The position numbers and the translations under genes were made by a program. Under the pieces are notes generated by a model, which saw only the letters and a program-made list of their open reading frames with translations, did not search any database and had not been told where the DNA came from. Of a stretch of 64,000 nucleotides of DNA, positions 1 through 64,000 are shown one piece after another; positions within the stretch are counted from its first letter, which is position 1, and each line of letters opens with the position of its first letter. This stretch comes from Polynucleobacter sp. MWH-P3-07-1 (lineage in GTDB: Bacteria; Pseudomonadota; Gammaproteobacteria; Burkholderiales; Burkholderiaceae): contig NZ_CP061296.1 in NCBI RefSeq assembly GCF_018687555.1, forward strand, positions 1,441,983 through 1,505,982. Direction: 5' to 3'.

Positions 1-663
1 GCTGCAGGTACTGTCAAAGCAGCTCGTGTTCTGATTTTGGGCGCAGGTGTTGCGGGATTGCAAGCGATCGCAACTGCTAAACGCCTTGGCGCAGTGATCG
101 AAGCATCTGATGTTCGTCCTGCCGCTAAAGAGCAAATTGAATCTCTCGGCGCTAAGTTTGTTGATGTCCCTTTTGAGACTGATGAAGAGCGCGAAATCGC
201 TAAGGGTGTTGGTGGTTATGCTCGTCCCATGCCAGAGGCCTGGATGAAGCGCCAAGCTGCTCTCGTAGCAGAGCGCGCACAACAAGCGGATATCGTGATT
301 ACGACTGCACTGATACCTGGCCGTAAGCCCCCAGTCTTGCTCCATAGCGATACTGTTGCCAATATGAAAGCTGGCTCAGTGGTTATCGATCTTGCATCTG
401 GCAAAGGGGATAACGGATCGGGTAACTGCCCTCTCACTCAAGCCGACAAAATTGTGGATGTGAATGGCGTCAAGATCGTGGGTTACACCAATTTAGCCAG
501 CATGGTTGGTGCTGATGCTTCGGCACTCTATGCGCGCAACCTATTGGACTTCTTAAAACTCATCATTGATCAAGAAGCCAAACTGGTCATACCTACTGAT
601 GATGACATTGTCACCGCCTGCCTCATGTGTCGCGATGGTCAGGCTGTTCGTAAAAACTCATAA
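1..663 (+). CDS. pntAA: NAD(P) transhydrogenase alpha subunit part 1, 3' part only
   Basis: This is the C-terminal 220 residues of the NAD(H)-binding part of proton-translocating transhydrogenase; the reading frame is open to base 1, so the gene starts outside the window. The complex passes hydride from NADH to NADP+ using the proton gradient and so supplies NADPH. A Rossmann glycine motif (GAGVAG) lies near the left edge, followed by the family signature ASDVRPA and the segment [13 protein letters not shown]. The protein stops before any membrane helix, which marks the split-alpha arrangement in which the helices are encoded by the next gene. It is followed 25 bp later by pntAB, with pntB after that. 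The family call is very secure. Confidence 0.95.
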
Positions 664-688
664 TAAAAAATATTGCAAAGGAAATAAG

Positions 689-1027
689 ATGGATTACGCT
701 GCCTTTCAAAGCATCCTGACTGTTCAAAACATTACTGTTTTTGTACTCGCCATTTTTGTGGGCTACCACGTTGTCTGGAACGTCACCCCAGCTCTACATA
801 CTCCTTTAATGGCAGTTACCAATGCCATCTCTGGAATTATTATTGTTGGTGCCTTACTTCAAACTGAGGTTATCGGCGGTGATGCCATTACCTTCACGAG
901 TGTGATTGGTGCGATTGCCGTTTTCTTGGCATCGATCAATATTTTTGGTGGCTTCATGGTGACCCGTCGCATGCTTGAAATGTTCAAGAAAAAAGCCCCT
1001 AAAGCCGAAGCCGCTTCAAGCAAGTAA
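689..1027 (+). CDS. pntAB: NAD(P) transhydrogenase alpha subunit part 2 (membrane)
   Basis: A 112-residue inner-membrane subunit of transhydrogenase. Three to four hydrophobic helices are visible at about residues 10-30, 38-60 and 66-90, followed by a short basic, lysine-rich tail. This corresponds to the C-terminal membrane segment of single-chain PntA. The ATG at 689 is chosen because AAAGGA sits about seven bases upstream. The reading frame remains open upstream but there overlaps pntAA in another frame, so the longer version is not credible. The gene lies between pntAA and pntB, 33 bp from the latter, and the three are surely co-transcribed. Confidence 0.95.
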
Positions 1028-1060
1028 AAAACAGAAAAAGATTCATTAGAGACCAAACTC

Positions 1061-2428
1061 ATGTCAAACCTTACCGCGATTTCCTACCTCATTTCTTCAG
1101 TGCTATTTATCTTGGCGCTGAAGGGCCTGTCCTCACCAACCACCTCACGCCAAGGCAATACCTTCGGCATGATCGGGATGTTGTTAGCCGTAATTACCAC
1201 TTTCTTTGTTGCTGACTTCAAGCCAGCCTTTTCCTTAATTATTGGGGCGATTGTGGCTGGCGCCATCATTGGTACTCTGGCAGCAAAACGGGTACAGATG
1301 ACCAAGATGCCAGAGCTAGTTGCTCTCATGCACTCCTTTGTTGGACTCTCGGCTGTCTTGATTGCAGTAGCTGCAGTTTTTAATCCAGCACATGAGCATA
1401 CTGGCGCTCAAAAGATTGAGTTATTTATCGGGGCATTCATTGGCGCAATTACCTTTACCGCTTCTGTGATTGCCTTCGGCAAACTGTCAGGCAAAGTCAG
1501 CGGCAAACCAGTGAGCTTTGCTGGACAGCATTTGCTAAATCTGATCTTGGCACTTGCCATGATCGGAAGTGGTATTGCTTACTTTATGGCAGATAGTCAC
1601 GCCGCCTTTATGGCCATGTGCGCAATTGCTTTAGTACTCGGTGTAACCTTGATCATCCCAATTGGTGGCGCAGATATGCCTGTTGTGGTCTCCATGCTGA
1701 ATAGTTACTCTGGATGGGCAGCGGCCGGCATTGGTTTCACACTAAATAACCCCGTATTGATTATTGCTGGTGCATGCGTTGGCTCTTCCGGCGCCATTCT
1801 TTCTTACATCATGTGTAAGGCTATGAATCGCTCCATCCTTGCCGTGTTGCTTGGTGGTTTTGGTGCTGAAGCGGCTGCAGGTGGTGGCGATGATGGCGGC
1901 CCGAAGAATTACAAAACAGGCTCACCAGAAGATGCGGCCTTCCTGATGGAAAACGCTGACACTGTGATTATTGTCCCTGGTTATGGCTTGGCCGTAGCAA
2001 GAGCACAGCATGCCCTTAAAGAGTTAACTGAAAAACTGACTCATCATGGCGTTACCGTGAAGTATGCGATTCACCCAGTTGCTGGACGTATGCCTGGGCA
2101 TATGAATGTGCTCTTGGCTGAAGCCGAAGTGCCTTATGACCAAGTGTTTGAGATGGAAGATATTAACAGCGACTTTGGTCAGGCTGACGTAGTGCTTGTC
2201 CTTGGTGCAAATGACGTTGTAAACCCAGCTGCAAGAACTCCAGGTAGCCCAATCTTCGGTATGCCAATCTTAGAAGCCTTTAAAGCTAAAACCATTATTG
2301 TTAACAAACGCTCGATGGCTGCTGGTTATGCAGGCTTAGACAACGAACTCTTCTACATGGATAAAACCATGATGGTCTTCGGTGATGCGAAGAAGGTAGT
2401 TGAAGAGATGGTCAAGGCTGTTGAGTAA
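1061..2428 (+). CDS. pntB: NAD(P) transhydrogenase beta subunit
   Basis: A 455-residue beta subunit. The first ~260 residues form a run of membrane helices (domain II) that makes the proton channel with PntAB. The remainder is the soluble NADP(H)-binding domain III. Visible signatures include GGGDDGGPKNYKTGSPEDAA after the last helix, VPGYGLAVARAQH for nucleotide binding, and GRMPGHMNVLLAEA. The length matches the family. The gene ends nine bases from the convergent TPR glycosyltransferase gene, and no terminator hairpin was found in that gap. Confidence 0.97.
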   Translation: MSNLTAISYLISSVLFILALKGLSSPTTSRQGNTFGMIGMLLAVITTFFVADFKPAFSLIIGAIVAGAIIGTLAAKRVQMTKMPELVALMHSFVGLSAVLIAVAAVFNPAHEHTGAQKIELFIGAFIGAITFTASVIAFGKLSGKVSGKPVSFAGQHLLNLILALAMIGSGIAYFMADSHAAFMAMCAIALVLGVTLIIPIGGADMPVVVSMLNSYSGWAAAGIGFTLNNPVLIIAGACVGSSGAILSYIMCKAMNRSILAVLLGGFGAEAAAGGGDDGGPKNYKTGSPEDAAFLMENADTVIIVPGYGLAVARAQHALKELTEKLTHHGVTVKYAIHPVAGRMPGHMNVLLAEAEVPYDQVFEMEDINSDFGQADVVLVLGANDVVNPAARTPGSPIFGMPILEAFKAKTIIVNKRSMAAGYAGLDNELFYMDKTMMVFGDAKKVVEEMVKAVE

Positions 2429-2437
2429 AAACTTAGC

Positions 2438-4804
2438 TTACTGAATCGCAAGATGCTCGGGTTCTAAATCAGCCTGATATCGCTCATACATTTTGATGTA
2501 AGCTGCTTCTAAATTTTTAGCAAAGAGTGGCGTATCAAACAATGGGGCAGATAGGCGGTTTACTGCTAACTTGTTTTTAATGTCTAAAAGTTTCTGTGGA
2601 TTGCTAGCTAATTGGATTGCTAGCTCCTCATATTCTTGCTGGGTGGTGGTCACTAGCTCAGGAAGACCGATAGCATTTAGCAAACTAGCCGCTACACGAC
2701 CAGGGAAGGACTGGCCTATCAATGTCAGCACGGGGACGCCTGCCTTTAAAGCGTCCACAGTCGTAGTGTGAGCGTTGTAGGGATAGGTATCTAGAAATAG
2801 ATCTGCCAGGCTGTATCTAGCCAAATGATCTGCCATCAACTCCACACGTTGCGCAAAAATAATCCTACTCGAGTCGATGCCACGCTTCTCAAACTCAGCG
2901 CTTATATTTTTTTTGAAAAGTGGATTGTTTTCCGAAATCCACAAAACACTGTTGTTGACCCGCAGCATGATCCTTGACCAACTATCTAAAACTTGTTCAT
3001 TAAACTTATAGTCGTTGTTGAAGCAGCAAAAAATAAAACTATCTTCAGGAAGGCCGCACTCTAATTTAGAAAAGATCCTGCCAGAACTGATCCTCTTTGA
3101 ATCGTCAACCATATAAGTGTCAGGTAGGGTGACTACTTTCTCTGAATAGAATTGCTGTGATTCTTTGGGAATTAACGTGTAATCAGCAATAATGTAATCT
3201 ATATAATCTGCGCCCAAGGTACCAGGATAACCGAGCCAATTAACTTGAATAGGCGCTGCGCGGTAAGAAAAAATTCCAGTTCTAGAGTACTGAGTATGGC
3301 CACCCAAATCTATTGCAATATCGATCCCAAGTTTTCGTGCCATTTGTGCGATCTCTTGATCAGATAGATTTTCAACATCAATGAAATGATCAAATCCTGT
3401 TCTTAGGCGCGCATTTAATTCGTCGCCATCTGGTGGACTAAGCAAGGAAAAGGCAAATACTTCAAAACGGCTCCTATCGTGAATTTCATAAAGCTCTGAA
3501 GTGAGAAGAGCAACGGCATGATTTCTAAAGTCCCCTGAGAAGTAAGCAATCCGAATTCTTTCTTTTCTTGCTTGCTTCGGGATGGGTCCTAAAATTGAAT
3601 TCCTAGAAAACCTAAATTGCGTATAAATTTCGGATGTTTTTTTATGTAAAAAAGGATCGCCAGTTAATGACAGCATTGCAAATGGCTGGATCATTTTCTT
3701 TGAAGCGCTTACTTTCTGAATTAGGGTTTTAACTTCCTCTTGGATATTTCCCCAGGAGCAAATTCTTGATTTGAGATGCACTAAAGCCCCATAAAACCAT
3801 TGGATATCGGGATCAAGATTTACAGCCTTATCGTAGCAAGCAATAGCCTCCTCAAAACGTTTTAGCTCGTGTAAGGTAGCCCCCTTATTACCCCATCCCT
3901 CAGCATAATCAGGCTTAATTTTTAAGGCCTGATCGTAGCAAGTGACGACCTCGTCAAACTTCCTAAGCTGATGAAAGACAAGACCCCGATTGCTCCATGC
4001 CTCGTGATAATCCGGCTTCAGACTAACGGCTTTGTCATAGTGAGCGATCGCCTGGTCATAGCGCTTGAGCTCATAAAGGGTAGCCCCCTTATTAACCCAC
4101 GCCTCTGGATATTCGGGCATAAGCTTTAGGGCGTGATCATAAGACGCGATAGCCTCATCGTAACGCCCCAGTTTATTAAACGCGACTCCTTTATTGGTCC
4201 ATGCCTCGTGATAATCCGGCTTCAGACTAATAGCTTGATCATAAGCAATAATTGCTTCATCGTACTGCCCAAGCTCATACAGGGTAGCACCCTTGTTGGT
4301 CATTACCTCAGAATCATCTGGACGAATACTTAATGCCTTGTCATAGCAAACAATAGCATCGTCATAACGCTTGAGCCCCTTTAAGGCAATCCCTTTATTA
4401 GACCAAGCTTCAGCCAAATCTGGACTAATAGCGAGGGCTTTCTCAGCACAAGCTAAAGCATCTTCAAAGCGCCTAAGTTCTCTTAGGGTTGCGCTTTTAT
4501 TAGAGAGCGCTTGGACAAAACCTGGCTCCAGGCTAAGCGCTTTATCGTAATGAATCAACGCATTTTCATGACGTCCGAGATTGGATTCTGTTTTGCCATA
4601 GTTGAGCCAGGCTTCTGGGTTATGGGGTGCCAGCTCTACTGCTTTTTTATGGTGTGGGATTGACTCATTATCTGAGCCAATATCACTAAGGACTTTAGCT
4701 AGGTTGTATTGAATGGAGGCATCATTGGGATGGATGCGGGCTGCTCTACCTAATAAATGGGCAGCCTCTTTGAAATTGGCTTGTGAGGCTCTAATTAAGC
4801 CCAA
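2438..4804 (-). CDS. TPR-repeat O-GlcNAc-transferase-like protein, 5' end frameshifted
   Basis: A 788-residue open frame. It has about nine complete 34-residue TPR units (roughly residues 28-335) of the form EAWxNKGxxLxxLxRYxEAIxxYDKALxLxPD. A C-terminal domain (~410-775) resembles the GT41 O-GlcNAc transferase/SPINDLY family: RIAYFSGDFRNHAV, DLGGHTQYSRTG, APIQVNWLGYPGTLGADYIDY, and a late segment TTTVDALKAGVPVLTL for the sugar-nucleotide site. Such enzymes move a sugar from a nucleotide donor to Ser/Thr of proteins; the target here is unknown. The TPR units are encoded by 102-bp DNA repeats. The frame begins at a TTG codon only because a 2-bp insertion near 4852-4855 disconnects it from the natural ATG at 4938. 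An intact paralogue at 27894-30209 shows the expected N-terminus. The gene may be a pseudogene, may be expressed by re-initiation, or the insertion may be a sequencing error. Confidence 0.8.
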   Translation of the reverse strand: MGLIRASQANFKEAAHLLGRAARIHPNDASIQYNLAKVLSDIGSDNESIPHHKKAVELAPHNPEAWLNYGKTESNLGRHENALIHYDKALSLEPGFVQALSNKSATLRELRRFEDALACAEKALAISPDLAEAWSNKGIALKGLKRYDDAIVCYDKALSIRPDDSEVMTNKGATLYELGQYDEAIIAYDQAISLKPDYHEAWTNKGVAFNKLGRYDEAIASYDHALKLMPEYPEAWVNKGATLYELKRYDQAIAHYDKAVSLKPDYHEAWSNRGLVFHQLRKFDEVVTCYDQALKIKPDYAEGWGNKGATLHELKRFEEAIACYDKAVNLDPDIQWFYGALVHLKSRICSWGNIQEEVKTLIQKVSASKKMIQPFAMLSLTGDPFLHKKTSEIYTQFRFSRNSILGPIPKQARKERIRIAYFSGDFRNHAVALLTSELYEIHDRSRFEVFAFSLLSPPDGDELNARLRTGFDHFIDVENLSDQEIAQMARKLGIDIAIDLGGHTQYSRTGIFSYRAAPIQVNWLGYPGTLGADYIDYIIADYTLIPKESQQFYSEKVVTLPDTYMVDDSKRISSGRIFSKLECGLPEDSFIFCCFNNDYKFNEQVLDSWSRIMLRVNNSVLWISENNPLFKKNISAEFEKRGIDSSRIIFAQRVELMADHLARYSLADLFLDTYPYNAHTTTVDALKAGVPVLTLIGQSFPGRVAASLLNAIGLPELVTTTQQEYEELAIQLASNPQKLLDIKNKLAVNRLSAPLFDTPLFAKNLEAAYIKMYERYQADLEPEHLAIQ

Positions 4805-4951
4805 GATATGCAGGGCTGGCAGATTCTTGGGATCGACCTGAATGAGTCTTTGCGCAAAATCGTAGCAGCTCTCTCAAAGTTACCACCTTGAAAGGCTTCA
4901 ATAGCCTGCTGAAGCATGAGCTGAAGTTGAGGATTCATGAGGTTATTTTAT
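4395..4951 (-). repeat. Copy A of a ~555-bp near-perfect direct repeat
   Basis: This 557-bp segment covers the 5' end of the TPR glycosyltransferase gene plus about 13 bp upstream of its natural ATG. It matches 29668-30222 base for base apart from one C/T substitution (in the CAGCCAAATC / CAGCTAAATC stretch) and two additional bases (GCGC versus GC near 4852-4855). Both copies lie in the same orientation. Outside these limits similarity falls abruptly to that expected of related TPR units. The near-identity indicates a recent duplication or gene conversion. Confidence 0.95.
4795..4938 (-). pseudogene. Detached 5' end of the TPR glycosyltransferase gene
   Basis: The natural ATG (complement of 4936-4938) opens with the residues MNPQLQLMLQQAIEAF, identical to the paralogue at 30209. 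After residue 28 the two additional bases shift the frame, and translation runs 19 further residues to a TAA at 4797-4795, giving a 47-residue product. The TTG that opens the downstream frame (4804-4802) lies five bases before this stop. Termination and re-initiation are therefore geometrically possible, but no Shine-Dalgarno is evident. The frameshift is read directly; the loss of function is inferred. Confidence 0.8.
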
Positions 4952-5012
4952 AACTACCTTGAGGAGCAGCCTTACGTTGTATGATCATTCGGGAATGCAG
5001 GCCCCCTAAAGC

Positions 5013-5038
5013 ATAAAGGCCACTGACGTGGCCTTTAT
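5013..5038 (-). terminator. Hairpin downstream of the MFS gene
   Basis: An 11-bp perfect stem (ATAAAGGCCAC / GTGGCCTTTAT) with a TGAC loop lies between the end of the MFS carrier and the start of the TPR gene. The stem supplies its own A/U-rich base, and the run of U after it is weak on the minus strand. It probably insulates the TPR gene from upstream transcription. Confidence 0.6.
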
Positions 5039-5061
5039 ATTTAACACTTCGGCAGTTGAAA

Positions 5062-6315
5062 TTACTCCAGTACACCCTTGATATATTTGGCGCGCATCGG
5101 CTTCAATACAAAGAATGCCAAAACAGCAGCCGTAGCATCTAGAGCAATCATGATCGCAAATACCGGCATCCAACTTTCAGTTGCGCCGTGGATATAAGCA
5201 GCAATCGGTCCACCAATAATTGATCCAACACCCTGGGCCATATAGAGAAAGCCGTAATTGGTAGTAGCGTGTTTTTGGCCAAAGGTATCTGTCAGAGTGG
5301 ATGGGAAGAGGGAAAAGATTTCGCCCCAGCCAAAGAACACCACACCAGACATCAACACAAATACCACTGGATCTGAACGGGTAGCAACCCAAATAAACAT
5401 TGCGATCGCCTCTAGGCCAAATGCAATGGTCATCGTGTACTCACGACCAATTCTGTCAGAAATCCAACCAAAAAATGGGCGGGTGAATCCATTCGTCACA
5501 CGATCAATAGTTAAGGCCAAAGGCAAAGCAGCCATACCAAACACCATGGTGCCTGTAATCCCAAAGTCTTTGGCAAAGGCGCCCATCTGCGAAATGACCA
5601 TCAAACCCGATGTTGACATCATGGACATCATCAAAAACATGAGCCAGAAAACAGGGGTCTTAAGCATGGTTTTAGGTGCAACTCCAGATGCAGCTGCTTC
5701 AACTTGGCTGGCTGTCTGAACTCGATCAGCGTGAGGTACTCGAATACCCTGCGCAGCCAATAGCCCAACTGCGCCAATCACATAACCAAAGAAAGTTAAT
5801 GTTCCTTGCAAGCCAGAAGACGCCAAGCTGTCTGCAATTGGAAAGGTGGTTAGCAATGCACCGATACCATAGCCTGCAGCAACCATACCCACAGCGAAGC
5901 CACGATTATTCGGGAACCAACGCACCATCAAGCCGACTACACCGATATAAACAATACCGGTTCCTAGGCCACCCAACACACCATAAGTAAAGTAAAGATT
6001 AGAAACGGTGCTGAGATTGGCCGAGAGCACCCAACTCAGCCCGGTCAATACTGTACCCACTGACAATAACAGTCGTGGACCAAACTTTTCGACTAAGAAG
6101 CCTTGGAATGGAGAGAAAAAAGTTTGCAACACAATCAGAATTGAGAATGTGACTTGTAACTCAGTCAGACTCACTCCGAGTTGACCCATGATGGGCTTTG
6201 TAAACAAGGCCCATACGTATTGCGGACTTGAAATCGACATCATACAAATGACGCCCAATGCCAACTGAACCCATTTCGATTTCAATGGATTGCTAGCGGT
6301 TTCTGCTGTGCTCAT
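5062..6315 (-). CDS. MFS transporter, oxalate/formate antiporter (OFA) type
   Basis: A 417-residue inner-membrane protein with twelve predicted helices in two six-helix halves joined by a short polar loop near residue 205. The N-terminal segment (SSPQYVWALFTKPI), the glycine-rich stretch GVLGGLGTGIVYIGVVG and the motif VRWFPNNRGFAVG are typical of OFA carriers such as OxlT and its homologues. These exchange or import small carboxylates. The substrate cannot be read from the sequence: there is no oxalyl-CoA or formyl-CoA gene nearby, so oxalate is not supported by context. It is transcribed alone, away from groL, with a hairpin after its stop codon. Confidence 0.82.
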   Translation of the reverse strand: MSTAETASNPLKSKWVQLALGVICMMSISSPQYVWALFTKPIMGQLGVSLTELQVTFSILIVLQTFFSPFQGFLVEKFGPRLLLSVGTVLTGLSWVLSANLSTVSNLYFTYGVLGGLGTGIVYIGVVGLMVRWFPNNRGFAVGMVAAGYGIGALLTTFPIADSLASSGLQGTLTFFGYVIGAVGLLAAQGIRVPHADRVQTASQVEAAASGVAPKTMLKTPVFWLMFLMMSMMSTSGLMVISQMGAFAKDFGITGTMVFGMAALPLALTIDRVTNGFTRPFFGWISDRIGREYTMTIAFGLEAIAMFIWVATRSDPVVFVLMSGVVFFGWGEIFSLFPSTLTDTFGQKHATTNYGFLYMAQGVGSIIGGPIAAYIHGATESWMPVFAIMIALDATAAVLAFFVLKPMRAKYIKGVLE

Positions 6316-6433
6316 ACCTTATCTCCCATTAAACGATCAATTTAAAGCTGATTTCTTATCTTAGTGATTTACTTCGGGTAAATACGGATATTTGCCCCAT
6401 CCTGGTGCTTATTTAGTTTTGCGGCCAACAAAA

Positions 6434-6466
6434 CAAAATGCCTGGTCTTTTGAACCAGGCATTTTG
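6434..6466 (-). terminator. Rho-independent terminator of groES-groL
   Basis: A 13-bp stem (CAAAATGCCTGGT pairing with ACCAGGCATTTTG) with a seven-base loop lies about 30 bp after the groL stop codon. On the minus strand it is followed by a T-rich stretch (TTTTGTTTTGTTGG once the stem's own tail is included), a good intrinsic terminator. Confidence 0.85.
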
Positions 6467-6497
6467 AATTTCAGCAGCTAAGAGCTACTGGGGGAAA

Positions 6498-8165
<1,668 letters not shown>

Positions 8166-8177
8166 TTAAATACCGAA

Positions 8178-8468
8178 TTACTTCTGTACAACAGCCATGA
8201 TGTCTTCTTCGCGCATTACAAGAAGTTCATCGCCGTCTACTTTGACTGTTTGTCCAGCATATTTGCCAAAGAGGACGCGGTCGCCTACTTTGACGTCTGG
8301 TGCATTGAGTTTTCCGCTGTCATCACGCTTACCAGGGCCTACTGCCAAAACTTCGCCTTGGTCTGGTTTTTCAGCAGCAGCATCAGGGATGATGATTCCT
8401 GAGGCAGTCTTTGATTCTTGATCTAAACGCTTAATGATTACGCGATCATGTAAAGGACGCAGATTCAT
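8178..8468 (-). CDS. groES: Co-chaperonin GroES (10 kDa)
   Basis: A 96-residue co-chaperonin that caps the GroEL ring as a heptamer. It begins [16 protein letters not shown] and has the mobile-loop region around residues 17-34 ([14 protein letters not shown]). It ends in the usual [13 protein letters not shown] good Shine-Dalgarno (AGGAG) lies just upstream of the ATG. The 5' leader of about 125 bp carries a CIRCE element immediately after the -10 hexamer. Confidence 0.99.
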
Positions 8469-8575
8469 TCCTTCTCCTAAGTTGGTGGTTGTTAACTAAA
8501 TAAAAACTATATAAATCAGTGATTTGTAATCTCTACACACAAATACTTAGCAAAAACTAGGGTTTATCACCCGTT

Positions 8576-8602
8576 TTAGCACTCACGTGTTGGGAGTGCT
8601 GA
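8576..8602 (-). promoter_or_regulatory. CIRCE operator (HrcA-binding site) of groES-groL
   Basis: TTAGCACTC, nine spacer bases, then GAGTGCTGA. This matches the CIRCE consensus TTAGCACTC-N9-GAGTGCTAA with a single mismatch in the outer position of the right arm. It lies directly downstream of the TATAAT of the groES promoter, the usual place for HrcA repression. Heat-shock control through HrcA is inferred from the family; hrcA itself is not in this window. Confidence 0.93.
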
Positions 8603-8631
8603 TTATATAGGTCTGACTTCCTATATTTCAA
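8602..8631 (-). promoter_or_regulatory. Sigma-70-type promoter of groES-groL
   Basis: On the minus strand a TTGAAA (8631-8626) and a TATAAT (8607-8602) are separated by 18 bp. The -10 abuts the CIRCE operator, so transcription would start within it. This looks like HrcA-type control of a vegetative promoter rather than a sigma-32 promoter. Confidence 0.75.
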
Positions 8632-8640
8632 GATCTTGAA
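8627..8640. promoter_or_regulatory. 14-bp perfect palindrome overlapping the groES -35 box
   Basis: TTCAAGATCTTGAA is a perfect palindrome whose left half includes five bases of the groES -35 hexamer. It also lies about 10 bp upstream of the candidate promoter of the divergent regulatory operon. It may be an operator for a dimeric regulator, but no known consensus was recognised. Confidence 0.35.
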
Positions 8641-8650
8641 CCCATAAATT

Positions 8651-8678
8651 TTGTAAGGATTAATGGCTTTCCTATACT
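8651..8678 (+). promoter_or_regulatory. Candidate promoter of the EAL-regulator-kinase-dacB operon
   Basis: TTGTAA (8651-8656) and TATACT (8673-8678) are separated by 16 bp, a plausible sigma-70 promoter giving a start near 8685 and a leader of about 100 nt. A TTTCCTA heptad (8668-8674) overlaps the -10. This is the best candidate in the gap, but activator-dependent promoters further downstream cannot be excluded. Confidence 0.5.
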
Positions 8679-8691
8679 CAATATGGCTGGG

Positions 8692-8707
8692 GTAGGAAGT
8701 TTCCTAC
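8692..8707. promoter_or_regulatory. Inverted heptads, candidate BvgA-type regulator site
   Basis: GTAGGAA-GT-TTCCTAC is a perfect 7+7 inverted repeat. The half-sites resemble the TTTC(C/T)TA heptads known for Bordetella BvgA. Further single heptads occur at 8668-8674 (TTTCCTA) and 8617-8623 (CTTCCTA). Because the operon encodes a BvgA-like regulator, autoregulation is a reasonable inference. Binding is not shown. Confidence 0.5.
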
Positions 8708-8734
8708 GGATAAATCAGCCTTAAGCCCTTTCGG

Positions 8735-8776
8735 CTCCAATCCGTCCTGCATAGACTGGACGGTCACAGATTGGAG
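8735..8776 (+). promoter_or_regulatory. 5'-leader hairpin sequestering the Shine-Dalgarno
   Basis: CTCCAATC (8735-8742) pairs with GATTGGAG (8769-8776), and the adjoining CGTCC (8743-8747) pairs with GGACG (8758-8762). This leaves a ten-base loop and a six-base bulge on the 3' side. The 3' arm contains GGAG (8773-8776), the only good Shine-Dalgarno for the ATG at 8784. When folded, the RNA would block translation of the first gene of the operon. Confidence 0.6.
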
Positions 8777-8783
8777 AATGCTG

Positions 8784-9617
8784 ATGAGCCCGAAATCCCG
8801 GCTATACACCCTTGTAAAAGCATGGAAGAACAAACCCTTCCAGGAAGTCCGCGATGCTTGCTCGGAGTCTTGGTTAAGCCTAGGCCCCGAAGAAATGGCC
8901 GAACAAGAATCTTGGTCAAAGCGACAAGCAATTAGCCATGAACCGATTTTTAATCTGAAAGGCACAAAACTGACAGGCTCTTTATATAGACCCCTTTTGG
9001 AAGCGAAGGATCTTCAACTCTTGAGACTATTTATGGAGGGCTTAGACACCATCGCCTTTTGGCATCGAAGCGGTCGCTCAATCTCCGGGGTTTTGCCAAT
9101 TCCGTTTCATGCCCTTTCTTCTAAAAACCATGTAGAAGCATTAATCGATCTGATTCTCAACTCTCGACTACCCGTCGGCTCATTAATTTTAGGCTTACAA
9201 CACGCCTCTGTCGCGAAGCTCACACCCGATTCTGAAGAGGGCTTGTCTCGCTTCCGTCGACTTGGTGTCGGCATTCATCTTTTAGATTTCACCGCAACTT
9301 CAGAGCAGATCAATCTAATAGAAAAATTTAGGCTTGAAGGTATTCATATCGCATTACCCCATTTTCGCAATCAAGATCCACCCACTCGCCTCATCTCTCA
9401 AATTCAAAGTGCTGGCACAAAGATATATGCCAGTCATTTGGCTCTTGTAAATGACCTTGAGAATGCTAAACGTCTCCAAGCTGATTACTGCTATGGAGGC
9501 TTAATGATGTCTCCAGTAAGTCGCCATCAAATTTTTCATATTAATGATAGTCGTATTGCCAAAGCCATTTTTTCGCTGCACTCACATAACAACCTCAACC
9601 AAAATGGAGACAAATAA
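8784..9617 (+). CDS. Degenerate EAL-domain protein (BvgR-like), catalytically dead
   Basis: A 277-residue cytoplasmic protein with the fold outline of an EAL cyclic-di-GMP phosphodiesterase but almost none of its active site. HEPIFNLKGTKLTG corresponds to the opening strand, yet the EAL triplet itself has become SLY. The LExTE metal motif is replaced by LGLQ, only LDF remains of DDFG, and the final QGYxxSxP reads YGGLMMSP. It is therefore probably a binding or regulatory protein. ATG 8784 is preferred over 8778 because GGAG lies seven bases before it but only one base before 8778. Its stop overlaps the regulator start (TAATG). An EAL gene beside a BvgA/BvgS-like pair recalls bvgR of Bordetella. 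Confidence 0.75.
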   Translation: MSPKSRLYTLVKAWKNKPFQEVRDACSESWLSLGPEEMAEQESWSKRQAISHEPIFNLKGTKLTGSLYRPLLEAKDLQLLRLFMEGLDTIAFWHRSGRSISGVLPIPFHALSSKNHVEALIDLILNSRLPVGSLILGLQHASVAKLTPDSEEGLSRFRRLGVGIHLLDFTATSEQINLIEKFRLEGIHIALPHFRNQDPPTRLISQIQSAGTKIYASHLALVNDLENAKRLQADYCYGGLMMSPVSRHQIFHINDSRIAKAIFSLHSHNNLNQNGDK

Positions 9618-10240
9618 TGAGAAAACAAGTGATGTTAGTAGATGACCATCCCGCTATGCTGATGGCCCTGAAAAGCATGCTGCAAGACCAATTACTTTTT
9701 GAAGTGGTTGGTCAGGCTCAAAATGGGGAGGAATGCTTACGCTCGATCAAGGAGATGAATCCCAATTTGATCATTCTCGATTTAGATATGCCCAAGACTG
9801 ATGGTTTTGATGTCATTAGACGTATCGGTTTAATGTATCCAGAGGTCCGTATTCTGGTGCTCTCAAGCCTGGATGAGTCGGTTTACGGAGGCCGAGTCCG
9901 CTCTTTGGGTGCACACGGCTTTGTCAATAAGACCGCTGGAGCTGACATCATTCTTTCAGCCTGTCTCGCTATTTCTCAAGGCTATAACTTCTTTGCGCAT
10001 GGTCGAAATGGCAATAGCTCTTTGACAGATAACGATAAGTTGGCACTGATTTCTGATCGCGAATTACAAGTCATGAAGTACCTCGGCAAAGGCAATACCA
10101 ATCAGCAAATTTCTGACATGCTGCATATCAGCAATAAAACTGTGGCGACCTATAAGACGCGGGTCTTTGATAAGTTAGGCATTAATAATATTGCCGACTT
10201 AATTTTATTCTGTCGTAACAATCACATTATCGAAAGTTAA
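9617..10240 (+). CDS. NarL/LuxR-family response regulator, BvgA/EvgA-like
   Basis: A 207-residue transcription factor. The receiver domain (~1-125) has acidic residues D9/D10, phospho-acceptor D55 (LDLDMPK) and a lysine near 104 in VNKTAG. The C-terminal LuxR-type helix-turn-helix (~145-205) reads SDRELQVMKYLGKGNTNQQI, then SNKTVATYKTR and FDKLGINN. This is very close to BvgA in both spacing and the SNKTV-TYKTR recognition helix. Its ATG overlaps the stop of the EAL gene by one base, indicating translational coupling, and the kinase gene follows within eight bases. It is expected to be phosphorylated by the HPT domain of that kinase. Confidence 0.9.
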   Translation: MRKQVMLVDDHPAMLMALKSMLQDQLLFEVVGQAQNGEECLRSIKEMNPNLIILDLDMPKTDGFDVIRRIGLMYPEVRILVLSSLDESVYGGRVRSLGAHGFVNKTAGADIILSACLAISQGYNFFAHGRNGNSSLTDNDKLALISDRELQVMKYLGKGNTNQQISDMLHISNKTVATYKTRVFDKLGINNIADLILFCRNNHIIES

Positions 10241-10247
10241 TTTGGTA

Positions 10248-12740
10248 ATGCATCGATTCATTTTTTTGAGTACCGTATTTGTCTGTCTCACGACAAGTAA
10301 CTTTGTACACTCATTGTCTTTATCTTCGGAAGAGCAAAAGTGGGTCGATGCACACCCCATCGTACGATTTAGTATTCATGAGAAATATCGGCCTTACCTT
10401 AGCTCTGCTTCAGACAAAGAGGGCAAAGGAATATTTAGGGCCTTGCTGGATCGCTTAAGCGAGCACACCCAACAAGAATTTCATCCGATTTGGCGACATT
10501 CTGATGCCGAGATATTTCATCAACTCACTTCCGGCCAAATCCACTTTGTGATTGACCCTCCTCACTTAGATCACAAACCAGGTCCAGCCTTACTACTATC
10601 TGATCCCGTGTTTTGGGGGCAAGATGTACTAGTGGGCTATAAAGGTGCTAACTTAGATCAGCCAAAGGGCGATAGTAGAGTGCTCTATTTTGATCGTGGC
10701 TATTCCAATTTTCAGAATCCAGATTTAATCCCCATTACCGCTAGCACTAACCTGGAGAGCTTAAGTGCCTCCCTAGTTACAAGAGAGGTTGAGGCTCTAG
10801 TGATGCCTGCCAGACTAGCCGCTCAACTCCTCAAGAAGTGGAATCCTTCTGAGATCGACATCCTTGGGCATTATGGTCATCAACCTTTTCCCTATCGACT
10901 ACTGATGGCAGAAAAACATGCGCCATTAGATCGGATCATTCAGCGCTTTTTAAACGATCTAGACCCACTTGAATCAGCAAATGACTTTGGCTTGCCGAAA
11001 CTTGCATCAATCGCGACAACTAAAGAGTCTAGTCATGCCCAATGGCTCTTGACATTGATTTTGCTATTAATCGGAGGGGCTTTTATTTGGGATCTTCAAA
11101 AGAAGCGGGCAGCACAAGATTTACTTGGCCAAACGCTATTGAAAGCGAAAAATATAGCTGAACAGGCCAATGCTGCAAAGTCCTCTTTCTTGGCAACGAT
11201 GAGCCATGAAATACGAACTCCAATGAACGCTATTCTGGGCATACAAGAACTGTTACTCAATAATCCGAGCATTCCTCCCAATGAGAAGACCTTACTCAAA
11301 AGCGCTCATAGCTCTGCTCAATCTTTACTGGGAATCTTGAATCAAGTTTTAGATCTATCGAAAATTGAAGCAGGAAAGCTAAGCCTTAATCCGGTTTCAT
11401 ATGATCTAAAGGCTTTGATTGACGATATTCACGCTTCTTTTTCGCCGATTGCGAAAAAGGGAGGCTTAATTCTTCACACTACGGTGGATAAAAGACTTGC
11501 AGAAGTGCTAATGGTTGATGGCTTACGCTTTAGGCAAATTCTGCAAAATCTCATCAGCAATGCAATCAAATTTACCAAGCAAGGTGAGATCTATTTTTCA
11601 GTGAGCGTGCTTGCGGATGATCATGCCGGTCAGCTCCTAGAATTTAGGGTCATTGATACCGGCATCGGAATGCGTTCTGATGAAATTGAATTAGCCCTTC
11701 AAGAATTTGAGCAGCTCTCAGCAGCGGGTCAAGTAAATCAGAATAGTGTCATACAGGGCAGTGGACTGGGTTTGGCGATCACCAAACGCTTACTAGAGTC
11801 AATGGATAGTCACCTCTACTTTGACAGCGCACCGGGATTCGGAACCAATGTCCATTTTTCAGTTGCCCTTTCGAGAACAGGGGATGCAGCTGTAAGCCAC
11901 TCGAGCCATGCGGCAGCTCGATCTTATGTCACCGAAAGTATTGCCGGCCGACAAAAAATCAGGGGACAAAATATTGCTACTTTAGTGGTGGAAGATCATG
12001 CAGCTAGTCGCCAAATTTTATCCCTCCAACTTGAGGCTCTGGGGTTCAAGGTTTTGGTTTGCGAGTCTGGAGCCAAGGCGCTTGATCTCATTGATGAGCA
12101 TCATTTTGACTTACTGCTGACAGATCAGTCTGTCCCAGGCATGCAGGGTTCCGAGCTTTCCAAAAAAATCAGATCCTCAGGTAACACCGACCTGATTATC
12201 ATTGGTATTACTGCCGATATCTATGCTCTAGAATCCCGTAGCAAGTTCATGAGCGCCGGAATGAATAGTGTCTTAATTAAACCGCTAAGCCTCAAGACAC
12301 TCGAGCAAGAATTGAGGCAATATTTTCATTTCTCTGAAGAACCAACCGATGATCTAGGCAGTGAATATTCATTCGACAATTTTGGTCCACTTTTTCAAAA
12401 TGATCCAAACAAAATATTGCTTGTACTTGATGAAATTCAAAAGGTTCATGATGAGTCACTAATGGAACTCAGGAACTCATATTCGAAAGGAAAGCTCTCC
12501 CAGAGCGACTTTGATCAGTTGCTTCATAAAATCAAAGGTGGCGCCGCCCTTTTAAATGCAAAACAGTTTATTGCGGACTGCACGATCTTAGAGCTAGATA
12601 CTCATTTAGAAAGCAGAATTTCAAGCTTGATTGACTTATTAGAAGAGCAGAATTTACTGATTGAGAGATACAAGAATAGATTAGCGACAGCTCCCAAAAA
12701 TGAATGTTTTAATGGAATCCAAATTACGCCTAGAATCTAG
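10248..12740 (+). CDS. BvgS-like hybrid sensor histidine kinase
   Basis: An 830-residue membrane kinase. It has a signal peptide (~1-24) and one periplasmic solute-binding (Venus-flytrap, SBP_bac_3-like) domain (~30-255) with a WVDAHPIVRFSI opening typical of BvgS/EvgS. One transmembrane helix follows (~264-285), then a HisKA domain with H320 in SHEIRTPMN. The HATPase has its N-box near 435, DTGIGM and GSGLGLAITKRLLE. A receiver domain carries D626 in LLTDQSVPGM, and a C-terminal HPT domain carries H760 in LLHKIKGGAALL. All phosphorelay residues are present. It is smaller than Bordetella BvgS, with one periplasmic lobe pair and no PAS domain. A TTG at 10242 is an alternative start, but ATG 10248 gives a cleaner signal peptide. 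dacB follows two bases later. Confidence 0.92.
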   Translation: MHRFIFLSTVFVCLTTSNFVHSLSLSSEEQKWVDAHPIVRFSIHEKYRPYLSSASDKEGKGIFRALLDRLSEHTQQEFHPIWRHSDAEIFHQLTSGQIHFVIDPPHLDHKPGPALLLSDPVFWGQDVLVGYKGANLDQPKGDSRVLYFDRGYSNFQNPDLIPITASTNLESLSASLVTREVEALVMPARLAAQLLKKWNPSEIDILGHYGHQPFPYRLLMAEKHAPLDRIIQRFLNDLDPLESANDFGLPKLASIATTKESSHAQWLLTLILLLIGGAFIWDLQKKRAAQDLLGQTLLKAKNIAEQANAAKSSFLATMSHEIRTPMNAILGIQELLLNNPSIPPNEKTLLKSAHSSAQSLLGILNQVLDLSKIEAGKLSLNPVSYDLKALIDDIHASFSPIAKKGGLILHTTVDKRLAEVLMVDGLRFRQILQNLISNAIKFTKQGEIYFSVSVLADDHAGQLLEFRVIDTGIGMRSDEIELALQEFEQLSAAGQVNQNSVIQGSGLGLAITKRLLESMDSHLYFDSAPGFGTNVHFSVALSRTGDAAVSHSSHAAARSYVTESIAGRQKIRGQNIATLVVEDHAASRQILSLQLEALGFKVLVCESGAKALDLIDEHHFDLLLTDQSVPGMQGSELSKKIRSSGNTDLIIIGITADIYALESRSKFMSAGMNSVLIKPLSLKTLEQELRQYFHFSEEPTDDLGSEYSFDNFGPLFQNDPNKILLVLDEIQKVHDESLMELRNSYSKGKLSQSDFDQLLHKIKGGAALLNAKQFIADCTILELDTHLESRISSLIDLLEEQNLLIERYKNRLATAPKNECFNGIQITPRI

Positions 12741-12742
12741 GA

Positions 12743-14266
12743 ATGTCTTTACTTAAGCCACTAAAAATACTGACTTTATTGCTGGTGTGTCAGCTTGCTC
12801 ATGCTGCACCAGAACAAATACTCCATTCGCTACCGAAGGCTGTTTTATCTAGCCTAGAAAAGAATCAAATTTCCCCTGAAGCCATGGGGGTTTCAGTTAT
12901 GGAGATTCTTAAGACGGGGTCAGGAAAATCTGAAGCGAGAGCAGTCTTAGACTGGAATGCCAGTAAGCCCATGAATCCAGCTTCAACCATGAAGCTCTTA
13001 ACTACACTTACTAGCTTAGAAGTGTTAGGTCCAGGCTATCGTTGGCGCACTAATTTATATACTGATGGCCTCATTCGACAGGGTGTCCTCAAGGGAAATC
13101 TTTACCTCCAAGGGAGCGGAGACCCAAAACTCATTCCTGAAGAATTAGCCAAGATGATGCAAGCATTACAGAATCTTGGCATCCAAAAAATTGATGGCAA
13201 CCTCGTCTTTGATAGAAGCGCTTATGCTAAAGAGGTCATGGAGCAGCAATCTATTGATGGGGAAGAATCTCGCGCCTATAACGTTTCCCCCGACCCTCTG
13301 CTTTACTCATTTCGAACCCTATCTTTCACCTTGAGTAAATCGCGTACGGCAGATTTCATTGATGTTAGCTATACGCCCACCCTATCTCAATTGACCATCA
13401 ATAATCAACTAAGACTAGTGAATCAATCTTGCGATAACTGGAAAAAAGGAATTGCTTTTGACTTGATTGGCAACAATAAGCAGAACATTGGAGAAAAGAT
13501 ACTTACAGCAAACTTTAACGGCTATTTCCCCGCTGCCTGTACTAATGCTGCTTATAACGTGGTTGCAATCGATGCCAACACTTTTTTAACCAAAGGCTTC
13601 TCTGCAGCTTGGGAGCAATCTGGCGGGACTTGGGCGCAAGCACCTGATGGCCAAGACGGGACGGTACCAGTCTCCGCCAGACCGCTACTGCAATTTGAAG
13701 GAATTAAGCTTGCAGATGATGTTCAGGACATCAATAAGTTTTCCAATAACGTCATGGCTAGACAAGTCTTACTGACACTGGCTTTAGAGAAAGTGGGTAA
13801 ACCCGCGAGTGTCGAGAACGGTGATTTAGTCATTCGGAGCTGGCTAAAAAAGATGAATCTACAGTTTCCGGAGCTTGTCATTGAAAACGGGGCTGGTTTA
13901 TCTAGAAATGAAGCCATCACTCCAGAACATATGAATCAGCTATTAGTGCTTGCTCGAAGCCTTCCAACAGGAGATATTTTTTATAACAGCCTACCGATTG
14001 CTGGAGTAGATGGCACGATGAGAAATCGTTTGTTAGTTCAATTGCGTAAATTTCTTCATCTACAGAAAAAACCGGAAGCTCGAATTAAGACAGGGTCACT
14101 CTCTGATGTACGCTCGATATCAGGATATGTTGTGAGCAAGTCTGGAAAAATATACGCCGTCACTTCGTTTATTAATGATCCAAATGCCAATAGGGGCATT
14201 GAGGCGCAAGATCAGCTGTTGTCTTGGCTACTAGAGGATGGTCCTGAGCCAAAGCAAGCACGCTGA
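12743..14266 (+). CDS. dacB: D-alanyl-D-alanine carboxypeptidase/endopeptidase (PBP4)
   Basis: A 507-residue periplasmic class-C penicillin-binding protein that trims or cleaves peptidoglycan cross-links. A signal peptide ends near AHA (~21). The three active-site motifs are intact: S81-T-M-K84, S334-N-N336 and K449-T-G451. The large insert between the first two motifs is typical of PBP4. The gene begins two bases after the hybrid kinase, so it is almost certainly in the same operon, linking a cell-wall enzyme to the BvgAS-like system. Its last 55 bases overlap the 3' end of the convergent tsaC/sua5 gene. Confidence 0.93.
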   Translation: MSLLKPLKILTLLLVCQLAHAAPEQILHSLPKAVLSSLEKNQISPEAMGVSVMEILKTGSGKSEARAVLDWNASKPMNPASTMKLLTTLTSLEVLGPGYRWRTNLYTDGLIRQGVLKGNLYLQGSGDPKLIPEELAKMMQALQNLGIQKIDGNLVFDRSAYAKEVMEQQSIDGEESRAYNVSPDPLLYSFRTLSFTLSKSRTADFIDVSYTPTLSQLTINNQLRLVNQSCDNWKKGIAFDLIGNNKQNIGEKILTANFNGYFPAACTNAAYNVVAIDANTFLTKGFSAAWEQSGGTWAQAPDGQDGTVPVSARPLLQFEGIKLADDVQDINKFSNNVMARQVLLTLALEKVGKPASVENGDLVIRSWLKKMNLQFPELVIENGAGLSRNEAITPEHMNQLLVLARSLPTGDIFYNSLPIAGVDGTMRNRLLVQLRKFLHLQKKPEARIKTGSLSDVRSISGYVVSKSGKIYAVTSFINDPNANRGIEAQDQLLSWLLEDGPEPKQAR

Positions 14267-15303
14267 AGCCGGTCTCTAACCCCATCCCACTCCTCGCCTG
14301 GGGGTGGCTGCGGTATCAGAATCAAATCCCAACCCTGCTCATCTAAGTCCCGCAACGTTCTATACAAACGATTTGCAAAATGGCGTGGATTGCTTGAAAT
14401 CAGTATCTCTTCTACATCAATCGAGGGGTGATCTTCTAAACCTAAAGATGATTCTGAATCCCAAACAGCAACCGCAACTCGAGACTTGATATCTGGGAAT
14501 TCTGTGAGCGCATCAAGCACCTGTCCTGAGGAATACATTCTTAAGGGAGTGTTGGGAGCGTAGTGAGCTCGTAAGCTACCCGATACCCTCGGTAAATTTT
14601 GGTGCTCGAGATTATTTTGCTCGCCTGGTCTGACAACCTGAATACCTGTCTTTGCGAGAATTTCGGAGGGCGTAATGGCGCCGGGCCTCAAGAGCACAGG
14701 GGAGCCTTCGGAGGACAAATCTAAAATAGTGGATTCAATTCCGACTTCGCAATCCCCTCCATCCAAAATCATCAAATCCAGAGTGTTTTCAAACTCACTT
14801 CGCACATCAGCTGCATTTGTTGGCGAAATTTTTCCGAAACGGTTTGCCGAGGGAGCAACAATACCGCCCTTAAATTTTCTTAATAAAGTTTGTGCAACAG
14901 GATGTGCAGGCGCCCGAATTGCGACGGTATCTTGACCTCCCGTAACTTCGGTCAAAACACTTTTATCTTTCTTAAAAACCAAAGTCAGGGGGCCTGGCCA
15001 AAAGGCATTAACTAAAACCAGCGCTTGTTCCGATAAATCACGTGCCCATGGGCTTAGTACCGCACTCCAATCCATTTCGTTTTGATCAAACCGATCTGGT
15101 GCAGCCACATGAACAATCAAAGGGTGGTTTGATGGTCGCCCTTTGGTAGCAAAGATTTTCTTTACCGCCTCAGGGTTTTTGGCATCGGCACCCAAGCCAT
15201 AGACAGTCTCAGTCGGGAAGGCGACTAACCCTCCCTCTCGGAGAGTTTGTGCTGCTTCACTAATCACCACTGAAGATTGAAGTGAGGGAATATTGTTAGG
15301 CAT
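14212..15303 (-). CDS. sua5: L-threonylcarbamoyladenylate synthase (Sua5/YrdC type)
   Basis: A 363-residue cytoplasmic enzyme that makes threonylcarbamoyl-AMP from threonine, bicarbonate and ATP for the t6A37 modification of ANN-decoding tRNAs. The YrdC domain (~15-205) shows GGLVAFPTETVYGLGADA, KGRPSNHPLIVHV, TVAIRAPAHPVA and PSANRFGKISPT. A linker and a C-terminal Sua5 domain (~215-355) with PRVSGSLRAHYAPNTPLRM follow. It is therefore the long Sua5 form rather than short TsaC. It is the last gene of the pgk-to-sua5 run, three bases after purK. Its 3' end overlaps dacB antisense by 55 bp. Confidence 0.93.
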   Translation of the reverse strand: MPNNIPSLQSSVVISEAAQTLREGGLVAFPTETVYGLGADAKNPEAVKKIFATKGRPSNHPLIVHVAAPDRFDQNEMDWSAVLSPWARDLSEQALVLVNAFWPGPLTLVFKKDKSVLTEVTGGQDTVAIRAPAHPVAQTLLRKFKGGIVAPSANRFGKISPTNAADVRSEFENTLDLMILDGGDCEVGIESTILDLSSEGSPVLLRPGAITPSEILAKTGIQVVRPGEQNNLEHQNLPRVSGSLRAHYAPNTPLRMYSSGQVLDALTEFPDIKSRVAVAVWDSESSLGLEDHPSIDVEEILISSNPRHFANRLYRTLRDLDEQGWDLILIPQPPPGEEWDGVRDRLQRACFGSGPSSSSQDNS

Positions 15304-15306
15304 TGC

Positions 15307-16491
15307 CTACGGCTCAATTCCCAATTCTGAAGCAACTGCAGCGCAAGTTGCTCTGGCGTCGTCCAAAGTCTCACCGAGACAATTAACGTGTCCCATTTTT
15401 CTACCGATACGGGGAACCGACTTGCCATAAAGATGTAATTTTGCGTCTGAGTGACCTAATACCTTATTCCATGCCGGCTCTTTAGCTTGATCATCAATCC
15501 CCTCAAACCAGAGATCACCCAATAAGTTGAGCATCGAAACAGGGGCCAGCAATCGTGTATCGCCCAAAGGAAGGCGAGCCATTGCTCGGACCTGCTGTTC
15601 GAACTGACTGCTAATGCAGGCATCCATCGTATAGTGTCCGGAATTATGGGGGCGCGGGGCAATTTCATTGGCGATGATTTCACCGTTCTTCAACACAAAA
15701 AACTCAATACACAAAACCCCAACATAATCAATTTTTCGAATGAGTGCTTTGGCAGCCTCAACAATTTTCTTTTCTTGCTCTGACTGTAATGATGGTGCTG
15801 GAACTGTAGAGGTATGCAAAATACCGTCACGGTGAATATTCTGTGAAACTGGATAAACCACTACGGTATCGTCATGGCCTCGTACTGCAAGAGCTGAAAC
15901 CTCAAAATCTAAATCCATGCGCTTTTCTAATACACAAGGCACGCGTGCAAACTGATTCCAAGCAGCATTTAACTCTGCAGCATTTTGAACGGTGATTTGA
16001 CCTTTACCGTCGTAACCCATTCGGGCAGTCTTCAAAATTCCGGGTAATAAATCTGCAGGCACCTGTGCGATATCGGCATCATGCTCAATCACAAAATGCG
16101 GTGCAGGGCCAATATTGGTTTCAGCCTTCCAAGTAGCTAAGAATTTTTTTTCAGCAATGCGGTTTTGCGCCAGGGATACGCAGGCGCTTCTAGGCGCAAC
16201 AAAAGCGCCCAGAGATTCAAGCTGATCTAAAGCTTGTGCAGGCACATTTTCAAACTCAGTGCTGACAGAAGCACAAAGTAATGCCATTTCTGTGAGTGCT
16301 TTTAAGTCTCCATAGTCAGCCTGAATAAATTTTTCTGCGATCGATCCAGCGGGACTATCAGCATCCGGGTCTAATACGCAAACTTTGTAACCCATTGCTT
16401 GAGCAGCTTGGGTAAACATTCGACCGAGTTGACCACCACCTAAAATTCCAAGATAGGAGCCCGGCAAAACGGGCTCTAAACGCTGAACCAT
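15307..16491 (-). CDS. purK: N5-carboxyaminoimidazole ribonucleotide synthase
   Basis: A 394-residue ATP-grasp enzyme that carboxylates AIR to N5-CAIR in purine synthesis. The N-terminal GILGGGQLGRMFTQAA is the PurK signature. The ATP-grasp domain (~110-300) contains KTARMGYDGKGQ, a conserved EKRMDLDFEVSALAVRG and the metal-binding NEIAPRPHNSGHYT. It sits five bases after purE, which acts on its product, and directly before sua5. Confidence 0.97.
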   Translation of the reverse strand: MVQRLEPVLPGSYLGILGGGQLGRMFTQAAQAMGYKVCVLDPDADSPAGSIAEKFIQADYGDLKALTEMALLCASVSTEFENVPAQALDQLESLGAFVAPRSACVSLAQNRIAEKKFLATWKAETNIGPAPHFVIEHDADIAQVPADLLPGILKTARMGYDGKGQITVQNAAELNAAWNQFARVPCVLEKRMDLDFEVSALAVRGHDDTVVVYPVSQNIHRDGILHTSTVPAPSLQSEQEKKIVEAAKALIRKIDYVGVLCIEFFVLKNGEIIANEIAPRPHNSGHYTMDACISSQFEQQVRAMARLPLGDTRLLAPVSMLNLLGDLWFEGIDDQAKEPAWNKVLGHSDAKLHLYGKSVPRIGRKMGHVNCLGETLDDARATCAAVASELGIEP

Positions 16492-16496
16492 CTGAT

Positions 16497-17003
16497 TTAA
16501 TATCCTGGCAGATTCATTGAACGCGCAGTTTCAGATTGTTTGGCGCGAAAAGCCTCTAGCTGCTGCGCCAAAGCTGGATCTGAAATTGCTAAGTTTGCGA
16601 TGACATGTAAAGCAGCATTGGCCGCACCAGCCTCACCAATAGCAAAAGTAGCCACAGGAATCCCTTTAGGCATTTGCACAATCGAAAAGAGGGAATCCTC
16701 GCCACGAAGATACTTACTAGCCACCGGAACACCATAAACTGGAACGATTGTCTTTGAAGCCAACATGCCTGGTAAATGAGCAGCGCCGCCGGCACCAGCA
16801 ATAATGGCTTGCAGGCCGTTATGACGTGCTTGCTCTGCATACTGAAACATATCATCAGGCATGCGATGAGCGGATAAGACTTTGGCTTCGTGAGCGATAC
16901 CAAATGAATCTAGCATTTGAGCAGCGTGTTGCATGGTGTCCCAATCTGAATTGGAGCCCATCACGATTCCGACTACTGGTTTTTTGCCCAACTTCTCACT
17001 CAT
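16497..17003 (-). CDS. purE: N5-CAIR mutase (PurE, class I)
   Basis: A 168-residue enzyme that converts N5-CAIR to CAIR. Family signatures are GIVMGSNSDWDTM at the phosphate-binding loop, SAHRMPDDM with the catalytic histidine, and GAGGAAHLPGMLAS. The length fits the bacterial class I octameric enzyme. Coupling with purK, the preceding step, confirms the two-enzyme bacterial route. Confidence 0.98.
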   Translation of the reverse strand: MSEKLGKKPVVGIVMGSNSDWDTMQHAAQMLDSFGIAHEAKVLSAHRMPDDMFQYAEQARHNGLQAIIAGAGGAAHLPGMLASKTIVPVYGVPVASKYLRGEDSLFSIVQMPKGIPVATFAIGEAGAANAALHVIANLAISDPALAQQLEAFRAKQSETARSMNLPGY

Positions 17004-17076
17004 TTACTTCTCCGGAGCTAATTTCTTGAATAAGTTTCTATTATCCCAGCCTTTTACTGGGTTTTGCTAGGTGAAC

Positions 17077-17976
17077 TTAGCCTGCTTGGGTCAAACGCGC
17101 TAGCGCCTCACGGTACTTTTGAGCAGTTTGTTCAATCACAGCTACTGGCAACTCTGGGGCTGGAGGGCTCTTGGCCCAAGGCTTGCCATTAAGCTGAGCA
17201 GTCTCTAGCCAGTCCCGGACAAACTGCTTGTCATAGGAAGGGGGATTGGAGCCCACATGATAGGTTTCAGCAGGCCAGAAGCGAGAAGAATCAGCTGTCA
17301 GGATTTCATCCATCAAGACTAGATCACCATTTGCATCAAGTCCAAACTCAAACTTGGTATCCGCAATAATGATGCCGCGACTTGCAGCATATTCAGAGGC
17401 CTCTTGATACAAACGAATGCTAACGTCGCGGATTTGCTTGGCAAGCTTCTCGCCAATGAGTTCAATCACTTGCTCAAAAGAAATATTTTCATCGTGCTCA
17501 CCAATTTCGGCTTTTGCAGCAGGGGTAAAAATGGGTTCAGGCAGCTTCTGCGCATTCTCTAAACCTGCAGGCAAAGTAATACCGCAAACCTTGCCTGTCT
17601 CTTGATAATCCTTCCAACCACTTCCTGCCAAATAACCACGCACAACCGCCTCAACCAAAATTGGCTTAAGACGCTTGGCCACAACCGCACGACCCTGAAC
17701 TTGTTCTACTTCATTAGGAGCGACAACCGAAGCTGGATCAATACCGGTGAGATGATTTGGAATGACATTTACTAATTTATCGAACCAAAAATTAGCCATT
17801 TGATTGAGCACAATGCCCTTCTCAGGAATAGGCTGACCCATCACCACATCAAAAGCAGATAAGCGATCGGTGGTAATCATGAGCAACTTATCATCGCCCA
17901 CAGCATAAACATCACGTACCTTACCCTTTGACAGCAGAGGCAAGGATTGAATAGAAGTGGAATACAGAGCAGGCAT
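17077..17976 (-). CDS. purC: SAICAR synthase
   Basis: A 299-residue ligase that joins CAIR and aspartate with ATP. It shows [20 protein letters not shown] at the N-terminal ATP site, [15 protein letters not shown], a [20 protein letters not shown] segment and [12 protein letters not shown]. The longer ~300-residue form is the one seen in betaproteobacteria and fungi rather than the ~240-residue enterobacterial form. It lies between fba (seven bases upstream) and purE (73 bp downstream). Confidence 0.98.
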
Positions 17977-17983
17977 TAAATTT

Positions 17984-19048
17984 TCACTTTACGATTTGGG
18001 CTAATTCACCACTGCGATAGCGCTCAGCCATTTTCTCTAGCGAAATGGGCTTGATTTTCGCAGCCTGTCCAGCTGAGCCAAAGGCTTCGAAGCGAGCAAT
18101 ACAGACTTTCTTAGCTGCTTCACGCGCAGGCTTTAAGTAATCACGTGGGTCAAACTTACTGGGATTTTCAAATAAGTAACGACGAATTGCACCAGTCATC
18201 GCCAAACGAATATCGGTATCAATATTAATTTTACGTACGCCGTTCTTAATACCTTCTTGAATTTCTTCAACAGGAACACCATAAGTTTCTTTCATATCAC
18301 CACCAAACTCACGAATCTCAGCTAATAATTCTTGGGGCACACTAGATGAACCATGCATCACCAAATGCGTATTTGGAATACGAGTATGAATTTCTTTAAT
18401 CCGCTCTATTGCCAAAATGTCACCGGTTGGCTTCTTCGTAAATTTATAAGCGCCATGACTGGTTCCAATCGCAATTGCCAAAGCATCGCATTGGGTGGCT
18501 TTCACAAAATCAGCAGCTTGCTCGACATCGGTAAGCAACTGCTCACGCGTCATCATTCCGTCAGCGCCGTGACCGTCTTCTTTATCGCCTTTCATTGTCT
18601 CCAAAGAGCCTAAGACGCCCAATTCAGCCTCTACCGTGACACCAATGGAGTGGGAAAACTTCACCACCTCTTTTGAGACATTGACGTTGTATTCATAGCT
18701 GGCAACGGACTTGCCGTCTGCCTCGAGGGAACCATCCATCATCACACTGGTGAAGCCACTCTTAATGGCAGCCATACACACTGCAGGACTTTGTCCATGG
18801 TCTTGGTGCATCACAACTGGAATATGGGGATATGCCTCTACCGCAGCAGAGATGAGGTGTCTTAAAAAGGCTTCGCCAGCATATTTTCGGGCTCCTGCTG
18901 AGGCTTGCATGATGACTGGGGAGCCAACTTCGTTGGCAGCTTCCATGATGGCTTGAACCTGCTCAAGGTTGTTTACATTAAAGGCTGGTAAACCGTAGCC
19001 ATTTTCTGCGGCATGATCCAAAAGTTGGCGCATTGAAACTAAAGACAT
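17984..19048 (-). CDS. fba: Fructose-bisphosphate aldolase, class II
   Basis: A 354-residue zinc-dependent aldolase interconverting fructose 1,6-bisphosphate and the triose phosphates. Zinc and substrate motifs include [40 protein letters not shown] and [10 protein letters not shown]. The C-terminal half has [20 protein letters not shown]. The Calvin-cycle/glycolysis (CbbA-like) subfamily fits the length. It is transcribed after pyk with a gap of 43 bp. Confidence 0.97.
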
Positions 19049-19091
19049 AGTTTGTTCTCTTAATCTAAGGTTAAGTGGTTAATTAAATAGC

Positions 19092-20528
19092 TTACTTTAC
19101 GTGAATAATTTTGAGAGTATTGGTCCCACCAGGTTGACCCATAGGCTCACCAGAAGTTAAAACCACGGTATCGCCCTCATTAACAGCCCCGACACTCTTT
19201 AGACATGACTCCACTTCACTCAAAGCTGTTTCACGGTCAGAGCTGTAGTTCAAGCTCAGGGGAATGACATTGCGATAAGTACTCAGAGCACGCTGTGTCG
19301 CAATCTTGGAGGTGAGCGCATAGATCGGCACATGGATATTGTGACGACTCATCCAAATTGGAGTAGAACCAGAGTCAGTTAAAGCTGCGATGGCTTTTGC
19401 ATTGAGATGATGGGCTGTGAACAAAGCTCCAAGAGCGATCGTTTGATCAATACGACTGAAGGTTTGGTCCAAAAAGTCTGTATCCAACTTCACATTATCT
19501 GATTTCTCAGCTTCAACACAAATCTCTGCCATCGCCTTAATCGTTTGCACTGGGTACATTCCAGCCGCAGATTCTGCAGATAGCATGACAGCGTCAGTTC
19601 CATCTAAGACGGCATTGGCTACATCGCTCACCTCTGCCCGCGTTGGAACGGGAGCATTAATCATCGACTCCATCATTTGGGTTGCGGTGATCGTAAACTT
19701 ATCTGCCTCGCGCGCCAATGTGATCATGCGTTTTTGCAATGCTGGTACCGCAGGGTTGCCAACCTCAATCGCCAAATCTCCGCGCGCAACCATAATTCCA
19801 TCGCTCTCCTGAATAATGCCAAGTAATGCATCGGTTTCAATCGCTTCGGCGCGCTCTACCTTAGCAATCGTTTTGACTCTACCGACCTGATGTTTAGCGC
19901 TAGCAGCATCCGCTAGCTTGCGGGCATAGGCCATATCAGCACCATCTTTTGGAAAGCTAATTGCCAGAAAATCCACGCCCATAGCGATAGCTGCATCCAA
20001 GTCGACAATATCTTTTTCAGTTAATGCAGGAGCAGTCAGGCCACCACCAGCGCGGTTAATTCCTTTGTTATTGGATAAAGGGCCGCCCTGCTCAACGCGA
20101 GTCAGAATTTCACCGCCGTTTACGCTTTGCACACGCAATACGACTAAGCCGTCGTTTAATAAGAGTCGATCATTGGGCTGGACATCGCTAGGTAGCTCTT
20201 TGTAATCGAGGCCGACACGATCTTGATTGCCCAACTGACAATTGACGTCCAAGATAAAGTCAGCGCCCTCTTTGAGTTGAATTTTGTTTTCTGCAAACTT
20301 ACCAACCCGAATCTTGGGGCCCTGTAGGTCTGCCATGATGCCGACCTCTTTACCAAGCTCAGCTGAAATACTGCGTACTAAATCGTGACGCGCCTTGTGG
20401 TCAGCAATCGTGCCGTGTGAGAAATTCATTCTCACCACATCCACGCCAGCCAGAATCATCTCTCTTAAGACTTCTGGCTTTTCAGAGGCTGGCCCTAAGG
20501 TAGCAATGATCTTAGTTGCTCTTAACAT
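19092..20528 (-). CDS. pyk: Pyruvate kinase
   Basis: A 478-residue enzyme that converts phosphoenolpyruvate and ADP to pyruvate and ATP. It starts RATKIIATLGPASEKPEVL. It has GIMADLQGPKIRVGKF and the potassium/magnesium region DGIMVARGDLAIEVG. The catalytic signature ITATQMMESMINAPVPTRAE and the C-terminal allosteric domain ending TLKIIHVK complete the chain. It lies two bases after pgk in the same transcription unit. Confidence 0.98.
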   Translation of the reverse strand: MLRATKIIATLGPASEKPEVLREMILAGVDVVRMNFSHGTIADHKARHDLVRSISAELGKEVGIMADLQGPKIRVGKFAENKIQLKEGADFILDVNCQLGNQDRVGLDYKELPSDVQPNDRLLLNDGLVVLRVQSVNGGEILTRVEQGGPLSNNKGINRAGGGLTAPALTEKDIVDLDAAIAMGVDFLAISFPKDGADMAYARKLADAASAKHQVGRVKTIAKVERAEAIETDALLGIIQESDGIMVARGDLAIEVGNPAVPALQKRMITLAREADKFTITATQMMESMINAPVPTRAEVSDVANAVLDGTDAVMLSAESAAGMYPVQTIKAMAEICVEAEKSDNVKLDTDFLDQTFSRIDQTIALGALFTAHHLNAKAIAALTDSGSTPIWMSRHNIHVPIYALTSKIATQRALSTYRNVIPLSLNYSSDRETALSEVESCLKSVGAVNEGDTVVLTSGEPMGQPGGTNTLKIIHVK

Positions 20529-20530
20529 GC

Positions 20531-21742
20531 TTACTCTTTCGCTCTTTCAGCCAGAACCTCAAAGGCGGGCAAGGTTTTACCTTCGAGGAACTCCAAGAAA
20601 GCGCCGCCTCCAGTAGAAATATAGTCAACTTGGTTCTCAATGCCATATTTTGCAATTGCAGCCAGAGTATCGCCGCCACCAGCGATTGAAAACGCTGGGG
20701 AGTGAGCAATCGCCGCAGCCAGCATCTTTGTACCGCCACCGAATTGATCAATCTCGAATACGCCGAGCGGGCCATTCCAAACTATCGTCCCTGCATGCGC
20801 CAACATAATCGATAGTCTCGCAGCAGTCTTAGGCCCAATATCCAAAATCATGTCGTCTTCTGCAACTTGATCAGCAGGAACACGATTAGCGCGGGCTAAG
20901 GGAGAGAGTTCATTCGCCACCACAACATCCTCAGGAATAGGTACATGTGCGCCGCGCTTTTCCATGAGCTCCATGATTTCTTTGGCCTCATTCACTAAGT
21001 CTGGCTCAGCAAGCGATTTACCGATCGGCAACCCTTTGGCCAACATAAAGGTATTTGCAATTCCACCACCCACAATCAGCTCATCTACTTTTGCAGATAA
21101 GGCTTTAAGAATCGTTAACTTCGATGAGACCTTTGAACCAGCAACAATCGCAACTAGCGGGCGCTTTGGATCAGCCAAGGCCCGACTGAGTGCATCTAAC
21201 TCTGCTGCCATCAGCGGACCTGCGCACGCAACGGGTGCAAATTTAGCAACACCATACGTTGTAGCTTCTGCTCGGTGCGCAGTTCCAAAGGCATCGTTTA
21301 CATAGACATCACACAATGCCGCAATCTTTTTAGATAGCGCATCCGTATTTTTCTTTTCGCCCACATTCAAACGACAGTTTTCCAGCAATACCAAATCACC
21401 AGGTGCAAGCTCAAAACCACCATCAACCCAATCACTAATTAAAGGAACTTTGCGATTGAGTAACTCGGCAATTCGATGAGCCACAGGAGCCAAGCTATCT
21501 TCAGGTTTAAATTCGCCCTCGGTTGGGCGCCCCAGATGTGAGGTCACCATTACTGCAGCCCCCGCGTCTAAACAAATTTGTACCGCGGGCATCGATGCCC
21601 GAATCCGAGTGTCCTCTGTAATATTGCCTGCCTCATCCTGAGGAACGTTCAGGTCAGACCGAATCAGGACCCGTTTTCCCTTCAGTAAACCGGCTGCGGC
21701 CAAGTCACTCAAGCGTTTCACTTTAAAAAGGGTATCTGACAT
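20531..21742 (-). CDS. pgk: Phosphoglycerate kinase
   Basis: A 403-residue two-domain kinase of lower glycolysis. The N-terminal domain shows [20 protein letters not shown] and [13 protein letters not shown]. The C-terminal nucleotide domain shows [38 protein letters not shown] and the terminal [12 protein letters not shown]. It is the first gene of the long minus-strand run pgk-pyk-fba-purC-purE-purK-sua5, so its promoter should lie in the 191-bp gap shared with ilvE. No clear hexamers were assigned there. Confidence 0.98.
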
Positions 21743-21933
21743 AGAAAATAAAGGCTGTATTGGATCGGTTTATGGGTAGTTCTCCATTCTAAATCCTCCA
21801 AGTTCCCACCCACCCAGAGATTTGGCCTACCTGCTCTACAATAAGGTTTCGAAGGCATTCCGAATCCGGGAATTAACCCATTTAGCGCGCCTTCCACTTA
21901 ACCTAGACTGATCTGGAATAAAAGGTAGAAAAC

Positions 21934-22857
21934 ATGTCGATGTCTGACCGCGATGGCTTTATTTGGTCCGATGGGAAACTAATCCCATGGCGCGAGGCCA
22001 ATATTCATGTCCTGACTCACAGCCTGCATTACGGCATGAGCGTATTCGAAGGCATCAGAGCCTATAAAACCCCTCAAGGAACTGCTATTTTTCGCCTATC
22101 AGACCATGTTAAGCGCTTGATCAATGGCACCAAGATATTCCAGATGAAACTGCCCTTTAGTGCTGAGCAAATTGGTCAAGGGATTCAAGAAGTCGTCAGT
22201 AGCAATAAATTAGAGTCTTGCTATATTCGACCCATCGTTTTCATTGGCTCCGAAAAGCTTGGGATCTCCCCCAAGGGCAATACGATTCATACCTCAATTG
22301 CAGCTTGGGAATGGGGTGCATATCTAGGCGAGGATGGCCTCAACAAGGGTATCCGAGTTAAAACCTCGTCTTTTACCCGCCACCATGTCAATTCTTCCTT
22401 GGTCAGAGCAAAAGCATCTGGCTACTACATTAACTCTATCCTAGCTAACCAAGAAGTTACCGCCAATGGTTACGACGAAGCCCTTCTACTAGACATTGAG
22501 GGTTATGTTTCGGAAGGCTCTGGAGAGAACTTGTTTATGGTTCGTAATGGAGTGATTTACACCCCGGACCTGGCCTCTTGCCTTGAGGGCATCACTCGCG
22601 AATCCGTGATGCAGATTGCCAAAGACCTTGGCTACGAGGTAAAAGAGAAGCGCATCACGCGAGATGAAATCTACTCTGCTGATGAAGCCTTCTTTACTGG
22701 TACTGCTGCTGAAGTAACGCCGATTCGTGAATTAGATGATCGCACCATCGGTGATGGCAAAAAAGGTCCGATTACTGCCAAAATTCAAGACACTTACTTT
22801 TCCGCGGTTTATGGGAAAAATGATCGTTATCAATCTTGGCTAACCTACGTAAAGTAA
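21934..22857 (+). CDS. ilvE: Branched-chain amino acid aminotransferase
   Basis: A 307-residue PLP-dependent fold-type IV aminotransferase that makes valine, leucine and isoleucine from their 2-oxo acids. The catalytic lysine is K160 in VRAKASGYYINSIL. Other signatures are HYGMSVFEGIRAY, GYVSEGSGENLFMV and the EVTPIREL region. The first ATG is used because AAGGT lies about eight bases upstream; a second ATG two codons later is possible. It diverges from pgk and is followed by a small zinc-finger gene. Confidence 0.97.
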   Translation: MSMSDRDGFIWSDGKLIPWREANIHVLTHSLHYGMSVFEGIRAYKTPQGTAIFRLSDHVKRLINGTKIFQMKLPFSAEQIGQGIQEVVSSNKLESCYIRPIVFIGSEKLGISPKGNTIHTSIAAWEWGAYLGEDGLNKGIRVKTSSFTRHHVNSSLVRAKASGYYINSILANQEVTANGYDEALLLDIEGYVSEGSGENLFMVRNGVIYTPDLASCLEGITRESVMQIAKDLGYEVKEKRITRDEIYSADEAFFTGTAAEVTPIRELDDRTIGDGKKGPITAKIQDTYFSAVYGKNDRYQSWLTYVK

Positions 22858-22881
22858 TCATTTCAATCATTGGGAAATCAT

Positions 22882-23070
22882 ATGAGTGAAGCAAATATTG
22901 TGATGGTGGACGGCAAAGATCTTCCTTTGCACTGTCCAACGAATAAAACTCCAAGTTGGAACTCTCATCCACGAGTCTTTTTGGATATCACTGATACCGG
23001 CGAAGCGAAGTGCCCCTACTGTGGCACCGAATACAAACTCATTCCTGGAACAGCGCCCCGCGGGCACTAA
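22882..23070 (+). CDS. Small zinc-finger protein (CHCC type)
   Basis: A 62-residue protein with the zf-CHCC pattern: a cysteine in LHCPTNK, a histidine in NSHPRVFLDI, then KCPYCGTEYKL. The same fold occurs in the NDUFS6 accessory subunit of respiratory complex I and in small betaproteobacterial proteins of unknown role. ATG 22882 is preferred over an upstream in-frame TTG. It sits 24 bp after ilvE and 51 bp before waaF. Function is not known. Confidence 0.88.
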   Translation: MSEANIVMVDGKDLPLHCPTNKTPSWNSHPRVFLDITDTGEAKCPYCGTEYKLIPGTAPRGH

Positions 23071-23121
23071 ATCCATTCGCATCTCCACCAATATTGAGAT
23101 GCGTCATCGGGATACCCTCTT

Positions 23122-24150
23122 ATGCACCGTATTCTGATCATTGCCCCCAACTGGATTGGAGACGCTGTTATGTCTCAGCCTTTTTTGGCGGCACTTAAGC
23201 TCAATTACCCCAAGTCACAAATTGATGTTTTGGCTACTCCATGGGTAGCCCCAATATACCGAGCATGCCCAGAAATTCATTCTGTCATTGAAGCCCCGCT
23301 TGAACACAAAAAACTGCAATGGGCCTTGCGTAGGCAATTAGCGCAAGACTTGAAAGTAAAGTCTTATCAGGCTTGCTATGTCTTGCCTAATAGCTTTAAA
23401 TCCGCACTGATTCCATGGCTAGCAAACATTCCTTTTCGTCTTGGTTATCGTGGTGAAGCACGCTTTGGTCTCATTAATTTTGCACTGAACAATCCAAGCA
23501 AAACAGAGCGGCCTCCGATGGTTGAGCGCTATTTAGCCCTAGCCCATCTTCTTAATAACGAGGGGCAAGCCCAAAATACAGGATCGCCAGTTCCCAGCTT
23601 ACAAAGCTCTGCCGAAATCACTCACACCACGCAAGATAAATTAGCACGTGCCAATATCAAACCACATGCACTGTATATCTTTTGTCCCGGTGCAGAATAT
23701 GGTGTCACTAAGCGCTGGCCAGCAGATTACTTTGCAGCACTCGCCGAAAAGGTATTGGGTCAAAACATCGAGAATCAAATTATTTTATTAGGCAGCCAGA
23801 GCGATCATCACTCAGGTCAAATCATTGCTCAGCAAAATCCGGACAGAATTCATAACTGGTGCGGAGAGACCTCGCTTGATGAAGCGATGGCAGTCATTGG
23901 TCTCAGCAAGACTGTGATTAGCAATGACTCCGGGTTAATGCACATTGCAGCAGCCCTTCAGAAGCCGCAAATTGCCATCTTCGGATCTAGTGACCCCAAA
24001 CATACACCGCCTCTATCCAGTAAGGCAAAAGTCATTTGGCTGAACTTACCCTGTAGCCCTTGTCATCGCAGAGAATGTCCTTTGGGGCATCTAAAATGCC
24101 TAAAGGGAATTTCCCCAGAACAGGTGTTTAATAGCATTACCGCAGAATAA
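23122..24150 (+). CDS. waaF: Lipopolysaccharide heptosyltransferase II
   Basis: A 342-residue GT9-family enzyme that adds the second heptose to the inner core of LPS at the cytoplasmic face of the inner membrane. It begins RILIIAPNWIGDAVMSQPFL, the ADP-heptose transferase signature. It has CPGAEYGVTKRWPADYFAAL at the start of the C-terminal domain and NDSGLMHIAAALQKPQIAIF at the donor site. The cysteine-rich tail PCSPCHRRECPLGHLKCL is common in WaaF. gmhB, which makes the ADP-heptose precursor, is elsewhere in this window at 53548. Confidence 0.95.
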   Translation: MHRILIIAPNWIGDAVMSQPFLAALKLNYPKSQIDVLATPWVAPIYRACPEIHSVIEAPLEHKKLQWALRRQLAQDLKVKSYQACYVLPNSFKSALIPWLANIPFRLGYRGEARFGLINFALNNPSKTERPPMVERYLALAHLLNNEGQAQNTGSPVPSLQSSAEITHTTQDKLARANIKPHALYIFCPGAEYGVTKRWPADYFAALAEKVLGQNIENQIILLGSQSDHHSGQIIAQQNPDRIHNWCGETSLDEAMAVIGLSKTVISNDSGLMHIAAALQKPQIAIFGSSDPKHTPPLSSKAKVIWLNLPCSPCHRRECPLGHLKCLKGISPEQVFNSITAE

Positions 24151-24171
24151 GAACTCAGTCAGAAAGCCATC

Positions 24172-24606
24172 ATGTCAAAACTTGCCAGACTCTTTCATAA
24201 CGCAGATGATGTGGTTGATGCTTGGCGTGAGGCCCTCAGAAATCGGGATGTGCAAACTGCTCTCGACATTTGGCTTGATGATGATTCTATTACTTGCGTT
24301 TTACCAGAAGGTCAGCGCCTAACGGGTCATGCAGAAATTCGGGATGGCCTTGAGAGATTGTTGTCCAAACAGCCCTTATTTCTGGAGCCAATTGCATGCA
24401 TTAATCACACAATTCTGGGTGCAGCAATTTATGACACCACTGAAGCCGTCCATTTGAAAGCAGATCAAATTGAAGCGGCTTTCTTTCTGAACATTACATT
24501 GGTATTGCTACAAGATAGTCAAGGATGGCGAATTGCTCATTTACATGCCAGCCACTCTACTGAAGATACTTTTGATGCGCCTACGACTCTGCACGGTCTA
24601 CACTAA
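24172..24606 (+). CDS. NTF2/SnoaL-like domain protein
   Basis: A 144-residue cytoplasmic protein with the cone-shaped NTF2-like fold expected from its pattern. An N-terminal helix is followed by DVQTALDIWLDDDSITCVLP, then GHAEIRDGLERLL, and the chain ends in beta strands around GWRIAHLHASHS. This resembles the DUF4440/SnoaL_3 type of ketosteroid-isomerase-like proteins often seen beside stress or cell-envelope genes. The ligand or reaction is unknown. It follows waaF by 21 bp and is probably co-transcribed. Confidence 0.75.
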   Translation: MSKLARLFHNADDVVDAWREALRNRDVQTALDIWLDDDSITCVLPEGQRLTGHAEIRDGLERLLSKQPLFLEPIACINHTILGAAIYDTTEAVHLKADQIEAAFFLNITLVLLQDSQGWRIAHLHASHSTEDTFDAPTTLHGLH

Positions 24607-24618
24607 ATCTATTCAATA

Positions 24619-26337
24619 CTAACCACTGGTTTTACCCAGATCTTTTTGCTCTTCCTGAAAACGTCTCTGCATATCTCTTAAGCGAGCATCGATCATAGAG
24701 GCTTGGTAAAAATCTGATCCCCCTATTGATCTGGCAATTTTCAGCTGCTCAATTGCTGCATTCCAAGACCCCTCTAAAGCATATTTCTCACCTAAAGCGT
24801 AATGGCGCATTGGATCATTTTTTGCCTGATCATAAGCTTGAGATAAGAGACCCCACCAAAGAATTTCATTTGGCTGAGCTTTAGTGCGCGCCTTCAACCA
24901 TGTAATTGCCTCATTGGTTCGCCCCATTTTGAGCTCAGCATTGATGAGGGCGGCACCTGCTGCATAAGATTGGGGGTATGCCTTTAAGGTAGCCTGCGCA
25001 ATCTGTAGAGCATCGTCATTTTTTCCTTTGGCAAGCGCTAACTCAGAGGCAGTGATATCTAAGGATAGGCTTTGTCTCTGCACAGAAGAGTTCGGTGCAA
25101 TTTCTGCATGGGCAACTTTACGAGCATCCTGAAGATAAGCTTCGGCCTGATCAATTTTGCCTTGGCGTTGTGCAATCAGAGCAAGGCCATACAGACCTTC
25201 CATTTGCTTTCCGGGTTGCGCTTGTTTACTCAGGCTGTCAAAAATATTCTTGAGATCATAAAGTCCACTGGTTGTTCCAGACTGCTCCAGTCGAGCGCGG
25301 GCTTTAATAAAGTAAAACTCAATATTTGTTGGAACGGTGCGGTTAGGCATAGAACGAACCCGATCTTGCATATCCGCGATGCGATCCGTCGTTAGAGGGT
25401 GAGTCCGAACATAGGCAGGCACGCCACTATCCATAATGCCGGTGGCTTTTTGTAAGCGCTGAAAGAAATCTGGTGCTCCATGAATGTCATAACCGCTGCC
25501 ACTCAGAATCTGAAATCCCACTCGATCTGCCTCTCGCTCTGCATCACGAGAATATGAAAGCTGATTATTAACGGCAATAGCTTGACCGCCCTGTATCAGC
25601 CCAGCGGCGGCACTGGGATTTCGCGAGGCTGCAAGAGCACCCAACACCATACCCGCCAAGGCGATCATCGTATTGGTCGATTGCTTATCTAACTGACGTG
25701 CCATATGTCGTTGTAGAACGTGGCCAGTTTCGTGCCCCATGACGGAGGCTACTTCCGAATCTGTTTCGGCGCTCACAATTAAGCCCGTGTGAAAGCCGAT
25801 AAATCCACCAGGCAATGCAAAAGCATTAATCGAGCTATCTTTGACAGCAAAAATTTCATACTGATAAGCGCCACTGCCTTGCTCATTGGCACCACCCAAT
25901 TGCAAACGTTTGGCGGATTGCAAGAGACGTCTTTCCATCTCATTCAGATAATCGTACAGAGGTAAATCATTCGAGTAGTCCGGATCCGGCCGAATTTGTC
26001 GCATGATCATTTCGCCGTACTTACGCTCATCAACCCGACTTAGTGCATCCCCGCCTGGATCACCCATATCCGGGAGAACAATATTGGGCTGGGTTGGCGC
26101 CGCTGGGCGTGTTGGTAAATTAGCAGAGCGGGCATCGGGTGATTGCATGGCTCGCCCAATATTCTGAATCGCAGTTGAATTTCCCTCTACAGAAACATCA
26201 CCTGGAGGGGCCGTAGACGCTGTACCGGCGCCCCATGCCAATCGCGTATTACTCGACATCGTCAGAATCATGACAAGAAAATAGGTCAGATAACTCCGAG
26301 CAAGGGATGTCAAATACGATATTTTTATATCATCCAT
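24619..26337 (-). CDS. bepA: Periplasmic M48 metalloprotease with TPR tail (BepA-like)
   Basis: A 572-residue protein. An N-terminal hydrophobic segment (~15-36) acts as the signal. The M48 peptidase domain (~120-330) carries the zinc motif H202-E-T-G-H206 and a downstream glutamate in YSRDAEREADRVG. A C-terminal TPR array (~370-560) follows. This is the architecture of E. coli BepA/YfgC, which helps LptD and other outer-membrane proteins mature and degrades stalled ones. lptD and surA occur in the same window. It is divergent from moaC with 22 bp between the starts, so the promoters overlap. Confidence 0.85.
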   Translation of the reverse strand: MDDIKISYLTSLARSYLTYFLVMILTMSSNTRLAWGAGTASTAPPGDVSVEGNSTAIQNIGRAMQSPDARSANLPTRPAAPTQPNIVLPDMGDPGGDALSRVDERKYGEMIMRQIRPDPDYSNDLPLYDYLNEMERRLLQSAKRLQLGGANEQGSGAYQYEIFAVKDSSINAFALPGGFIGFHTGLIVSAETDSEVASVMGHETGHVLQRHMARQLDKQSTNTMIALAGMVLGALAASRNPSAAAGLIQGGQAIAVNNQLSYSRDAEREADRVGFQILSGSGYDIHGAPDFFQRLQKATGIMDSGVPAYVRTHPLTTDRIADMQDRVRSMPNRTVPTNIEFYFIKARARLEQSGTTSGLYDLKNIFDSLSKQAQPGKQMEGLYGLALIAQRQGKIDQAEAYLQDARKVAHAEIAPNSSVQRQSLSLDITASELALAKGKNDDALQIAQATLKAYPQSYAAGAALINAELKMGRTNEAITWLKARTKAQPNEILWWGLLSQAYDQAKNDPMRHYALGEKYALEGSWNAAIEQLKIARSIGGSDFYQASMIDARLRDMQRRFQEEQKDLGKTSG

Positions 26338-26359
26338 CCCTATATGGTAAAACTATTCC

Positions 26360-26839
26360 ATGAACAAACTTACCCATTTTGATGACAGTGGCCAAGCCCA
26401 TATGGTTAATGTTGGAAATAAACCTAATACCCATCGGATTGCGATTGCCTCAGGCCGAATCTCCATGCAGGCAGAAACTCTGCAAATGATCACAGCGGGC
26501 AGCCACAAAAAAGGGGATGTTTTGGGAATCGCTAGAATCGCCGGGATTCAAGCCTCCAAGAAAACCTCTGAATTAATCCCACTATGCCATCCACTCGTCC
26601 TGACACACCTCAGCCTAGAGTTTGGGTCAGATCCAAAAGAGAATGCCATCAATTGCACGGTGCAAGCTGAAACTACTGGCCCTACCGGTGTTGAAATGGA
26701 GGCGCTCACCGCAGTCCAAATTGCACTCCTCACCATCTACGATATGTGCAAAGCAGTCGATAGGGGCATGGTTATGGGCGATATCAGGCTCTTAGCAAAG
26801 AGTGGTGGGAAGACCGGGGATTGGAAGTCGGAGAAGTAA
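26360..26839 (+). CDS. moaC: Cyclic pyranopterin monophosphate synthase
   Basis: A 159-residue enzyme that, after MoaA, forms cyclic pyranopterin monophosphate for molybdenum cofactor. Signatures are [15 protein letters not shown] at the N-terminus, [31 protein letters not shown] and the C-terminal SGGKTGDW loop with catalytic lysine. The length fits the hexameric family. No other moa gene is adjacent; the next features form an AT-rich glycosyltransferase/pilin block on the opposite strand. Confidence 0.97.
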
Positions 26840-26919
26840 ATGCTAAGCTTAGTGGAGTATCAGGGGCATGTAACTTTGCACCTCATCGAGCTTAAGGGTA
26901 ATGTATCGCATCAATCCAA

Positions 26920-27852
26920 TCAAGAGGCAATCAGATACTTAGAATAATCCACAGGTGGAACATAGAGTTTGACACAGTCTTTCGCGTGAGTATTCAAAGA
27001 ATCCCAGTCCATGCGAGCAAGCATATCTAATTCATACATTCTATCAATAGGTAAATCATATTTGAGTTTAAAACGAGCCCAATTTTCGTAGATCTTAGCC
27101 CATCTTGCGTTCAGCTTTTTCTCTCGTGCATTTTTTTCTAAATAATCAAAATTTGAATTTCTATGGTGAAAAGCAAAAGCACCTTTAGCAACCGCTAACT
27201 TAAAGCCAGCCCGCATTGCTCTAATTCCATAATCATGATCGGCAAAGTATCCGTAAAAAAGGGGGTCAAAAGTACCTATTTTTGTTATCACTTCTCTTTT
27301 AGTCATGAATGCATCGCCAGTTAAAAAATTCTCTTCGAGATAAGAATTTTTTTCTAATTCGAATAACTCTTCCCCAAAAGTTGCAACATCACCTAGATGC
27401 TTGATTTTATCCACAATGTTGATGTTGTGAGTTTTTTTTCCACAGTTATCTACAAAATTAGAAACGCCCCTCACTATCCCAATATTCGGACTACTGTCAG
27501 CAACTTCTAATAATGCCTTTACATAAGAAGGCGATATAAAAATATCATTTGATACAAAAAAAACCTTATCCCCCGTAGACTCGGAGAGAATACAATTCAG
27601 ACTTCCGCTGTATTCTTTGTTCTCATCAAATCTATAAATTTTTGTATTTTTGTGCTCTTTGGCGGCCTCGATGAAAAGCTTAGTAATTAAACCATCATCA
27701 GGCGAGCAATCATCAACCAAGATTAATTCATAATTTCCCTTCAGCCCATCCAGAATCACTCTTAGGCAATGCTTGGTTGTTTCGTGATTGCCGTATGCAG
27801 AGACTCCAATAGTGATTGATTGGTCTAGGGAATTTGTATCTAAAGATGCCAT
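26920..27852 (-). CDS. Family 2 glycosyltransferase
   Basis: A 310-residue cytoplasmic or membrane-associated enzyme with a GT-A fold. It opens ITIGVSAYGNHETTKHCL and has LILVDDCSPDD for the nucleotide. SNDIF stands at the DXD position, and GYFADHDYGIRAMRAG is the usual ED/acceptor region. The closest pattern is that of rhamnosyl- or GlcNAc-type transferases, but neither donor nor acceptor can be read. It lies 41 bp downstream of the TPR glycosyltransferase in the same direction and is visibly AT-rich compared with the flanking moaC and terC-type genes, which suggests acquisition by transfer. Confidence 0.85.
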   Translation of the reverse strand: MASLDTNSLDQSITIGVSAYGNHETTKHCLRVILDGLKGNYELILVDDCSPDDGLITKLFIEAAKEHKNTKIYRFDENKEYSGSLNCILSESTGDKVFFVSNDIFISPSYVKALLEVADSSPNIGIVRGVSNFVDNCGKKTHNINIVDKIKHLGDVATFGEELFELEKNSYLEENFLTGDAFMTKREVITKIGTFDPLFYGYFADHDYGIRAMRAGFKLAVAKGAFAFHHRNSNFDYLEKNAREKKLNARWAKIYENWARFKLKYDLPIDRMYELDMLARMDWDSLNTHAKDCVKLYVPPVDYSKYLIAS

Positions 27853-27893
27853 TGTTGTTATTTTATAAGGTAGGTATTGGTTGGAATGATATT

Positions 27894-30209
27894 TCAGCTC
27901 GACAATTTGACTGCAGTCAATAAAAAATTTTCAAGCGCACGAATTGGCTCTGGGTCATCGTATAGAACCTGTTTCATTTCATTCATCTTATTAACAATTT
28001 GAGAGTGATATAACTTATCTTGTACAAGTCGGATAACTAATTCAATGTAGCTTTGATCAGAATCTGCAATTAATTCAGGCATTTTCATTCTTTTTAGGAT
28101 GCCGCTTGCAAAACGGCCCCTCATAAAGTCTCCTTCTTGAGTCACAATTGGCAGTGCACAATCAATTGCTTGCATTGCAGTATTAAATCCTGAAAATCCA
28201 ATGGTATCCATGAATACATCTGCAAGCTTCATAACCCCATAAAACTGTTCTGATTTTAGCCAGGGGATGAAAACAATATAATCACTAAGAGCCAAGTTAG
28301 ATTCTTGAAAAACATTATTGAGACGTTTTTTTAAAATTTCTGCCAAATTATTTTGATCTTTGAAAAAAATAAACTTGCATTTACCTAAACGCTTCGCTAT
28401 TTCAACAAAAATCCAATCATTTTTTGGGGCGTATTTAAATGGAGCTCCCGGGCATATTAAGATTGGCTCATGGCGGCTGATGCCGAACTGTTCAAGATCA
28501 ATAACTGAGGGGCTTATAGATAGCCGAGAATAACTACAGCCTAGGTTAGGCAATTTAATTAAGGTTTCAGTGTAAGCATCTTGTGAAAAGTCACTCTCAA
28601 AGAGCTCGCCCGATAAATAATAGTCAATGGTTGGCAAGCCTGTGGTTTCGGGGTGCCCCCAAGCGGCAATTTGTATTGGGGCAAGTCGTAAACAAGCCAA
28701 CTGCATCGTTAGCGCATGCATACCAATCTCAGGGTAAAGCAAAATATCAAGATTTTTTTCAAGAATCAATTTTGATAAACCCAGCAATGAAAACTGATTG
28801 TCAGTAAAAGTTTTTACCTTATCTCTTGCAGATAGAGTTTCATTATCAACAGCAGTTCCCAAATGAAAAATATGAGCCTCAAATTTACTGGTATCGAGAT
28901 TTAATAATAGACCCTTGGTAATAGCATTCCAAACAGAATGATTACAAATTTGTTCGCCAATAATCCCAATCTGAATTTTAGTGTTCTCTTTTTTTATGCT
29001 CCGTTCCAGCATATTCACTTTTTGCCAATGGGCCATGATCCGATGACAAATGCAGCCATATAAATTTAGAAGATCTTTATTATTCTGCGCTTGATATGCT
29101 AAATAAAACGGTTGAGTAGATCCTACCACTTCATGTGCCCCATCAAGCCTATCATCACAAAACCATTTATCCAACTTATGGAGATCAGAAATAAATACCT
29201 CTCTTAATGATTGAACGCTTTCATTTGAAGAGGAAATGATAGGTATTGATGTAAATAGTTTTCCCCAGTGGGCCGCATTTGACTCAGGGACTAACTCAAT
29301 CGCTTTTTTAAAAGCACTTCTTGCATCCGCTGGCTGATTTAATTCCTTTAAAGTGATTCCTTTATTAAGCCATCCTTGGTGATACTCAGGGTTAAAACTG
29401 AGCGCTTTATCGTAGCAAGCCATAGCTTGGCTATAAAGTTTTAAGTCATTTAAAACAGCCCCTTTGTTCGCTAATACTTCGTGATAATCTGGCTTTAGAG
29501 CAAGGGCTTGATCAAAATGAGTGATTGCCTCTTCATAACGTTTTAGGGCCTTTAAAGTAACCCCCTTATTTGTCCAAGCCGCGTAATCGTCTGGCTTTAA
29601 AGTTATGGCTTGGTCGTAATGAGTGATTGCCTCTTCATAATATCCAAGCTCGTGTAAATTCACCGCCTTATTAGACCAAGCTTCAGCTAAATCTGGACTA
29701 ATAGCGAGGGCTTTCTCAGCACAAGCTAAAGCATCTTCAAAGCGCCTAAGTTCTCTTAGGGTTGCGCTTTTATTAGAGAGCGCTTGGACAAAACCTGGCT
29801 CCAGGCTAAGCGCTTTATCGTAATGAATCAACGCATTTTCATGACGTCCGAGATTGGATTCTGTTTTGCCATAGTTGAGCCAGGCTTCTGGGTTATGGGG
29901 TGCCAGCTCTACTGCTTTTTTATGGTGTGGGATTGACTCATTATCTGAGCCAATATCACTAAGGACTTTAGCTAGGTTGTATTGAATGGAGGCATCATTG
30001 GGATGGATGCGGGCTGCTCTACCTAATAAATGGGCAGCCTCTTTGAAATTGGCTTGTGAGGCTCTAATTAAGCCCAAGATATGCAGGGCTGGCAGATTCT
30101 TGGGATCGACCTGAATGAGTCTTTGCAAAATCGTAGCAGCTCTCTCAAAGTTACCACCTTGAAAGGCTTCAATAGCCTGCTGAAGCATGAGCTGAAGTTG
30201 AGGATTCAT
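27894..30209 (-). CDS. TPR-repeat glycosyltransferase, GT41-like tail, intact paralogue
   Basis: A 771-residue protein with about nine TPR units (~1-315), then a linker and a C-terminal domain (~395-765) distantly related to O-GlcNAc transferase. It opens IQIGIIGEQICNHSVWNAI and has APIQIAAWGHPETTGLPTID then YYLSGELFES. A predicted nucleotide-site segment GFNTAMQAIDCALPIVTQEG follows. The first five TPR units are encoded by DNA almost identical to the 5' end of the gene at 2438-4938; from unit six on, the two proteins differ, including the whole catalytic tail. The sequence beyond the shared part is AT-rich. A type IV pilin gene lies 80 bp upstream and a GT2 gene 41 bp downstream, so glycosylation of pilin is a reasonable guess. 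The substrate is not shown by the sequence. Confidence 0.85.
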   Translation of the reverse strand: MNPQLQLMLQQAIEAFQGGNFERAATILQRLIQVDPKNLPALHILGLIRASQANFKEAAHLLGRAARIHPNDASIQYNLAKVLSDIGSDNESIPHHKKAVELAPHNPEAWLNYGKTESNLGRHENALIHYDKALSLEPGFVQALSNKSATLRELRRFEDALACAEKALAISPDLAEAWSNKAVNLHELGYYEEAITHYDQAITLKPDDYAAWTNKGVTLKALKRYEEAITHFDQALALKPDYHEVLANKGAVLNDLKLYSQAMACYDKALSFNPEYHQGWLNKGITLKELNQPADARSAFKKAIELVPESNAAHWGKLFTSIPIISSSNESVQSLREVFISDLHKLDKWFCDDRLDGAHEVVGSTQPFYLAYQAQNNKDLLNLYGCICHRIMAHWQKVNMLERSIKKENTKIQIGIIGEQICNHSVWNAITKGLLLNLDTSKFEAHIFHLGTAVDNETLSARDKVKTFTDNQFSLLGLSKLILEKNLDILLYPEIGMHALTMQLACLRLAPIQIAAWGHPETTGLPTIDYYLSGELFESDFSQDAYTETLIKLPNLGCSYSRLSISPSVIDLEQFGISRHEPILICPGAPFKYAPKNDWIFVEIAKRLGKCKFIFFKDQNNLAEILKKRLNNVFQESNLALSDYIVFIPWLKSEQFYGVMKLADVFMDTIGFSGFNTAMQAIDCALPIVTQEGDFMRGRFASGILKRMKMPELIADSDQSYIELVIRLVQDKLYHSQIVNKMNEMKQVLYDDPEPIRALENFLLTAVKLSS

Positions 30210-30222
30210 GAGGTTATTTTAT
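29668..30222 (-). repeat. Copy B of the ~555-bp near-perfect direct repeat
   Basis: This 555-bp segment covers the first ~180 codons of the intact TPR glycosyltransferase plus 13 bp upstream. It equals 4395-4951 except for one substitution and the absence of the two-base insertion. The copies are in direct orientation about 25.3 kb apart and enclose groES-groL, pgk, pyk, fba and pur genes. Confidence 0.95.
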
Positions 30223-30260
30223 CTTCATAATTTATGTGACACTCGCAGTCATCAATAGGC

Positions 30261-30287
30261 AATGAGATCGTTGTTAGCGATCTCATT
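30261..30287 (-). terminator. Hairpin downstream of the pilin gene
   Basis: A 10-bp perfect stem (AATGAGATCG / CGATCTCATT) with a seven-base loop lies directly after the pilin stop codon. There is no strong U-run on the minus strand, so it may attenuate rather than fully terminate transcription into the TPR gene. Confidence 0.5.
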
Positions 30288-30289
30288 CA

Positions 30290-30808
30290 TTATTTAGATA
30301 CTCTACATTCTGAAGGCAGCAACTGAGGCAATAGATTTGTTTCTGCCGATCTACAAGTCCAACCGCCTGCCCAGGTTGAACCCTCAGGTTTTGATAAATC
30401 AATTGGCTTAGGGATATTTGCATCAGGATCATTTGTGGGGACGAGATGCAAAGTATTCTTTCCTTCAGGCGCAACACTCACTTGGAAATCAATGGCAATT
30501 GCTCCCGATCGAGTAATTTCAATTTCCTTAACGCTTCTCGTTGGGTTAAATGAGAAGGACCCTTGAGTGGCCTCATCCATCGAGATAGTCCCACGACTTG
30601 CAAAAGCTTCCGTTACAGCAAGTTTTGCACTAGAAGCCAAATTCATACCCTCAACCACACGACTACGGGCGATATAGTCTTGATACTGCGGTACCGCTAT
30701 TGCAACTAATATTCCAATGATGGCCACAACCACCATTACCTCAATTAAGGTAAATCCCCGTTCTTGCTCATCAAGCAATTGATCATCCAATCGAACTATT
30801 TTTTGCAT
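30290..30808 (-). CDS. Type IV pilin (PilA/PilE-like)
   Basis: A 172-residue prepilin. The cleavage and methylation signature is [21 protein letters not shown], with the glutamate at +5 of the mature chain, followed by [10 protein letters not shown]. The C-terminus has a cysteine pair (WTCRSAE and PSECRVSK) that would close the disulfide-bonded D-loop of a major pilin. Mature subunits assemble into pili for adhesion, twitching or DNA uptake. The leader is 18 residues and acidic, longer than the usual 6-7 for type IVa pilins. ATG 30808 is chosen for the AGGAG upstream; the frame is open further but without a start signal. No pilus assembly genes are adjacent, only glycosyltransferases downstream. 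Confidence 0.92.
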
Positions 30809-30878
30809 ATCAAATTCTCCTGAGGTGAAAAGCAAGATCTTCTACCCTGTACTGAGAAATTTCTACCCCGCCTAAAGT

Positions 30879-30911
30879 CAGAAAAGCCAGTATTGAAGAC
30901 TGGCTTTTCTG
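30879..30911 (-). terminator. Terminator hairpin after the TerC-type gene
   Basis: A 13-bp perfect stem (CAGAAAAGCCAGT / ACTGGCTTTTCTG) with a seven-base loop lies 25 bp after the stop of the TerC-type gene and upstream of the pilin gene. The T-rich 3' arm strengthens the call. Confidence 0.7.
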
Positions 30912-30935
30912 AAAAATATGAAATCTTAAAATGAT

Positions 30936-31643
30936 CTACCCTAGGGTCTTGCTAGCTTCTTTCTTTTTTAAATAACTTCCTAGCAAGATCACAATCACAA
31001 TTCCAACACCTTCAAAAATCATATGAGCATCAGCTATTGCCGCCTGTAGAGAATCTTTAATCGCAGGATCTTCGACCAACATTCCACCGGCAAGCAAACC
31101 TAACAGGCCAGCACCAACAGTAATAATGATTGGAAAGCGATCCATGACTTTTAGCAAAACAGTACTACCAAAAATAATCAATGGGATAGACAATCCTAAC
31201 CCTACTATCAGCAAAACAAGCCGGGTTTCCTCAGGGCCTTTTTGAGCGGCTGCAGCAACTGCAATCACATTATCAAGGCTCATGACCAGATCAGCCACTA
31301 AGATTGTTCGTATAGCAGCCCAAATATTAGAGTGTCCATGAAGCTCGTCTTCCTCACCGCTATCAGCTAAGAGTTGAACTCCGATATAGACCAATAAGAT
31401 AGCGCCAATAATTTTTAGGTAAGGAAGCGCCAATAACTGGACTGCCGTCACAGTCAAAATCACACGCAAAATAATAGCGGCTGCACTGCCCCAAAAGATC
31501 GCCTGCTTTTGCTGATATTTAGCAAGATTACGCGAGGCCATCGCAATTACTACGGCGTTATCGCCCGACAGGAGAATATTTGCAACGATGATGGATAGTA
31601 AAGCTGTCCAGAATGGGGCTTCTGATAAAACTGAAAAGTCCAT
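30936..31643 (-). CDS. TerC-family integral membrane protein (YjbE type)
   Basis: A 235-residue inner-membrane protein with about seven helices. TerC signatures are LSIIVANILLSGDNAVVIAM near residues 15-35 and LVADLVMSLDNVIAVAAAA near 115-135, each with the conserved acidic SGDN/SLDN that could bind a metal ion. Members of this family act in manganese export or in metalation of secreted proteins. No yybP-ykoY manganese riboswitch was seen in the 80-bp gap upstream, which holds only a hairpin after sucD. Confidence 0.9.
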   Translation of the reverse strand: MDFSVLSEAPFWTALLSIIVANILLSGDNAVVIAMASRNLAKYQQKQAIFWGSAAAIILRVILTVTAVQLLALPYLKIIGAILLVYIGVQLLADSGEEDELHGHSNIWAAIRTILVADLVMSLDNVIAVAAAAQKGPEETRLVLLIVGLGLSIPLIIFGSTVLLKVMDRFPIIITVGAGLLGLLAGGMLVEDPAIKDSLQAAIADAHMIFEGVGIVIVILLGSYLKKKEASKTLG

Positions 31644-31678
31644 GTTGTCTCCTACATTATTTTATTTATGAACTACGT

Positions 31679-31708
31679 CATAGGGCAGACTTTTTTGCCT
31701 GCCCTATG
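31679..31708 (-). terminator. Hairpin after sucD
   Basis: A 10-bp perfect stem (CATAGGGCAG / CTGCCCTATG) with a T-rich loop lies 15 bp downstream of the sucD stop. The U-tract after the stem is poor, so efficiency is uncertain, but the position marks the end of sucC-sucD. Confidence 0.6.
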
Positions 31709-31722
31709 TCAAAACAAGATCT

Positions 31723-32616
31723 TTACAACATTGCCTTTAATAAAGCAGCCATCTCAGATGGATTCTTAGTGACCTTAAAGCCACACTCCTCCATCACGGC
31801 CAATTTAGCATCTGCAGTATCGGCTCCACCAGAAATCAATGCACCGGCATGACCCATGCGCTTGCCGGGAGGAGCCGTTACACCCGCAATAAAACCAACG
31901 ATGGGCTTTTTCATATTGTCTTTACACCAACGGGCTGCTTCGGCCTCATCAGGCCCACCAATCTCACCAATCATGATCACTGCATCAGTATCGGGATCTT
32001 CATTAAACATCTTCATGATGTCGATATGTTTTAGACCATTGATAGGGTCGCCACCAATACCAACAGCAGTGGATTGACCTAAACCGATTGCGGTGAGCTG
32101 ACCCACAGCCTCATAGGTCAAAGTTCCTGAGCGGCTAACAACCCCAATGCGACCTTTTTTATGAATGTGTCCTGGCATGATGCCGATCTTAATTTCATCA
32201 GGTGTGATGATTCCAGGGCAATTTGGCCCCAGCAATAAAGTCTTTTTACCGCCAGCCGCTTCCTTAGCCTTCATCTTATTACGCACTTCCAACATATCTC
32301 TGACGGGAATACCTTCAGTAATGCAGATCACAAAATCAAGATCTGCTTCTACTGCTTCCCAAATAGCTGCGGCGGCGCCTGGGGGCGGCACATAAATGAC
32401 TGAAGTAGTTGCACCAGTTTGCTGAGCAGCTTCTTTGACAGTTCCATAGATCGGAATATTGAAAATCGACTCGCCTGCTTTTTTGGGATTTACGCCAGCA
32501 ACAAAACAATTCTTGCCGTTGGCATACTCCTGACATTTTTCAGTATGGAACTGACCGGTCTTACCGGTAATTCCTTGCGTAATCACTTTAGTATTTTTAT
32601 TAACCAATATAGACAT
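31723..32616 (-). CDS. sucD: Succinyl-CoA synthetase alpha subunit
   Basis: A 297-residue TCA-cycle subunit that carries the phosphohistidine intermediate. It begins SILVNKNTKVITQGITGKTG (CoA-binding Rossmann region). It contains GPNCPGIITPDEIKIGIMPG, RSGTLTYEAVGQLTAIGLG and GKRMGHAGALISGG with the phosphorylated histidine. The ATG at 32616 is the family start, with a preceding AGGGAAC; an upstream extension to 32661 would overlap sucC and is rejected. It follows sucC by 16 bp. Confidence 0.98.
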   Translation of the reverse strand: MSILVNKNTKVITQGITGKTGQFHTEKCQEYANGKNCFVAGVNPKKAGESIFNIPIYGTVKEAAQQTGATTSVIYVPPPGAAAAIWEAVEADLDFVICITEGIPVRDMLEVRNKMKAKEAAGGKKTLLLGPNCPGIITPDEIKIGIMPGHIHKKGRIGVVSRSGTLTYEAVGQLTAIGLGQSTAVGIGGDPINGLKHIDIMKMFNEDPDTDAVIMIGEIGGPDEAEAARWCKDNMKKPIVGFIAGVTAPPGKRMGHAGALISGGADTADAKLAVMEECGFKVTKNPSEMAALLKAML

Positions 32617-32632
32617 TTTCAGAGTTCCCTGA

Positions 32633-33802
32633 TTATTTGTTTTTAGCAACAGCGGCAACAACTTTGGTTGCAGCTTCAGCCATGGAGTCAGCGCTGATGA
32701 TTGGTAAACCAGATTCAGCCAGAATCTTCTTACCCAATTCTTCGTTAGTGCCTTTCATGCGCACCACTAGAGGTACAGTGAGATTGACTGCTTTACAAGC
32801 AGTTACTACTCCGTCAGCAATCACATCACAACGCATAATTCCACCAAAAATATTGACCAAAATTGCTTCAACATGTTTATTCTTCAGCATAATCTTAAAA
32901 GCTTCGGTCACCTTCTCAGCAGTAGCACCACCGCCGACATCCAAGAAGTTGGCTGGTTCGCCACCGAATAACTTAATCGTATCCATCGTTGCCATTGCTA
33001 GACCGGCACCGTTCACTAAGCAGCCAATGTTGCCGTCTAAAGAGATATAAGCAAGATCAAATTTAGAAGCCTCAATCTCGGCTGCATCTTCTTCGTCGAT
33101 ATCGCGATAGGCAACGATTTCTGGGTGGCGATACAGGGCGTTTGGATCAAAGTTAAATTTGGCATCTAAGGCCTTAATCTTGCCATTGCCTTCCAGAATC
33201 AGTGGATTGATCTCGACCAAGGATGCATCGGTATCCCAATAAGTCTTGTAGAGGTTTTTAAATACATCGCGAGCCATCGGTATCGACGCATCCGGAATAC
33301 CAATCCCCTTGGCTACCGTATCGCACTGCGCATCTGTCAAGCCAATCAAGGGATCAACAAATACTTTAATAATTTTTTCAGGGTGGGTGGCAGCAACTTC
33401 TTCAATATCCATACCGCCTTCGCTTGAAGCCATGATCACATTCTTTTGTGTGCCACGATCAGTCACGATGCTGAAGTAATACTCTTTTTTAATATCTGCA
33501 CCATCTTCGATCAGCAGACGGTTAACCTTCTGGCCTTCTGGCCCAGTTTGATGCGTCTTCAATTGCATACCCAAAATCTCTGAAGCATATTTTTTTACCT
33601 CATCCATGCTCTTTGCCAGCTTCACGCCACCGCCCTTACCTCGGCCGCCCGCATGAATTTGCGCTTTCACCACCCAAACAGGTCCGCCCAGTTTTTGAGC
33701 TACAGCCAAAGCCTCATCAACACTAAATGCAGGTATGCCATTAGGAACTGGCACATTAAATTGGCGCAAAAGTTCTTTGCCTTGGTACTCGTGAATTTTC
33801 AT
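32633..33802 (-). CDS. sucC: Succinyl-CoA synthetase beta subunit
   Basis: A 389-residue ADP-forming subunit with an N-terminal ATP-grasp domain: [20 protein letters not shown] and [20 protein letters not shown]. The C-terminal CoA-ligase domain has [30 protein letters not shown] and the glycine-rich [14 protein letters not shown]. The length matches E. coli SucC. It is first in sucC-sucD. The 187-bp gap before it holds a 13-bp inverted repeat at 33889-33901. Confidence 0.98.
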
Positions 33803-33888
33803 AATGACTCCGGAAACGGTATCTTTTGATGGAAGTGATGTGGATTAGTAAGGCCAACTTCACCCTCTAGTCAGAGATTTTCACCCAT

Positions 33889-33901
33889 GCTTGTGACAAG
33901 C
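33889..33901. promoter_or_regulatory. 13-bp inverted repeat upstream of sucC
   Basis: GCTTGT-G-ACAAGC is a perfect six-base inverted repeat around one base, 87 bp before the sucC start and 89 bp after the recX stop. It could be an operator or part of a hairpin ending recX transcription. No known consensus is matched. Confidence 0.3.
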
Positions 33902-33989
33902 AAATTGAATAAATCTGTCAGGCTTTATCGACCTCTGAAGTCTAGCATGCTGCAACGCCGCAAGATGGCCTGATCTATCCGTAATTCCC

Positions 33990-34517
33990 CTAGTCTAGGG
34001 AACGGCCGCCAACAATCTTGCTCACCACATCGGCACTAAAGCCCTTTGAAGCCAGAAAACGGTACTGCCTGGCTCGTTCTTTCTGATCCTCAGCCAGAAC
34101 TCCAAACTTTCGCTGCCAAAGCTCTTGGGCCCGCTCTCGCTCGGTTTCCCTTAATCCCCGTATTAAGGTGCTGGTCTTTGTGGGATCAACCCCAGCCTGC
34201 AAGAGCTCATCCTGAATTTTGCGCGCCCCATAGCGCTCACTTCGACGCCGCACAAGGGCTTCAGCAAAGCGCTCATCCGAGAGCCAGCCGCGAGCCTCAA
34301 AATCATCGAGGACTGCCTCTATCTGTTTCGTTACATCAGTTGCAGCCAGTTTGGGCTCAGCATCATTAGCCGATAGATTTTTTTTCATCGATCGCACCAT
34401 CGACTCTTGTAACTTAGCAGCCAAACCCTTACGGCTATATTCTCTCGAAGATAAAAGGCGCAAAGCCCGAGCTTTTAAACTCGGGCCTTGTTTGGCTTTA
34501 CTGCTAAATTCAGACAT
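33990..34517 (-). CDS. recX: Regulatory protein RecX
   Basis: A 175-residue protein that binds RecA filaments and limits their growth. It shows the helical repeat pattern of the family: KARALRLLSSREYSRKGLAAKL, VLDDFEARGWLSDERFAEALVRR and RYGARKIQDELLQAGV, and the C-terminal RQYRFLASKGFSADVV. It starts four bases after the recA stop, so both are under the LexA box upstream of recA. The usual recA-recX order supports the call. Confidence 0.95.
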   Translation of the reverse strand: MSEFSSKAKQGPSLKARALRLLSSREYSRKGLAAKLQESMVRSMKKNLSANDAEPKLAATDVTKQIEAVLDDFEARGWLSDERFAEALVRRRSERYGARKIQDELLQAGVDPTKTSTLIRGLRETERERAQELWQRKFGVLAEDQKERARQYRFLASKGFSADVVSKIVGGRSLD

Positions 34518-34521
34518 CGAA

Positions 34522-35613
34522 TTATTCGACTTCCTCTTCTTCGCCTATTACATCTGCTACTACTGCTGTACCGGCTTTGACACCCAACTTCTCACGTATT
34601 TTGCTCTCAATATCCTTAGCAATTTCTGGATTCTCTTTTAAGAAATCGCGGACATTATCTTTACCTTGACCAATACGATCGCCGTTATAGCTATACCAAG
34701 AGCCAGACTTTTCAACCAAATCTGCTTCAACTCCCATGTCGATAATCTCGCCTTCTCTAGAGATGCCAGCGCCGTACATGATGTCAAAGATAGCTTCACG
34801 GAATGGTGGTGAAACCTTATTCTTAACGACCTTAACGCGGGTTTCATTACCAACAACCTCGTCACCCTTTTTGATACTGCCAATACGGCGGATATCTAAA
34901 CGCATGGATGCGTAAAACTTCAGGGCGTTACCACCGGTTGTTGTTTCTGGGGAGCCAAACATCACACCAATCTTCATCCGAATTTGGTTAATGAAAATGA
35001 CTGTTGTATTGGTCCGCTTAATGGCGCCAGTCAATTTACGCAATGCTTGACTCATTAAACGCGCCTGTAAGCCTGGCAATGAATCACCCATATCACCTTC
35101 AATCTCTGCCCTTGGCACTAAAGCTGCTACGGAGTCAATGACGATTAAGTCAATTGAGCCTGAGCGCACTAATGCATCGGCAATTTCCAATGCTTGCTCA
35201 CCAGTGTCTGGCTGAGAGATTAGTAAATTATTCACGTCCACACCCAAGCGAGATGCGTACTGCACATCCAGAGCATGCTCTGCGTCGATAAATGCACAGG
35301 TTCCACCTAACTTTTGCATTTCTGCAATGGCATGCAAGGTTAAGGTTGTTTTACCGGAAGATTCTGGGCCGTAGATTTCGATGACGCGACCACGTGCTAA
35401 ACCGCCAACCCCAAGTGCAATGTCTAAACCCAATGAGCCACTGGATACGACCTGTATATCTTGGCTGATCTCAGCATCGCCCAATCGCATGATGGAGCCT
35501 TTGCCGAACTGCTTTTCAATCTGCGCTAATGCTGCTGTTAGCGCCTTTTGCTTGTCTCCGCTCATCCCCTCAAACTCTGAGGAGGCTGATTTTTTCTTAT
35601 CATCCAAGGCCAT
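34522..35613 (-). CDS. recA: Recombinase RecA
   Basis: A 363-residue strand-exchange ATPase and SOS coprotease. Walker A is GPESSGKT at residues 82-89, and Walker B lies in [20 protein letters not shown]. The DNA-binding loops include [20 protein letters not shown]. The C-terminal tail is acidic (IGEEEEVE), as usual. A near-perfect LexA box lies 71-90 bp upstream of the start codon, so expression is DNA-damage inducible. recX follows in the same operon. Confidence 0.99.
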
Positions 35614-35683
35614 TTTGATTCCTTTTTCGCTATGTTTAGGGCTATTTCCCGTAGATTTACTGGCTGTTTAACAACTTAGAAGT

Positions 35684-35703
35684 TACTGTATATAAAAACA
35701 GTA
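35684..35703 (-). promoter_or_regulatory. LexA box (SOS operator) of recA-recX
   Basis: TACTGTATATAAAAACAGTA conforms to the CTGT-N8-ACAG LexA consensus, including the flanking TA on both sides. On the minus strand a TTGCAA at 35713-35708 is a fitting -35. A TACAGT that is part of the operator lies 17 bp on as a -10, so LexA would cover the promoter. Confidence 0.93.
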
Positions 35704-35746
35704 GTTCTTGCAAGCCCTCATGCCAAGGAATTTACAGATTTTTCTT

Positions 35747-36268
35747 TCAGGCCCTGTCGCTTGTTGTTTTATTCCAATAGAAAAATAAGGGGATAGCGAC
35801 AGCCCACACTAGAGATATCAGGGCCATACCCGGTAATTTGTCGCCCATACCCCAGTTACCCGCTCCCAACTTCATTCCCGCCTCGTATGAGAGGGGTCCT
35901 GCAATTGCTCCCAGCGCAGCCCCCAATATGGGCCTCCCTTTTAACCAGATCAAAGAGCCATTGATCGTGCTGGCGACCAATATCCATAGCGCCCACATCC
36001 AGGCAGGGGATAAATATTGACTGGGCCAAACATCATTAAAGCCTAAAAAGCCTAAATTCATTATTAGTGAGTCAGCACTCACTCCGTATAGAAAGGCTTT
36101 GCATAATAGAACCCCCTCCGCCTTCCGATCCTCAGATTGCCATATATGAAAAAATACATAGAGCAGGGTTCCAAGTACCGCCCAGAATGCCTGGTTATGG
36201 GCCGCACCCAAAACACAAGCAAACCACCCTACTTGAAAGAAAATAAAGTTCCAAACTTTAGCCATCAT
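35747..36268 (-). CDS. DUF2878-family membrane protein
   Basis: A 173-residue inner-membrane protein with about five helices (around residues 5-40, 55-75, 92-110, 118-140 and 148-166). It opens KVWNFIFFQVGWFACVLGAA and has SPAWMWALWILVASTINGSL, the pattern of the DUF2878 family. Function is unknown. Two adjacent ATG codons (36268 and 36265) are equally possible starts. It lies between tRNA-Met and recA, with a terminator between it and the tRNA. Confidence 0.75.
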   Translation of the reverse strand: MMAKVWNFIFFQVGWFACVLGAAHNQAFWAVLGTLLYVFFHIWQSEDRKAEGVLLCKAFLYGVSADSLIMNLGFLGFNDVWPSQYLSPAWMWALWILVASTINGSLIWLKGRPILGAALGAIAGPLSYEAGMKLGAGNWGMGDKLPGMALISLVWAVAIPLFFYWNKTTSDRA

Positions 36269-36287
36269 TCATTAAACCCCAGATATG

Positions 36288-36317
36288 AAAAAGGCCACTG
36301 CGCAACGCAATGGCCTT
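36288..36317 (-). terminator. Terminator after tRNA-Met
   Basis: A seven-base outer stem (AAGGCCA / TGGCCTT) encloses an inner paired region (TGCG/CGCA) and is followed on the minus strand by five T (36292-36288). It lies six bases beyond the CCA end of the tRNA gene. Confidence 0.75.
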
Positions 36318-36322
36318 CAATT

Positions 36323-36399
36323 TGGTGGCGAATCAGGGATTTGAACCCCGGACCTGCGGATTATGATTCCGTCGCTCTAACCAGCTGAGCTAATTCGCC
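36323..36399 (-). tRNA. tRNA-Met (CAT), elongator type
   Basis: A 77-nt cloverleaf with an encoded CCA end. It has acceptor arm GGCGAAT, a D-arm with GCTC/GAGC and AGCTGGTTA loop, and anticodon loop ATCATAA giving CAT. A T-arm with GTTCAAAT follows, and ATTCGCC closes the acceptor. It starts with a paired G1, so it is not an initiator tRNA. The acceptor stem lacks the C4-G69/C5-G68 pattern of lysidine-modified tRNA-Ile2 of E. coli, so elongator methionine is preferred. Confidence 0.93.
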
Positions 36400-36430
36400 G
36401 AACTAGTTATTATAAGATGAAAAACAACTC

Positions 36431-37048
36431 TTAGCGAGGTCTCAATAGCTCAAAGAGCTGATCTTGTCCAATTGTGAAGTAATCACCACGGCCCCCAGCC
36501 CTGAGGATATGACCTGCAGTAGCAGTGTCATAGATACCGTCTTTTAATAAAGATTGATCGATATGAATATTCACCACCTCCCCCAATACCAACCAAGTCT
36601 CCACTTTTTCCCCTGAAATCCCTTTGAGTTGAAGGATCTCGGTGCACTTACATTCAAATGCAACTTTAGCCTTCGCCACTCTTGGGGGAATCACTAATTT
36701 GGATGCAGCCTTTTCAAGACTGAGGGCATCAAACTCGCTGGTTTCGGGTGGAAAAGCGGCCGAAGATTGATTCATCACTTCAGCCAAATCTTTGGTAACT
36801 AAGTTCCAAACAAACTCACCCGTCTCTTCAATGTTTCTGACCGTATCTTTGTAGCCCACGCTAGAAAAGCCAATGATGGGTGGAACATAGTTAAAGGCAT
36901 TAAAGAAACTATAAGGAGCAAGATTGGCTACACCCGCTTTGCTTTGCGAAGAAATCCACCCAATCGGCCTGGGCCCAACAATGGCATTAAATGGATCATG
37001 GGATAAGCCATGTCCATTCTTGGGTTCATAGGAATACATCTGCGACAT
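36431..37048 (-). CDS. Flavin reductase-like domain protein
   Basis: A 205-residue protein of the split-barrel FMN-binding family. It begins with FNAIVGPRPIGWISSQSKAG and has NLAPYSFFNAFNYVPPIIGF, then KDTVRNIEETGEFVWNLVT, the classical pattern for FMN binding. Members reduce flavins with NAD(P)H or serve as flavoredoxin-like carriers; the partner here is not known. It lies five bases after the Ntn-hydrolase gene on the same strand and may be co-transcribed with it. Confidence 0.88.
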   Translation of the reverse strand: MSQMYSYEPKNGHGLSHDPFNAIVGPRPIGWISSQSKAGVANLAPYSFFNAFNYVPPIIGFSSVGYKDTVRNIEETGEFVWNLVTKDLAEVMNQSSAAFPPETSEFDALSLEKAASKLVIPPRVAKAKVAFECKCTEILQLKGISGEKVETWLVLGEVVNIHIDQSLLKDGIYDTATAGHILRAGGRGDYFTIGQDQLFELLRPR

Positions 37049-37053
37049 ACGTT

Positions 37054-38157
37054 TTAATTAATTGGAATATAGGTCTGAGGTTTATTCAGATCGTAGTACT
37101 TAACATCTTTAGCATTGAAATCGATTTTCTTCATATCAAATGACTGCACATTCGTAGTCTCAAACATTTTGACGTAGTACATCATGTTTTTGTTATCGGC
37201 TACAACAGTCCACTCAGTAATCTCAATTCCACCAGCGCCGCCACCATAGGCATTGGTTGCTGGCAAGCTAATCGCGCCAGGCGGAATATCAAAGCTACCC
37301 AAGATATGCCAAGCCGTATGGGTTTGCTGATCCGTACTCACATTCGTTGGTGCAGATTTTGACAGGAAGAGTGCGCGAATAAATCGACTTGGGCTCAGGT
37401 AATCGCCAGGCAAGCCATGCAAGCCACTGCCAGAACTAGGAGGAACATAAGCGACCCCATTGATCACCATCGGATCTTTTTCAACTGGGGTCAAGTTTGC
37501 GTAGTTACCAATGCTATTGAGCTGATCTCTGAAGGCGGGATCATTGGTCATCACAGTCACAGGATTATCTGTAATCACTAGCTCGCCCTTGAGATACTCA
37601 ATCACGATGCTCTTACCTGTTGCATCATGCAAAGTCATCCGCACTGGTGCTGATTGATTATGAAATGCAGGAATAATTGAGCGATTCACTTTGATCTTTT
37701 CAAAGCCGACTTTTACTTCACCTACAGTCGCAAAATTCGTTAAGGCATACATCAGCATTTGTACCGAGGCGATGCTATTAGCGGAATCAGCAGGACTTAC
37801 TTTTTGATACTCGGCAGTATTGGGTGCATTCAGCAAACCCCCTACCAAACCTTTTTCATTCATACCATCGACTAGCACTGGCAGGCCTAAGCCATTCATT
37901 CCAACAGCGGCATATTTGGTGGTCCAATTCAAGCCAGAACCAGGCTTGCTATCTACGCCAACACCTTGCGCTTGGTAATTACGAGGAATGACGGTAAGTT
38001 GGGACTTAAGAGGTAAACCGAATTCCATCGTGCGGCCATATACGAAGCCACCATCATTACCTTTTAATAAAAAACTGGTGCAAGCATTACCTGTCATTGG
38101 GCTCAAAGCAAAAGTACTTGCAAGTGCTATCGTGAGTATTTTTTTAATCATGATCAA
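37054..38157 (-). CDS. Secreted choloylglycine/penicillin V acylase-like Ntn hydrolase
   Basis: A 367-residue linear amide C-N hydrolase. The signal peptide ends at ...MTGNA, leaving C26 as the first residue of the mature chain (CTSFLLKG), which is the N-terminal nucleophile of the family. Other conserved points are YGRTMEFG, an NEKGLVGGLL segment and the VMTNDPAFRDQL region. Enzymes of this fold cleave amide bonds in bile salts, penicillin V or acyl-homoserine lactones. Without bile in the presumed habitat, an acyl-homoserine-lactone or other amide substrate is more likely, but this is inference. The export signal points to the periplasm. Confidence 0.88.
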   Translation of the reverse strand: MIMIKKILTIALASTFALSPMTGNACTSFLLKGNDGGFVYGRTMEFGLPLKSQLTVIPRNYQAQGVGVDSKPGSGLNWTTKYAAVGMNGLGLPVLVDGMNEKGLVGGLLNAPNTAEYQKVSPADSANSIASVQMLMYALTNFATVGEVKVGFEKIKVNRSIIPAFHNQSAPVRMTLHDATGKSIVIEYLKGELVITDNPVTVMTNDPAFRDQLNSIGNYANLTPVEKDPMVINGVAYVPPSSGSGLHGLPGDYLSPSRFIRALFLSKSAPTNVSTDQQTHTAWHILGSFDIPPGAISLPATNAYGGGAGGIEITEWTVVADNKNMMYYVKMFETTNVQSFDMKKIDFNAKDVKYYDLNKPQTYIPIN

Positions 38158-38423
38158 AACCCTAAAAATGATTGGATGGATGAGTTAATAAATCAATACT
38201 AACCACTCTTTATGACTCCCCCTATTGGGAGAAGCCATTAGCGCAAGATATTAAATTGAGGTATCTTTGCTAGATTCTTAGCAAAAGACAAAAGCCAGCA
38301 TTGCTGGATCATCCAGAAATGCATTTGCACAGTAGATACTGACGCGGTAAAGCAATGGCAGCAAGTATTCATAAAAGTAAGTCATTACCCCTATTTTAAA
38401 GCCCAACTGAAAGTGACCCTAAT

Positions 38424-39053
38424 ATGACTCAAGCTCCCTCTGGAAAGCTCCTCTCCATTTCCATTGGAAAAGTAAGCGGACTATTTGCTCAAAACGGTTC
38501 CGAACCCTCTAGGGTGATATCAGCTATTCATAAGCAATCGATTAGCAATCTCGATAATCCCATTTCAGTAGAAATTACCAAGCTGGGTGTGCAAGGTGAT
38601 GAGCAGGCCGACCTCACAGTTCATGGCGGAATTGAAAAAGCCATTTATGTATATCCATCCGAACATTACGTTTTTTGGAACGAACTCCTCACACGAGAAA
38701 CAAAACGGCCTGTCAATTTAACGCCAGGGTCCCTTGGGGAAAACTTCACTATCGAAGGCTTACTCGAGACGAATGTATACGTTGGTGACATTCTCATCAT
38801 CGGCGATCTTGAGTTCTCAGTAGTCAAATTGCGCGAGCCCTGCTTTAAGTTCAATGCCAAGATGGGATACAAGGGTGCCGCTAAAGCCATGCTGCAATCG
38901 GGTTTCAGTGGCTGGTATCTCAGGGTCAATCGGGTCGGCGCACTCGCTGCTGGTGCCGGTATCGAACTCATACCTGGCAGCCGCCAAACATCGATTGCCG
39001 ATCAAAATACGGCATTACTCCATCGCAGTAAACAGCAAGATTTATGGGAATAA
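38424..39053 (+). CDS. MOSC-domain protein (YiiM type)
   Basis: A 209-residue cytoplasmic protein. The MOSC domain (~45-175) shows GVQGDEQADLTVHGGIEKAI, then YPSEHYVFWNELL, PGSLGENFTIEGL, VYVGDILIIGDLEFSV and LREPCFKFNAKMG, with the conserved cysteine. E. coli YiiM of this family reduces N-hydroxylated compounds with molybdenum cofactor; MoaC for that cofactor is at 26360. It diverges from the Ntn hydrolase across a 266-bp gap in which no clear regulatory element was found. A bidirectional hairpin follows it. Confidence 0.92.
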   Translation: MTQAPSGKLLSISIGKVSGLFAQNGSEPSRVISAIHKQSISNLDNPISVEITKLGVQGDEQADLTVHGGIEKAIYVYPSEHYVFWNELLTRETKRPVNLTPGSLGENFTIEGLLETNVYVGDILIIGDLEFSVVKLREPCFKFNAKMGYKGAAKAMLQSGFSGWYLRVNRVGALAAGAGIELIPGSRQTSIADQNTALLHRSKQQDLWE

Positions 39054-39055
39054 AA

Positions 39056-39077
39056 AACCCGACCAAGTGGTCGGGTT
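39056..39077. terminator. Bidirectional terminator between MOSC and MHS genes
   Basis: AACCCGACCA and TGGTCGGGTT form a perfect inverted repeat around a two-base centre, flanked by an A-run on the left (39052-39057) and TTCTTATT on the right. It serves the plus-strand MOSC gene and the convergent minus-strand transporter. Confidence 0.85.
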
Positions 39078-39111
39078 CTTATTAAAGCTCAGTAAGACTG
39101 TATTCAACTAC

Positions 39112-40782
39112 TTAGTCACGTGCGTAAATATCCACATCTTTAGTTTCACGAACGAACAAGGTACCTATAACCAATGTCATTGCAGCAATGATGATTGGGT
39201 ACCAGAGACCGTAGTAAATGTTACCGTTCTGCGCTACCAAGGCAAAGGAGATGGTTGGCAGCAAGCCACCGAACCAACCGTTACCAATATGGTATGGCAA
39301 GGACATTGAGGTGTAACGAATACGGGTTGGGAACATCTCTACCAACATTGCAGCGATTGGGCCGTACACCATCGTTACCAACAAGACCAAGAAAGCCAAG
39401 AGCAAGAAGGTTGCAAAGTAGTTAATTGCAGCTGGATCCGCTTTGACTGGATAGCCGGCAGCTGTCAAGTCATCACGAATCGCTTTCTTAAATGCTGCAT
39501 CTTTTGCTTTTGCTTCAGCTGGATCGAGACCTTTTGATGAATAACCTTCAATCTCAGTTTCGCCAATCTTGACCTTAGCCACGCTGCCTGCTGGTCCAGC
39601 CACTGTGGTGTAGCTAGCGGAGTTGGAAGCCATCACCTGTTTTGCAATATCGCAAGAGCTGGTGAACTTCGCAGTACCGGTTGGGTTGAACTGGAAAGTA
39701 CATTCAGACAAATCAGCAGTAATTGTCGCTGGTGATGTAGCCATTGCATTTTCCAATGCAGGATTCGCAAAGTGTGTCAGTCCATTGAATACGGAGACTG
39801 GAGTATTTGGAATATAGGTAATCACCGCCAACAACAAACCGCCCATGATGATCACCTTACGACCAATTCTGTCGGACAAGCTACCAAATACGACAAAGAA
39901 TGGTGTGGCAACCAACAAGGCAGCCGCAATCAATAGATTAGCTGTCTTAGCATCTACTTTGAGAACTTGAGTTAGGTAGAACAAAGCATAAAACTGGCCT
40001 GTGTACCAAACCACAGCTTGGCCAGCAACCAAACCAAACAAAGCCAAGATCACAATCTTCAAGTTCTTCCATTGGCCGAAAGATTCGCCCAAAGGTGACT
40101 TAGACAGCTTGCCATCTTCTTTCATTTTCTTAAATGCAGGGGATTCATTCATTGACATACGAATCCATACTGAAACACCTAAGAGTGCAATCGAGACGAT
40201 GAAAGGAACACGCCAGCCCCAAACTTCAAAATCAGGTCCGGTAATTTCACGAGTGAACAAAATCACTAACAAGGAAAGGAAAAGACCCATTGTTGCTGTG
40301 GTCTGAATCCAAGCAGTGTAAGCACCGCGCTTACCATTTGGAGCGTGCTCTGCAACATAAGTTGCCGCACCACCATACTCGCCACCTAAAGCTAAGCCTT
40401 GCAATAAACGCAGAGCGATCAGTAACACTGGAGCGGTCACACCAATCGTTGCATAGTTTGGCAAAATACCAACTACAAAGGTGGATCCACCCATAATCAG
40501 GATAGTCACTAAGAAGGTGTATTTACGACCAATCAAATCACCGAGGCGACCAAATACCAATGCACCAAAAGGGCGAACGATAAAGCCGGCAGCAAAAGCC
40601 AATAAGGCGAAAATGAAAGCAGAGCCCGCATCTAAGCCTGAGAAGAATTGCTTGGCAATAATGGCAGCCAATGAACCGTATAGATAAAAGTCGTACCACT
40701 CAAAGACTGTTCCGAGTGAAGATGCAAAAATAACTTTGCGTTCTTCAGCAGTCATTGGGGCTGCTTTGGTAGATGTTGACAT
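39112..40782 (-). CDS. MFS transporter, metabolite:H+ symporter (MHS) type
   Basis: A 556-residue inner-membrane carrier. MHS signatures are ASSLGTVFEWYDFYLYGSLA in helix 1, FVRPFGALVFGRLGDLIGRK between helices 2 and 3, and GLALGGEYGGAATYVAEHAP. Homologues import shikimate, proline, betaine, citrate or alpha-ketoglutarate. The protein is about 110 residues longer than usual because of a soluble insert (~337-445) with two cysteines, just before the helix pair that opens INYFATFLLLAFLVLLV. The substrate cannot be inferred. It is a single-gene unit with a terminator beyond its stop. Confidence 0.9.
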   Translation of the reverse strand: MSTSTKAAPMTAEERKVIFASSLGTVFEWYDFYLYGSLAAIIAKQFFSGLDAGSAFIFALLAFAAGFIVRPFGALVFGRLGDLIGRKYTFLVTILIMGGSTFVVGILPNYATIGVTAPVLLIALRLLQGLALGGEYGGAATYVAEHAPNGKRGAYTAWIQTTATMGLFLSLLVILFTREITGPDFEVWGWRVPFIVSIALLGVSVWIRMSMNESPAFKKMKEDGKLSKSPLGESFGQWKNLKIVILALFGLVAGQAVVWYTGQFYALFYLTQVLKVDAKTANLLIAAALLVATPFFVVFGSLSDRIGRKVIIMGGLLLAVITYIPNTPVSVFNGLTHFANPALENAMATSPATITADLSECTFQFNPTGTAKFTSSCDIAKQVMASNSASYTTVAGPAGSVAKVKIGETEIEGYSSKGLDPAEAKAKDAAFKKAIRDDLTAAGYPVKADPAAINYFATFLLLAFLVLLVTMVYGPIAAMLVEMFPTRIRYTSMSLPYHIGNGWFGGLLPTISFALVAQNGNIYYGLWYPIIIAAMTLVIGTLFVRETKDVDIYARD

Positions 40783-40938
40783 CTGTAGCTCCTAAATATT
40801 TTTATGGATTTAAACAACGAAGCAATTATGCTGTGAAAAATTTGAGATAAATCCATTACTTAGGGTAATTCCTCATCAAAACAGATTGGGGTTTTCCCGC
40901 GATCTACAATTGAGTATTCAATAAGGCTAAGTCGATAT

Positions 40939-42537
40939 ATGCAACAAAAATGGGGTATTCAAGGAATGGCGGTTGCACCTCATTCCCTAGCATCAGAATC
41001 TGCAGTAGCCGTTCTGCGAGAAGGCGGTAACGCATTGGAGGCCATGATTGCGGCAGCTGCAACCATTGCCGTGGTGTATCCCCACATGAACTCGATTGGC
41101 GGAGATTCTTTTTGGGTCATTCACTCCCCCGGCAAAGCCATGGGCGGCATTGATGCCTGTGGGGCTGCTGCAGGCCTGGCCACTAAACAATGGTATGCGA
41201 ATCAAGGCATTACTAAAGCCATCCCTTTCAGGGGTGCAGTAGCTGCAAATACCGTTGCAGGAACGATTTCAGGCTGGGGGGCTGCACAAGCACTTTCTCA
41301 GAAGGCCTTAAGAGGCAAGATCCCGCTGTCACGATTACTAGCAGACGCAATTCACTATGCAGAAGCTGGTGTGCCAGTCACTTTCAGTCAATCTAGCTTG
41401 ACTGCTAAGAAACGAGAAGAGTTAAGTCCCATTCCTGGTTTTGCAGAAACCTTTCTTGTTAATGGATGTGCTCCAGCAGTCGGCAGTATTTTCAAACAAG
41501 AGCGTCTGGCAAAAACCTTACGACAAATTGCCAGAAAAGGAACCGAGGATTACTACCGCGGCGATCTTGCTGAGCTGCTGGCCAAAGAGCTTGCTGAACT
41601 AGGAAGCCCACTACGACTTGGTGATTTGCGTCGCCATCATGCCAAGCTGATTGATCCTCTCGAGCTCAAACATAGCTTGGGCAATGTTTACAACATGACC
41701 CCGCCAACGCAAGGTGTTGTGTCCTTAATGATTCTAGGGATTCTGGATCAACTCAATCTCAAGCGCTTCAAAGTCGATAGCGCAGAATATGTTCATCACT
41801 GTGTTGAAGCAACCAAGCAGGCGTTTAAAGTGCGCGATCAATTCGTTACCGATCCTGCATACATGAAAAAACATGCGCAATCTTTTTTAGCTCCTGCTTT
41901 TTTAAAGAAGCTAGCAAAAAATATTGATCCTGAAAAAGCATTACCTTGGGGCCAGGGCAAAGGTCCAGCGGATACGATCTGGATGGGTGTAGTTGACAAA
42001 CAGGGCAATAGCGTTTCTTTCATTCAAAGCATTTATCACGAGTTTGGTGCCGGGATTGTGTTGCCAAGTTCAGGCGTCAATTGGCAAAACCGTGGCTGCA
42101 GTTTTTCTCTAGATCCAAAAACACTCAATCACCTTGAGCCTTATCGCAAACCATTCCACACCCTCAATCCTGCACTCGCTTTATTCAAAGATGGCAAGAC
42201 GATGGTGTACGGAACGATGGGTGGCGATGGACAACCCCAAACGCAATGTGCAGTCTTTACCAGAACGGCAACGTATGGCCTTGATCCACAAGATGCCATC
42301 AGTCGCCCACGCTGGTTACTTGGGCGTACTTGGGGTCAGACAAGCGACAGCCTCAAACTCGAATCCCGCTTTAGCCCTTGGGTTGCGAAAGAATTGCATG
42401 CACTGGGTCATGAAATTGAAATGCTCGACGCCTTCGATGAAACCGTGGGACATGCTGGCTGCATTATTCGCGAACCTTCAGGCACTTTAAGGGGTGGCTG
42501 GGATCCCCGCAGCGATGGAGCAGTTAGCGCGTTTTAG
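40939..42537 (+). CDS. Gamma-glutamyltransferase-family Ntn hydrolase, cytoplasmic
   Basis: A 532-residue proenzyme-like protein. It opens with ASESAVAVLREGGNALEAMI and NSIGGDSFWVIHS, typical of the large subunit. The probable autoprocessing threonine is in PADTIWMGVVDKQGNS, and GTMGGDGQPQTQ is the oxyanion region. Unlike GGT it has no signal peptide, and its processing site DTIW differs from the usual TTH. It may therefore be an amidohydrolase such as HpxW (oxamate amidohydrolase). Its 3' end overlaps the convergent UPF0126 gene by 14 bp. Confidence 0.85.
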   Translation: MQQKWGIQGMAVAPHSLASESAVAVLREGGNALEAMIAAAATIAVVYPHMNSIGGDSFWVIHSPGKAMGGIDACGAAAGLATKQWYANQGITKAIPFRGAVAANTVAGTISGWGAAQALSQKALRGKIPLSRLLADAIHYAEAGVPVTFSQSSLTAKKREELSPIPGFAETFLVNGCAPAVGSIFKQERLAKTLRQIARKGTEDYYRGDLAELLAKELAELGSPLRLGDLRRHHAKLIDPLELKHSLGNVYNMTPPTQGVVSLMILGILDQLNLKRFKVDSAEYVHHCVEATKQAFKVRDQFVTDPAYMKKHAQSFLAPAFLKKLAKNIDPEKALPWGQGKGPADTIWMGVVDKQGNSVSFIQSIYHEFGAGIVLPSSGVNWQNRGCSFSLDPKTLNHLEPYRKPFHTLNPALALFKDGKTMVYGTMGGDGQPQTQCAVFTRTATYGLDPQDAISRPRWLLGRTWGQTSDSLKLESRFSPWVAKELHALGHEIEMLDAFDETVGHAGCIIREPSGTLRGGWDPRSDGAVSAF

Positions 42538-43153
42538 TGATGAAAGCTTTGGGCACGCTCAAATTCCAATGAATCGCTGCTGCACGCAAGCCAAAGATGG
42601 CGAACATGCACAGCACTGCGGATTCGAGACGGTATTGCGGCAAAAAGTTGAGCGCTAGAATATAAAGACAACATCCCAATGTAACGGGGATTGCATACAA
42701 CTCATGTGACATGAGTAAGGTTTTTCTACCTGCCAAAATATCTCGCAATAAGCCGCCCCCAATCGCGGTGATTACCCCCAAAATTACTGGTGCTACTGGC
42801 AAACCAAAATCCAGCTGCCATGCTTTGAACGCCCCTTGAATGCCAAATAAGGCTGCGCCCAAACCATCCAAATACAGCATGGATCGATAAATTTGGGGTT
42901 GAGTAAAAAAAGATTCAGCAACAAAGGTAGCCATACTGGCGGCTAAAGCAAGCCATACATACAGTGGCGCTTGTGACCAAAAACTGGGGACACCCAAAAT
43001 GATGTCTCGAATCGTTCCACCACCAATTGCGGTAATCACCCCCAGCACTAGGACTCCAAAAAGATCAACGCCACGGTCCGCAATCGCCAACACTCCCGTT
43101 ACTGCGAAAGCAATGGTGGCAACAATGCTGATCCAAAATTGAATATCTGACAT
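42524..43153 (-). CDS. TRIC/UPF0126 membrane protein (YicG-like)
   Basis: A 209-residue protein with seven hydrophobic segments in two similar halves, each beginning with a glycine-rich element: VLGVITAIGGGTIRDIILGV and VILGVITAIGGGLLRDILAG. These repeats define the UPF0126/bacterial TRIC family of trimeric cation channels. The physiological ion is uncertain. It is 12 bp downstream of the gamma-carbonic-anhydrase gene on the same strand. Confidence 0.93.
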   Translation of the reverse strand: MSDIQFWISIVATIAFAVTGVLAIADRGVDLFGVLVLGVITAIGGGTIRDIILGVPSFWSQAPLYVWLALAASMATFVAESFFTQPQIYRSMLYLDGLGAALFGIQGAFKAWQLDFGLPVAPVILGVITAIGGGLLRDILAGRKTLLMSHELYAIPVTLGCCLYILALNFLPQYRLESAVLCMFAIFGLRAAAIHWNLSVPKAFITKTR

Positions 43154-43165
43154 GGCAAGTCTAGA

Positions 43166-43690
43166 TTAGGAAATAGGCTTGAGGGTCTTTAGATAGCGCT
43201 GCGCATTGCTGACGTAACGTCCAGCAATTTCTTCGATCTTTTTTATTTGCTCATCATCAAGCATCTTCACGACTTTGGCTGGTGAACCCAAAATCATCGA
43301 ACCGTCTGGAAACTCTTTGCCCTCTGTTACAAGCGCACCTGCGCCCACTAGGCAATGTTTACCAATTTTGGCGCCATTCAAAATCACGGCACCGATACCA
43401 ATTAGACTGCCATCACCAATTTGGCATCCATGCAACATCACCTTATGACCTACTGTGACGTGCTTACCAATCAATAGCTCAAAGCCAGGGTCGGTATGTA
43501 ATACCGAGGCATCCTGAACATTACTACCCTCACCGATCTGAATCAGATCGTTATCACCTCGAATCACAACCTGGGGCCAAATGCTCACGTTTTCATGAAG
43601 CTCTACGCGACCAATCACTTCAGCGCTTTCAGCAACCCATGCGCCCTTCGCTAATAAGGGGACAATGCCGTCAAGTTCAAATATAGCCAT
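43166..43690 (-). CDS. Gamma-carbonic anhydrase family protein (YrdA-like)
   Basis: A 174-residue left-handed beta-helix protein built from hexapeptide repeats such as IGVIGRVEL-like turns; [10 protein letters not shown] and [19 protein letters not shown] are clear. Zinc ligands of the family lie in [24 protein letters not shown] and nearby histidines. Homologues act as carbonic anhydrases or bind small metabolites. It diverges from the Rap1a-like gene and is followed by the TRIC-family gene. Confidence 0.92.
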
Positions 43691-43781
43691 AAGTCATTAT
43701 AGGATTACCCTAATTGATCGCATGTTTAGACTAATCGATCATATACTGATAGCTATAAATCACTTACTCAAGGGGGATTAC

Positions 43782-44144
43782 ATGAAAAAAATACTGGTGG
43801 CTCTGAGCATCTTCGCCAGCTGCGTTAGCAACGTCTATGCGGATGAAAAAGTTCCCGTCTTAAGTACTCAAGAATTAGTGAACTCCTGCAAATTACCGGC
43901 AAGTCCTGAGGCCCGGAGTTTCTGCATTGGGTATACAACGGCAATTTATGACACCTATTTAGCCACGCGTCATCCGCAAAAGGCTAAGCCCTTTATTTGC
44001 GTTAAACAACCTGCCCCACAACGCGATGAAGTCATTGGTGATTTTGTCAAATGGACTGGCACTAATCCTCAAGCTGCCGACAAGCCAGCCGCGGGAACAT
44101 TTCTAGGCTTTTTAGCAGTGCGCTTTCCTTGTGCTAAACAATAA
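43782..44144 (+). CDS. Secreted Rap1a/Tai-like protein
   Basis: A 120-residue protein with a signal peptide (~1-20, ending NVYA) and a mature part with four cysteines: LVNSCKLP, SFCIGYTTAIYD, FICVKQPA and RFPCAK. This resembles the Rap1a/Tai immunity family known to neutralise type VI amidase effectors in the periplasm. No effector or secretion gene is nearby, so an immunity role is doubtful; many such proteins are chromosomal orphans. The start at 43782 is set by the GGGGGA Shine-Dalgarno. Confidence 0.75.
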   Translation: MKKILVALSIFASCVSNVYADEKVPVLSTQELVNSCKLPASPEARSFCIGYTTAIYDTYLATRHPQKAKPFICVKQPAPQRDEVIGDFVKWTGTNPQAADKPAAGTFLGFLAVRFPCAKQ

Positions 44145-44170
44145 ATCCGTTCAATCTTAGGAGTAGTTAT

Positions 44171-44458
44171 ATGAAAAAAATGATCGCCCTCCTCATTGCT
44201 GTATTCGCTATGACAGCTTGCTCAAATATGAGTAATACTGAACAACGCACTTTGTCTGGCGCAGGAATTGGTGCAGCTGCCGGCGCTGTTGGTACTGCCG
44301 TTCTTCATGGCAATCCGATTTGGGGTGCTGTTGGTGGTGCGGCCGTTGGTGCAGCATCAGGCTATGTTTATGATGCTTATAAGAAACAACAGGCATCAGA
44401 ATATAACGCTGGCTACAAAGCCGGTAAGACCGGCTCAACACCTGCCGCCCCAAACTAA
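44171..44458 (+). CDS. Glycine-zipper outer-membrane lipoprotein
   Basis: A 95-residue lipoprotein. The signal peptide ends in a lipobox (AMTAC), giving a lipidated cysteine at 17. A glycine-zipper segment follows (~31-70: GAGIGAAAGAVGTAV, then AVGGAAVGAASGYVYD) like that of YMGG/OsmB/SlyB-type proteins, which insert in or span membranes. The hydrophilic tail carries YNAGYKAGKTG. It lies 26 bp after the Rap1a-like gene and ends in a good terminator, so the two form a small envelope-protein unit. Confidence 0.85.
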   Translation: MKKMIALLIAVFAMTACSNMSNTEQRTLSGAGIGAAAGAVGTAVLHGNPIWGAVGGAAVGAASGYVYDAYKKQQASEYNAGYKAGKTGSTPAAPN

Positions 44459-44475
44459 ATTTATTTTTACTACAG

Positions 44476-44508
44476 CCCAGCTTGGTTTAGTTAACCAGCT
44501 GGGTTTTT
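44476..44508 (+). terminator. Terminator of the lipoprotein gene
   Basis: CCCAGCT(T)GGTT pairs with AACCAGCTGGG around a five-base loop and is followed by TTTTTATTT. It overlaps the 3' end of the convergent OsmC coding sequence. Confidence 0.85.
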
Positions 44509-44879
44509 ATTTGGATCTCGCCTGAGAGTGCTTTATGAATTGGGCATTTATTGGCAATCTCTAAGAGGCGCTGTTTTTCCTCTTCTGCTAACTCACCAAA
44601 TAATTGAATATCACGGTTAAATTTTTCAATATCATTCTCACGCTCAACCTGCACTGTGACAATTGCATTAGTTAAGTTCATCGATTTACGACCAGCGTAC
44701 ATTTTCAGGGTCATGCTGGTGCAAGAAGCTAAAGCAGCAGCCAAGTACTCATGTGGGGAAGGGCCAGTGTTATCGCCCCCTGAAGCAGCCTCGACATCCG
44801 CCAGCAAGTGAAAATCTCCGATCGCAAGCTTTTGCTGGAAGGAGCCTACTCCGAACTGGGATTGTGCATTTCTGATCAT
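44487..44879 (-). CDS. OsmC-family protein
   Basis: A 130-residue OsmC/Ohr-fold protein. It has GGDNTGPSPHEYLAAALASC with the first reactive cysteine and SMTLKMYAGRKSM following. The second cysteine is in ANKCPIHKALSGEI. The cysteine pair is used for hydroperoxide reduction in characterised members. The gene is single and convergent with the lipoprotein unit, whose terminator overlaps its 3' end. Confidence 0.93.
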   Translation of the reverse strand: MIRNAQSQFGVGSFQQKLAIGDFHLLADVEAASGGDNTGPSPHEYLAAALASCTSMTLKMYAGRKSMNLTNAIVTVQVERENDIEKFNRDIQLFGELAEEEKQRLLEIANKCPIHKALSGEIQIKTQLVN

Positions 44880-44953
44880 GACGTTCTCTTTATTTAATTT
44901 CGACTAATTCTGAAGGTTATTTATCTGGAAAGATCTACTGATACTATGCCGGT

Positions 44954-46216
44954 ATGAACTTCACTCTGTCTGAAATCGGCGCTAGTACTATTTTTGCGCT
45001 TGCAGTATTGCACACTTTTAGCACCTCTTATTTTGAGGATTTGGCTAAGAGTCATCCAAAGCATGCAGGCCTTTGGCACCTACTGGGTGAAGTTGAAATC
45101 GTCTTTGGTTTTTGGGCTGCCATCCTCATTATTTTTTTGGCTCTAGTTGATAATTTAGAAACGGCTAGACATTACGCTAGCACCAGAAACTTCACCGAGG
45201 CTCTTTTTGTTTTTGCCATTATGGTTGTCGCAGGCAGTAAACCCATTCTCAATTGCGTCACTCATATCCTACACGCCATTGGCAAGGTTCTCCAGGCTGT
45301 TTTAAGGACGAAGTCGACCCCCACTTTATACTTTTTAACCCTGAGCATTACACCCATACTAGGCTCATTCATTACCGAAGCGGCTGCAATGACCTTGGCG
45401 GCTTTTTTACTAAGAGATCTGGTGTATCGCCACTCTTGCTCCAAACTGATGCTCTTCGGTACGCTAGGCGTATTGTTTGTCAATATCTCGATTGGTGGCA
45501 CGCTCACAAACTTTGCAGCACCTCCCGTGCTCATGGTGGCTTCCGCCTGGAATTGGGATAGCGCCTTCATGATGAGTCATTTTGGCATCGAGTCTTGTAT
45601 TGCGATTTTGATTAACGCATTACTCATCACCTGCTTATTGCGAAAAGAGTTTGTTGAACCCAAGTCCAAAACGAGTCTCGACAAAACACCGATAGCAGTA
45701 ACCTTAGTTCATCTTTTATTTTTGGTGGGGGTTGTCGTTTTTGCGCACGACCCAGTGATCTTTATGTGGTTGCTTCTGTTTTTCATTGGCTACACCACTG
45801 CATACCCAAAGTACCAAAGCCCACTCATTTTGAGGGAGGCTTTATTGGTAGGCTTCTTCTTGGCCGGATTAGTTGTCCTAGGCGGACTTCAAGAATGGTG
45901 GCTACAACCGATTTTGCAAAACATGAGCCCAACCGCTGTCTTTTATGGTGCGCTTGGTCTAACCGCCCTAACCGACAATGCAGCCCTGACGTACTTAGGC
46001 TCCCTGGTTACTGGTACATCGCTGGAATTTAAACTGGCCCTAGTCGGTGGTGCGGTTGCTGGAGGCGGCCTCACAGTCATTGCGAATGCCCCCAATCCTG
46101 CAGGATTGGCTATTCTGCGGCCTTATTTTCCAAATGCCGCTGTTTCCGCCGGCATGTTGCTCTTAGCCGCCATTCCGCCTACTCTGGTAACGATTCTCGC
46201 CTATCGATTCCTCTGA
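44954..46216 (+). CDS. Putative Na+/H+ antiporter (Na_H_antiport_2 type)
   Basis: A 420-residue inner-membrane protein with about eleven helices. The order of conserved polar elements matches the putative Na+/H+ antiporter family: HTFSTSYFEDLAKSHPKHAG at the start, ITPILGSFITEAAAMTLAAF in the middle, GGTLTNFAAPPVLMVA, and ALTDNAALTYLGSLV toward the end. It resembles NhaD-type carriers in the buried TDNA motif. Ion specificity is inferred only. It has no obvious operon partner; miaB follows after 58 bp. Confidence 0.85.
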   Translation: MNFTLSEIGASTIFALAVLHTFSTSYFEDLAKSHPKHAGLWHLLGEVEIVFGFWAAILIIFLALVDNLETARHYASTRNFTEALFVFAIMVVAGSKPILNCVTHILHAIGKVLQAVLRTKSTPTLYFLTLSITPILGSFITEAAAMTLAAFLLRDLVYRHSCSKLMLFGTLGVLFVNISIGGTLTNFAAPPVLMVASAWNWDSAFMMSHFGIESCIAILINALLITCLLRKEFVEPKSKTSLDKTPIAVTLVHLLFLVGVVVFAHDPVIFMWLLLFFIGYTTAYPKYQSPLILREALLVGFFLAGLVVLGGLQEWWLQPILQNMSPTAVFYGALGLTALTDNAALTYLGSLVTGTSLEFKLALVGGAVAGGGLTVIANAPNPAGLAILRPYFPNAAVSAGMLLLAAIPPTLVTILAYRFL

Positions 46217-46274
46217 CTTAGACAATCCCGTAAAATCAACGCTTCGCCCCCAGTTATAAACCTGAGAACGGCAT

Positions 46275-47621
46275 ATGAAGAAGCTCTATATCAAAACCTT
46301 TGGCTGTCAAATGAATGAGTATGACTCTGACAAGATGGCCGACATCCTCCATGCCGATGAGGGCATGACTATCACCGATACACCTGAAGATGCTGATGTT
46401 GTACTTTTGAACACCTGCTCGATTCGGGAAAAGGCAGAAGACAAAGTGTTCTCTGACCTCGGCCGATTACGAGAACTTAAAAAACGTAAACCCAATTTAC
46501 TCATTGGGGTAGGTGGTTGTGTTGCCAGCCAAGAAGGTCAGCAAATTATTAATCGGGCGCCGTATGTTGATGTCGTCTTTGGCCCACAAACACTCCATCG
46601 CCTGCCTGATCTGATTGCGCAACGCCATCAAACTGGCAGGCCTCAAGTGGATATCTCATTTCCAGAAATTGAAAAGTTTGATCATTTGCCAGCTTCACGT
46701 AAAACCCGCGGCTCTGCATACGTCTCGATCATGGAGGGCTGCTCTAAGTATTGTAGTTATTGCGTAGTGCCCTATACCCGAGGCGAAGAAGTCTCACGTC
46801 CCCTTGATGATGTTTTGACCGAAGTGGCAAGCTTGGCAGCACAAGGCATTAAAGAAATTGTTTTGCTGGGGCAAAATGTAAACGCTTATCTGGGTAAGAT
46901 GAGTGACGGCAGTGAACTTGCTGACTTCGCTTTACTAATTGAGTATGTTGCAGAAATTCCGGGGGTTGAGCGGATTCGCTTTACAACCAGCCACCCAAAA
47001 GAATTTACGCAACGCTTAATTGATGTATACGCAAAAGTACCTAAGCTCGTTAGCCACTTACATTTACCTGTTCAGCACGCCTCCGATTCCGTCCTCTCTG
47101 CCATGAAGCGCGGTTATACCGCCTTGGAATACAAAAGCATTATTCGAAAAATGCGCGCTGTCCGGCCCGATCTCACACTCTCTAGTGACTTCATTGTTGG
47201 GTTTCCAGGTGAAACCGATGAGGACTTTAATAAGTTACTCAAGATGGTTGAAGAACTTCAGTTTGATAATAGTTTTTGCTTTATTTTCAGCCCCCGGCCT
47301 GGAACGCCTGCCGCCAACTTGACTGATGACACGCCTTATGAGATCAAACTCCAACGCCTACAAACCCTGCTGGCACTAATTGACTCACAGGGAGAAAAAA
47401 TTAGTCAACGCATGCTTGGCAATACCGAAACCATCCTGGTTGAGGGTCTTGCAAAAGACGGGGTCAATCTTCAAGGGCGGTCTGCAAATAATCGCATTAT
47501 TCACCTCGAACTACCAGATCATAATGGGGACGACTGGATCGGAAAAATGCTGGACGTCAAAATCACAGAAGTATTGAATTACACCTTACGCGGTGAATTG
47601 ATTGAATCCCATGTCATCTAA
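46275..47621 (+). CDS. miaB: tRNA-2-methylthio-N6-dimethylallyladenosine synthase
   Basis: A 448-residue radical-SAM methylthiotransferase acting on i6A37 of tRNAs reading U-initial codons. The N-terminal UPF0004 domain has [28 protein letters not shown] and GVGGCVASQ with three cysteines for one cluster. The radical-SAM motif CSKYCSYC holds the second. A C-terminal TRAM domain (~378-445) ends the chain. It overlaps ybeY by eleven bases and leads the miaB-ybeY-corC-lnt operon. Confidence 0.98.
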
Positions 47622-48069
47622 ACTTCAGATTGATATTCAATTCGCAAGTCCAGCAATCGAAGCGGCCATCAATCAAGTCGCATCTAATACCCTTTTAAAA
47701 AAATGGATCAAAGCTGCTACCAATAAAGTAGGTCTCATTACCATTCGCTTTGTGAATTCCGCTGAATCAAAGAAGATGAATGCTTCTTACCGAAAGCAAG
47801 ACAAAGCAACGAATGTCCTGACCTTTCCCTATGCTTTAGATAAAGCCAGTCTCAATGCTGACATCATCTTATGCCTACCCGTCATTCAAAAGGAAGCCAA
47901 AGTGCAAGGTAAGACGATGAAATCGCATTTAGCCCACCTTGTCATTCACGGCTGCTTACATGCCCAAGGCCATGATCATGAAATTTCCAAGCAAGCTCTA
48001 AAAATGGAAGCACTTGAGATTAAGCTACTCAAAGAGCTTGGTTTTGCCAATCCCTATACCCCTCAGTAA
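47611..48069 (+). CDS. ybeY: Endoribonuclease YbeY (rRNA maturation factor)
   Basis: A 152-residue zinc-dependent RNase involved in 16S rRNA 3' maturation and ribosome quality control. The metal motif is [11 protein letters not shown], with [10 protein letters not shown] preceded by [18 protein letters not shown] is the conserved central strand. ATG 47611 is used; a TTG at 47602 is in frame but less likely. The usual PhoH/ybeZ gene is not next to it, though corC (ybeX) follows after 44 bp. Confidence 0.95.
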
Positions 48070-48113
48070 TCCACTGTCACCAATTTCATCCCCATCTACG
48101 CTATTCTTGCACC

Positions 48114-48959
48114 ATGCCCGACCCCAATAAATCATTACTTGAACGCTTAACCGCTTTTCTAAGTCCCGTACCCATTAGCAGCACAGAACGTCGTCAAGAA
48201 TTAATCCTGACACTTCGAGAAGCCGAATCTGAGGGGCTGATCGATGCAGATGCCTTATCAATGATTGAAGGCGTATTCCAAGTGGGGCAGCTATGTGCGC
48301 GCGATATTTTGGTGCCTCGCGCCCAAATTGATTGGATTGATATCAACCTACCCTTAGCAGAAATTATTCAAAATGTGATTACTGCTGCTCACTCCCGCTT
48401 CCCTGTATTTGAAGGTAGCCGAGATAACATCATTGGCACCCTGCTTGCTAAGGATCTTCTCCGCAATGCCAGTGAAAAAGATTTTCAGGTACGCGATTGG
48501 TTACGACCTGCCGTGTTTATTCCTGAATCAAAGCGTTTGAGCGTGTTACTAAGGGATTTTAAAGACAACCGCAATCATTTAGCGATCGTGGTCGACGAGT
48601 ACAGCGGTGTAGCCGGAATTATTACCATTGAAGATGTGCTTGAACAAATTGTGGGCGACATCGAAGATGAGCATGATGTTGATGAAGAAGCTGACAATAT
48701 CATCGCCTTAGATAATGGTGATATCCGGGTCAAGGGTATTACTGAGCTCGAACAATTTAATGAAGTTGTAGGGACTGATTTTTCTGAAGAGGATATTGAT
48801 ACCGTTGCCGGTCTTGTTATTCAACATCTGGGTCGAGTACCTAAAATTGGTGAGCTCATTAAACTGGGGAATATCGAGTTTGAGATTCAGCGCGCCGACC
48901 CTAGGCAGATTCATATTTTGTTAGCAAGAAAGATCAATCAGAAACCTACACCTGCTTGA
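48114..48959 (+). CDS. corC: CorC/HlyC-type CBS-domain protein
   Basis: A 281-residue protein (YbeX). It has an N-terminal helix, two CBS domains (~65-185) with ILVPRAQIDWIDINLPLAEI, HSRFPVFEGSRDNIIGTLLA and VVDEYSGVAGIITIEDVLEQ. An acidic stretch and a C-terminal transporter-associated (CorC_HlyC) domain with EEDIDTVAGLVIQHLGRVP follow. Such proteins are tied to magnesium or cobalt efflux and ribosome metabolism. The stop overlaps the TTG start of lnt. Confidence 0.95.
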   Translation: MPDPNKSLLERLTAFLSPVPISSTERRQELILTLREAESEGLIDADALSMIEGVFQVGQLCARDILVPRAQIDWIDINLPLAEIIQNVITAAHSRFPVFEGSRDNIIGTLLAKDLLRNASEKDFQVRDWLRPAVFIPESKRLSVLLRDFKDNRNHLAIVVDEYSGVAGIITIEDVLEQIVGDIEDEHDVDEEADNIIALDNGDIRVKGITELEQFNEVVGTDFSEEDIDTVAGLVIQHLGRVPKIGELIKLGNIEFEIQRADPRQIHILLARKINQKPTPA

Positions 48960-50479
48960 GATTGCATGCTGTTTTGAAAAATCCCGCCCGATTTCTCACC
49001 CTCATCTTATTTGGTGCGATTCTTGCCTGCACGGCCGAGCTGCCCTATGGCGGGTGGATTCAAATTCCGATTCTTACCCTAGTTTGGTGGGGTTTACTTC
49101 AGTTTAAACACGCATCACTCAAGCAATTTTTGCTAGCAGGCTTGGCTTTTGGTTTGGGCTATTTTGTAGTGGGCCTATCCTGGATCTACATCAGCTTGCA
49201 CGATGTAGGAAAAATGAACTTCCTTCTGTCATGTGCAGCAGTCGTTTTACTTTCTACCTATACCGCAGTATTTTTCTCTTTAGCCTGTCTGCCACTCTAT
49301 TTCTTTAAGAAAGATTCTTTTTACACCGGATGCTTTCTTGCAGCCAGCTGGGTCTTGATTGAATGCCTACGTGGTTTTTTCCTCACCGGCTTTCCTTGGT
49401 TGGGTTTAGCAGAAGCTCAAGTGAATGGTCCGTTTGGGCTAGCAGCTCCTTACCTCGGTGGCTTAGCTTGTACCTTCCTAGCAGTGTGGAGTTCATGGCA
49501 ACTCTTGCATATTCGCAAACATGCCGTACTCAGCGTTGCTCCGGTCGCACTCATAGTTACTCTTATTCAGATCGGGGGGCTATGGAGTTTTACCAAGCCT
49601 ACGGGCTCACCCTTAAGCATTGAGCTCGTTCAAGGCAATTTTTCACAGAGTCTCATCTTTAGGCCCGAAGGCGTAATGCAACAAATTGACTATTACTCAA
49701 ATGTCATGAAGCGCTCTTCCGCTGAATTAATTGTTGCGCCTGAAACTGCCTTCTCTTGGCCTGATATCAATTTACCTCAGGGCACACTGGAGTCTTTACA
49801 AGATAACGTTAATCAACATCACAAGACATTACTGTTTGGGATCATCGGCCGACGCATCAATCCAAGCGATGGCAGGGAGTTTTCAAATCGAGCGCTTGGA
49901 CTAAATCAAAATGCCGCAGTATATGAGTACGATAAATCTCACCTGGTTCCTTTTGGAGAGTTCATTCCCCCTGGATTTCATTGGTTTGTGAATGCCTTCA
50001 ATGTCCCTTTGAGTGACTTTTCACGTGGCTCGATGAGTCAGCCACCTTTCAGGATTGTGAGAGATGACAAGGATCCACTCTTTGCCGCGATCACCATATG
50101 CTATGAAGACGTCTTCGGTAGTGAGCTTGCCACCCGCCTTCGACATAGCCCCGAAGCAACCAATCTATTGATTAACATCACTAATCTTGCTTGGTTTGGC
50201 GATTCTCAAGCCCCAGGTCAACAACTCAGACTTTCTCAACTACGATCTCTAGAAACAGGTCTGCCTGCCCTTCGTGCGACCAATACTGGCATTACTGCAG
50301 TCCTAGGGCCAGATGGGAAAGTGATTGAGCAATTGCCTAAATTTACGCAAACCTCTTTAGTGGGCTCTGTTCAGGCTTACACAGGCAGAACACCTTATGT
50401 CATTTGGGGTAATGCGCCAATTTTGACCATCTCTTTCCTGCTTCTCTTGATTGGCATCATTCGTCAAAGACGGTTTTAG
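48956..50479 (+). CDS. lnt: Apolipoprotein N-acyltransferase
   Basis: A 507-residue inner-membrane enzyme that adds the third acyl chain to lipoproteins. About six helices fill the N-terminal ~210 residues, a periplasmic nitrilase domain covers ~220-470, and a last helix ends the protein. The catalytic Glu-Lys-Cys triad is visible in [21 protein letters not shown] and [10 protein letters not shown]. No in-frame ATG exists near the start, so a TTG at 48956 (overlapping the corC stop) or 48962 must be used. Translation is probably coupled to corC. Confidence 0.94.
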
Positions 50480-50528
50480 TAATCGCCCAGCTTCGCCATG
50501 TAAAATCAATGGCTTAGCTAGGTTAAAC

Positions 50529-51416
50529 ATGCTTACATTTCAGCAAATCATTCTTAAACTTCAAGAGTATTGGGACCAACAAGGTTGCGCCCTACTTCAG
50601 CCTATTGACCTTGAGGTTGGCGCAGGCACATCGCATACCGCCACCTTTTTAAGGGCAATTGGTCCTGAGCCCTGGAAGGCTGCTTATGTTCAGCCATCCC
50701 GCCGCCCTAAAGACGGTCGTTATGGCGAGAACCCCAATCGCTTGCAACACTACTACCAATATCAAGTGGTGCTCAAGCCAGCTCCAGCAAACATCCTAGA
50801 GCTCTATTTAGGATCACTGGCAGCACTCGGTTTAGATCTTAAAGAAAATGATGTTCGCTTCGTCGAGGATGATTGGGAAAATCCCACCCTCGGTGCCTGG
50901 GGCTTAGGTTGGGAAGTTTGGCTCAATGGTATGGAAGTCACACAATTTACCTACTTCCAACAAGTCGGTGGCATTGACTGCAAGCCCGTACTTGGCGAAA
51001 TAACCTATGGTATTGAGCGCCTGGCGATGTATATCCAGAATTGTTCCAATGTATTCGATCTTGTTTGGGCGGACGGCATCTCCTATGGTGACGTGTATCA
51101 CCAGAACGAAGTTGAGCAGTCTTCTTACAACTTCGAACACTCCAATACCGATTTACTCTTTGCGAACTTCAGTAATTATGAGAGTGAAGCAAAACGCTTA
51201 ATGGAAGTACCTCTAGCCTTACCCGCTTATGAAATGGTTCTCAAAGCCGCCCACACTTTTAATTTGCTGGATGCGCGTGGAGCTATTTCGGTTACCGAGC
51301 GGGCTGCCTATATCGGTCGAATTCGGAATCTTTCCCGTGCAGTGGCGCAAGCCTACTTCGAGTCTCGTGAGAAATTGGGCTTTCCGATGTGTCAACGCAG
51401 TTCAGCTAAATCATGA
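50529..51416 (+). CDS. glyQ: Glycyl-tRNA synthetase alpha subunit
   Basis: A 295-residue catalytic subunit of the alpha2beta2 enzyme. It begins [20 protein letters not shown] and has the class-II motifs in [20 protein letters not shown] and then [37 protein letters not shown] and [20 protein letters not shown] follow. An upstream extension of the frame to 50451 lies inside lnt and is rejected. The stop overlaps glyS by four bases (ATGA). Confidence 0.98.
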
Positions 51417-53551
51417 GTACATTGAATCCCGGCCCTACTTCAGCCAGCCTTCTACTTGAAGTATTTACAGAAGAGCTGCCTCCCAAATCCTTACGTCGTT
51501 TAGGTCAGGCTTTTAGTGATGGGATTACGGATTCCCTTAAAGTGGCTGGCCTGTTAAGCGAAAAATCTATCGTCACTGGGTTTGCAAGCCCCCGTCGCTT
51601 GGCTGTCCACATCACAGAGGTGCTTAATCAAGCTCCCGATTATCCAGTCCGAGAAAAATTACTTCCTATTTCTATTGCCTATGATGCGCAGGGTCAAGCT
51701 ACCGCCCCCTTACTAAAGAAACTGGCTAGCCTAGGTTATGCTGACATTGATCTTTCATCCTTAGAGAAATCAGGTGAAGGGAAGAATGAAGCGCTCTATT
51801 TAAATGTAGTTGCAAAAGGCGCAGCTCTAGAGCCTACGGTACAACAAGCGCTCGAACAAACCCTGAGTAAGTTACCAGTCGCTAAGATGATGCACTATCA
51901 AGTCACACGCACCAATGGCGACTTGGTCGACGTTCAATTTGCCCGTCCAGTGCATGGCATTGTGGCTTTACATGGCGATAGTCCGCTTCAGATCAGCGCC
52001 CTAGGCATTGATTCAGGAAATAAAACCGATGGACATCGCTTTTTATCTCCTGGGGCAATCAAGATTGAGAGTGCCGATCAATACGAAACCTCACTCGAGA
52101 CCAAGGGAAAAATTATTCCTAGCTTTATAAAACGTCGCCAACAAATTGAGGCGGCACTGCTCAAGGCTGCAGGTGATGATCTGGTGCTGATGCCAGACAG
52201 CCTGCTTGATGAAGTGACAGCCCTCGTTGAGTGGCCAGCAATTTATGAGTGTCATTTTGATGCTGAGTTTTTAGAAGTTCCACAAGAATGTTTAATTCTG
52301 ACGATGCAAACCAATCAGAAATATTTTGCATTAACGGATAAACAAGGCAAGCTCAGAAATCGCTTCTTAATTGTCTCCAATATTCAAACTGATCAGCCTG
52401 CAGCAATCATTTCAGGGAATGAACGTGTGGTGCGCCCTCGCTTATCAGATGCACGCTTCTTTTTCCAACAAGATCAAAAGCGTTCCTTGGCCTCTCGAGT
52501 AAATGATCTCGCAAGAGTGGTGTATCACAATCAATTGGGTAATCAACTCGATCGCACCAAGCGGGTTCAAGCCATTGCGCTCGGTATCGCCAAATTACTC
52601 GGATGGAATGAAACGCTTTCTGCTAGAGCAGCTGAGATTGCTAAAACGGATTTGCTGACTGATATGGTGGGTGAGTTCCCAGAACTACAAGGAATCATGG
52701 GTCGCTACTATGCAACTCTCGACAAAGAAAATCCTGAAGTGGCAGCAGCATGCAGTGAGCACTATATGCCACGCTTTGCGGGTGATACTTTGCCAAGCAC
52801 TCAAACTGGAACTATCTTGGCTATTGCTGACAAACTAGAAACCTTGGTCGGCATTTGGGGAGTTGGGCTAGCCCCCACAGGCGATAAAGACCCATACGCA
52901 CTGCGACGTCATGCACTGGGTATCTGTCGTTTGCTGTTAGAAAAAAATCTGTCTTTGAGTCTGCCGACCCTAATTGAACTAGCGCGCCAACAGTTTCCGC
53001 AAAAGGAAGTTCAGGAAAAAGCCCAGGTTACTGAAATCAATGAATTTATTCTTGACCGCTTGCGTGCTTATCTTCGCGATCAAGCAATTGACGGCAAACC
53101 CTTTACCAACCCTGAAATTGAAGCTGTCTTGAGCCAAGCACCAGAACATATCAATGACATCATCACCCGTCTGTCCGCTGTAAGAGCATTCAATGCCCTC
53201 ACACAAGCCGGTCAATTGGCGGCTGCTAACAAGCGCATTAGCAATATTCTAAAAAAGACCACCACTGCCATTCCCGACACTTGTTCAGAAAAGCTTTTGC
53301 AGGTTCCTGCAGAAATTGCATTGCATCAAGCTTTTGAGGCATTAAAACCCAGTCTTGATTTGGCTTATGGAAAACATCAATTTGTTGAGCTATTAAAAGC
53401 ATTAGTTGCTTTGAGTGAGCCGATCGATCAGTTCTTCGCGGACGTCATGGTGATGGATCCTGATCCAAAATTACGTGATAACCGCCTGGCCCTTTTACAA
53501 GAACTACACCAAAAAATGAATTTAGTCGCGGATCTCGGCAAATTAGCATGA
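51413..53551 (+). CDS. glyS: Glycyl-tRNA synthetase beta subunit
   Basis: A 712-residue subunit that binds tRNA-Gly. It starts with [19 protein letters not shown] and contains [51 protein letters not shown] and the HD-type region [20 protein letters not shown]. The C-terminal anticodon-binding domain (~590-700) has [16 protein letters not shown]. It is translationally coupled to both glyQ (start) and gmhB (end, ATGA overlap). Confidence 0.98.
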
Positions 53552-54120
53552 GCAATAGCTCTTCTAAATTCATCATTCTCGACCGCGATGGTGTGATTAA
53601 CGAAGATCGAGATGACTACGTCAAATCTGTTGATGAATGGATTCCGCTACCAGGTAGCTTAGAGGCTATCGCCCTACTCAATCAAGCTGGCTACCAAATT
53701 GCAATTGCAACCAACCAGTCTGGCTTAGCGCGCGGTTTCTTTAGCATCAGTGATTTACATGCCATGCATAACAAGATGGCTCATTTACTCAAGCCCCTAG
53801 GAGGGCATATTGATAGCATCTTCTTTTGCCCACACATCGATGCACATGCATGCGACTGTCGCAAACCAGCGCCAGGAATGATGAAAGAAATTGCTTTGCG
53901 ATATCACAGAAATCAGCACAAACATCCCTTGGAAGGCATTCCTGTGGTTGGTGATTCCCTGAGAGATCTTCAAGCCGGAGTTGCCTTGGGCGCTAGACCT
54001 CATCTTGTTCTCACTGGCAAGGGTCAAAAGACTCTAGCGGGCGGAAACCTGCCTGAAGGAACGGAAATCCACCAAGACCTTCTGGCTTTTGCCAATAGCT
54101 TTCTCAAGGGCGTAGCATAA
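53548..54120 (+). CDS. gmhB: D-glycero-beta-D-manno-heptose 1,7-bisphosphate 7-phosphatase
   Basis: A 190-residue HAD phosphatase in the ADP-heptose route for LPS core. The nucleophile motif is ILDRDGVINEDRDDYVKS, and motif II is IATNQSGLARG. The zinc-binding loop CPHIDAHACDCRKPAPGMM distinguishes GmhB from other HAD enzymes. GDSLRDLQAGVALG is motif IV. It is coupled to glyS and two bases ahead of plsC. waaF, a user of the product, is at 23122. Confidence 0.96.
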   Translation: MSNSSSKFIILDRDGVINEDRDDYVKSVDEWIPLPGSLEAIALLNQAGYQIAIATNQSGLARGFFSISDLHAMHNKMAHLLKPLGGHIDSIFFCPHIDAHACDCRKPAPGMMKEIALRYHRNQHKHPLEGIPVVGDSLRDLQAGVALGARPHLVLTGKGQKTLAGGNLPEGTEIHQDLLAFANSFLKGVA

Positions 54121-54122
54121 AG

Positions 54123-54857
54123 ATGATGACATTCGTACGCTCAACCCTTTTCACCCTCTTCTTGCTGGTCTTTACGCCGATTTGGTCGGTACTGTGTATG
54201 CTGGCTTTTCCTTTTCTCAACCCAGAGAATCGCTATCGCTTTATTGGGCTATGGAATAAGGTGGTCATATACGTTCTGAAGCATCTCTGTGGCATTCGTT
54301 TTGAGATTCGGGGCATGGAAAATATGCTGGCTGTACTGGATCAACCGGTCGTCGTTCTCAGCAAACACCAATCTGCTTATGAGACGATCGCTTACATTGC
54401 CTTGCTGCCTAAACAACTGTGTTTTGTATTTAAGCGTGAGCTCTTGTGGATTCCATTTTTTGGCTGGGCCTTGGCTCTACTCAAAATGATCCACATTAAT
54501 CGAGCTAGTAAAGAAACGGCAGCACTTTCTGTTGCAAGCCAAGGCCGCAAACGCCTAAGTGAAGGCAAATGGATTTTGATGTTCCCTGAGGGTACTAGAA
54601 CCCCCGTTGGCTCTCATAAGCCCTATCGCAAAGGCGGAGCTCGTCTTGCTAGTGCCACTGGTGCCATCGTGATTCCGATTGCCCATAATGCCGGGCACTT
54701 CTGGCCACGCAATAGCTTCATGAAATACCCAGGTACCGTCATCTTCTCAATTGGCCCCGCGCTTGCTTCTGCAGGAAAATCTGGTGACCAACTCCATCAA
54801 GAAGTTGAAGGCTGGATTGAAGCAGAGATGAGAAAAATAGATCCGAGCGCTTACTAA
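54123..54857 (+). CDS. plsC: 1-acyl-sn-glycerol-3-phosphate acyltransferase
   Basis: A 244-residue inner-membrane enzyme that makes phosphatidate from lysophosphatidate. An N-terminal hydrophobic helix is followed by the acyltransferase motifs: SKHQSAYETIAY (HX4E instead of the textbook HX4D, as in many betaproteobacteria), then IHINRASKETA, MFPEGTRTPVG and VIPIAHNAGHFW. The stop overlaps the end of convergent rsmA by four bases. Confidence 0.94.
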   Translation: MMTFVRSTLFTLFLLVFTPIWSVLCMLAFPFLNPENRYRFIGLWNKVVIYVLKHLCGIRFEIRGMENMLAVLDQPVVVLSKHQSAYETIAYIALLPKQLCFVFKRELLWIPFFGWALALLKMIHINRASKETAALSVASQGRKRLSEGKWILMFPEGTRTPVGSHKPYRKGGARLASATGAIVIPIAHNAGHFWPRNSFMKYPGTVIFSIGPALASAGKSGDQLHQEVEGWIEAEMRKIDPSAY

Positions 54858-55642
54858 GCTGAGATTCCATTGGCTAATAATTTAGCCCATGCAATATAAC
54901 GATCTACCGAAATATCCTGCGCTCTAGCTTTGAGCTCATGCTCACCCAGACTTAAACGATCGGCATAGGCTTGTAGATTGGTCCGCAACATTTTACGTCT
55001 CTGAGCAAAGGCTGCTGCGACCACTTTTTCAAGAGCGCTCCACTCCTGAGAACTTAAGTCAAAATCTGTACGGGGAATCATTCTGACTACCGCAGAATTT
55101 ACCTTGGGCTGCGGATCAAAAGCTTCGGGTGGAACCTCTAATACCTGCTCCATATGATAACGAGCCTGCAGCATGACAGAGAGCCGACTAAAGTCAGAGC
55201 TTCCTGCTGGTGCAACCATTCTTTCTACCACCTCTGCTTGCAACATAAATACTTGCTCATGAATCTGGCTGGCTGCTGATACCAAATGAAATAGGAGTGG
55301 TGAAGAGATGTTGTAAGGTAGATTACCTACGACCTTACATTGACCCTGATGGGTGCCTCGCTGTTTTGCCCATTCAGAAAAATCAAACTGAAGTGCATCG
55401 CCCTCGATAACATTGAGCCCTGGTAAATTTTCTTGTCTCCAGTACGCAACGAGGTCTCGATCGATCTCTAGAAGATCTAGATGATCTAGATTAGCTAATA
55501 AGGGGCGAGTTAACGCACCTAAGCCGGGTCCGATTTCAATGATGTGCGAATCTGCAGCAGGATGAATCAGAGCGACGATGGCATGAATAATCCCGTTATC
55601 CTGCAAGAAATTTTGGCCAAATCGTTTTCGGGCGCGATGCAT
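54854..55642 (-). CDS. rsmA: 16S rRNA (adenine1518-N6/1519-N6)-dimethyltransferase
   Basis: A 262-residue KsgA methyltransferase. It begins RKRFGQNFLQDNGIIHAI, with the SAM motif EIGPGLGALTRPL, an acidic LEIDRDLVAYW and the catalytic motif GNLPYNISSPLLFHLV. FAQRRKMLRTNLQAY is in the C-terminal domain. It is the last gene of lptD-surA-pdxA-rsmA, immediately after pdxA. Confidence 0.98.
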   Translation of the reverse strand: MHRARKRFGQNFLQDNGIIHAIVALIHPAADSHIIEIGPGLGALTRPLLANLDHLDLLEIDRDLVAYWRQENLPGLNVIEGDALQFDFSEWAKQRGTHQGQCKVVGNLPYNISSPLLFHLVSAASQIHEQVFMLQAEVVERMVAPAGSSDFSRLSVMLQARYHMEQVLEVPPEAFDPQPKVNSAVVRMIPRTDFDLSSQEWSALEKVVAAAFAQRRKMLRTNLQAYADRLSLGEHELKARAQDISVDRYIAWAKLLANGISA

Positions 55643-56647
55643 CTATACCAAGCTATTGTGATGCAGTGCTAATGAGTAGGCCAACCGTAGTGCCTCTAGC
55701 ATGCTGCGGTGATCAGCTAGGCCTTTTCCAGCAATATCAAGAGCCGTACCATGATCTACTGAAGTACGAATCATAGGCAAGCCCAATGTAACGTTGACAC
55801 CACTGCCGAAACTGACAAATTTAAATGGTGCCAAACCTTGATCGTGATACATAGCCAAGAAGGCATCTGTTTTATTCAGGGCCCGAACATCAAACATCGT
55901 GTCGCCCGGATAAGGGCCCGATACCGCGATCCCTGCATCACGCGCTAAATGAATTGCAGGAATAATCTGATCAACCTCTTCCCTGCCAAGATAGCCAGAT
56001 TCTCCAGCATGGGGATTCAATCCAGCAACCCGTATTCGAGGGTTTGCAATACCAAATTTAGAACGTAAATCATGCTCAATAATTTGAATCGTTTCAAAAA
56101 GAGTATTACAGCTTAAAGCAGCCGAAACCTCCTTTAAGGGTAGGTGGGTTGTTGCTAGAGCGACTCTTAACTGCTGAGCAGTGTGCATACCCAAAATACC
56201 AGCCTGAAGTTCAGTGCAGAGCATCATCACGACATGCTTCACACCGCAACGCTCTGCCAGATACTCAGTGTGGCCTGTAAAGGGGGTTCCCGCGAGATTG
56301 ATGACGCTTTTTTGAAGAGGCGCAGTCACCATCGCATCAAACCGACCCTGCAAACAACTATCGATTGCGAAATCTAGGGTGTTTAAGACATAGGGGGCAT
56401 TTGCAGGATTTAACTCACCATATTTAACCGGCTCAATCAACGGTACATGGTGAATGTGCAAACGCTCCCGTATTTTCGAATCCACCGAATATGAAGCCGA
56501 CAAAAGATCGCTACACCCCACTAGGGTAATTTCAAGATCAGTTTGCTCTTTTAAAAATTGGACAGCAGCAGCCAAGGAAACCTCGGGGCCGATGCCTGAG
56601 GGCTCTCCTGTGGTAACAGCTAATTTAACGATTGCCGATGGCTGCAT
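55643..56647 (-). CDS. pdxA: 4-hydroxythreonine-4-phosphate dehydrogenase
   Basis: A 334-residue enzyme of pyridoxal-phosphate synthesis. Family signatures are AVTTGEPSGIGPEVSLAAA, MVTAPLQKSVINLAG, FTGHTEYLAE with a zinc histidine, AGLNPHAGESGYLGREE, and AMYHDQGLAPFKFVSFGSGV. Its start overlaps the 3' end of surA by 23 bp, and rsmA follows directly. This lptD-surA-pdxA-rsmA order is conserved in proteobacteria. Confidence 0.97.
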   Translation of the reverse strand: MQPSAIVKLAVTTGEPSGIGPEVSLAAAVQFLKEQTDLEITLVGCSDLLSASYSVDSKIRERLHIHHVPLIEPVKYGELNPANAPYVLNTLDFAIDSCLQGRFDAMVTAPLQKSVINLAGTPFTGHTEYLAERCGVKHVVMMLCTELQAGILGMHTAQQLRVALATTHLPLKEVSAALSCNTLFETIQIIEHDLRSKFGIANPRIRVAGLNPHAGESGYLGREEVDQIIPAIHLARDAGIAVSGPYPGDTMFDVRALNKTDAFLAMYHDQGLAPFKFVSFGSGVNVTLGLPMIRTSVDHGTALDIAGKGLADHRSMLEALRLAYSLALHHNSLV

Positions 56648-58121
56648 CTTCGACGTTTAAAATTTTCACCGTTGCAGAATCACGCAGCTGTCGAAGCCAA
56701 TCTTGATAAGCCTGCTCAAATTTTCTCTGACGAATAGATGCTTTAGCAAGATCGCGTTGCTTTTCTACCGTAAGCTCAGCCTGGCGGCGATCCAAAACTT
56801 GAATTAAATGCCAACCAAATTGAGATTTAACCGGAGGGCTAACTTCGCCAATCTGCAAACGATTCATGGCCTGCTCAAACTCAGGCACTAAATCACCAGG
56901 ACTCATCCAGCCTAGATTACCGCCATTTGTAGCAGATCCATCTTCAGAATATTTTTTAGCAAGTTCACCAAAATCTGCTGTTTTAGCAACAACCTGAGCG
57001 CGATAGCCTGCTAAACGCCTTTCTGCATCCTGATCACTTAAGCCTTCACGATTCTTAAGCAAAATGTGGCGAGATAGAGTTTGGGTAATCATAATATTTT
57101 GGGGCGCATTTGAAGTGACCACCTCTTGAACTGGGGCCTGTTGAGCTTGCGATCCTCCTGTAGCAGATCGTCGATCAAGAACTTTTAGAACATGGTATCC
57201 CGCAGGGCTCTTCACTACATTATTCGCAAGCTGGCCACCACCAATATTTCTGATGGCCTCATAAAACAGTTGAGGCAATCGATCTGGGGTTCGATATCCA
57301 AGCTCTTGAAATTTAATCTTCGGATTTTCTTTGGAAGCCATTTCACCAAGTTTAAGAAAATCAACATCACCCCGAGCATCACGCAATAGACTTTCTGCTT
57401 TTTTCTTCGCCTCTGCCTGAGTGCCAGCTCCTGCATTGGGGTCTACTGGGATAAATATTTGAGCAACATCAATTTCTTCTGCACTACCAGAAGCCCCGGG
57501 TGAGCTTGGTGCAGGTTTTAAAGAGCCCCCTTTAGCAATTGACTGCTCAGCAATAAAGTTATCAATCTCAGCATCCGATATCTTAATCTTAGCCTCAACT
57601 TCACGCTCGCGATAACGACTCATCACTATGTCATTTCGCAACATTTCCTTGTAGCGCGAAAAACTCACACCTGAAGCAACTATTTTTGACCTTAAATCAT
57701 CTAAAGTCATTTTATTTCTGACAGCAATGTCATTCACAATTTTATTAAGCTCTTTATCACTTACGATTACTCCATCTTGTTGAGCCTCTTGTAACTGAAT
57801 CTTTTCGATAATTAAACGATCCAAAATTGCTTTGCGCAAAGCGACTCCATCGCCAGGAAGTTTTGCACCTTGTTTTTGCAGGGTAACAATTCGATCATCA
57901 ATCTCCTTACGCGTAATAAATCCAGTATTGACAACTGCAGCAACGCCATCGATATCACGAACTTTACTATCTGAGCTGAATGAATTTGTTGTGTCGCTGA
58001 TTGAATTAGTTTTTTTAGAGCTAGTGGAATTTTGCGCGCCAGAAGAAATTGATAGCAAAGTAAGCCCTGCGAGTACCGCACCTGAGAGGATTTTTTTGAG
58101 GTTATTTCTTAAATGCATCAT
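56625..58121 (-). CDS. surA: Periplasmic chaperone / peptidyl-prolyl isomerase SurA
   Basis: A 498-residue periplasmic chaperone for outer-membrane beta-barrels. The signal peptide covers ~1-29. The N-terminal chaperone domain (~55-200) opens with GVAAVVNTGFITRKEIDDRI. Two parvulin (PPIC) domains lie around 215-320 and 350-460, the second showing GGNLGWMSPGDLVPEFEQAM and a final GWHLIQVLDRR. The start codon forms an ATGA overlap with lptD, whose product it helps to fold. Confidence 0.97.
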   Translation of the reverse strand: MMHLRNNLKKILSGAVLAGLTLLSISSGAQNSTSSKKTNSISDTTNSFSSDSKVRDIDGVAAVVNTGFITRKEIDDRIVTLQKQGAKLPGDGVALRKAILDRLIIEKIQLQEAQQDGVIVSDKELNKIVNDIAVRNKMTLDDLRSKIVASGVSFSRYKEMLRNDIVMSRYREREVEAKIKISDAEIDNFIAEQSIAKGGSLKPAPSSPGASGSAEEIDVAQIFIPVDPNAGAGTQAEAKKKAESLLRDARGDVDFLKLGEMASKENPKIKFQELGYRTPDRLPQLFYEAIRNIGGGQLANNVVKSPAGYHVLKVLDRRSATGGSQAQQAPVQEVVTSNAPQNIMITQTLSRHILLKNREGLSDQDAERRLAGYRAQVVAKTADFGELAKKYSEDGSATNGGNLGWMSPGDLVPEFEQAMNRLQIGEVSPPVKSQFGWHLIQVLDRRQAELTVEKQRDLAKASIRQRKFEQAYQDWLRQLRDSATVKILNVEDAAIGNR

Positions 58122-60640
58122 TGATAATTCTCATATATTGAAGGTGGCACAGGCTTCGAAGTTGGCAAATATCCAGGAACATTTAACTTCATGATATCAA
58201 CTGGGTTACTACCTGCACTAGCAAAACCCCTAAACTCCACCTGGAAGAGCACTTGGGTGGTCATGAGTTGCGAAGTATTCACTACCTGAGAGTACGCGCC
58301 TCGAAAGGTCCAGCAATCTCGGGTCCACTCTAGTGCCGCTAAGGAATTCAAGGTTTTACCTGCTAAGGCATCGTAACCCCAGCGCCCCAATACAGAGACC
58401 TCACGGGTGAGCGGCCATTGTCCAGAAATATTGTATTGGTTGGTTGTTGTTGTACCTGGTGCCGCAGCTTGGTTATTCTGAGTAGAGGCTATAACAGGTG
58501 GGGTATATACGTTTCGGTAGCCGATATTTAAACTTCTGCCCGGCGTAGGGCGCCAACTAGTTCCAGCAGTAGTTTGAACAAACTGATTTAGCTGAGCGTT
58601 GTAGTCTCCAAACGCATCAACACTGAGATTACCAAGCAATCTAACGGATGCAGAGCCTAGGGTATCTTGGTATGTTGAAGGATTGGCAATTGTGCCATTC
58701 AAGCCTACCCGTTGTGCCGTGAATTGCTGACGTTGCGCAAGTGTTACCGAAGCTCTTTCAGCGCCTGTATTCGCCTCAATCATGCGGCTCGTCACACCCC
58801 CAGTCAATTTATTGTTATCAGCAATACGGTCGTTACCAATAAAATTATTCTCACTAAAAACTTGAATCAGGCCAAAGCCACCATCTGCAGTATCAAACAG
58901 GGGTGTATTGGTCTGATCCTGATATGGCGTGTATACGTAAAATGCACGTGGCTCCATGGTTAGCAGCATATCTCTGCCAAAAAAACTTTTTAGCTCCGCC
59001 GCATCGCGTTCGTAAGCTACGCCAGAGTCCAAACTAAAGGTAGGCAGCACAAAGCCTTGAGCGGGCGCTACAGTACTGTTGTTAAAAGCAGTCGCGTTAT
59101 AGGTATTAGATTGAAAACTGACTTTCGGCGTGATGTAGTAACCAGGAGTAACCTGGGGTAACGCCATAGCCCCCTTGACAACCGTTCTATCAGCCTGACT
59201 ATATACACCAGGAGCAGTAGCAGCTAAATTCCCACCAATGTTGTATGCAAAGCGTGTGTAATCCGTAGAAAAGGTTGTGGCAGGGCCGCTAGGTAAGGTC
59301 ACATATTTACCACTGACATCAGAAGCAGTTGGCGTGAGTCGATTATTGTAGGCAGCAGTGATGTTCGGCATGATGTTGTACGGTGATTGAACAGTTACCG
59401 TTGGATCTGGCTGTAAAGTTTGAAATGTTAGGGCGCGCGCTGATACATTCCAGTTACTCAAGCTATCGGTGAGCTGTTTATTAGTTCCGACTTCTTGACG
59501 AAACTGGCTTGTAACGGCTCCAGCAATACTTTGTGAAAAGTCTGTTGGATATAAATTATCTGAAACACGTGCGATATTGGCATAACCAGTCCAAGCCCCT
59601 GGAATCGGAATTCCATTTTGACTTAGAGCGCCATTAAAATTTTCTCGCTGTTGCCAGTCATAGCGCCAGCGGTTAGTTCCCGTTTTCCGATCGTAAGGTA
59701 AATAATCACCCCCCAATGTGCCAATATCATTTTTATCCAAGAAACGATACTGAGCTCCTAATTGAGTTCCGCGCTGTCCCATTACCCTCGGTAGCAATAA
59801 AAGATCTCGATTGGGAGCGATATTGACGTAATACGGCTGCGTGACATCAATACCATTATTAGAGTTATACCCAGCGACTGGAGCCAATAAACCAGAACGC
59901 CGCTGGCCAGAAGTGGGAACAGAGAAATACGGCACATAGGCAATTGGTACATCAAAGAATCGCATCACCCCGTTAGTACCAGTCATTTCTTTCTGTTCAT
60001 TATCGATTTCAATTTTGCTGGCCGTGAAATACCAATCGAGATTTTCTGGATTACAGGTTGTATAGGTTGCGTTATCAAACACAAATACATCGGCGCTTTG
60101 GACTGTTAGTTTTTTTGCATTTCCATTTGCATGGGAATCACGCAACTCATAATTCGGCGTTTCCATCTCACCCTCACGGGCATCGACATTAAAGCGTGCA
60201 GTAGGCCCCTTAAAGGCAGTGTTTCCTTTAATTAATTCGGCATTGCCAATTAATGTCGCCACATCACTATCCGGGTCGTAAGAAATTTCATCGGCTTTCA
60301 TGACGGCGCCATTACGACGGATTTGTGCGCGACCAATCAAATGCATATCTCGATCAACTAATCCATTAATCGCATCGCTTGATGTAAAAGTTAAAGCCTT
60401 GCCATCTGTAATAGGCTTGCCTACACGCAATTGATCATCCAATTTCAAAACCGTTACATCGCCTCGATCAGGAATTAAAATAGAGCCTACGGATGATTGA
60501 GAATTGAGGGGTAATGGAGCGGGGGCCTGGGCAATCGAATGAGTAGCCAGCCCAAGCAAACCTAACCCCATCAAAACGCGCAGGATTAGCTTACTAAAAA
60601 GAGGGGCGCAAAGGCCGGCGCGACGGCGATAATGACTCAT
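58118..60640 (-). CDS. lptD: LPS-assembly protein LptD
   Basis: An 840-residue outer-membrane protein that inserts LPS into the outer leaflet with LptE. The signal peptide is ~1-38. The periplasmic OstA-like beta-jellyroll domain (~85-215) contains ISYDPDSDVATLIGNAELIK. The C-terminal barrel (~240-810) starts around VPYFSVPTSGQRRSGLLAP and carries the usual late cysteine in WTRDCWTFRGAY. It is first in the operon and divergent from amgK with 32 bp between starts. Confidence 0.96.
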   Translation of the reverse strand: MSHYRRRAGLCAPLFSKLILRVLMGLGLLGLATHSIAQAPAPLPLNSQSSVGSILIPDRGDVTVLKLDDQLRVGKPITDGKALTFTSSDAINGLVDRDMHLIGRAQIRRNGAVMKADEISYDPDSDVATLIGNAELIKGNTAFKGPTARFNVDAREGEMETPNYELRDSHANGNAKKLTVQSADVFVFDNATYTTCNPENLDWYFTASKIEIDNEQKEMTGTNGVMRFFDVPIAYVPYFSVPTSGQRRSGLLAPVAGYNSNNGIDVTQPYYVNIAPNRDLLLLPRVMGQRGTQLGAQYRFLDKNDIGTLGGDYLPYDRKTGTNRWRYDWQQRENFNGALSQNGIPIPGAWTGYANIARVSDNLYPTDFSQSIAGAVTSQFRQEVGTNKQLTDSLSNWNVSARALTFQTLQPDPTVTVQSPYNIMPNITAAYNNRLTPTASDVSGKYVTLPSGPATTFSTDYTRFAYNIGGNLAATAPGVYSQADRTVVKGAMALPQVTPGYYITPKVSFQSNTYNATAFNNSTVAPAQGFVLPTFSLDSGVAYERDAAELKSFFGRDMLLTMEPRAFYVYTPYQDQTNTPLFDTADGGFGLIQVFSENNFIGNDRIADNNKLTGGVTSRMIEANTGAERASVTLAQRQQFTAQRVGLNGTIANPSTYQDTLGSASVRLLGNLSVDAFGDYNAQLNQFVQTTAGTSWRPTPGRSLNIGYRNVYTPPVIASTQNNQAAAPGTTTTNQYNISGQWPLTREVSVLGRWGYDALAGKTLNSLAALEWTRDCWTFRGAYSQVVNTSQLMTTQVLFQVEFRGFASAGSNPVDIMKLNVPGYLPTSKPVPPSIYENYQ

Positions 60641-60672
60641 GGATCTTGACCCGCCTTATTATACGAATCGAC

Positions 60673-61665
60673 ATGACCGACATACGCTTAGACACCCTGC
60701 GCAAATGGCTAAAAGGCCTAGAGCCTAGCTGGCAATTAGACCTTGCCAGTTTGGCACCGGCTTCTGCTGATGCCAGTTTTCGGAGGTATTTCCGAATTGC
60801 GTCCAAAACCCCTCATTTTGAGACTTTGATCGTCATGGATGCCCCGCCTGAACATGAACCCTTAGACGACTTTATTCAGGTTGACCTATTACTTGAAAAT
60901 GCGGGTCTTAATGTCCCCAAAATCCTGGAAAAGAATATCGCTGAGGGCTTTCTTTTGCTCAACGATTTGGGTAGAAAAACCTATCTCGCAGAACTCAATC
61001 CTGACGCAGCAAACTGGCTTTATGAAGATGCAACTCAGGCATTGATCAAAATGCAATTAGCCAGTAAACCAGATGTACTTCCAAACTATGATGCCACTCT
61101 TTTACTGCGCGAGCTCCAACTCTTTCCAGAGTGGTATTTAAATAAGCATCTTGGTATTCAATTGGATTTAAAACAAGAACAGCTCATCCAAGAGGCTTTT
61201 GATCACATCATTCAAAATAATCTAGCGCAAGCCAAAGTCTATGTTCATCGCGACTACCATTCACGTAATTTGATGGTTACAGAACAAAACAATCCGGGCG
61301 TGATTGACTTTCAAGATGCAGTGTATGGCCCAATTACTTACGATGCTGCATCGCTTTGGCGTGATGCCTATATTGCATGGCCTGAAGAGAACGTCATAGA
61401 CTGGGTTATTCGTTTTTGGGAAGCCGGAAGAAAGGCTGGACTTGCAATGCCAGATGATTTTGGTGAGTTTTATCGCGATTTCGAATGGATGGGACTGCAA
61501 CGTCATCTCAAAATCTTAGGTATCTTTGCAAGGCTATTTCATCGCGATGGCAAAGATGCTTATCTAAAAGATATTCCCCTCGTCTTGGAATACGCGATTG
61601 CAACAGCCAATCGCTATATCGAGCTAAGACCACTTGCTCGTCTTTTGGAATCTACTCGTAGATGA
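60673..61665 (+). CDS. amgK: Anomeric MurNAc/GlcNAc kinase
   Basis: A 330-residue aminoglycoside-phosphotransferase-fold kinase. It has SFRRYFRI at the N-terminal lobe, the catalytic loop VHRDYHSRNLMV and the metal site VIDFQDAVYGPITYDAASLW. In the Pseudomonas-type recycling route AmgK phosphorylates MurNAc at C1, and MurU then makes UDP-MurNAc; murU follows here with a four-base overlap. ATG 60673 is preferred over the TTG at 60646. Confidence 0.93.
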   Translation: MTDIRLDTLRKWLKGLEPSWQLDLASLAPASADASFRRYFRIASKTPHFETLIVMDAPPEHEPLDDFIQVDLLLENAGLNVPKILEKNIAEGFLLLNDLGRKTYLAELNPDAANWLYEDATQALIKMQLASKPDVLPNYDATLLLRELQLFPEWYLNKHLGIQLDLKQEQLIQEAFDHIIQNNLAQAKVYVHRDYHSRNLMVTEQNNPGVIDFQDAVYGPITYDAASLWRDAYIAWPEENVIDWVIRFWEAGRKAGLAMPDDFGEFYRDFEWMGLQRHLKILGIFARLFHRDGKDAYLKDIPLVLEYAIATANRYIELRPLARLLESTRR

Positions 61666-62384
61666 GTCAATTTTCTGCACTTCCGTGTCTTTTGCTTGCT
61701 GCGGGTAGAGGTGAACGTATGCGTCCTCTTACAGATGATTTACCTAAGCCATTACTGAAAATTGGTAATCAATCTTTATTAGAAAGACACCTCAACTTAC
61801 TCAGCAAAGCAGGAATCAAGGAAGTGGTGATTAATCACGCTTGGCTTGGAGAAAAAATTGAAGATGCACTGGGTGACGGGGCTCAATTTGGCTTACATAT
61901 TGAATATTCTCGGGAAGGCACCGCACTGGAAACTGCGGGTGGCATTCATCAAGCCTTGAAACTGCTCAAACCAAAGGATTATTTGCTAGTCATCAACGGG
62001 GATGTTTTCTGCCCCAACTTTCCCATTGAGGCTCTTTTAGAGCAAATTTCCACCTTAAGAGCCAATCCTGCAAAACCTTTGGCCTATCTCGTGATGGTGC
62101 CCAATCCGGCCCAGCATCCCAATGGTGACTTTTATCTAAAAGATGGGTTAATTCAAGATAACCTCTCACCCAATGCAGAAAAACTTACCTTCTCAGGGAT
62201 CGGGATCTATCACTACAGCCTATTTACACATATCCAAAGTGGGGCATCGGCTAAATTAGCCCCCCTTTTGAGAGAGGCCATGGGCAAAAATCAGGTTCTC
62301 GGTGAAAAATATCTCGGTCCGTGGCACGATGTCGGTACACCTCAACGCTTAAAAGAACTCAATGCGGCATATGCATCAAGCTGA
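61662..62384 (+). CDS. murU: N-acetylmuramate alpha-1-phosphate uridylyltransferase
   Basis: A 240-residue nucleotidyltransferase. The NTP motif is LLAAGRGERMRPLTDDLPKP, followed by GTALETAGGIHQALKLL, LVINGDVFCPNFP and a C-terminal PWHDVGTPQRLKELN. It makes UDP-MurNAc from UTP for cell-wall recycling that bypasses fosfomycin-sensitive steps. The start overlaps amgK, and pepP begins within its last codons. Confidence 0.94.
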   Translation: MSQFSALPCLLLAAGRGERMRPLTDDLPKPLLKIGNQSLLERHLNLLSKAGIKEVVINHAWLGEKIEDALGDGAQFGLHIEYSREGTALETAGGIHQALKLLKPKDYLLVINGDVFCPNFPIEALLEQISTLRANPAKPLAYLVMVPNPAQHPNGDFYLKDGLIQDNLSPNAEKLTFSGIGIYHYSLFTHIQSGASAKLAPLLREAMGKNQVLGEKYLGPWHDVGTPQRLKELNAAYASS

Positions 62385-63714
62385 AATTTACCAATCTCGC
62401 AGATTAAAACTCGCAGAACAGATCCAGTCTAAAACTGGGAGCGGTATTGCGATTATTTCAACTGCGCCAGAATTAGCGCGTAATCGGGATAGCGAATTTC
62501 CTTATCGCCATGACAGTGATTTCTTTTACCTCACTGGCTTTGATGAGCCAGGAGCAACATTAGTCATCATCGTGCAGGGTAAGTCGGTTGAGTCACACTT
62601 ATTCTGTCGCCCAAAAGATCTTGAGAGAGAAATTTGGGATGGAATCCGACTGGGGCCAGATGCGGCACCTGAATCGCTGGGACTGGAGTTTGCCTACAGC
62701 AACCAAGAGTTAGATACCAAACTCAGTGAATTATTGAGTAGGCATGAAGCAATTTACCTTCGCTTGGCCGAGAATGCGGAATCAGATCGTCGCCTAAGAC
62801 ATTGGATGGAACAAGTACGTAAACAAAGTCGCTCAGGCCTGAATCCACCAACGCAATTGCATGATGTTGATGCGCTGATTCATGAAATGCGCTTATTCAA
62901 AGATGCTCATGAAATCGATATCATGAAACAGGCCGCAGCTATTTCAGCACGCGCCCACATTCGGGCGATGCAAACCTGCAAACCCGGCATGCGTGAATAC
63001 CAACTCGAAGCTGAACTGCTTCACGAATTTCGTTTTCACGGCTCGCAAAGCGTAGCCTATAACAGCATCGTAGCTGCTGGCGAGAATGCTTGCATTCTCC
63101 ATTACCGAGCTGGCAATGCACAATTGCAGAGCGGCGATTTATGTCTGATTGATGCAGGCTGCGAACTCGATAGTTATGCCTCTGACATTACTCGCACTTT
63201 TCCTGTGAATGGAAAATTTACCGGTCCACAGCGGGCTTTGTATGAGATCACTGTGCAAGCTCAAGCAGCAGCGATTGCAGAAACGCGTCCGGGCAATACT
63301 TTTATTCAGCCGCATGAAGCTGCTGTCAAAGTATTAACTCAAGGACTGCTGGATGAAAAGCTTCTCAAACTTACTGAATTGGGCTCCCTACAAAATGCCA
63401 TCGAAACCGGTGCCTATCGTCGCTTTTATATGCACCGCACTTCACATTGGTTGGGAATGGACGTTCATGATGTGGGCTCCTACAGAGAGGCCAGTACCCA
63501 AACAGAAAAGCCTTGGCGTATTCTCCAGCCTAATATGACTCTCACTATTGAGCCTGGCCTTTACATCAGGCCGGCAGAAGATATATCCGAAGCCTTTTGG
63601 AATATTGGCATCCGGATTGAAGATGATGCCGTTGTCACTGCTTCAGGTTGTGAATTGATTTCTCGTGGAGTGCCCGTTAAGGCCGAAGAAATCGAATCCC
63701 TCATGCGCCAGTAA
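62362..63714 (+). CDS. pepP: Xaa-Pro aminopeptidase P
   Basis: A 450-residue manganese metallopeptidase of the pita-bread fold that removes N-terminal residues before proline. It has RNRDSEFPYRHDSDFFYLTG in the N-terminal domain, the metal residues in DAGCELDSYASDITRTFPV, then MHRTSHWLGMDVHDVGSY and TIEPGLYI. ATG 62362 gives the longest form; 62371 is an alternative. It overlaps murU by 23 bp and is followed by a UbiH-like gene, an order often seen upstream of ubiquinone genes. Confidence 0.96.
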   Translation: MRHMHQAEIYQSRRLKLAEQIQSKTGSGIAIISTAPELARNRDSEFPYRHDSDFFYLTGFDEPGATLVIIVQGKSVESHLFCRPKDLEREIWDGIRLGPDAAPESLGLEFAYSNQELDTKLSELLSRHEAIYLRLAENAESDRRLRHWMEQVRKQSRSGLNPPTQLHDVDALIHEMRLFKDAHEIDIMKQAAAISARAHIRAMQTCKPGMREYQLEAELLHEFRFHGSQSVAYNSIVAAGENACILHYRAGNAQLQSGDLCLIDAGCELDSYASDITRTFPVNGKFTGPQRALYEITVQAQAAAIAETRPGNTFIQPHEAAVKVLTQGLLDEKLLKLTELGSLQNAIETGAYRRFYMHRTSHWLGMDVHDVGSYREASTQTEKPWRILQPNMTLTIEPGLYIRPAEDISEAFWNIGIRIEDDAVVTASGCELISRGVPVKAEEIESLMRQ

Positions 63715-63724
63715 TCGCAATCCG

Positions 63725-64000
63725 ATGAAAAACACTGCTTGCGACATTCTGATTTTAGGTGGTGGTCCCGTTGGTCTGGCTTGTGCCGCATGGACTCTGC
63801 AAAAGCATCCGGAAGCTCGACTTACTCTCCTCGATCGTAATTCAAGAAACGATCAGGATCTAGGCTCTGCTGATACTAGAGGTATCGCCCTCTCTCATGG
63901 TAGCAAGCTTTTACTCGATACGATTGGTGCCTGGCCTACCGATAGCGCACCCATTCATCAAGTGCATGTGTCTCAAGCCGGCCGTTTTGGTCGCGCCTTG
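63725..64000 (+). CDS. ubiH: FAD-dependent ubiquinone-biosynthesis monooxygenase, 5' part only
   Basis: Ninety-two codons of a gene that runs off the right edge. The chain starts MKNTACDILILGGGPVGLAC, the FAD Rossmann motif of the UbiH/UbiF/VisC family of aromatic-ring hydroxylases. DTRGIALSHGSKLLLDTIG, a known UbiH-like segment, follows. The position immediately after pepP matches ubiH in many proteobacteria, but UbiF- or UbiI-like function cannot be separated from the visible part. Confidence 0.85.
   Translation, partial: MKNTACDILILGGGPVGLACAAWTLQKHPEARLTLLDRNSRNDQDLGSADTRGIALSHGSKLLLDTIGAWPTDSAPIHQVHVSQAGRFGRAL

Follow-up and report, generated by a model that had tools for sequence, protein, structure and literature searches.

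We lean toward the view, drawn from sequence analysis, that a four-gene cluster in Polynucleobacter encodes a genus-specific phosphorelay of the EvgA/BvgA class, which would feed back on its own expression and be tuned by a catalytically dead EAL protein through protein binding. More tentatively, this dead EAL protein may be a dedicated, c-di-GMP-independent protein modulator of a near-invariant EvgA/BvgA-type regulator, which persists even without the kinase. The argument draws on gene order and domain content, the replaced catalytic residues, purifying selection, a palindrome with fixed spacing, and retention of the EAL gene in genomes without diguanylate cyclases. Its chief additions are a putative autoregulatory operator and a dead EAL retained without c-di-GMP enzymes. 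The window, i.e., the whole stretch of 64,000 nucleotides that was analyzed, comes from Polynucleobacter sp. MWH-P3-07-1, whose genome is closed (1.71 Mb). The features discussed are as follows.

8692..8707, no strand: palindrome GTAGGAAGTTTCCTAC (GTAGG-N4-TTCCTAC), putative operator of the regulator, conserved at fixed spacing
8752..8757, + strand: TAGACT box, putative -10 element, invariant in 22 aligned promoters
8784..9617, + strand: degenerate EAL-domain protein, 277 aa (open reading frames, Pfam, alignment, model)
9617..10240, + strand: response regulator of the EvgA/BvgA/FimZ class, 207 aa, receiver residues intact (open reading frames, Pfam, NCBIfam, tree)
10248..12740, + strand: hybrid kinase with one periplasmic VFT, a TM segment, HisKA, HATPase_c, REC, and Hpt (HKIKGG) (Pfam, models)
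12743..14266, + strand: dacB (PBP4, Peptidase_S13), a loosely linked neighbor (Pfam, NCBIfam)

Gene order, regulator, and kinase

The original prediction had the EAL, regulator, kinase, and dacB genes packed closely at 8784-14266, and rechecking of the coordinates and gaps bore this out. The EAL stop codon (TAA, 9615-9617) shares one base with the regulator ATG at 9617, a 7-base gap separates the regulator (9617-10240) from the kinase ATG at 10248, and 2 bases lie between the kinase end at 12740 and the dacB start at 12743. For the EAL gene, 8784 (MSPKSRLY) is the most likely start; we preferred it over the ATG at 8778 because the protein begins M[KTS]PKSRLY in other lineages. Upstream, TTAGCACTC-N9-GAGTGCTGA at 8576..8602, which we take to be the CIRCE element of the divergent groESL operon, is kept in most relatives and is a neighbor outside the module.

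A search of 37 same-genus genomes recovered the EAL gene from 35, a few of which have it in broken form. EAL, regulator, and kinase stand together near groESL in the 34 loci read, the exceptions being a contig end or an insertion; since this order next to groESL recurs genus-wide, the layout is not chance. Within the main clade, identity to the window is 89 to 92% for the regulator, 60 to 64% for the EAL protein, 67 to 71% for DacB, and about 50% for the kinase (about 37 to 44% for its sensor part). Pairwise omega values, limited to pairs with unsaturated synonymous change, are 0 to 0.02 for the regulator, 0.08 to 0.18 for EAL, 0.08 to 0.12 for the kinase, and 0.04 to 0.07 for DacB. By these values the regulator is near-invariant and the EAL gene is under purifying selection; together with the genus-wide synteny they rule out operon decay or chance. 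Damage was seen in individual genomes: two stops in the EAL gene of G001, a frameshifted kinase in G013, broken EAL and dacB genes in G022, and, in G016, a broken EAL gene, a lost kinase core, and a truncated dacB beside an intact regulator and palindrome. As G016 indicates, the regulator persists even where the kinase is lost. The closed 1.66-Mb genome of another genus member (G409) gave no match to the regulator profile at E 1e-45.

Tn7-like elements (TnsA, TniB, TniQ) recur at the operon (L231:300-18395, L233:7902-13385, L058 at about 1400, and L061 at about 1370), which may be an insertion hotspot for them. In P. parvulilacunae, a Tn7-like element of ~18 kb sits in EAL codons 4 to 6 with an apparent 5-bp duplication (GAAAT). 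G013 has another one directly upstream of the operon, and Tn7-like element-end sequences are found upstream in G008 and G019.

The regulator carries the Pfam domains Response_reg and GerE, and its best NCBIfam and PDB match is EvgA. In a tree anchored on EvgA and FimZ, without a BvgA row and with several long branches, the Polynucleobacter regulators form one separate 100/100 clade, grouped with EvgA and FimZ and apart from NarL, UvrY, and RcsB, with moderate support for the split (82/92). The description of the regulator as BvgA-like thus holds at the level of the EvgA/FimZ group, and placement among unrelated NarL-type systems was not found in this moderately supported tree. The recognition helix reads SNKTVATYK in the window versus SNKTVSTYK in EvgA (pattern SNKTVxTYK). 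The closest regulators found outside the genus reach about 42% identity at most and sit among different gene neighbors. When the PDB-derived BvgS was used as the query in the sampled genomes, the best relatives reached only 38 to 40%, and no Bordetella BvgA or BvgR sequence was found there.

The kinase shows the HisKA-HATPase-REC-Hpt phosphorelay architecture, with Pfam matches to HisKA, HATPase_c, and Response_reg and a low-scoring Hpt match (E 0.028) that has a proper HKIKGG motif. Its periplasmic part is a single VFT of about 230 residues, for which Pfam made no call above threshold; no PAS domain was found by Pfam or in the model. That the kinase is BvgS-like, as first proposed, was upheld by both sequence and fold, the best matches of the VFT being BvgS VFT2. 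By sequence, BvgS VFT2 in the PDB was matched at E 3.6e-4, and a fold search with a model of modest quality (mean pLDDT, 67.7) returned 3mpl, 3mpk, and 4q0c at the top, followed by RmcA and EvgS. Two deep lineages have kinases of 527 to 586 aa with short membrane segments before HisKA and without VFT; therefore, either ligand sensing by the VFT was not an ancestral trait of the entire genus or it was lost. In L049 and L065 the VFT sensor is partly deleted (kinases of 723 and 709 aa) and the kinase core is retained.

The palindrome and its fixed spacing

Between groESL and the EAL gene, the palindrome lies exactly 44 bp upstream of TAGACT in every one of the 73 distinct operon promoters with both elements, and no other spacing was seen; in L191 it is paired with TAAACT in TAGACT's place. 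Wherever the upstream region of a main-clade operon is intact, the palindrome is present, about 77 bp ahead of the start codon. The 44-bp spacing is kept even in L074 and L076 (with one changed base in the L076 palindrome), whose regulators are only 58 to 61% identical to that of the window. A pattern search across genomes found the palindrome in 72 of 91 genus genomes, mostly once each, and a control pattern was rare. At the operon of one deep lineage (L069-L073, L075), the palindrome is absent.

The half-site of the EvgA/BvgA class (TTCCTA/TTCYTAC) is thus present, at sequence level, at the module's own operon. The form TTC[CT]TAC also occurs in the E. coli emrK-evgA spacer, as TTCTTACGCCTGTAGGATTAGTAAGAA, and BvgA recognizes inverted TTTCCTA heptads (PMC4314077). 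Nothing useful on an EvgA box turned up in the literature. TAGACT is a poor match to a -10 element. If it is taken as the -10, with a putative start site at about 8764, the palindrome center falls near -64.5. This is a usual position for an activator. We infer that the palindrome is the regulator's autoregulatory site, at which binding would activate rather than repress the operon.

Repression of the operon by its own regulator is, in our judgment, unlikely. The regulator would then bind immediately 3' of an upstream promoter, TTGTAA-N16-TATACT (-10 at 8673-8678), which scores 9 of 12 in a promoter scan; TATA[AC]T is conserved at this place in much of the main clade, and TATACT as the -10 would put the palindrome just past its start site. 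However, L064 and L065 lack the TATACT segment, and no counterpart was seen in L074 and L076, which keep the palindrome and TAGACT at 44 bp. A fixed spacing to a downstream box is also more typical of activators.

It is quite improbable that the palindrome serves another transcription factor and that the regulator has its targets elsewhere. A few further loci do carry the same palindrome, mainly in a lineage without the operon copy, but in the main clade it is nearly unique to this operon, and its half-site fits the EvgA/BvgA class, to which the operon's sole DNA-binding protein belongs. Autoregulatory activation remains our preferred reading of the palindrome.

In L212-L217, L219, and L228, from lineages without the operon palindrome, GTAGGAAATTTCCTAC or near variants occur at other shared loci: between HTH-like and sucA-like genes, between TonB-receptor-like and CorC-like genes, and beside a low-molecular-weight phosphatase-like gene (all named by sequence resemblance). 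In the main clade, L222, L223, L224, and L226 (position 2501) have a second palindrome just after ligA, before a FAD-binding-like or NUDIX-like gene. Synonymous sites are constrained in the first 20 EAL codons (window 8784-8843), with 1.29 distinct codons per invariant residue versus about 2 to 3 elsewhere. The idea that the conserved 5' block holds a structured RNA leader was rejected (no Rfam match near threshold; covariation term, -0.05; fold z-score, -0.49).

The degenerate EAL protein and c-di-GMP

The first gene was predicted to encode a degenerate EAL protein, and we agree: its Pfam EAL score of 28.1 bits is below the curated cutoff of 31.3, and active-site positions are lost. In the sequence alignment, the catalytic Glu of ExLxR is replaced by Leu or Ile, DDFG reads xxF[GTE], and AEGVE reads AS[HN]xx or others. 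Substitutions also predominate at the N, E, DD, K, E, and Q positions, some of which were placed by eye and are less sure than the ExLxR Glu. The fold is that of an EAL barrel: the AlphaFold core (residues about 51 to 243) has a pLDDT of about 85 to 94 and matches many EAL domains with a Foldseek probability of 1.00. The N- and C-terminal tails are the best-conserved parts of the protein, yet they are disordered in the model.

No GGDEF and no PilZ proteins were found in G004 (closed), G011 (P. sphagniphilus), G013, and G019, and the EAL gene is intact in all four; in G022, where five GGDEF domains and a PilZ protein are present, it is broken. Retention of the EAL gene therefore does not follow c-di-GMP, and the protein cannot rely on c-di-GMP produced inside the cell. 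We know of no source of c-di-GMP in a cell without a cyclase. As for the window genome itself (L078, L079), it encodes two GGDEF proteins whose GGDEF/GGEEF motifs are intact, it lacks PilZ, and the degenerate EAL is its only EAL protein.

A degenerate EAL protein that acts by protein contact is already known in RflP/YdiV, which targets FlhD4C2 (PMC5930307), and protein contact is the most likely role here. We doubt that the protein is instead a noncatalytic c-di-GMP receptor coupling the messenger to the phosphorelay. A review proposes such a role for BvgR (PMC12805831), and the GGDEF proteins of the window genome would be compatible with it. The cyclase-free genomes with an intact EAL gene and the broken gene in G022 argue against it, as does the replacement of E and R of ExLxR and of most other pocket positions in the alignment.

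In the mechanism that we propose, centered on protein contact, the kinase would pass phosphate along His-Asp-His-Asp to the regulator, which would bind GTAGG-N4-TTCCTAC centered near -64.5 and activate its own operon. The dead EAL protein, encoded first, would act nonenzymatically and independently of c-di-GMP, binding a protein and so tuning the loop; the first candidates for its partner are the regulator and the kinase.

The mode of action of BvgR, a dead EAL protein next to a virulence phosphorelay, is counted among the open questions (PMC12805831). In Polynucleobacter, a harmless freshwater genus, a similar dead EAL shares one operon with the same regulator class and is kept in species without a diguanylate cyclase. 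This retention argues for a messenger-independent mechanism that can be tested outside pathogens; if true, the genus would serve as a natural test of messenger-independent action by dead EAL partners of the Bvg type. The fixed 44-bp spacing between operator and promoter offers a ready reporter.

dacB and comparison with known systems

The dacB product scores 254.5 bits for Peptidase_S13, above the cutoff, and 185 bits for NCBIfam PBP4 (TIGR00666). In the window genome dacB is probably cotranscribed with the operon, and its 2-bp gap to the kinase is the tightest seen. Elsewhere the gap is mostly 22 to 74 bp, and in L054 (P. parvulilacunae), L074, L076, and L077, the two are set apart by unrelated genes or by about 1.7 to 2.4 kb. 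dacB stays beside tsaC wherever the contig shows it. Being uncoupled in four genomes, dacB does not support a cell-wall output as core to the module. Relatives of the EAL protein that bear a name are all from Polynucleobacter, the rest being betaproteobacterial MAGs, and a genus profile run against 300 genomes of the order found no specific relative of this EAL family outside Polynucleobacter.

The set had been read as an ancestral BvgASR with a small periplasmic ligand as its input and, through dacB, the cell wall as its output; the 2-base gap and the resemblance of the VFT to BvgS VFT2 speak for this, but with dacB uncoupled, two deep lineages without VFT, an EAL family found only in this genus among the 300 order genomes, and a regulator clade of its own whose nearest outsiders (~42%) have other neighbors, the ligand-to-wall link is weak and the reading as a whole very improbable.

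Among known systems, mrgRS-ORF1 of Burkholderia pseudomallei, compared by description, likewise has a NarL/LuxR-type regulator, a kinase, and a nearby EAL gene likened to BvgR; however, this EAL gene lies downstream, past a strong terminator, and MrgR is closest to RcsB (PMC1557856). RflP/YdiV shares a stand-alone EAL fold and acts by contact with a transcription regulator (PMC5930307). It lies outside any two-component operon, and the likeness drawn here is one of fold and proposed mode of action.

E. coli EvgA/EvgS provides the best PDB and NCBIfam match for the regulator, the half-site TTC[CT]TAC upstream of evgA, and the helix pattern SNKTVxTYK. Unlike the Polynucleobacter system, to which it is about 30% identical, it has two VFT domains in EvgS, and no EAL gene was found in the annotated evgAS region of E. 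coli.

BvgA/BvgS/BvgR of Bordetella is alike in regulator class (from a tree without a BvgA row), in half-site (TTTCCTA versus TTCCTAC), in a VFT nearest to BvgS VFT2, in a phosphorelay with REC and Hpt, and, going by published descriptions of BvgR, in a catalytically dead EAL partner at the same locus; 12 of 13 conserved residues are missing in BvgR (PMC11537037, PMC12805831). In contrast, BvgS has two periplasmic VFT domains and PAS versus one VFT and no PAS found in the Polynucleobacter kinase, and bvgR forms its own unit behind bvgAS (PMC1557856), whereas the Polynucleobacter EAL gene opens the operon. Also unlike BvgASR, the Polynucleobacter VFT is not conserved across the genus and the regulator clade is genus-specific. 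We conclude that the module is lineage-specific rather than an ancestral BvgASR.
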